Origin: Saccoglossus kowalevskii
Taxonomy: Eukaryota > Hemichordata > Enteropneusta > Harrimaniidae
Direction of reading: 5' to 3'
NCBI RefSeq assembly: GCF_000003605.2
Contig: NW_003135835.1
Coordinates: forward strand, 23,383-48,283
Length of the DNA: 24,901 bases
This document shows, in pieces, positions 1-24,901 of the stretch. The first letter of the stretch is position 1. The number at the start of each line of letters is the position of its first letter. The notes beneath the pieces are model-generated. The model worked only from the letters and a program-made list of their open reading frames with translations. It was not told the origin of the DNA and did not search any database. A program made the translations under genes and the position numbers.

Positions 1-205
1 AAAGGACGATTTTGTTTATATTTGAAAACATCGTCCGAGTAAATGGCCAATATCTATACAATAATACTATGTAAAGGCATACAAGGGACTGCTGCATATA
101 GTTCGTAAAGTGTTGGTATTCTGATATTTACACTGAATGTTGTAGGTTTTCTTGCGAATCTTGTAAATATACGGTAGTTCATTGCTTACGCGTTGTCATT
201 GTCTA
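1..205 (-). other. Start of 3' UTR
   Basis: Downstream of the TAA stop. No AATAAA or ATTAAA signal on the minus strand is visible in these 205 bases, so the cleavage site probably lies beyond the window. An imperfect hairpin occupies 4-36. Confidence 0.6.
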
Positions 206-1274
206 TTAACAGAGATACACCGACGTACTTTGCCGCACTTCGTCGTAAGGTGGTGGCGCCTCACCCGGTGGTGGATTCAAGTTGGTCGGAGTAAGATCAA
301 GGAAATGCGTGATAGGTTCACGCGATCGTCTGTGCGAGTTGCGAGCTGCATTGCCTTCGGGGCGGTATTGCGACTCATTTTGTTGGGAAGAGTCAAAACT
401 GTTGTTGCAATGGCCAGACATTGGCGGCGTGGTCACTGCATCTATTGGGCTAGCGTAGGTTGGCGACATTGCGCGACGTCCTTTAGATTTCCGACCTGGT
501 TGCGATATGCGACGTGTCCTCGAGCTATGTACGTGTCCCCGAGGTGTTCTTGGTGAGGGCACAATTGTGGTGTTCCGACTACTTTCAGAAGCAGTTCGAT
601 TTGTTCCTGGATTGTCCGCTGGCGAGGTTTGTCGGTACATCCGGGGATTATTTGATGGCAAAACAAAACAATTATTCATTGAAATACGCGGCGTTGATGA
701 GCTTGAATTGTCATGTGTATTGTGGTTCTTCATTTGACCATGCAAGGGAGACGTATGCGAGCTTAATGGAGAGTGAGTCGGGGAATCATAAACTGGCTCC
801 ACCGCCCGATTAGAGTTTTGACCTTGCAACGGTCTATCAACAGGCGGGTCTTTCAATGGCGAGACCGGGCCTGGTTTCCTCTGGTCTTGATTTGGTATCG
901 CCGGTAAATCTATCGGCGAGTCGTGCACCGGTGACGCTAACAAATCAGTTCGAAACACATGCATTTGATGCGGAAGGTCGAGAGGCGTATGGTGCTCTGG
1001 CGAATCCTGAATCAATGTCTCAGTGGGTATAGTTGGCAAATCAGCAGAGGCATCTCGCACTGTCCTCACATTGGCGATAAGATCATTAGCTGCCGTTGCA
1101 AGATCGGGCGGGGGCTCAGGCACTGTTATCTGCATCGGCGATGGAAGATCAATCGGGGAGGCATATATCGGCGATTCTGACCGTGGTGTAGATTCTGCTT
1201 TGTTATTACGGTAAGACACTGTGGACTGCTGTAAATCGGAGGGTAACGTGACACCATTTTGTTCATCTGTTAAC
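206..1274 (-). CDS. Coding exon 12: proline/serine-rich cytoplasmic tail
   Basis: 1069 nt including the TAA stop at 208-206, residues 853-1208, entered in phase 2. The sequence is rich in Pro, Ser, Asn, Asp and Arg with no evident fold, so it is probably disordered. It repeats a motif like YASPIDLP: starts at residues 890, 947, 970, 994 (weak), 1015 and 1126. Three copies begin with Tyr and give YxxP sites (YASP 890, YDSP 1015, YASP 1126), a pattern favoured by Crk-type SH2 domains when phosphorylated. A basic, serine-rich patch (about 1093-1121, with RRIS) and a near-C-terminal PPPY (1193-1196), a WW-domain ligand of Nedd4-type proteins, add further docking sites. The protein ends SVYLC. Acceptor CACATACCAG. 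Confidence 0.93.
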
Positions 1275-4200
1275 CTGGTATGTGGAAACAAAAACAAAGT
1301 TTATAATTTCTACGAAACTGATACGGCAAGACTATTATATAAAGGCAGGCAGATGAATCATCCATAATTAGCCAAGAAACGTGGGTGTATAAATTACCAT
1401 TGATTAAACTAGAAACGCAGGTACATTAATTAGCCTAGAAATGTACGCAAACAAATCAACCACAATTAGCGTTATATAATTATAAAGGCGCATGCATCGG
1501 GTTTCACGAAGGCTTGAATTGATTTTATATAAAATATTTATAAATTTCAAATAGCATCCCTAATTAACACTTATAGTAATATAATATAATGGATGCATGA
1601 CCAGAAAAGTATTTTGACTTACCCTAGGTTACCAGTATTATATGCAGTGAACACTGGGGGCGGTGCTCCGTTCACATTCAGCGAGACTGGTTTGACAATT
1701 CGTTTGCGATATAATACGACCACCAACACGACAACTGTAACCACCAAAACTAAGCCACCAAGTGCCCCTCCGATTATCAGGGCCGCATCATCTACAGGAG
1801 AAAAGACATAATCCTACATTTACAATTTTGACAGTCAGTACAACCTCCTTTAAACATACTACTAGTCAGGCCAATCTGTCGTCCACACTGTCAGTCAGTA
1901 TAACATCTGTCAACGACACTACCAATCAGGTCACCCACATTGCCACACATTTCAACCCAATTACCCACACTATCACTAAGTTCAACCTCTTAGAACCACA
2001 CTGCCAGTCAGTCTAAATTCTGTCATCCACCGTGACACTGCATGTAAATTCTCAGCCCATGTCACCCACATTGCCACACAGTTCAACCATGTTAACCAAA
2101 CTGTCACTTATTACTCTAATTGTTCACGCCCGTTAACCCCGCCAGCCACTGTCAGCTAGTCCAGTCAATTCTAGTTACTCCGACTAAAGGGATTCACAAA
2201 TATTGTTGACATTCTTAGCCATGTATGTTTGACATTGGTGAATGATAAAATGTCTTAAATCACACAATAAAACGAGTATTTATAACAGTTTGAGCTGATT
2301 TAGTAATAATATTTTTTTTAAATCCAGTTAAAGTCACTCCTAGACGCATTATAAATGAGAAATGACAATCGAAGGTTTGCTTATGTATACTGCCCTCACT
2401 GGCACTGTGGAGAAGTTTTCGCATAATTCGTTTTATGAAGTTTGCTGGTTGTGTCTGTTATCACGAGTAACGGGCATATACGCAATGTACGTCGAAACAA
2501 AAATAAAAAAAACACACACACATTTAGTTCATAATCATGACTGTGCTATCAGGAACAGTAATTCAGCGAAGTAAGGAAGTTGTTGCTTCCTACCAACCAA
2601 CCAGCACATTGCTTATGAAACGGCCTCGCTTGTTGTTCAGCTTCAGCATCCGAGCAACGCCGCTTTGTAAGCGATGCGCTGATTGGCCATACATGCGCAC
2701 GAGTCGCTGATAATTTTCAATTACCGGGTTACTTTAATGTCAGAAATACACATAAATATTTCAAAATGTTATGAACTTGATCGTTGTGATATTACAATGA
2801 TTACATCTTTGTTTCAAAGTTGTAATAAACCGATGTTCATTTGTTTTCGAAAACTGGATGCCGGCTGACTGTGTCAATTACAGGGACATTCGAAGGGTAA
2901 CCAGTTTATTTAAAAACAACAGCCACAATAGCAATATTAAAAAAAAAATCAGAATATAACCAGTTATATTGACGAAGCAGGGCAAATAATTATACGCGAC
3001 TGAAATCGTACGTACGTCCAATATCATTGGCGCAGAGAGCAAATTGGTTAAAATGTATAGACATTTCTTGCCAGGGGTGACAGATGTAATCAATGGCTCA
3101 AATTGTCCATTCCATTGTAAGATTATAAAAATCACATACCCTTCAGCCCACATGCCTCTTCATCAGTGTTATCGCCACAATTATCATTTCCATCGCAGCG
3201 AAGCGATCCAGCTATACACCGATTGTTGTCGCATTTGAAATCACTGGCATACGTACAATTGCCATGGGTTCCTGAATAGAAATGAAAAATTACACAAACG
3301 TTAAAAAATATTGTTATACTCCAGGGAGATGCAGTCGCCGAGTTCGTAAATCAGGAAATGACGACATTACGGAGTGTAAAGAACTGATATAAACGGATTC
3401 CTGACAATTGTTGAGCGCAATGAACCGTTGATGATCGTCTGCAGCTGCATATGAAGTGATGTGGAAAGGAAACAAGGACTGACAACTAGGCTGGGAACAG
3501 ATCACATGGCAGTCAGGTCACGGCAATATATAAATAACATTTTGAGCACATTCACACCCGAATAAATAGGCCAATCGCAGTCCCTAGTGGGTGTAGGGGC
3601 AGCCTTTTATTAATTAAACGACGGAACTCGGGCGGAGCATTGCATTCATATCGCTCCGTGCAAATTAGTTCATGCCCAGTGGCATCAAAGTCGAAAGATA
3701 CCGATTACCGGTAGCATAGTGGTTGTTTAACCCATGATACATGGGCCTCGTATTCAAACCCCCCGTGTCGTTGACCACCGACAAGATCGATTCCCCTGGA
3801 GAATGTACGAATCGTGTCACACAATCGGACAAATCTCAGTGGTTGTGGTTCGCGCAAGCAAGGCCGGTACGACTTTGGTTAACAGGCGATTTTATTTGAC
3901 TATAGCGCATACACCCCCGGAAAATCAAACGGCAAACAAACTTTTTGAAAGGAAAGGGAATCTATTATTTCAAAGGCTGCAACGCACTTACCGGCATAGT
4001 AATACAGGGAATACACCGCCTTGAATCCCCTGTACCTGCGTGGATGGGTGGGTTCTGTAAACCGAGTGGAAATCTCGAACGCCCCCGACGTGATGTACAT
4101 ATCAGCCGTGTCGTTGGGATGGCATATTGTATACTGACCAACACTGGAGCGAGACAAGATTATGTAATCTCCTCCCAGACAGTCTGAAAAACAAATATAA

Positions 4201-7200
4201 TGTATTTTCGAACATAAATAGATAAATAATAAAGCCCGCCTGGTTAATAAATATTATTGGGTACATTTTGCCGCTGAGATTCATGGGTAACAAAGGGAGA
4301 AGAAATGTGTTACGTTATTCTTACACGACCAGTGAATACACTTTTTCACACCCTCTGTCCGATGCAACGTGTACAAACAAATATGTGTCATCTACGCGTG
4401 CTATGTGTTATAGTGTGGATAACAGTACTTACCATGGTCGTTTACAGTGTACATATCAATATCCACAAATTTCAGATAGATGTTGGCGTAATATGCAAAC
4501 GTGTTGATGGCCAGTGAGCACGGTGGTGACGACTGGTAATCATCCGGATACGTATCATGCGAATATATCACTCCGCCAAGGGATGTGGCAAGGTTATTGG
4601 TACAAACTGAAACAAATATATAATTATAATAACCATGACGGCCAGCGGTAGATTTTTTTTTCGCTCGAGGCAGTAGGCAGACTGAAGCTAAATAATGCGC
4701 GAATTACCATCCTTGGGTCGAATAACCTATAGTTTTGGCAAAGGATTCATTCGTGTAAATCGGATTCGGATTCATTCGCGTAATTCGGGATCGGATTCAT
4801 TTGTGCAATTCCACACGCATGTGAATTTGTATGCAAAGTGTGAACCCGTATATTTACAAAGAAAAAATCAAATGCGTAATATAAACGGCAATGCATGACC
4901 TACTTTGTCGTTAATATGTAAACAGTAAACCGGCCACTAAATCGGCCTAATTCAAGCGTATGGAATCAGTGCCGTGTGTAAGTCTAATGTAGCAGCAATA
5001 TTTGAGCCATAGGCTTGTCAGGCATCAAATCTTCCCAAAACCTGACATTCACCGTATTTTGCAGTATTTTCTATTCCGTATTTTGTGTGTCTAACAATAA
5101 TACCAGTGTATTGATTGATTGATTGATTGACAATATAACTGTTATAATTTATAGCTAATAAGACAAGATGTAAGTACAACTATTCATTTGTAAGAATTGT
5201 ATAAACACAATAAAGTAAGTTTCACTAATCACGTATGGTGGGTAAGCAATATTTCATCAACTACTATCCCACTGTAAATCGAAAATTAATATAACCTGTT
5301 GTCGGTTTTACGGGTGGAAACCAAACACTTTTGCCGCGGCAAATTATTGGTACATTTCCCTTTAACACCCGTGATATTCTAACAGAAAGCGTGCGCTGAT
5401 AACCGTATCGACCATAAACACAGTAATACGTGCAGCATGGATGGACATACGACTACAGACTACTCGGCGTTTGAACATGCAACTCGATATAACTTGACAC
5501 GCCCTTACAACGTGTAGCATTACCTGAGAAACCTTTGGGAGGCTGCGAAGTGTAAACTGCTTGAAATCCACGGCTTCCGACCGTTCCATCGGTGTGGAAA
5601 TAAATAAGCACGTGTGACCAGTTTGACGTGATGAGAGGCGGTAACGTGGAACCGGTATAGTTACCGAGAAGCAACGACGAAGTGCTGCTCCCATCATAAA
5701 TACAGATGTAATCGCAGCACGACTCCGTGTCAAAAATATTGAACTGTACCTGGAACATGAGGCAAATATGTACGCTATTAGTATGCACCTAATCTTTATC
5801 GCTTAGTCACAGTCCCGCTGGGTTTAGTATTTGCTGGTATTCGCAACGCAACTTGAATGAACGTTATCAAAAATGGGCACTGGAAGGCCCAACAATATAT
5901 ATATACATGTCCCACCAGAATATAAACTTTTGCGGTGTGCTGACAAATCAAATTACTGGCAAGTATATCGTAGCGTTTATTAATAACGTCTACAACAATA
6001 TGGACTTACCTGGATTTTGTTTCCAGCAGTCACAGTTATATAATAATAACAATCAAGGAAAGTACTATAATGTTCTGGATAGTTTTGGGATGTAAAAATT
6101 CCCCAGTCTGTTGTGAATGTTCCGCCACAGTGACTACCAGTATTGTTCGTCATTAGTACGGTTTTAAATTTGGCGTAGAACCCCTGTCCTGCTCCGTCCG
6201 CATTGGAATGGAAATACACTGTCAGAGACGAACCTGATGAAAAAGGCACTAATGGCAAACCGGATCCGGAATAGGAATTCAGTATCGTCGTGGAGGAAGT
6301 CGACGACCCATCAAAGACACTGACGAAATCGTGTTCATATTCGGTGTTGAAAAGAATGAATTCCAGCTGCGGGAAGAAATTTAAATGAGTATAATTGTAG
6401 ATATTTAAATGCCAGTGAGTGCTACATTATAATGGCATCACCATGTATCGCAGGGGCACGTGACCTCAACCTGTGGCAAAGCGAGACTGACGGCATTAGT
6501 TGTATTTGTGGATAACCAGCCTCTAGACTAAGCGCAACGCCCTCAGCGGGGTATACGTGTGCATATACCTTTATACTGGTACTAGCACTGGCCTCAGACT
6601 GTATTACTAGTCTGAGCACTGGCTAACCGCGTGAGGTTGGTGATAACACGGAGCATGGGGTACATGTTTACGTCCGTGTACGGACCAACAAACCCATAGT
6701 CAACAACGAAGGCATTGTGGTTAAATATTTTAGAGTAACTCGTAATTTGTAATTCACGTGTACATGTATTATTTTAGGCTTGAGTGGGAAACAAACATCA
6801 CAGTTTTATGACAGCATAAATATTTATTGTGTTAGTTGTAGCACTAATCTAGGACGTTCAGCAGATCGTTGCAAAAAACGGTCCGACCTATTGCGATATG
6901 AAGGTGGTTATGACATACGTAGCAATGATTTTTGGGAACGACTTGTTTTACCTGTTGCATATATATCACAGTTACCCGATGCTGGCTCACACTAATACTT
7001 CCACCACATCGGGCTAACGCATGTTAGAATGTTTGGGGCAAACAGTCAGCTACACTTTAGAGCCTGTCACGAAAATTGGCAAGTAATATGGTGTCCATGC
7101 AAGTACCACGAATACAAGTAATTTGCATACGTGAATAAGAACCAGATTGTTATCTATTTAGCAAATGAAAAACAGAGCCGACCTTGGCCTTGGTTGGTGG

Positions 7201-10200
7201 GGAAAAAACAAACGTACCTCCTTCATTTGTGTCTTTAAATTTACTTTAAACAAGTTAATCACATATACATGTGATAAAACGATATGCTGAAAATCTCACC
7301 TGTATTAACAGACCATCAGATACCCGGATGTAGTAATAACAATCTTGGTTTCCCGGATAATGATCTGGGTAGTTTGGTGTTGCAATGACGCCCATATCCG
7401 AATTGAACGTACCGCCGCAGTCCCCCACGTTGGTCGTTATGACTGCCCTGTAGGTGGCGTTGAATCCTTGGCGTTCGATTATCCCGTCTGAGTGGAAGTA
7501 TACGGTGATCGTATTCCCAGACGATATGGGGACTGACGGCGGACTGTTTCCCGAATAAAAACCAAGATGACTGGACGCAGGGGACGGACCATCGTAGATT
7601 TCCACGTAGTCGTGAATGGATTCGGTACTAAATGTAGTAAAAACAAGCTGTGAACAAAATGGAAGAAAACTATTGGAAATATTCGTTCGTGAACGCAAGA
7701 CTAAAATTAAAATAATTTGCTCGTGAGATTTATAAAATTACGTAGTAACAAGGCCCGCCTAAAGGTTCGCACTTGTATGTTGATACATTACATTTAGATT
7801 ACAGCTGTAAAAAGGAGGTGTTACCATAGTGACACAAAGTGAGATTTGTTTTGTCGGACATTACTCGTCTTATGTAAACATACACTATATGTACAGGGCA
7901 TTTATTTTAAACACTGTTTATTTCAAACATAGTTGTACGTAATCCCTACAAGAGCCAAGCCACCTTGAGTTTACGTTGGTGTGTATATGTTGTTTATTTT
8001 AGTAGCAACTTATCTCGATCAAGGTTGCAAAGCAATAATTTCCTGACCCGTCTAATCATCTGTCGATCGATATAAATACTCGAGACAAACGTGTATGACT
8101 TTGAATGCTCTGAGATCTCGCTCTCTATATAATGAGTACATCGTGATCTGATGAAGTTAATTCGCATGAATCAATCGTTCATATCAAATGTATCCCCTCA
8201 CTCGTAAACCATTTTGAATTTGTGAGCAGAAGCGAAGTTTATTCAACGCTTTGTGCAGTAGTTGATGTAATATACCGTGTATTTATTTTTATGATCGAAG
8301 CATATGCTTCATTCTACATAAACGAAATCGTTTTTATACGGTTTCATTGTCGACGGCGCAAAAACATGGAAAAAGCTCGGGGAAACATGAAACAACAAAA
8401 GATGTGATGTTTCCGTTAGCCGCTTGCTTCACGCTTGTTATACACTTGCCACTAACACCGGATGGCATGCCATTATTTGCAATTACACCACCTATATAAA
8501 GAATGTCGTGCGAACAAGTTCAATGCAAGGTTTTGCTGAAAAGTAATACACGTACATATACATATTACGGACTACAAACCGACCGACCACTACTCTATAG
8601 TAATGACCAAGTTTAGCGTTAATAAGTAATCGATAAATTAATCAATTAACACTCCTGCCATATTTCTTCATTTTCAATAAACTGAGATCTAAACGACGCG
8701 CATGTTAATGAAATGCTTGACGTCAGACCAGCTCATTTGCATGCGAGTTCCCGGTGACGGCGGCCATATTGTTCTAACTGAAAAAAATAGTACATCTTGA
8801 TAACAGTCGTGCACTACTCGTAAATGTAACACATCACTGCTAAGTTGGATCACAATTTGTTAAGGGGCTGTGTTTGGATTTACACAAGAGCTAGTCAAAC
8901 AGTAAAACATTTTAAACTTGTTTATCGATACGCCCTTATTTTGTACTGCCGCCTTTCAATTTTTAACAACCTGGCACTAGCATTTATCGTTATATACACC
9001 TTTGTTGTGCGGTAGGGTTATTTATCGTCACTGGGTTCGTGAAAATCGTTAAATCGCCAGAAAACTGTTCATTTACAGTGTCCGGACGAGTCAACCCCAT
9101 GAAATGTATTCAATGTTTTGGATTGCCCCACGTCTGTGAAATAATCTCGGCTAGTGGTTTTGCCCCCTTCTATATATTCCACTGCACGCGTACCCGGGGA
9201 TCCGGGATGTTGATCACAGTTTTGAGCTTAACCCAAGTTGAACACGGATCTAACAATCATGCGTTCGGTGCAACGACCACGACGTAACGGCGACAGGTCC
9301 AATAAAAAAAAACTTGATTCGCAATGAATTCAAACAAATCCCGCTATCGAACAAAAATGCCACTACATTGTGTTCATACCGGTCACTTTGTGTTACAAAT
9401 ACAAAGAACACACTCAGTGTTTTCATGTAAACTAACATCAAAGCCATTTCTTATTTGCTTTTACCTAGGAATCCTACTCCACCCAAGGTGTAGCGTAACA
9501 CGATAAGAAAATGAAAGGCTTTCTTAACAAACTTAACTCAAATTACCTGAACATACATTCCTTTGGACACTGTTATGAAATAATAACAGTCTTGATTGCT
9601 TGGGTAATAATTGGGAAATCCGGGCGAGGCGATGAATCCATAATCAGAAACAAAGTAACTATACGTAGTTGTGTTTACTTGTTGAAATGTCGCGTTAAAT
9701 CCTTGGAACTCATTTGAACCGTCCGAGTGAAAATACACCGTGATGGTGGACCGTGTTGACACCGGTACTAACGGTATTTTTAGTCCGCTGTATGTACCCA
9801 GTAGTGAGGCAGCCGTCGACGTACCATCATATATACTGACATAGTCGTAGTTTTCTTCGGTGGCAAATTGTAAAAATTCAATCTGGCGAGGATAGTGAAA
9901 ATAGTATGTGTTATAATTAGTGACGATAGTTGAGACATTTGGGATTTATGGTGAACATGGACAGAGGTCGCCATAGTCATGGTTCGAGGGACATGAGCGA
10001 TGTTATTTTTTTAAACGATGAACTGTTGTGATTTCAACCATATCATCCACGTAACGTTTTCACGTCATTTCAACTAAGCAAAATAGTGTTCAAATTTTCA
10101 AAACACGATAACTGAAACAAAAGTACACCCATGCTATTGCAAGTCATATTATATTGTTACCGATATGACGTTTTGAGGGAGTATGGCAAAGAAGCGAATA

Positions 10201-13200
10201 GAATGAAGGTCTGAAGTTGGCATGTCCTACAACTCATATGCTACAACCCTGCAAGGGGAACCCTGTTTGGGGCAGAGACTAATATTGGGTTTCATGGAAA
10301 ACTAAACAAAATGGCTGCCAATCGGTCATTCTGGGACAAATGTATTGAAGCTACCATGTCTGACTTAAGTGATGTTAGGACATACTAAGCGGCCGGTAGT
10401 TGGTACATTGTATCAAATCGGAAAATAAGTAGATGTGCAGACATGGTGATGTCTTGTCCATGGAGCATATCGGTGATGGACGTGGCATGAAATAAAGGAC
10501 ACTTGTTTTCGGACGACGTCCACACGGACACAAACATTATTTTTTATTCGGCAACCTGTTGATTGATGTCCGATAGACAAAGGGACAAACTGCCGTGAAT
10601 TATTGATGTGAATGAGTAAGGAGATCAGAATGCGTGTGAAAGAAAACTACGTTGATCGGGTACTGTAGAACATTATTTAAGCGTTTACCTGAATCACCGC
10701 ACTGGCAACTGACGCTGTTATGGTATAATAGCAGTCCTGATTGCTTGGATAGAAGCCAGGGAAGTTAGGAGATGAGAACACACCCTCGCTGCCGTAAAAC
10801 GTGCCTACACATGCGACATTGGGTCTTGCCACGGCTTTAAAAGTAGCCTCGAATCCTTGAAGTTGATTTTCACCGTCCGAGTGGAAATAAACCGTGATAC
10901 TCGCCGTTGCGCCGGACGACGTGATAATAGGAGGGATAGTCGAACCGGAGTATGATCCAATGCGCCGATAACTTTCAGACGGGCCGTCATAAATATCAAC
11001 ATAATCGTTGAATTCCTCCGTGTTAAAAAAGTAAAATACCAGCTATAAACAATAAGAACAAATCAATGTAATAGCGTCATTTGCCTGTAATAGTATACAT
11101 AATAAAGTAGATATTTAATATAATATCGAATGTGTGTGCGCTTCAACCTGCAACTACACCATATATTGCCCCAGATGGCACCGTAACAACCACGGTCGTT
11201 TGGGGTCGCCATTGGGATTTCCATTTTATATTGCACGTTTCTACACACTACATATTTATAGTTTAGTGAGAATCACCGCTGAGTGAGATGCGTGAACAGA
11301 TTAGATGTAAATCCGAAGAACTGCAAAGCAAATCCCCGCTCGTCAGAACAAACGGATGATACCCCCCGCTACATATGTAACATATTACAAAGCCCTAACC
11401 CTAGCGACATTCATAACGTAAATACTACTGGTATTCATATGCAGATGTTTTGTTTTGGTATAATATTTGCGACTACTACAATAATATAATAACAATCAAA
11501 CAGATAGTTTTAGAGTATATTTTCATCGGAAATTGTGTACATCATTCATATTCGATGTGAATACAGATAACCTAACATCGAAAAAGTTTTCGCACAAACG
11601 GTACCTGCAAACAAAATCATAACGCTTTTAAGATACTTGAATAATTGTCGATTGGAAAACATAAATACGCTAAATATTGAACATTTGCTGGCATTTTTTG
11701 TTTGCTTATTTTAAATTAAACTTGACACCCTCATTTAAAGTACATTTGACACTACCAAATGATCTGTATACATGTTTAGTAAACACAATGCAACACATGG
11801 TTATAACACGGGGTCATGTAGGAACTAATTTGGCTATCTGCAGTGAGGTACGTGCCCCCTCGTCGACTTATCCCTGGTTTAACTAATCGCTTAAATAGAT
11901 GAACAGCCATTGTTGGTATCTATGTGTTTGCCTTTCATGTTATACCGATCATTTCTGAATGGCCAAATAAGTAAGTAAGTATTTTGTCAGCTGCAAATGT
12001 TCTGTAAACCGTTCTGATGACCATTGCTAAATACTATGAAAAAAGCGAATTTGTTTTCCGGTAGTGAATAATAAACTAGGGCACGTTTTTTTCCAGGGTG
12101 TAATCTGTCGAAAAAAATGCCCGAGTAACTGCATTCATGAGCAGTAGTACAGTCCGTGAACTGAAAACTAAACGGTCCATTATAACCGGCCAACTTCGAC
12201 GGTTATCTCGTGTGTTGTAAGTCGACCGTTACTTATTGGAGGACAGAACGCGCCAGACAACGAATGTCGTCTGCCGACGGAAATCGACATTAGTACGCAG
12301 ACACTCCTCAACTGTCTGACTAGTTTACAGTATAATCTTTTGTATGATTTCGTTAATTTCGTTTAAATCGTTCTATTGCGTGCCAGTTTATAGGAACGAA
12401 AAGAGCTACCCGATAGCGTACCATCAATCAACGAAGAAAGCGTAATAAAGAATTCTTCCATTATCAGTGGCATTACATGATGCCGACCGATATTTCTAAG
12501 TCGCGCGAATAACAAAATGGAAATTTTAGGGACGCTCTCAAGCATACGTGAAATTCACCCTCAAACCACCCTTCCTGTCTTGAACAGAATTGAACGAATA
12601 TATGAATATATTAGCATAATTAATATTTTGAATTTTTGTGTATTATATCATATAGCTATTATTCATATAACGTATATTTATGAAAGTATTTTTGTATTTC
12701 TTTCATTTAAAAAAACTGTTTTACATTTCACAAAATGCCTGTTATGTTTCAGGAATCTGGGCATATTGACGACCCAGAACGGCTCATACACATATTGAAC
12801 ATTGTGGTTCTATTAAAAAAGTGGCAATTTCATACGAGGAAATATTTGGATACAGTCCTGCCTATTAATATACAAACAATAAGTAGCTTTTTCTAAATAT
12901 TTTAGTGAGTCATTCAGAATGCAACGTCGCCATTGTCCCGGTTGACCTTTCCAAGCGCACAACGACAACTACAAGTGCAAACCGCACGTACAATACCCGA
13001 TATTATTAACTGCGCCAATTTAATGTGTTTTGTAGATCATACACGTATATATCCGAGTCACCACTTCGGCATCTTTCAACCGAACGGACCAAGTATTGAT
13101 ATATCTCACATTCTGAAAAACAGAATAACAGTGTCTATAACAACATTTGAATCAAGCAGAGACTCGAATGTTGGTTTTCAATAAACTAATTACACGCCAT

Positions 13201-15592
13201 GAATCATTTCCACAAAGACCAATGCATCGCTAGGGGTTAATAACGTTTAACTTGGCAACTACAAAACACGATTGTAACTTACAAAAGCATACACCTTATA
13301 CAGTGAATACATTTATTTCAGCTCAATGTGGGGAATTTTTTTTTCTCTGTTATATTGCACTAATTCGTAAAAAAAATCGGTAATATCTGTGTAATCGTGA
13401 GAATTCAATAGACATTAACGCATTATGGCCGAGAGCAAGTCACTGCATTAGCAATTACTATTTATTCATTAGCTGTAGTTTAATTTCAATTTCAAGGTTA
13501 AGTTTCAAGATGCAACGGATTTTACAAATCGACAAACTTACGAACCACCACGAAATGCCGAGGGCAAAAAAGATAATATTTAGCAGACTGCTGCGAAACC
13601 ATGATCACATAGTAGCTCCATAAAATAACAGGATAATGTGATGTGAATAGGTTAATTCTGATTACATATTGAAATAGTAACAACTAAATTTGAAAAGTAA
13701 TACAGTCGCGACGCTCTATAATTCCTTTTGTGAAGCCATGTATCGCCGAGGGCTATGGACATTGACGTTTACTTCTGAACATGCATGGACTTACATACAT
13801 TATAATGACATCGAACATACGAACCTAATCCACCCGTTCTTATGTTGTTATGGAAACAGTGGGTCAACATGCATTTGCTGTGTTATGAATCTTATTTAAA
13901 TTCATATATATTTGGAATATGGATGACTAACTGAATAAAATGAAATATTCGTCGTAGCTCAACATTGTGTCGCGTAAAACGTGTAATAAACCACAATATA
14001 TTCTAATACAACACCAACCGAACAATACGGGAACAACCACGGACAAATAATAATTTCGAGGATTTACAATATTGGAACTACAAAAATACCATCTAACGGA
14101 GGATTTGGGCAGCTGTTCACTCTGTTTAGCGTGATCCTTCTCATTTAAATTAATTTAAAATTGTGATTAGAACCAAATCACTGGAAACGCGACCTCTGAA
14201 AGTGATTGAAATTGAAAAAAACAAAACAAATAACCAATATCTACATCAAATTTGCAGACCAATATGTCAATAGCGACGTATGCACACTGGTCAAGACAAA
14301 CTGTGATAATGAATACATTCACGTGTTCGTCCAATAAAACTCTCATAAACTCAATCAAATTTGTACCATCGCCATGACACGTGTCTGAATGATTGATATT
14401 AACAGTTGACTTCACCAATCAACACTACCAGTTCTCACTAAATCATGCTTCGATTAAAGTCCAAAATGTTACATTCATGTTCTCAAAATTATGGCGCACC
14501 TTAAACCAAACAGTTTAGAATAATACTCATCAACATACCTGAACGAACATGCCACTGGTAACAGATATATAATAGTAACAATCCTGGTTACTAGGGTAGT
14601 TACTGGGATAGTTGGGAGATTTAATTACCCCACTATCCCTATTATATGCTCCACAATAGCCGTCGATATCTCTTCTCCCTGTCAAAATAAAACCGAATTA
14701 ATTCCCAGTTAGTCCTTTACGACCTACACATATACGTGAATGGTGAAAGCCTCGTGCGGACATAATTGTTTTTATATTGTGGGTCTATAGGCTTCGTATA
14801 GCTTTGCAAAAAAACGCATAATAGAGACCAGTCGAATGTGACGACCAACAATCGTAGGATTCAATACAGTACAAACAAAGAAACTTGAAACACCAACATG
14901 TATAAACTATCGATCTATTCGTTGACATTGCTACCTTTATTATGAAAGTGATACACTCACGTTTTGCTTACTTTAGAAGGGATTATCTATTGGAAATCCA
15001 AAAATGCTATGCGAAGTTAGGAATACAAGGGAAAAAACAACAGATGCAAATGTCGCGCCTATGAAAACAGACCTCTAAAAGCTACAATGATCGATTTCGT
15101 TGAGTTTAATGTCATAGTCCCTTCTTCTGGCGGTCAATGTTTCACAATGCTCTATAGTTCCTTACATATCAAGAAATATACATCGTTCGCGATCGATTTT
15201 TGTGGTAAGGGCCATGTTTTATTGAATACACGTTGCCGTATCAAAATGACTAACTGAGGGATTCTGGTATAGACACCGTGACGGTTACTAAAACGACGGT
15301 GGTGTAGGCTTTCCATCCCGGGGTAAATTATAAATGTCTGGCACGGGTGCTGATATTTATAGATTCGTCTGAAACTATAAGGCACTAGTATAATAATATC
15401 TTAACACGAAAATTCATACACTCTCAGTTAAACATGTCAAATTTCGATAGTATATCTCATACCTATATTTTTTCGAATGCGGTTAAAATGGGGTTTGTCC
15501 GTGATACTTTCTGTGTCGGTGCGTACGGGTAACAGAACCATGGTACACGCCAGCGCCGATAAAATACACCGCAACAGCTGTCTGCGACTCAT
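206..15592 (-). CDS. Multi-CUB, LDLa single-pass membrane receptor (complete 12-exon gene)
   Basis: Twelve exons join in frame into 1208 residues plus TAA. Predicted layout: signal peptide about 1-25; CUB1 about 52-162; CUB2 168-277; CUB3 about 281-390; CUB4 397-506; CUB5 516-625; CUB6 632-747; LDLa 758-793; transmembrane helix 799-824 followed by RKR; cytoplasmic tail 825-1208. Every intron starts with GT and ends with AG, and all eleven junction phases agree, which is strong evidence that the model is real. CUB and LDLa modules are extracellular ligand-binding folds, so a surface receptor or co-receptor is inferred. The CUB-LDLa-TM end resembles Neto and LRP3/10/12-type proteins in plan, but five extra CUB domains precede it. 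The ligand is unknown. Start codon: ATG in a good context (A at -3) with an in-frame TAG at 15613-15611. Extra alternative exons cannot be excluded. Confidence 0.93.
1275..1622 (-). other. Intron 11
   Basis: Phase-2 intron, 348 nt, donor GTAAGT, acceptor CACATACCAG. It holds three loosely similar copies of an ATTAGCCTAGAAACG-like word, beginning at 1367, 1403 and 1429 on the plus strand. Confidence 0.75.
1623..1791 (-). CDS. Coding exon 11: transmembrane helix
   Basis: 169 nt, enters in phase 1 and leaves in phase 2, residues 797-852 plus two bases. It encodes a 26-residue hydrophobic segment (799-824) beginning ALIIGGALGG and continuing with Leu and Val, then a basic RKR stop-transfer signal, giving type I topology. 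The helix includes a GxxxG pattern that often supports helix packing. After the membrane come NGAPPPVFTAYNTGN residues of the juxtamembrane tail. Acceptor TCTCCTGTAG, donor GTAAGT. Confidence 0.94.
1792..3139 (-). other. Intron 10
   Basis: Phase-1 intron of 1348 nt between LDLa and the transmembrane exon, donor GTATGT, acceptor TCTCCTGTAG. About 1820-2160 is a low-complexity, degenerate repeat region. A hydrophobic minus-strand stretch at 3153-2878 is intronic read-through and has no fitting acceptor. Confidence 0.75.
1820..2160. repeat. Degenerate low-complexity repeat region
   Basis: Plus-strand sequence is rich in CA, GTCA and TTCAAC words with variants of CAGTCAGTATAAC and CCACACTGTCA recurring. 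One 28-bp word (1930-1957) recurs at 2061-2088 with a single mismatch, 131 bp apart. No intact unit array is seen; it is probably a decayed minisatellite. Confidence 0.5.
3140..3271 (-). CDS. Coding exon 10: LDL-receptor class A domain
   Basis: 132 nt, symmetric phase 1-1, residues 753-796. It shows a complete LDLa module: six cysteines at 758, 766, 771, 778, 784 and 793, the FKCDNNRCI core, and the acidic calcium cage CDGNDNCGDNTDEEAC. LDLa modules are about 40 residues, fold around one calcium ion, and usually bind basic patches on ligands or partners. Being a single symmetric exon, it is a typical shuffled module. Acceptor TTCTATTCAG, donor GTATGT. Confidence 0.96.
3272..3991 (-). other. 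Intron 9
   Basis: Phase-1 intron, donor GTAAGT, acceptor TTTCTATTCAG. A degenerate tRNA-like segment lies at about 3708-3800. A minus-strand open stretch at 3505-3314 has a plausible acceptor but a stop in the required phase, so it is not counted as an exon. Confidence 0.75.
3708..3800 (+). repeat. Possible tRNA-derived SINE remnant
   Basis: An A-box-like GTAGCATAGTGGTT at about 3711-3724 is followed by a small stem (CCCA ... TGGG) like an anticodon arm, then CCTCGTATTCAAACC and, further on, a B-box-like GATCGATTCCC (3785-3795). The spacing between the A-box-like and second B-box-like motifs is longer than in a tRNA, and the acceptor arm does not pair, so a decayed tRNA-derived SINE head is more likely than a tRNA gene. 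No poly-A tail or target duplication identified. Confidence 0.33.
3992..4183 (-). CDS. Coding exon 9: second half of CUB6
   Basis: 192 nt, symmetric phase 1-1, residues 689-752. It completes CUB6: DCLGGDYIIL with Cys690, SSVGQYTIC with Cys709, then the late strands (ADMYITSGAFEISTRF and RRYRGFKAVYS). Cys690 and Cys709 are the third and fourth CUB cysteines, so CUB6 has the full four-cysteine set that CUB1-5 lack. Acceptor TTTTTCAG, donor GTAAGT. Confidence 0.9.
4184..4432 (-). other. Intron 8
   Basis: Short phase-1 intron (249 nt), donor GTAAGT, acceptor TTTGTTTTTCAG. No element seen. Confidence 0.8.
4433..4606 (-). CDS. Coding exon 8: first half of CUB6
   Basis: 174 nt, symmetric phase 1-1, residues 631-688. 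It has the CUB opening Cys632, then GGVIYSHDTYPDDY, and a second cysteine, Cys660, followed by a strand with YYANIYLKFVDID. It is clearly a CUB domain but divergent from CUB1-5, with a different intron phase and position. Acceptor TTTGTTTCAG, donor GTAAGT. Confidence 0.88.
4743..4813 (+). repeat. 25-bp tandem repeat
   Basis: GGATTCATTCG-type units start at 4743, 4768 and 4793, exactly 25 bp apart; the second matches the first except for a few changes and the third is partial and more diverged. Lies within intron 7. Confidence 0.8.
5111..5130 (+). repeat. (TTGA)5 microsatellite
   Basis: Five perfect tandem copies of TTGA in intron 7. Confidence 0.9.
5524..5749 (-). CDS. Coding exon 7: second half of CUB5
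   Basis: 226 nt, enters in phase 0 and leaves in phase 1, residues 556-630 plus one base. It ends the five-CUB array: FDTESCCDYICIYDG, NYTGSTLPP, VLIYFHTDG, GFQAVYTS. Three cysteines lie close together (566, 567, 571) where other array members have none; Cys566 or Cys567 sits near the canonical third CUB cysteine, but the fourth is absent. A near-ideal branch-point motif TACTAAT lies upstream of the acceptor in intron 6. Reading past the GTAATG donor would add 23 residues and stop at 5455-5453. Confidence 0.9.
5750..6009 (-). other. Intron 6
   Basis: Short phase-0 intron (260 nt), donor GTAAGT, acceptor CATGTTCCAG, with TACTAAT about 30 nt upstream of the acceptor on the minus strand. Nothing else noted. 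Confidence 0.8.
6010..6366 (-). CDS. Coding exon 6: second half of CUB4 and first half of CUB5
   Basis: 357 nt, phase 0 at both ends, residues 437-555. It completes CUB4 (FNTEYEHDFVSVFDG, SYSGSGLP, LTVYFHS, GFYAKFKTV) and starts CUB5 (HCGGTFTTDWGIF, QNYPEHY, LDCYYYI) with Cys516 and Cys542. Unlike its relatives, CUB4 has HSNADG in place of HSDG, so the third calcium-position aspartate is Asn491 or shifted by a two-residue insertion. Acceptor CTTCCCGCAG, donor GTAAGT. Confidence 0.94.
6367..7299 (-). other. Intron 5
   Basis: Phase-0 intron, donor GTGAGA, acceptor TTTCTTCCCGCAG. It contains an 8-bp-stem hairpin flanked by direct repeats at 6585-6623. No other element recognised. Confidence 0.8.
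7300..7647 (-). CDS. Coding exon 5: second half of CUB3 and first half of CUB4
   Basis: 348 nt, phase 0 at both ends, residues 321-436. It finishes CUB3 (FSTESIHDYVEIYDG, FYSGNSPP, ITVYFHSDG, GFNATYRAV) and starts CUB4 (DCGGTFNSDMGVI, TPNYP, HYPGNQDCYYYI) with Cys397 and Cys423. Glu329, Asp333 and Asp374 match the calcium-binding CUB positions. This is the most canonical repeat of the array. Acceptor TTGTTCACAG, donor GTGAGA. Confidence 0.95.
7648..9546 (-). other. Intron 4 (about 1.9 kb)
   Basis: Phase-0 intron, donor GTAATT and acceptor TTGTTCACAG. It contains a CRE palindrome and an octamer 9 bases apart (8718-8742) and a 14-bp perfect palindrome (8297-8310). No other coding exon or transposon was recognised. 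Confidence 0.75.
8718..8742. promoter_or_regulatory. CRE palindrome and octamer cluster in intron 4
   Basis: A perfect TGACGTCA (8718-8725), the CREB/ATF site, lies 9 bases before a perfect ATTTGCAT octamer (8735-8742), the POU/Oct site. A GC-richer segment with GGCGGCCATATTG follows. Such clustering suggests an intronic enhancer; no functional evidence is available. Confidence 0.35.
9547..9882 (-). CDS. Coding exon 4: second half of CUB2 and first half of CUB3
   Basis: 336 nt, phase 0 at both ends, residues 209-320. The CUB2 part has FATEENYDYVSIYDG, TYSGL and TVYFHSDG, with Glu217, Asp221 and Asp262 at the calcium positions. The CUB3 part has SDYGFIASPGFP, YYP and SNQDCYYFI. The first CUB3 cysteine is missing: the position 26 residues before Cys307, where CUB2, CUB4 and CUB5 have Cys, is Thr281 in a TTTYSY stretch. 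Cys307 is thus predicted to lack its normal partner. Acceptor CCTCGCCAG, donor GTAATT. Confidence 0.92.
9883..10688 (-). other. Intron 3
   Basis: Phase-0 intron, donor GTAAAC and acceptor CCTCGCCAG. No element or alternative coding exon recognised inside it. Confidence 0.8.
10689..11042 (-). CDS. Coding exon 3: second half of CUB1 and first half of CUB2
   Basis: 354 nt, phase 0 at both ends, residues 91-208. It begins with the CUB beta strands (NTEEFNDYVDIYDG, SYSGSTIPP, ITVYFHSDG, GFEATFKAV) that finish CUB1, then opens CUB2 with Cys168, SSPNFP, and NQDC with Cys194. Glu99, Asp103 and Asp146 occupy the positions that bind calcium in calcium-binding CUB domains. The usual third and fourth CUB cysteines are absent. 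Acceptor TGTTTATAG, donor GTAAAC. Confidence 0.93.
11043..14538 (-). other. Intron 2 (about 3.5 kb)
   Basis: The largest intron, phase 0. Both flanking exons contribute to the same CUB domain, so no extra coding exon is needed. I searched for CUB-like residues (NYP, NQDC, YDG, YFHSD) and found none. The content is AT-rich with scattered A/T runs; no RNA gene, transposon ORF or long repeat was recognised. Confidence 0.75.
14539..14678 (-). CDS. Coding exon 2: first half of CUB1
   Basis: Residues 44-90; enters in phase 1 and leaves in phase 0. It shows the classic opening of a CUB domain: Cys52, then SGVIKSPNYP, a second YP, and NQDCYYYI with Cys77. These two cysteines are the usual first disulfide pair. 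The exon stops right after the VQ that precedes the next beta strand, the same place at which the introns inside CUB2-5 fall. Acceptor TTTTGACAG, donor GTATGT. Confidence 0.9.
14679..15462 (-). other. Intron 1
   Basis: Phase-1 intron with donor GTATGA and acceptor TTTTGACAG. It holds no coding stretch that fits the phase, and I see no recognisable element in it. Confidence 0.8.
15463..15592 (-). CDS. Coding exon 1: signal peptide
   Basis: Encodes residues 1-43 plus the first base of codon 44 (phase 1). The N-terminus has a basic start (RR at 3-4), then a hydrophobic core rich in Leu, Ile, Ala and Val up to about residue 23, which reads as a secretory signal peptide; cleavage near residue 25 is an estimate. 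The chosen ATG is preceded by AAAC, and an in-frame TAG lies six codons upstream, so the protein cannot extend further 5'. The exon ends at a GTATGA donor. The stretch after the signal is short and polar, and leads directly to CUB1 in exon 2. Confidence 0.85.
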
Positions 15593-15660
15593 GTTTCCAC
15601 CGAGGTAAGGCTATCCCCCTTTTCTACATGTTCCGCCGACGAATGCCCATTGGAAATGAT
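15593..15660 (-). other. 5' UTR segment with likely upstream splice acceptor
   Basis: Just upstream of the start codon, reading on the minus strand, a pyrimidine-rich tract ends in CTCAACAG with AG at 15662-15661. This is a good acceptor, so the 5' UTR is probably spliced, with one or more noncoding exons and the promoter further upstream (higher coordinates). Inference from splice-site appearance only. Confidence 0.45.
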
Positions 15661-16377
15661 CTGTTGAGAAATGAAATGTAAAGAATGCAATTCACCGAGC
15701 TGTATCGAAACACAAGGCAAGATGAAGGGAGGTACACACATTCCATTGGTGACTTTTCCACCCGAGCGATTGGCAAGCAGGGTTAGATGTCGTTCGAATA
15801 ATAGCCATTCAAATGCCAGGTGTAAAAAAAAACCTGTCTATATTTGTTCATATATATGAATTTGAATAATAACAGGGGGCACGGGGTTAAGAATTTCGTT
15901 ATTGTCTCGATGCACGGTTGGTATTGCAATAACAATTCTAGCAACACTTGTATGGGTTAATACCTGATAGCGGATTCCCGAATTCTTACAATATTTACAA
16001 TTGGGTACAGTATGATTTTAAAATGAACCTGTAATTATATAGTAATTATCAAATATAGAAAACAATAAAAATACACGTATATTATATATTGACATCTATG
16101 TATTTTTATGAGAGGGATATCCTCACGTGTATGCGTACGGCATTTGTAGTAGAAAGATCAGCATTGTGTAACATATGGACATAAATCCCAAACGAATGTT
16201 TTCTTGTAAATCAAAATCTCGTTGATACTGGTATGAACGATAACTTGCGGCCATTTTTCTCCAAGAGGGCGTAGACCACTGGATTGGGTTTTAGACATAT
16301 CGGCCGCGATTCTGAGTGTTGAATTGGGAAAGCGCTATTGTATCTAGGCAGTGAAATGTTGAAACGACAAACAGGTC

Positions 16378-16502
16378 CGAGTAGCTCAATCGACGGTTGC
16401 TAGCAAATGTGTGTAATCTCCACGAATCAGTCATATACACGGTACAGTGTGTTGAAGGCATGAAAGCAGTATTTTTGTTTGGCGCCACTGAGTTCGATCC
16501 CA
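16378..16502 (+). repeat. tRNA-like A and B box pair, possible SINE
   Basis: GAGTAGCTCAATCGACGG (from about 16379) resembles a tRNA A box, and GAGTTCGATCCC (from about 16490) resembles a B box. They are about 110 bp apart, more than double the tRNA spacing, so this is either an interrupted tRNA-derived element or coincidence. Confidence 0.25.
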
Positions 16503-16679
16503 AACCCTCTGCAATCAGGTTACACTTACCGTACCCTCCTTAGACGGAGTCCACGATGTCGCCGTTTGAATATAGTTCAACATAAAATATCTGTCAACAA
16601 CAAATGGTTCGGAATGTTCTACTACCCGTATGCAGACACATTATGCAAACATTGCAGTTTTTAATGATCTGGGACTGAC

Positions 16680-16715
16680 ACGTCTTAAAACTATTGTAAT
16701 CAAGCTTTAAGACGT
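16680..16715. repeat. Inverted repeat, 10-bp stem
   Basis: Arms ACGTCTTAAA (16680-16689) and TTTAAGACGT (16706-16715) are perfectly complementary, with a 16-nt loop. Confidence 0.8.
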
Positions 16716-17172
16716 TCTTTCATATTCATTGCAACGATCAGTGATACAATAAATAGAAAGTAACCATTTATTGGCACCGTCTCACAATGTATTCAATTCG
16801 AGCAGCCTGTGGGTGGGAAGCACGCTACATTCAAAGGTGGTCCATTCTCATGTCAGGGCATTGTGCGCGGAGATTCGGTTATTAATTGGACCATGACCGC
16901 TACTAGATAGATAGCACCAGGGCCGTGGAGGATTTGAGAGTGATTATAATTTACCAGTAAAAGCAGAAGGGATTTTGAGCAACGTTCCCGTCGTTACAAG
17001 TGATCTCGCATCCCATATTGAAAAGATGTGCACTGGTACGGATCGGTACCGACATGGTAGAACGCCTTCTTATAGTTCACAACTACCCTTATATAACATA
17101 GGCAACACGGTCGATGTTAGGAATTACGTAAGACATTAACACTTCTCGTGGCGTCTGCGATCATTTGCTGTT

Positions 17173-17204
17173 AGCATGGAGCTACAAAAAGATAGCTCCA
17201 TGCT
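17173..17204. repeat. Perfect 12-bp hairpin
   Basis: AGCATGGAGCTA (17173-17184) and TAGCTCCATGCT (17193-17204) pair perfectly around an 8-nt loop, CAAAAAGA. The stem is too short for a microRNA precursor. No T-run or gene end identifies it as a terminator. Confidence 0.85.
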
Positions 17205-18421
17205 GTAAGGGAGGGGTGGAGTAATCAGACTGCGCTGTCGGTACACACTTGAGGGGAAACTCATACGCCGCCACGTAGTTGGTGTTGTCTCAGTTGCCGA
17301 GAGTGATACTTCCCATTCACACAGTATACAGTCAGTTGAACTGTTCGCGACATTCGCACCTTCGCCTCACCATGGTTTGTTCTCTTATTAACCATGTCCC
17401 GCACGATACAATAGGCGACATGACTGGACGGACGTTCATACCTTTTGACTTATTGTTGCCTATGTACTGACTATACTACTTTTCATTGTGCCGTAACGAG
17501 AACCACAGACCTTTACGTAAACCACGCATGATTTTGACCGATTTTTAGCGATAGGCGTCTCCCAACATCCAGTCTACTCAAAATACTACAAGTCACAGAT
17601 TGGTATTGCGTTCGGGTCTTCGTTTTAAACAGCAACGTATTCTCCGCAAAAAACAATCCGAGGACAATGTTGGTCGCGGCATTGACATCAACTTTCCCAC
17701 GCATTTCATTTAACTACAACGTTGGTGCCATTTTGTACGACTTTTGCACAACATTACTAATACTACGTGTCTACGTACATACAAACTACATACCTTGTCA
17801 CATACCAGCAGCGTATATTATAAAATCCGTCCAGAATCAACCGGAACGCCGGCGACTTTACCATTCGATGTTTACACCACTGTTTCTATTCGGTTTATTA
17901 ATTTTGACCTCTGACCTCTTTGCAACTACCTTGCATGCATAATGATCCCTCCAGCAGACCGAGGTCACAAATCGATACGTCCACCTAACTTTAGAAACTG
18001 TACAAGTACTTAGATACGCTTTAATGATGTGGTCCGGGAGCGTTGTGTCCGACGTAAAATCTAAGACTCTACGTGTTTCATTTTCCACACGGGATTAATT
18101 CTGCTGTATTCGATTTGCGTGACTATCACTGAAGCAAACAGGTTGTCCAGTTCACAGCTGTCGTCATTCTGTTCATTTTCACTGATATTATATCCACGCC
18201 CTCATGCGGTGACTGTACGACGGGATTTACCTCTCACTCTCGGAATAAAAAAAAACATTACACACGTAAAACAAAATTAAAGACACTGTACTACACGCGG
18301 TGCTAGCTGCTGACCATGACAGTCCCGTTGCTCCTATACCGCAATCAAAATCCCACGTATAAAATCAATGACAAGTCCGATACTCATTACAGGAATAATA
18401 TTTGATTAATATGGGATGAAA

Positions 18422-18429
18422 TGACGTCA
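18422..18429. promoter_or_regulatory. CRE palindrome upstream of the gene
   Basis: A second perfect TGACGTCA, about 2.8 kb upstream of the start codon. A single 8-mer can occur by chance. Confidence 0.25.
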
Positions 18430-18550
18430 CATAAATATTTATTGATAATTGAAAAACAAATCTCAGACACACAGAATTTAACGTTCTGCAATTTAATTAG
18501 TCAGGTGATCCAATTCAGTTTACGCACGTTCTTAATTTAAAACATGCAGT

Positions 18551-19114
18551 ACTTTACTAACGCACGCCCTGCATTACTGACGCACGCCCTAAATTACTAA
18601 GGCACGCCCGAAGTACCAACGTACTCCCTGAATTATTAACGTAAGCCCTGATTTATTAACTCAAGCTTTGAATTACTAATGTAAGCCCTGAACTATCAAC
18701 GCACGCCCCAAATTATTAATGTAAGCCCTGAAATACTAACGTACGCCCTGAATTATTAATGTAAACCCGAAATACTAACGTACGCCCTGCATTACTAACG
18801 TACACCCGAATTATTAATGCAGGCCCTGAATTATTAACGTACGGTCTGAATTACCAGGGTACGCCCTGAATTATTAACGTAAACCCGAATTACTCAGGGG
18901 CGGATCTAGGATTCTGGAATAGGGGGGGGGGGGTAAGTTGGCCGAAGGCAAAGTTCGCGAGCGCCGATGGCACGAAGCTCTGTTGCTTGTTAAAAATGGG
19001 GGGCAGCGGCCCCCTCGGCCCCCTCTAAATTCGCCAATGTTACTAATGAACGCCCTGAATTATTAACATAAGCCCTGATTTATTAACGTACGCCATGAAT
19101 TACTAAAGCACGCC
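18551..19114 (+). repeat. Degenerate 20-bp satellite
   Basis: Around 17 copies lie before and about 4 after an inserted element (18895-19039). The unit is close to GAATTATTAACGTACGCCCT. The first ten copies keep an exact 20-bp period; later ones have single-base deletions. Variation is mainly at TAACG/TAATG and ACGCC/AAGCC. Confidence 0.9.
18895..19039. mobile_element. Small terminal-inverted-repeat element (MITE-like) inside the satellite
   Basis: A 145-bp, GC-rich segment starts CAGGGGCGGATCTAGG and ends CCTCTAAATTCGCCAATG. The end, reverse-complemented, matches the start at most positions, so these are decayed terminal inverted repeats. TTACT flanks both sides (18890-18894 and 19040-19044), and removing the element with one TTACT restores a normal satellite unit. 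A run of 12 G lies at 18922-18933. It has no coding capacity, so it would be a non-autonomous element; superfamily not assigned (the CAGGGGCGGATC-type end resembles hAT, but hAT duplications are 8 bp). Confidence 0.7.
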
Positions 19115-22100
19115 AGAATGTTACTTCTCCATACCTCCACATCTTTCACGCCATTCACCGGACACACTTCAAACTAAATAGTAATTTCAGCATATTTGCA
19201 CCAAACCGGTCGGCACAATCTAGCACCACTAGGTTCAAGGACCCATCTAGAATTATAAATGCATATGCATAGACCAACATCGCATTCTGGAAGTATTATC
19301 AAATTAAACAAATAAATAACACATTAGTATGAAGGTCACATTCTCATTCATGTTCATTCGATGATGATTAATAGCAAACCTTCATTTCCGGTCGGAGTGA
19401 CTGCAGCGATCATAGCCTCGTTTCAAGGATATTTAACAGGGCTTAATTGTAGATATACCATGGACTGATTTTCTCCTAATTTTACCCTTCGTTTATTTCT
19501 TGAGTGTCAGTGCATGCTAATACCCTGAGCAGACAAAACAGCCATTCAGTGCAAAACCATCCAATAGTGTACCCCCAATTCCATTGACTTTTCACTGAAG
19601 ATTAAAGAACAAAAATCAAGATTGCAGCCTTATGCATGTACATCTATGCCCCAAAGTTGGAAGATTTTTGCATTGATGAATTATTTCTTACTATTGTTTC
19701 AAGTAATGATTCTTTCATTCTTAGCATTTTTGCAAAATTTATTTTCTATATTCGTGATATGTTTAAGTACTGTAAGTTTTATTTTCATGAATGTTGTTTT
19801 GTTTTGTTGTTGTTTTTATTGGACATTACTCAAGATTTCATTGGTACGTTCCAAATAAAATTCTACTATACATGTGGATAAGTGGAAATGTTGACAGATT
19901 TGTAACAATTGGAAAAGCACACAAAACATAGAGCTGTTACTAAAAAGGATTAAAATGGTAAGTATGCTGTCCCTCTCATTGTACTGAAGGTATTAAATAT
20001 CGATGAACCGATAACTTCACTACTTTATAAGTAAGTTTTTTGAGGGGTTGTTTTTAGCTATCTGACTTGGTTAAATTAATTGCCCCAATAATTTGTTCAA
20101 CATATTAGCTATTATGAACTTTACACGTAAACATTAAAATTATTGCTAAAAAAAAGTTAACTTTTAGTTTTTTACTTTATGTTGAAACGAATCGGCACAT
20201 TTCGAGTTTAACAACCTTTACAGGTCAATCTATAGCACAGTATATCAAACAAGTGCTTTGAAATTAGACAACAAATACGGGATAAATATGCATATTTCTT
20301 TTAGCAAGAGTTTTATTGTTTTTTTTTCTATTAATATTCCGTTTTTTTTATTACTTCCTTATTAGTGTATTAATATTGAATACTTATACTATTATCTATA
20401 ACCATTGTCACTCCCTCCGGGTAAGTGTTAATGAATAAATGAATGCATATATATAACAACTTAAACTGCTTTATAAGCTGACACATACTGCCAGCCTGTC
20501 TACTTTGAGGTGAGATAAACCTAATACAGTTGTAAATGGTACTCAAATTAAATTTAGGACGCCAATTCACTACAATATCCTCCGCCCTTCACGCCGGCGT
20601 AACGCAATCTTATCTGTCGTTACGCCGGAGCTGACACTCCTTCAAGGGGGTTTAAAGTCCGCCATTATAAACCCACTTTACGTCGACATATCGTGTTCAC
20701 ATACGCTTTTCTTGCGCCGACGTAACTACGTCGGGGTAAAAGAAAACGAAAAACAGATTTGAGCAAGGTGATTATTCTAAATGAGCTCTTGTCAACTAAC
20801 ACTTGATTATTAAGGTATCGTTAACCAGAAAAGTAACCAAGTTTGCTGCAATGGTTCTATTTATTCAAAACATATATGCCTTTGAAAACCGATATGTATT
20901 ATTATCAAATACGTTACACACGGTTTTCGTATATATTCTCAGACAACGAGTTTAATTATGACTTGTCTTGTCATACGTATGGTATGTGAATATCTTGAAC
21001 TGGGCAACGGTCACGTGATAAACAAGCCAAACTACTTAAAAATGTTTCTTAACAAAATGTATACGCTTTAAATTACTCGGTTCCGCGTTGATACCCTCTT
21101 TCCCCCAAGTGGGTACGATTCGATTGACCGAATTGCTAAATTGTGCGAAGAACCCGATATTTTCCCCTAGTCACGTCTCACTGATCTTTGAAAGCGACAA
21201 AACAATGATGTCTCACTAACAGTCGCCAATTTAGACTGGCAGGCAACGCCATCCATGCACGACTAATCACATTCCTCGTGTCTGCAACTTACGCTGTACG
21301 CGTTTTGTCAATCTGCACCAGAAAGTTTATGGGTATGCATTGGGACAGCAACAACACCGTGGAGGGGGTGGGAGGAGGTTCCAAGACGTTGACTACCACA
21401 CAACAGTCACCTACCGTAATCATGTTCTGAATATATCAGCTTTTAAGGAAGTAAGATTTGAAACTAATTTCGGCCATGTTTCAAGCTTGCCCCGGGCATG
21501 TCTACCAGTAGCGGAGCATTCAATTGGAACACGACTCATAACATTTGTTGTATTTGAAAGCAGACCATATAAACACGCTTTAGTAACAACGCGTAGGTCT
21601 TGAAGTTATCTTACTTGAACACAGTCATCTGGTGCAGCGCATCAACTTGAGTATGTTTATTGTGAGTGTTGAGGTCGTGAGACCATCTTAGCACTTACTT
21701 GTGCAATCGCCATTCGTTAATTAAGGCAGTGATGGCAAAATAAAAAAAAAATATTTCCAATATATGATTACCAGATCTGTTCATATCCCAATGCTCTTTG
21801 CGCAACGACGATCACGCATAAATCACTCAATGGCGGCGAATACTCGTTGGACATCAAATAGTCTAATGGACCGTATCAACATTAAACCTGTTCAGATCTC
21901 AGGCTGGGTCGGTCATGTTATGACGTGTCTGAATACAATCACATGATTGGGTATGCGAAGTATGTTGATTTACGAAATATTCTTCCTGTAATATACAACA
22001 AAGAAACAACTTGGGCTTGAAATTTACTGACAACAAAGTGGTTCTGTGGACACTTTGCATATTGGGTGATCGTCAAATATAAAAACCATGGGACAAGCTA

Positions 22101-22204
22101 GAAACAAGTTTATACGACTACAACATCTACAGGATGTGTGATATTTAGGGGTGTGGGTGGCATTTGCAACTCCCCCAACGACGAACATATTGTATATCAA
22201 ACAT
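19115..22204. other. Upstream region, no gene recognised
   Basis: AT-rich, with T-rich stretches at about 19680-19820 and 20300-20370. A GC-richer island with inverted repeats lies at 20581-20740. No coding exon, RNA gene or transposon ORF is recognised. Confidence 0.6.
20594..20734. repeat. Cluster of inverted repeats
   Basis: CCGGCGTAACG (20594-20604) pairs perfectly with CGTTACGCCGG (20618-20628). About 90 bp on, CCGACGTA (20717-20724) and TACGTCGG (20727-20734) form an 8-bp palindrome around 2 bases. Between them, GGGTTTA and TAAACCC also pair. All stand out as GC-rich in AT-rich surroundings. Confidence 0.75.
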
Positions 22205-22302
22205 CAATCTTTCCCATAGTTCGTTGTGCATTTCGCAATAGAACCTCTGTCACCAATCTTTCCCATAGTTCGTTGCGCATTTCGCAATAGAACCTCTGTC
22301 AC
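22205..22302 (+). repeat. Near-perfect 49-bp tandem duplication
   Basis: Copy 1 is 22205-22253 and copy 2 is 22254-22302; the only difference is T at 22227 against C at 22276. It is probably recent. Confidence 0.95.
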
Positions 22303-24867
22303 CACGTGCTCCGTCACAGGCAGCTTTTGTGGTCACCTCACTACGCATGGTGTTTAACCTGACAATGTACTGCAAAAATTCAATAATATATATGTGACAA
22401 TTTATTTATTAACGTCTGACGAGTGTAATTTTTTTATTGGGGACTACGTTGTGCAAGATAATACTTAGGCTGGTGAAATAGCGCACGTGATCACTAGCAA
22501 TGACGGGAAACAGCATTCTGTTGATGTATATAGTTTGCCTGTGCGTTTTAAAAAATACCTGCAATCTAAATTGTGCAGGTTAAAATTTAATTTAGACGTC
22601 AAAAACATCATTTAAAATAGTATAACCTAAGTGCACAGTGCCCCTCCGCCACGGTCTATTTTTTATTTTATTTTGTGGTGATTGGTATTATTTGATTCGT
22701 GAATTACTAGTATTTTCATTGTATGTATTAAAATTCTGGCATCATTGTCAGTAAAGTTCAATTGTGTTTGATGTATAATGTTAGATGCGTTTTACCGACG
22801 TCGTGCCAGCGACATGATGGGTTGGTAAGTAGACAGACTGTGTGGAGATATACCGACTCGGAAATAATTACATGCTGCGTAATTTATAACGGAGTAGAAA
22901 CAAAGAGAATCATGGGTACCCGTACCTTATGGCATATACACACTAACCAATCATCCAACGGCACAGGTGGTCCACCCCAATCTTATTTATTTTATTTTAT
23001 GCGTTTCATAAAGATAACACGTCTCCAATGTTGTGTAAACATTTCAAGAATATTCATGTACATGTGTTCAATTTACCTTGCAGCCTACGACACGGGAACT
23101 CGTACGAGACGTCACATTGAATATCTCGTTTCCCTTCATAAGACGGATGTGTATTTGCCACGTAGTGCAAACCACACTGCACATGTTGCGTACCTGATTA
23201 AAAGCATTATTTTTCTTATAATATATACCAAGAATGGGGATTAAATAAACACCACGACATATGGCTGGAACACACATAAACAGTTAATAACATTTGCAAT
23301 TTTAAAAGGTATGTAATTTGTATTCCGAACCACGCAGTAGATGATTCATTGCGGCGTGGCCATTGCAAATATGTGTATCTATTAAAGTAATATTCACGGG
23401 TACATAAAAACCACGCACTCATTCTGTATACACTTATTTAGAAACTCCACTCTACTATGTGTCTTAATATTATTATTAGATCGATATCATATGGCGATTT
23501 AAAGATTTAATCCGCGTTGTCATGGCAATCAGAGTTGTATCAATTAGTCGTTAATACTATATCGACATATCTTCGAAACATAATTAGAGAAATGGTGACC
23601 TTTGCGTGAGTGTTTGTGAAACAGGTGGGGAACACTGCATTATCACAGTCTACTTTGTCTTTTTATCTTCCATGAATAAACATTGTTAAAGATATTGTTC
23701 ACATGCGACGCACAGAGTAATGTCTTACAGACAACACCCCTACGCTTTAATTGACTTGTCCGCTTTTTACATTCACAGATAACGACCACACGTCGAACTT
23801 TAATCTGCATTGGATATAAAATGAAAGCTATTCAAATTCAATATCATGTTCACTCGGTCGACGGTGATTCATGGTTGAATGCAAGGTGTTTTGATGAGGT
23901 TCTTTTGATCTGGATTGCGGTTCCGCTATATATATGATTAATTTATCCGCCCTGTCAGCCATACGTCAAGGAAAACCGGGTTTTATTAATATAATATAAG
24001 ATAAAATACTAAATACATACTGTGGTTCTAGACCACCTCCCATCGTTCAGATATCTAGCCAGGGAACCAAAAATCGATGAAAATATAACACACGATTCCG
24101 ACTTTATTTGTTATTAGAATACTATATCTATACCATTTGATACTGTTAGTAATTGCTGCCTGTTTTACACAATTCATGACACAATTTAAGCATAGCGGTC
24201 TATATACGTTCTAGACACAGCTTACATTGCTTTCAACCATTGACTTCCTGTGCATCTCTTGTATTTATTATTATTTAAAAATTAACGTAAACGGAACAAG
24301 TCTCGTAGATTTGATGACGTGAATTACAATGAAAAAGAAAGGAAACGAATATTCGGTTGCTGATGGCGCTGGTTTCTCACGAGCTCTGTCAGATTATTTT
24401 TTTATGGCACTGGAAGAACAGCCAGGAGCGTTGCAATACCATTGTGATTATTGCGTCCTCGAAAGTAAGCGAAGAAATTCACTTTGCGTGTGTCAGCAAG
24501 TAAACGACAAAGCTGTGGTTATTTTAACCCCACTCAGAGCCGTGACAGTGATTGTCATCTGGGTACTTTGATAGCCCTCTAGCGGCTTTCTAGCGAAAAC
24601 TGGGAACTCGAAAATTGGGAATTGGCCATATTCTCCAAGTATCGACCGAGTATGCCGTTGGTGGCACTCTCGCGAAGTCATGAATCAATGATTATGTACA
24701 TTCGGTGTATGCCTGTCGATTTTTATTCCAAGACGTATCTTCTAAACGGTTTAGTTGGAAATATTACAATTTTTGGTACAAAGTTAATCCAAATTCAATT
24801 ATGTAACATAAAGATTTATCTGTCAATCCCTTTAGATAAATCTTAAATCCAAATATGAAAATGACAG
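22303..24867. other. Upstream region, no gene recognised
   Basis: AT-rich DNA. The longest plus-strand open frame (22762-23244, 160 residues) has no recognisable domain or biased codon use. A 7-bp inverted repeat lies at 22557-22580. Confidence 0.55.
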
Positions 24868-24901
24868 ACACACACCACACACACACACATATATATATAT
24901 A
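24868..24901. repeat. CA/TA dinucleotide microsatellite at window end
   Basis: Broken CA repeats pass into TATATA and run to the last base, so the array continues outside the window. Confidence 0.85.

Follow-up and report, generated by a model that had tools for sequence, protein, structure and literature searches.

A predicted six-CUB, single-LDLa membrane protein with a long cytoplasmic tail in the hemichordate Saccoglossus kowalevskii

Introduction

Among the multi-CUB membrane proteins described in PMC9083331, LEV-10, SOL-1, SOL-2 and Neto come closest in layout to the gene discussed here. LEV-10 of C. elegans is described as a type I protein with five CUB domains and one LDLa module that clusters levamisole-sensitive acetylcholine receptors; its ectodomain alone is enough for this clustering, and the LDLa module is dispensable (PMC9083331). 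SOL-1 is given four CUB domains, and SOL-2, Neto1 and Neto2 two CUB domains together with an LDLa module (PMC9083331), an arrangement that PMC2652390 also reports for Neto1. Neto1 and Neto2, the Drosophila Neto and SOL-2 are auxiliary proteins of ionotropic receptors (PMC9083331, PMC2652390). CULD and Loaf of Drosophila likewise combine CUB, LDLa and a transmembrane segment; CULD has a role in endocytic trafficking, and a similar one has been proposed for Loaf (PMC4732287, PMC8205486).

How does a hemichordate gene compare with these? The window, by which we mean the whole analyzed stretch of 24,901 nucleotides, is part of contig C2787 in an animal genome of 572 Mb. It holds a gene whose predicted product is a surface protein that combines six CUB domains with a single LDLa module and a long inner tail. 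The CUBs are followed by the LDLa module and then by one transmembrane segment, which places the gene in the general CUB-LDLa-TM class. Its layout is closest to that of LEV-10, compared by description: both are type I membrane proteins that join an array of CUBs to a single LDLa module. They differ in that LEV-10 has five CUBs against six (five canonical and one divergent), and the present gene adds a degenerate last CUB, a motif-rich tail with a PPxY motif, and a hemichordate host. Neto1, Neto2, the Drosophila Neto and SOL-2 share CUB, LDLa and transmembrane segment with it, yet Neto1, Neto2 and SOL-2 are described with two CUBs instead of six. SOL-1 and dSol-1 resemble it as multi-CUB (four) type I receptor auxiliaries, but their descriptions name four CUBs and a transmembrane segment and no LDLa module. 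CULD and Loaf follow the CUB-LDLa-TM plan, though they are described with a CUB in place of an array and with a role in trafficking. LRP3, LRP10 and LRP12 are type I proteins with two CUBs and, in contrast to the single module here, several LDLa modules.

The original prediction that no described family resembles this architecture was overstated, given LEV-10 with its five CUBs and LDLa module in a type I protein (PMC9083331). The near layout is already known from LEV-10 and from the CUB-LDLa-TM class; what appears to be new is the exact six-CUB layout, for which no description was found in the literature examined. LEV-10 is not named among the best 60 of 62, 83 and 71 PDB matches.

Gene structure and domain composition

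The gene runs on the minus strand (15592..206) with 12 exons and 11 introns in one frame of 1208 codons (Table 1), the exon ends being placed by eye and checked by script. Its splicing, which we infer from the genomic sequence, is in frame as had been predicted: GT-AG borders are found at 11 of 11 introns, and the incoming exon phases (0,1,0,0,0,0,0,1,1,1,1,2) form a stop-free chain, both verified by script. An in-frame stop lies upstream of the ATG. The product has 1208 residues, with the start codon at 15592 and the stop codon at 206-208, so that the model agrees with the prediction nearly to the nucleotide. A tblastn comparison of the product with the window, introns included, gave no convincing additional CUB exon. 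This arrangement of exons and domains is far beyond chance.

Table 1. Features of the six-CUB gene in window coordinates
Feature	Position	Strand	Basis
Exon 1 (residues 1-43): start codon and signal peptide	15463..15592	-	hydrophobic window, residues 5-24
Exon 2: N-terminal half of CUB1	14539..14678	-	gene model, Pfam
Exon 3, phase 0-0: CUB1 C-half and CUB2 N-half	10689..11042	-	
Exon 4, phase 0-0: CUB2 C-half and CUB3 N-half	9547..9882	-	
Exon 5, phase 0-0: CUB3 C-half and CUB4 N-half	7300..7647	-	
Exon 6, phase 0-0: CUB4 C-half and CUB5 N-half	6010..6366	-	
Exon 7: CUB5 C-half, cysteines at 566, 567 and 571	5524..5749	-	
Exon 8: divergent CUB6, first half	4433..4606	-	
Exon 9: divergent CUB6, second half	3992..4183	-	
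Exon 10: LDLa module, six Cys and acidic box	3140..3271	-	
Exon 11: transmembrane segment and juxtamembrane region	1623..1791	-	
Exon 12: remainder of cytoplasmic tail, stop codon 206-208	206..1274	-	
Tail stretch with five Ser-Pro-[Ile/Thr]-[Tyr/Asp] motifs	440..1174	-	
PPPY (PPxY) motif near the C-terminus	245..256	-	

Pfam recovers in the product both domain types that had been claimed, CUB (PF00431) with E 1.3e-118 over six stretches and Ldl_recept_a with E 2.3e-7. The hydrophobic windows comprise the N-terminal one and residues 797-830, the one strong membrane segment. Gene model, Pfam and hydrophobicity together uphold the proposed type I layout and its order of signal peptide, five CUBs, divergent CUB, LDLa, transmembrane segment and tail. 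The LDLa module keeps its six cysteines, and we take its acidic box to be an LDLa motif.

Within the array each CUB is split by a phase-0 intron between its N-half and C-half. Exons 3, 4, 5 and 6 (354, 336, 348 and 357 bases) are all multiples of three and symmetric 0-0. CUB1 to CUB4 are 49-57% identical among themselves and CUB5 is 40-44% identical to them, so that over the five array CUBs the pairwise identities (40-57%) set CUB5 apart and give no firm order. The Glu-Asp-Asp triad, presumably the calcium site of calcium-binding CUBs, is present in four of the five, CUB4 having N for the last D, and ligands outside the triad vary. If two disulfides per CUB are a feature of calcium-binding CUBs, as we assume, it is of note that the second pair is absent from all five; CUB5 has other cysteines nearby, and CUB3 also lacks the first Cys.

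The sixth CUB was rightly called divergent, since its score of 17.7 bits (scored with LDLa and transmembrane segment) falls below the Pfam cut-off of 21.4. It is nevertheless a genuine CUB, because a profile made of CUB6 and its three paralogous copies matches the CUBs of MASP-1 and neuropilin. Among solved structures, cubilin gives the best match for residues 1-835 (E 1.2e-55). A further Pfam model of the M02D8.5 type, PF23062, scores above its cut-off in this gene (73 bits) and in a related gene on contig C136 (36 bits); another relative, on C2971, has a match to a sister model alone, which at 23.1 bits stays under the cut-off of 30, and in Neto2 no match to a model of this type was found at E up to 0.1.

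Long CUB arrays also occur in this genome in another form: on C3233 (136650-144356) an uninterrupted frame of 2,656 codons with at least 16 CUB matches makes up an intronless array.

Related loci and the growth of the array

A genome search with the CUB6-LDLa-TM stem returned related exons on contigs C136, C2971 and C3582. There are thus at least four related loci, window gene included, which differ in array length and in their tails. Followed exon by exon, the genes on C136 and C2971 each have two array CUBs, a divergent CUB, an LDLa module, a transmembrane segment and a Pro-rich tail, and no further array CUBs were found upstream of either in the DNA examined. In each, the seven internal junctions inspected by eye keep the phases of the window gene (0,0 in the array, followed by 1,1,1,1 and 2). 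The C3582 gene is cut by the contig end and agrees with these phases where it can be read. The stems of the relatives, joined by hand and with a few junction residues uncertain, are 34-42% identical to that of the window gene.

Some of these loci show peculiarities of their own. The LDLa module on C2971 (22621-22749; L038:2621-2749) has lost two of its six cysteines in place, yet it still clears the Pfam threshold with 26.8 bits against 24.1, and the surrounding stem is kept. On C3582 (L040:64-512) a 55-base tandem repeat of about eight copies, which reiterates the DTESCCDEVYVYDG stretch, sits in an apparent CUB C-half exon. A weak fifth candidate relative is found on C1091.

What could have lengthened the array? 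Symmetric 0-0 exons number four in the window gene versus one each in C136 and C2971, so duplication of such an exon, which carries the C-half of one CUB and the N-half of the next, is the simplest and probable route by which the array went from two CUBs to five. In a tree of ten CUBs none of the branches is supported (supports 15-26) and no duplication order emerges, so this account rests on exon structure.

The cytoplasmic tail

The tail was predicted to be long, and it is; its length, put at 384 residues, comes to 385 when counted from residue 824. Five SP[IT][YD] motifs are observed against 0.07 expected, and Ser/Thr-Pro sites number 20 against 11.2 expected, a count that 0.3% of shuffles match. 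By count, the one PPxY does not exceed what chance would give, as 19% of shuffles hold one, and its placement within the last 25 residues is seen in 1.1% of shuffles. PPxY occurs in three of the four tails (window, C136 and C3582, not C2971), with 65% of shuffles for C136 and 40% for C3582 containing one by chance. A YDEV motif accompanies PPxY in the window tail. Residues 847-1208 have neither NPxY nor [DE]xxxL[LI] and contain one Yxx-hydrophobic site. To call this a docking tail is reasonable in view of the SP[IT][YD] motifs and the Ser/Thr-Pro enrichment, although the lone PPxY does not add to that case by count.

Exon 12 recurs with 94% identity on C3545 (18329-19775; L042) within a 1.47-kb block (window 78-1550) that also takes in 276 bases of the last intron and some 3' sequence; no close copies of other exons were found on that contig. 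The two copies differ by 57 substitutions, with 35 among 1069 coding bases, 19 among 276 intron bases and three in the 3' flank. In the coding part, codon positions 1/2/3 have 12/4/19 of them (chi-square p 0.008), and their density is about half that in the adjoining intron. This codon skew and the lower density indicate that the tail is coding and constrained at the protein level. The C3545 copy has a one-base length difference inside its coding part and its frame is therefore shifted; the block may have arisen by duplication, or C3545 may be misassembled and the block an allele.

Other features of the window and the genome

Two stretches of the window (18554-18894 and 19040-19119) consist of a degenerate 20/40-base tandem array (TTATTAACGTAAGCCCTGAA...), and at 22205-22304 a 49-base unit stands in two tandem copies that are 98% alike.

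The mitochondrial contig C4830 (L049) carries COX1 on the strand opposite to ND1 and COX2. We read the genetic code from these three genes at Ile, Lys and Ser-like positions that we take to be conserved. ATA occurs at the Ile and AAA at the Lys sites of ND1, COX1 and COX2, a Ser-like site of ND1 has AGA, and TGA is read as Trp. Among the deuterostomes tabulated in PMC3121625, this code fits Saccoglossus and the pterobranch Rhabdopleura; echinoderms are listed there with AAA for Asn and chordates with ATA for Met. The hemichordate code in PMC2697986 is consistent with this. Read in this way, the mitochondrial code suggests a hemichordate host.

Possible function and competing explanations

The best explanation, to which we assign a probability of roughly 0.45, is a single-pass type I CUB-LDLa-TM protein of LEV-10-like layout that serves as a co-receptor or auxiliary subunit. 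The gene is presumably expressed, and its five array CUBs would bind a partner protein, mostly with calcium, while the divergent CUB6-LDLa unit next to the membrane would be the conserved stem that holds the array there. The long, probably disordered tail may be modified at its Ser-Pro sites and could recruit WW-domain proteins such as NEDD4-type ubiquitin ligases through PPxY, which in turn would set the surface lifetime of the complex. The likeliest role would be to cluster or traffic another membrane receptor or channel. We prefer a co-receptor role because LEV-10, SOL-1, SOL-2 and Neto, as described, act on neurotransmitter receptors. The model of the tail is not taken from LEV-10, since the LEV-10 ectodomain alone is reported to cluster receptors.

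Cargo uptake comes not far behind, since trafficking is where CULD and perhaps Loaf work and PPxY often means ubiquitin-linked turnover. An endocytic cargo receptor like CULD, Loaf or cubilin would bind ligands with its array and be sent to endosomes by ubiquitination at PPxY, a possible but less probable reading. CULD is a CUB-LDLa membrane protein needed in endocytic trafficking, the tail joins PPxY with YDEV, and cubilin is the closest solved match; yet this match may reflect general CUB likeness, the tail is poor in the endocytic signals searched for, and the descriptions of CULD and Loaf give them a CUB and an LDLa, not an array. Decidedly unlikely is a diversified recognition receptor, immune or for self-recognition, from a fast-evolving family. 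It would account for at least four related loci with varied arrays and tails in a genome with at least 150 CUB stretches, but the identity of the stems and their fixed intron phases speak against it, as does the codon constraint on the tail.

Could the gene instead be a Neto with extra CUBs? We find this very improbable. Neto2 is indeed matched by a CUB6-LDLa-TM profile, over a stretch that starts inside CUB2 and takes in LDLa and transmembrane segment (E 5.5e-13), and the two LDLa modules are 46% identical. Enteropeptidase, another CUB-LDLa protein, follows closely (E 1.1e-11) in the same search, so the match is not Neto-specific, and its 52 bits come largely from LDLa: with this module of the window gene replaced by X, the best 60 of 67 matches do not include Neto2 and are led by chance matches to 14-3-3. 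The divergent-CUB profile alone does not have Neto2 among its 14 matches at E up to 10, and CUB6 aligns to CUB2 of Neto2 in short stretches only (best E 0.022). Membership was rejected on these grounds and on six CUBs against two. Nor is this the genome's own Neto gene: a Neto-like locus on C2917 (L050, 504001-507900, minus strand) holds CUB1 and CUB2 pieces in order, CUB1 being 46% identical to that of Neto2 (E 4.7e-24) and the CUB2 halves collinear (E 2.2e-4 and 6.8e-6). The next-best genome match to Neto2 is a CUB on C1605 (E 2.2e-14). The CUB6 profile and the separate locus agree with the earlier view that the gene is not Neto. Least credence of all goes to a mis-joined model, in which the array and CUB6-LDLa-TM are two genes or exon 12 is foreign. 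Its basis would be that splicing was read from sequence alone and that a second exon 12 on C3545 is found without close copies of the others. Every junction is in frame with consistent phases, though, C136 and C2971 repeat this order on a single strand over some 6 kb at most, and the C3545 block is a copy that starts inside the last intron.

Implications

Beyond the co-receptor reading lies a further and unlikely proposal: that the gene belongs to the LEV-10 family of receptor-clustering proteins and forms its deuterostome branch. The CUB array would then be an ancient scaffold for ionotropic receptors that dates back to early bilaterians and has survived in hemichordates, where it was enlarged by exon duplication and acquired a tail that binds ubiquitin ligases. 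If the likeness to LEV-10 reflects descent, receptor clustering by an extracellular CUB array would not be a nematode peculiarity. In vertebrates, neurotransmitter receptors are held in place by the agrin-MuSK system, and a hemichordate could then be used to test how they were held before it arose. If it does not reflect descent, the gene would still illustrate clearly how symmetric exons have lengthened a domain array, and its shorter relatives elsewhere in the genome allow comparison with the lengthened form.
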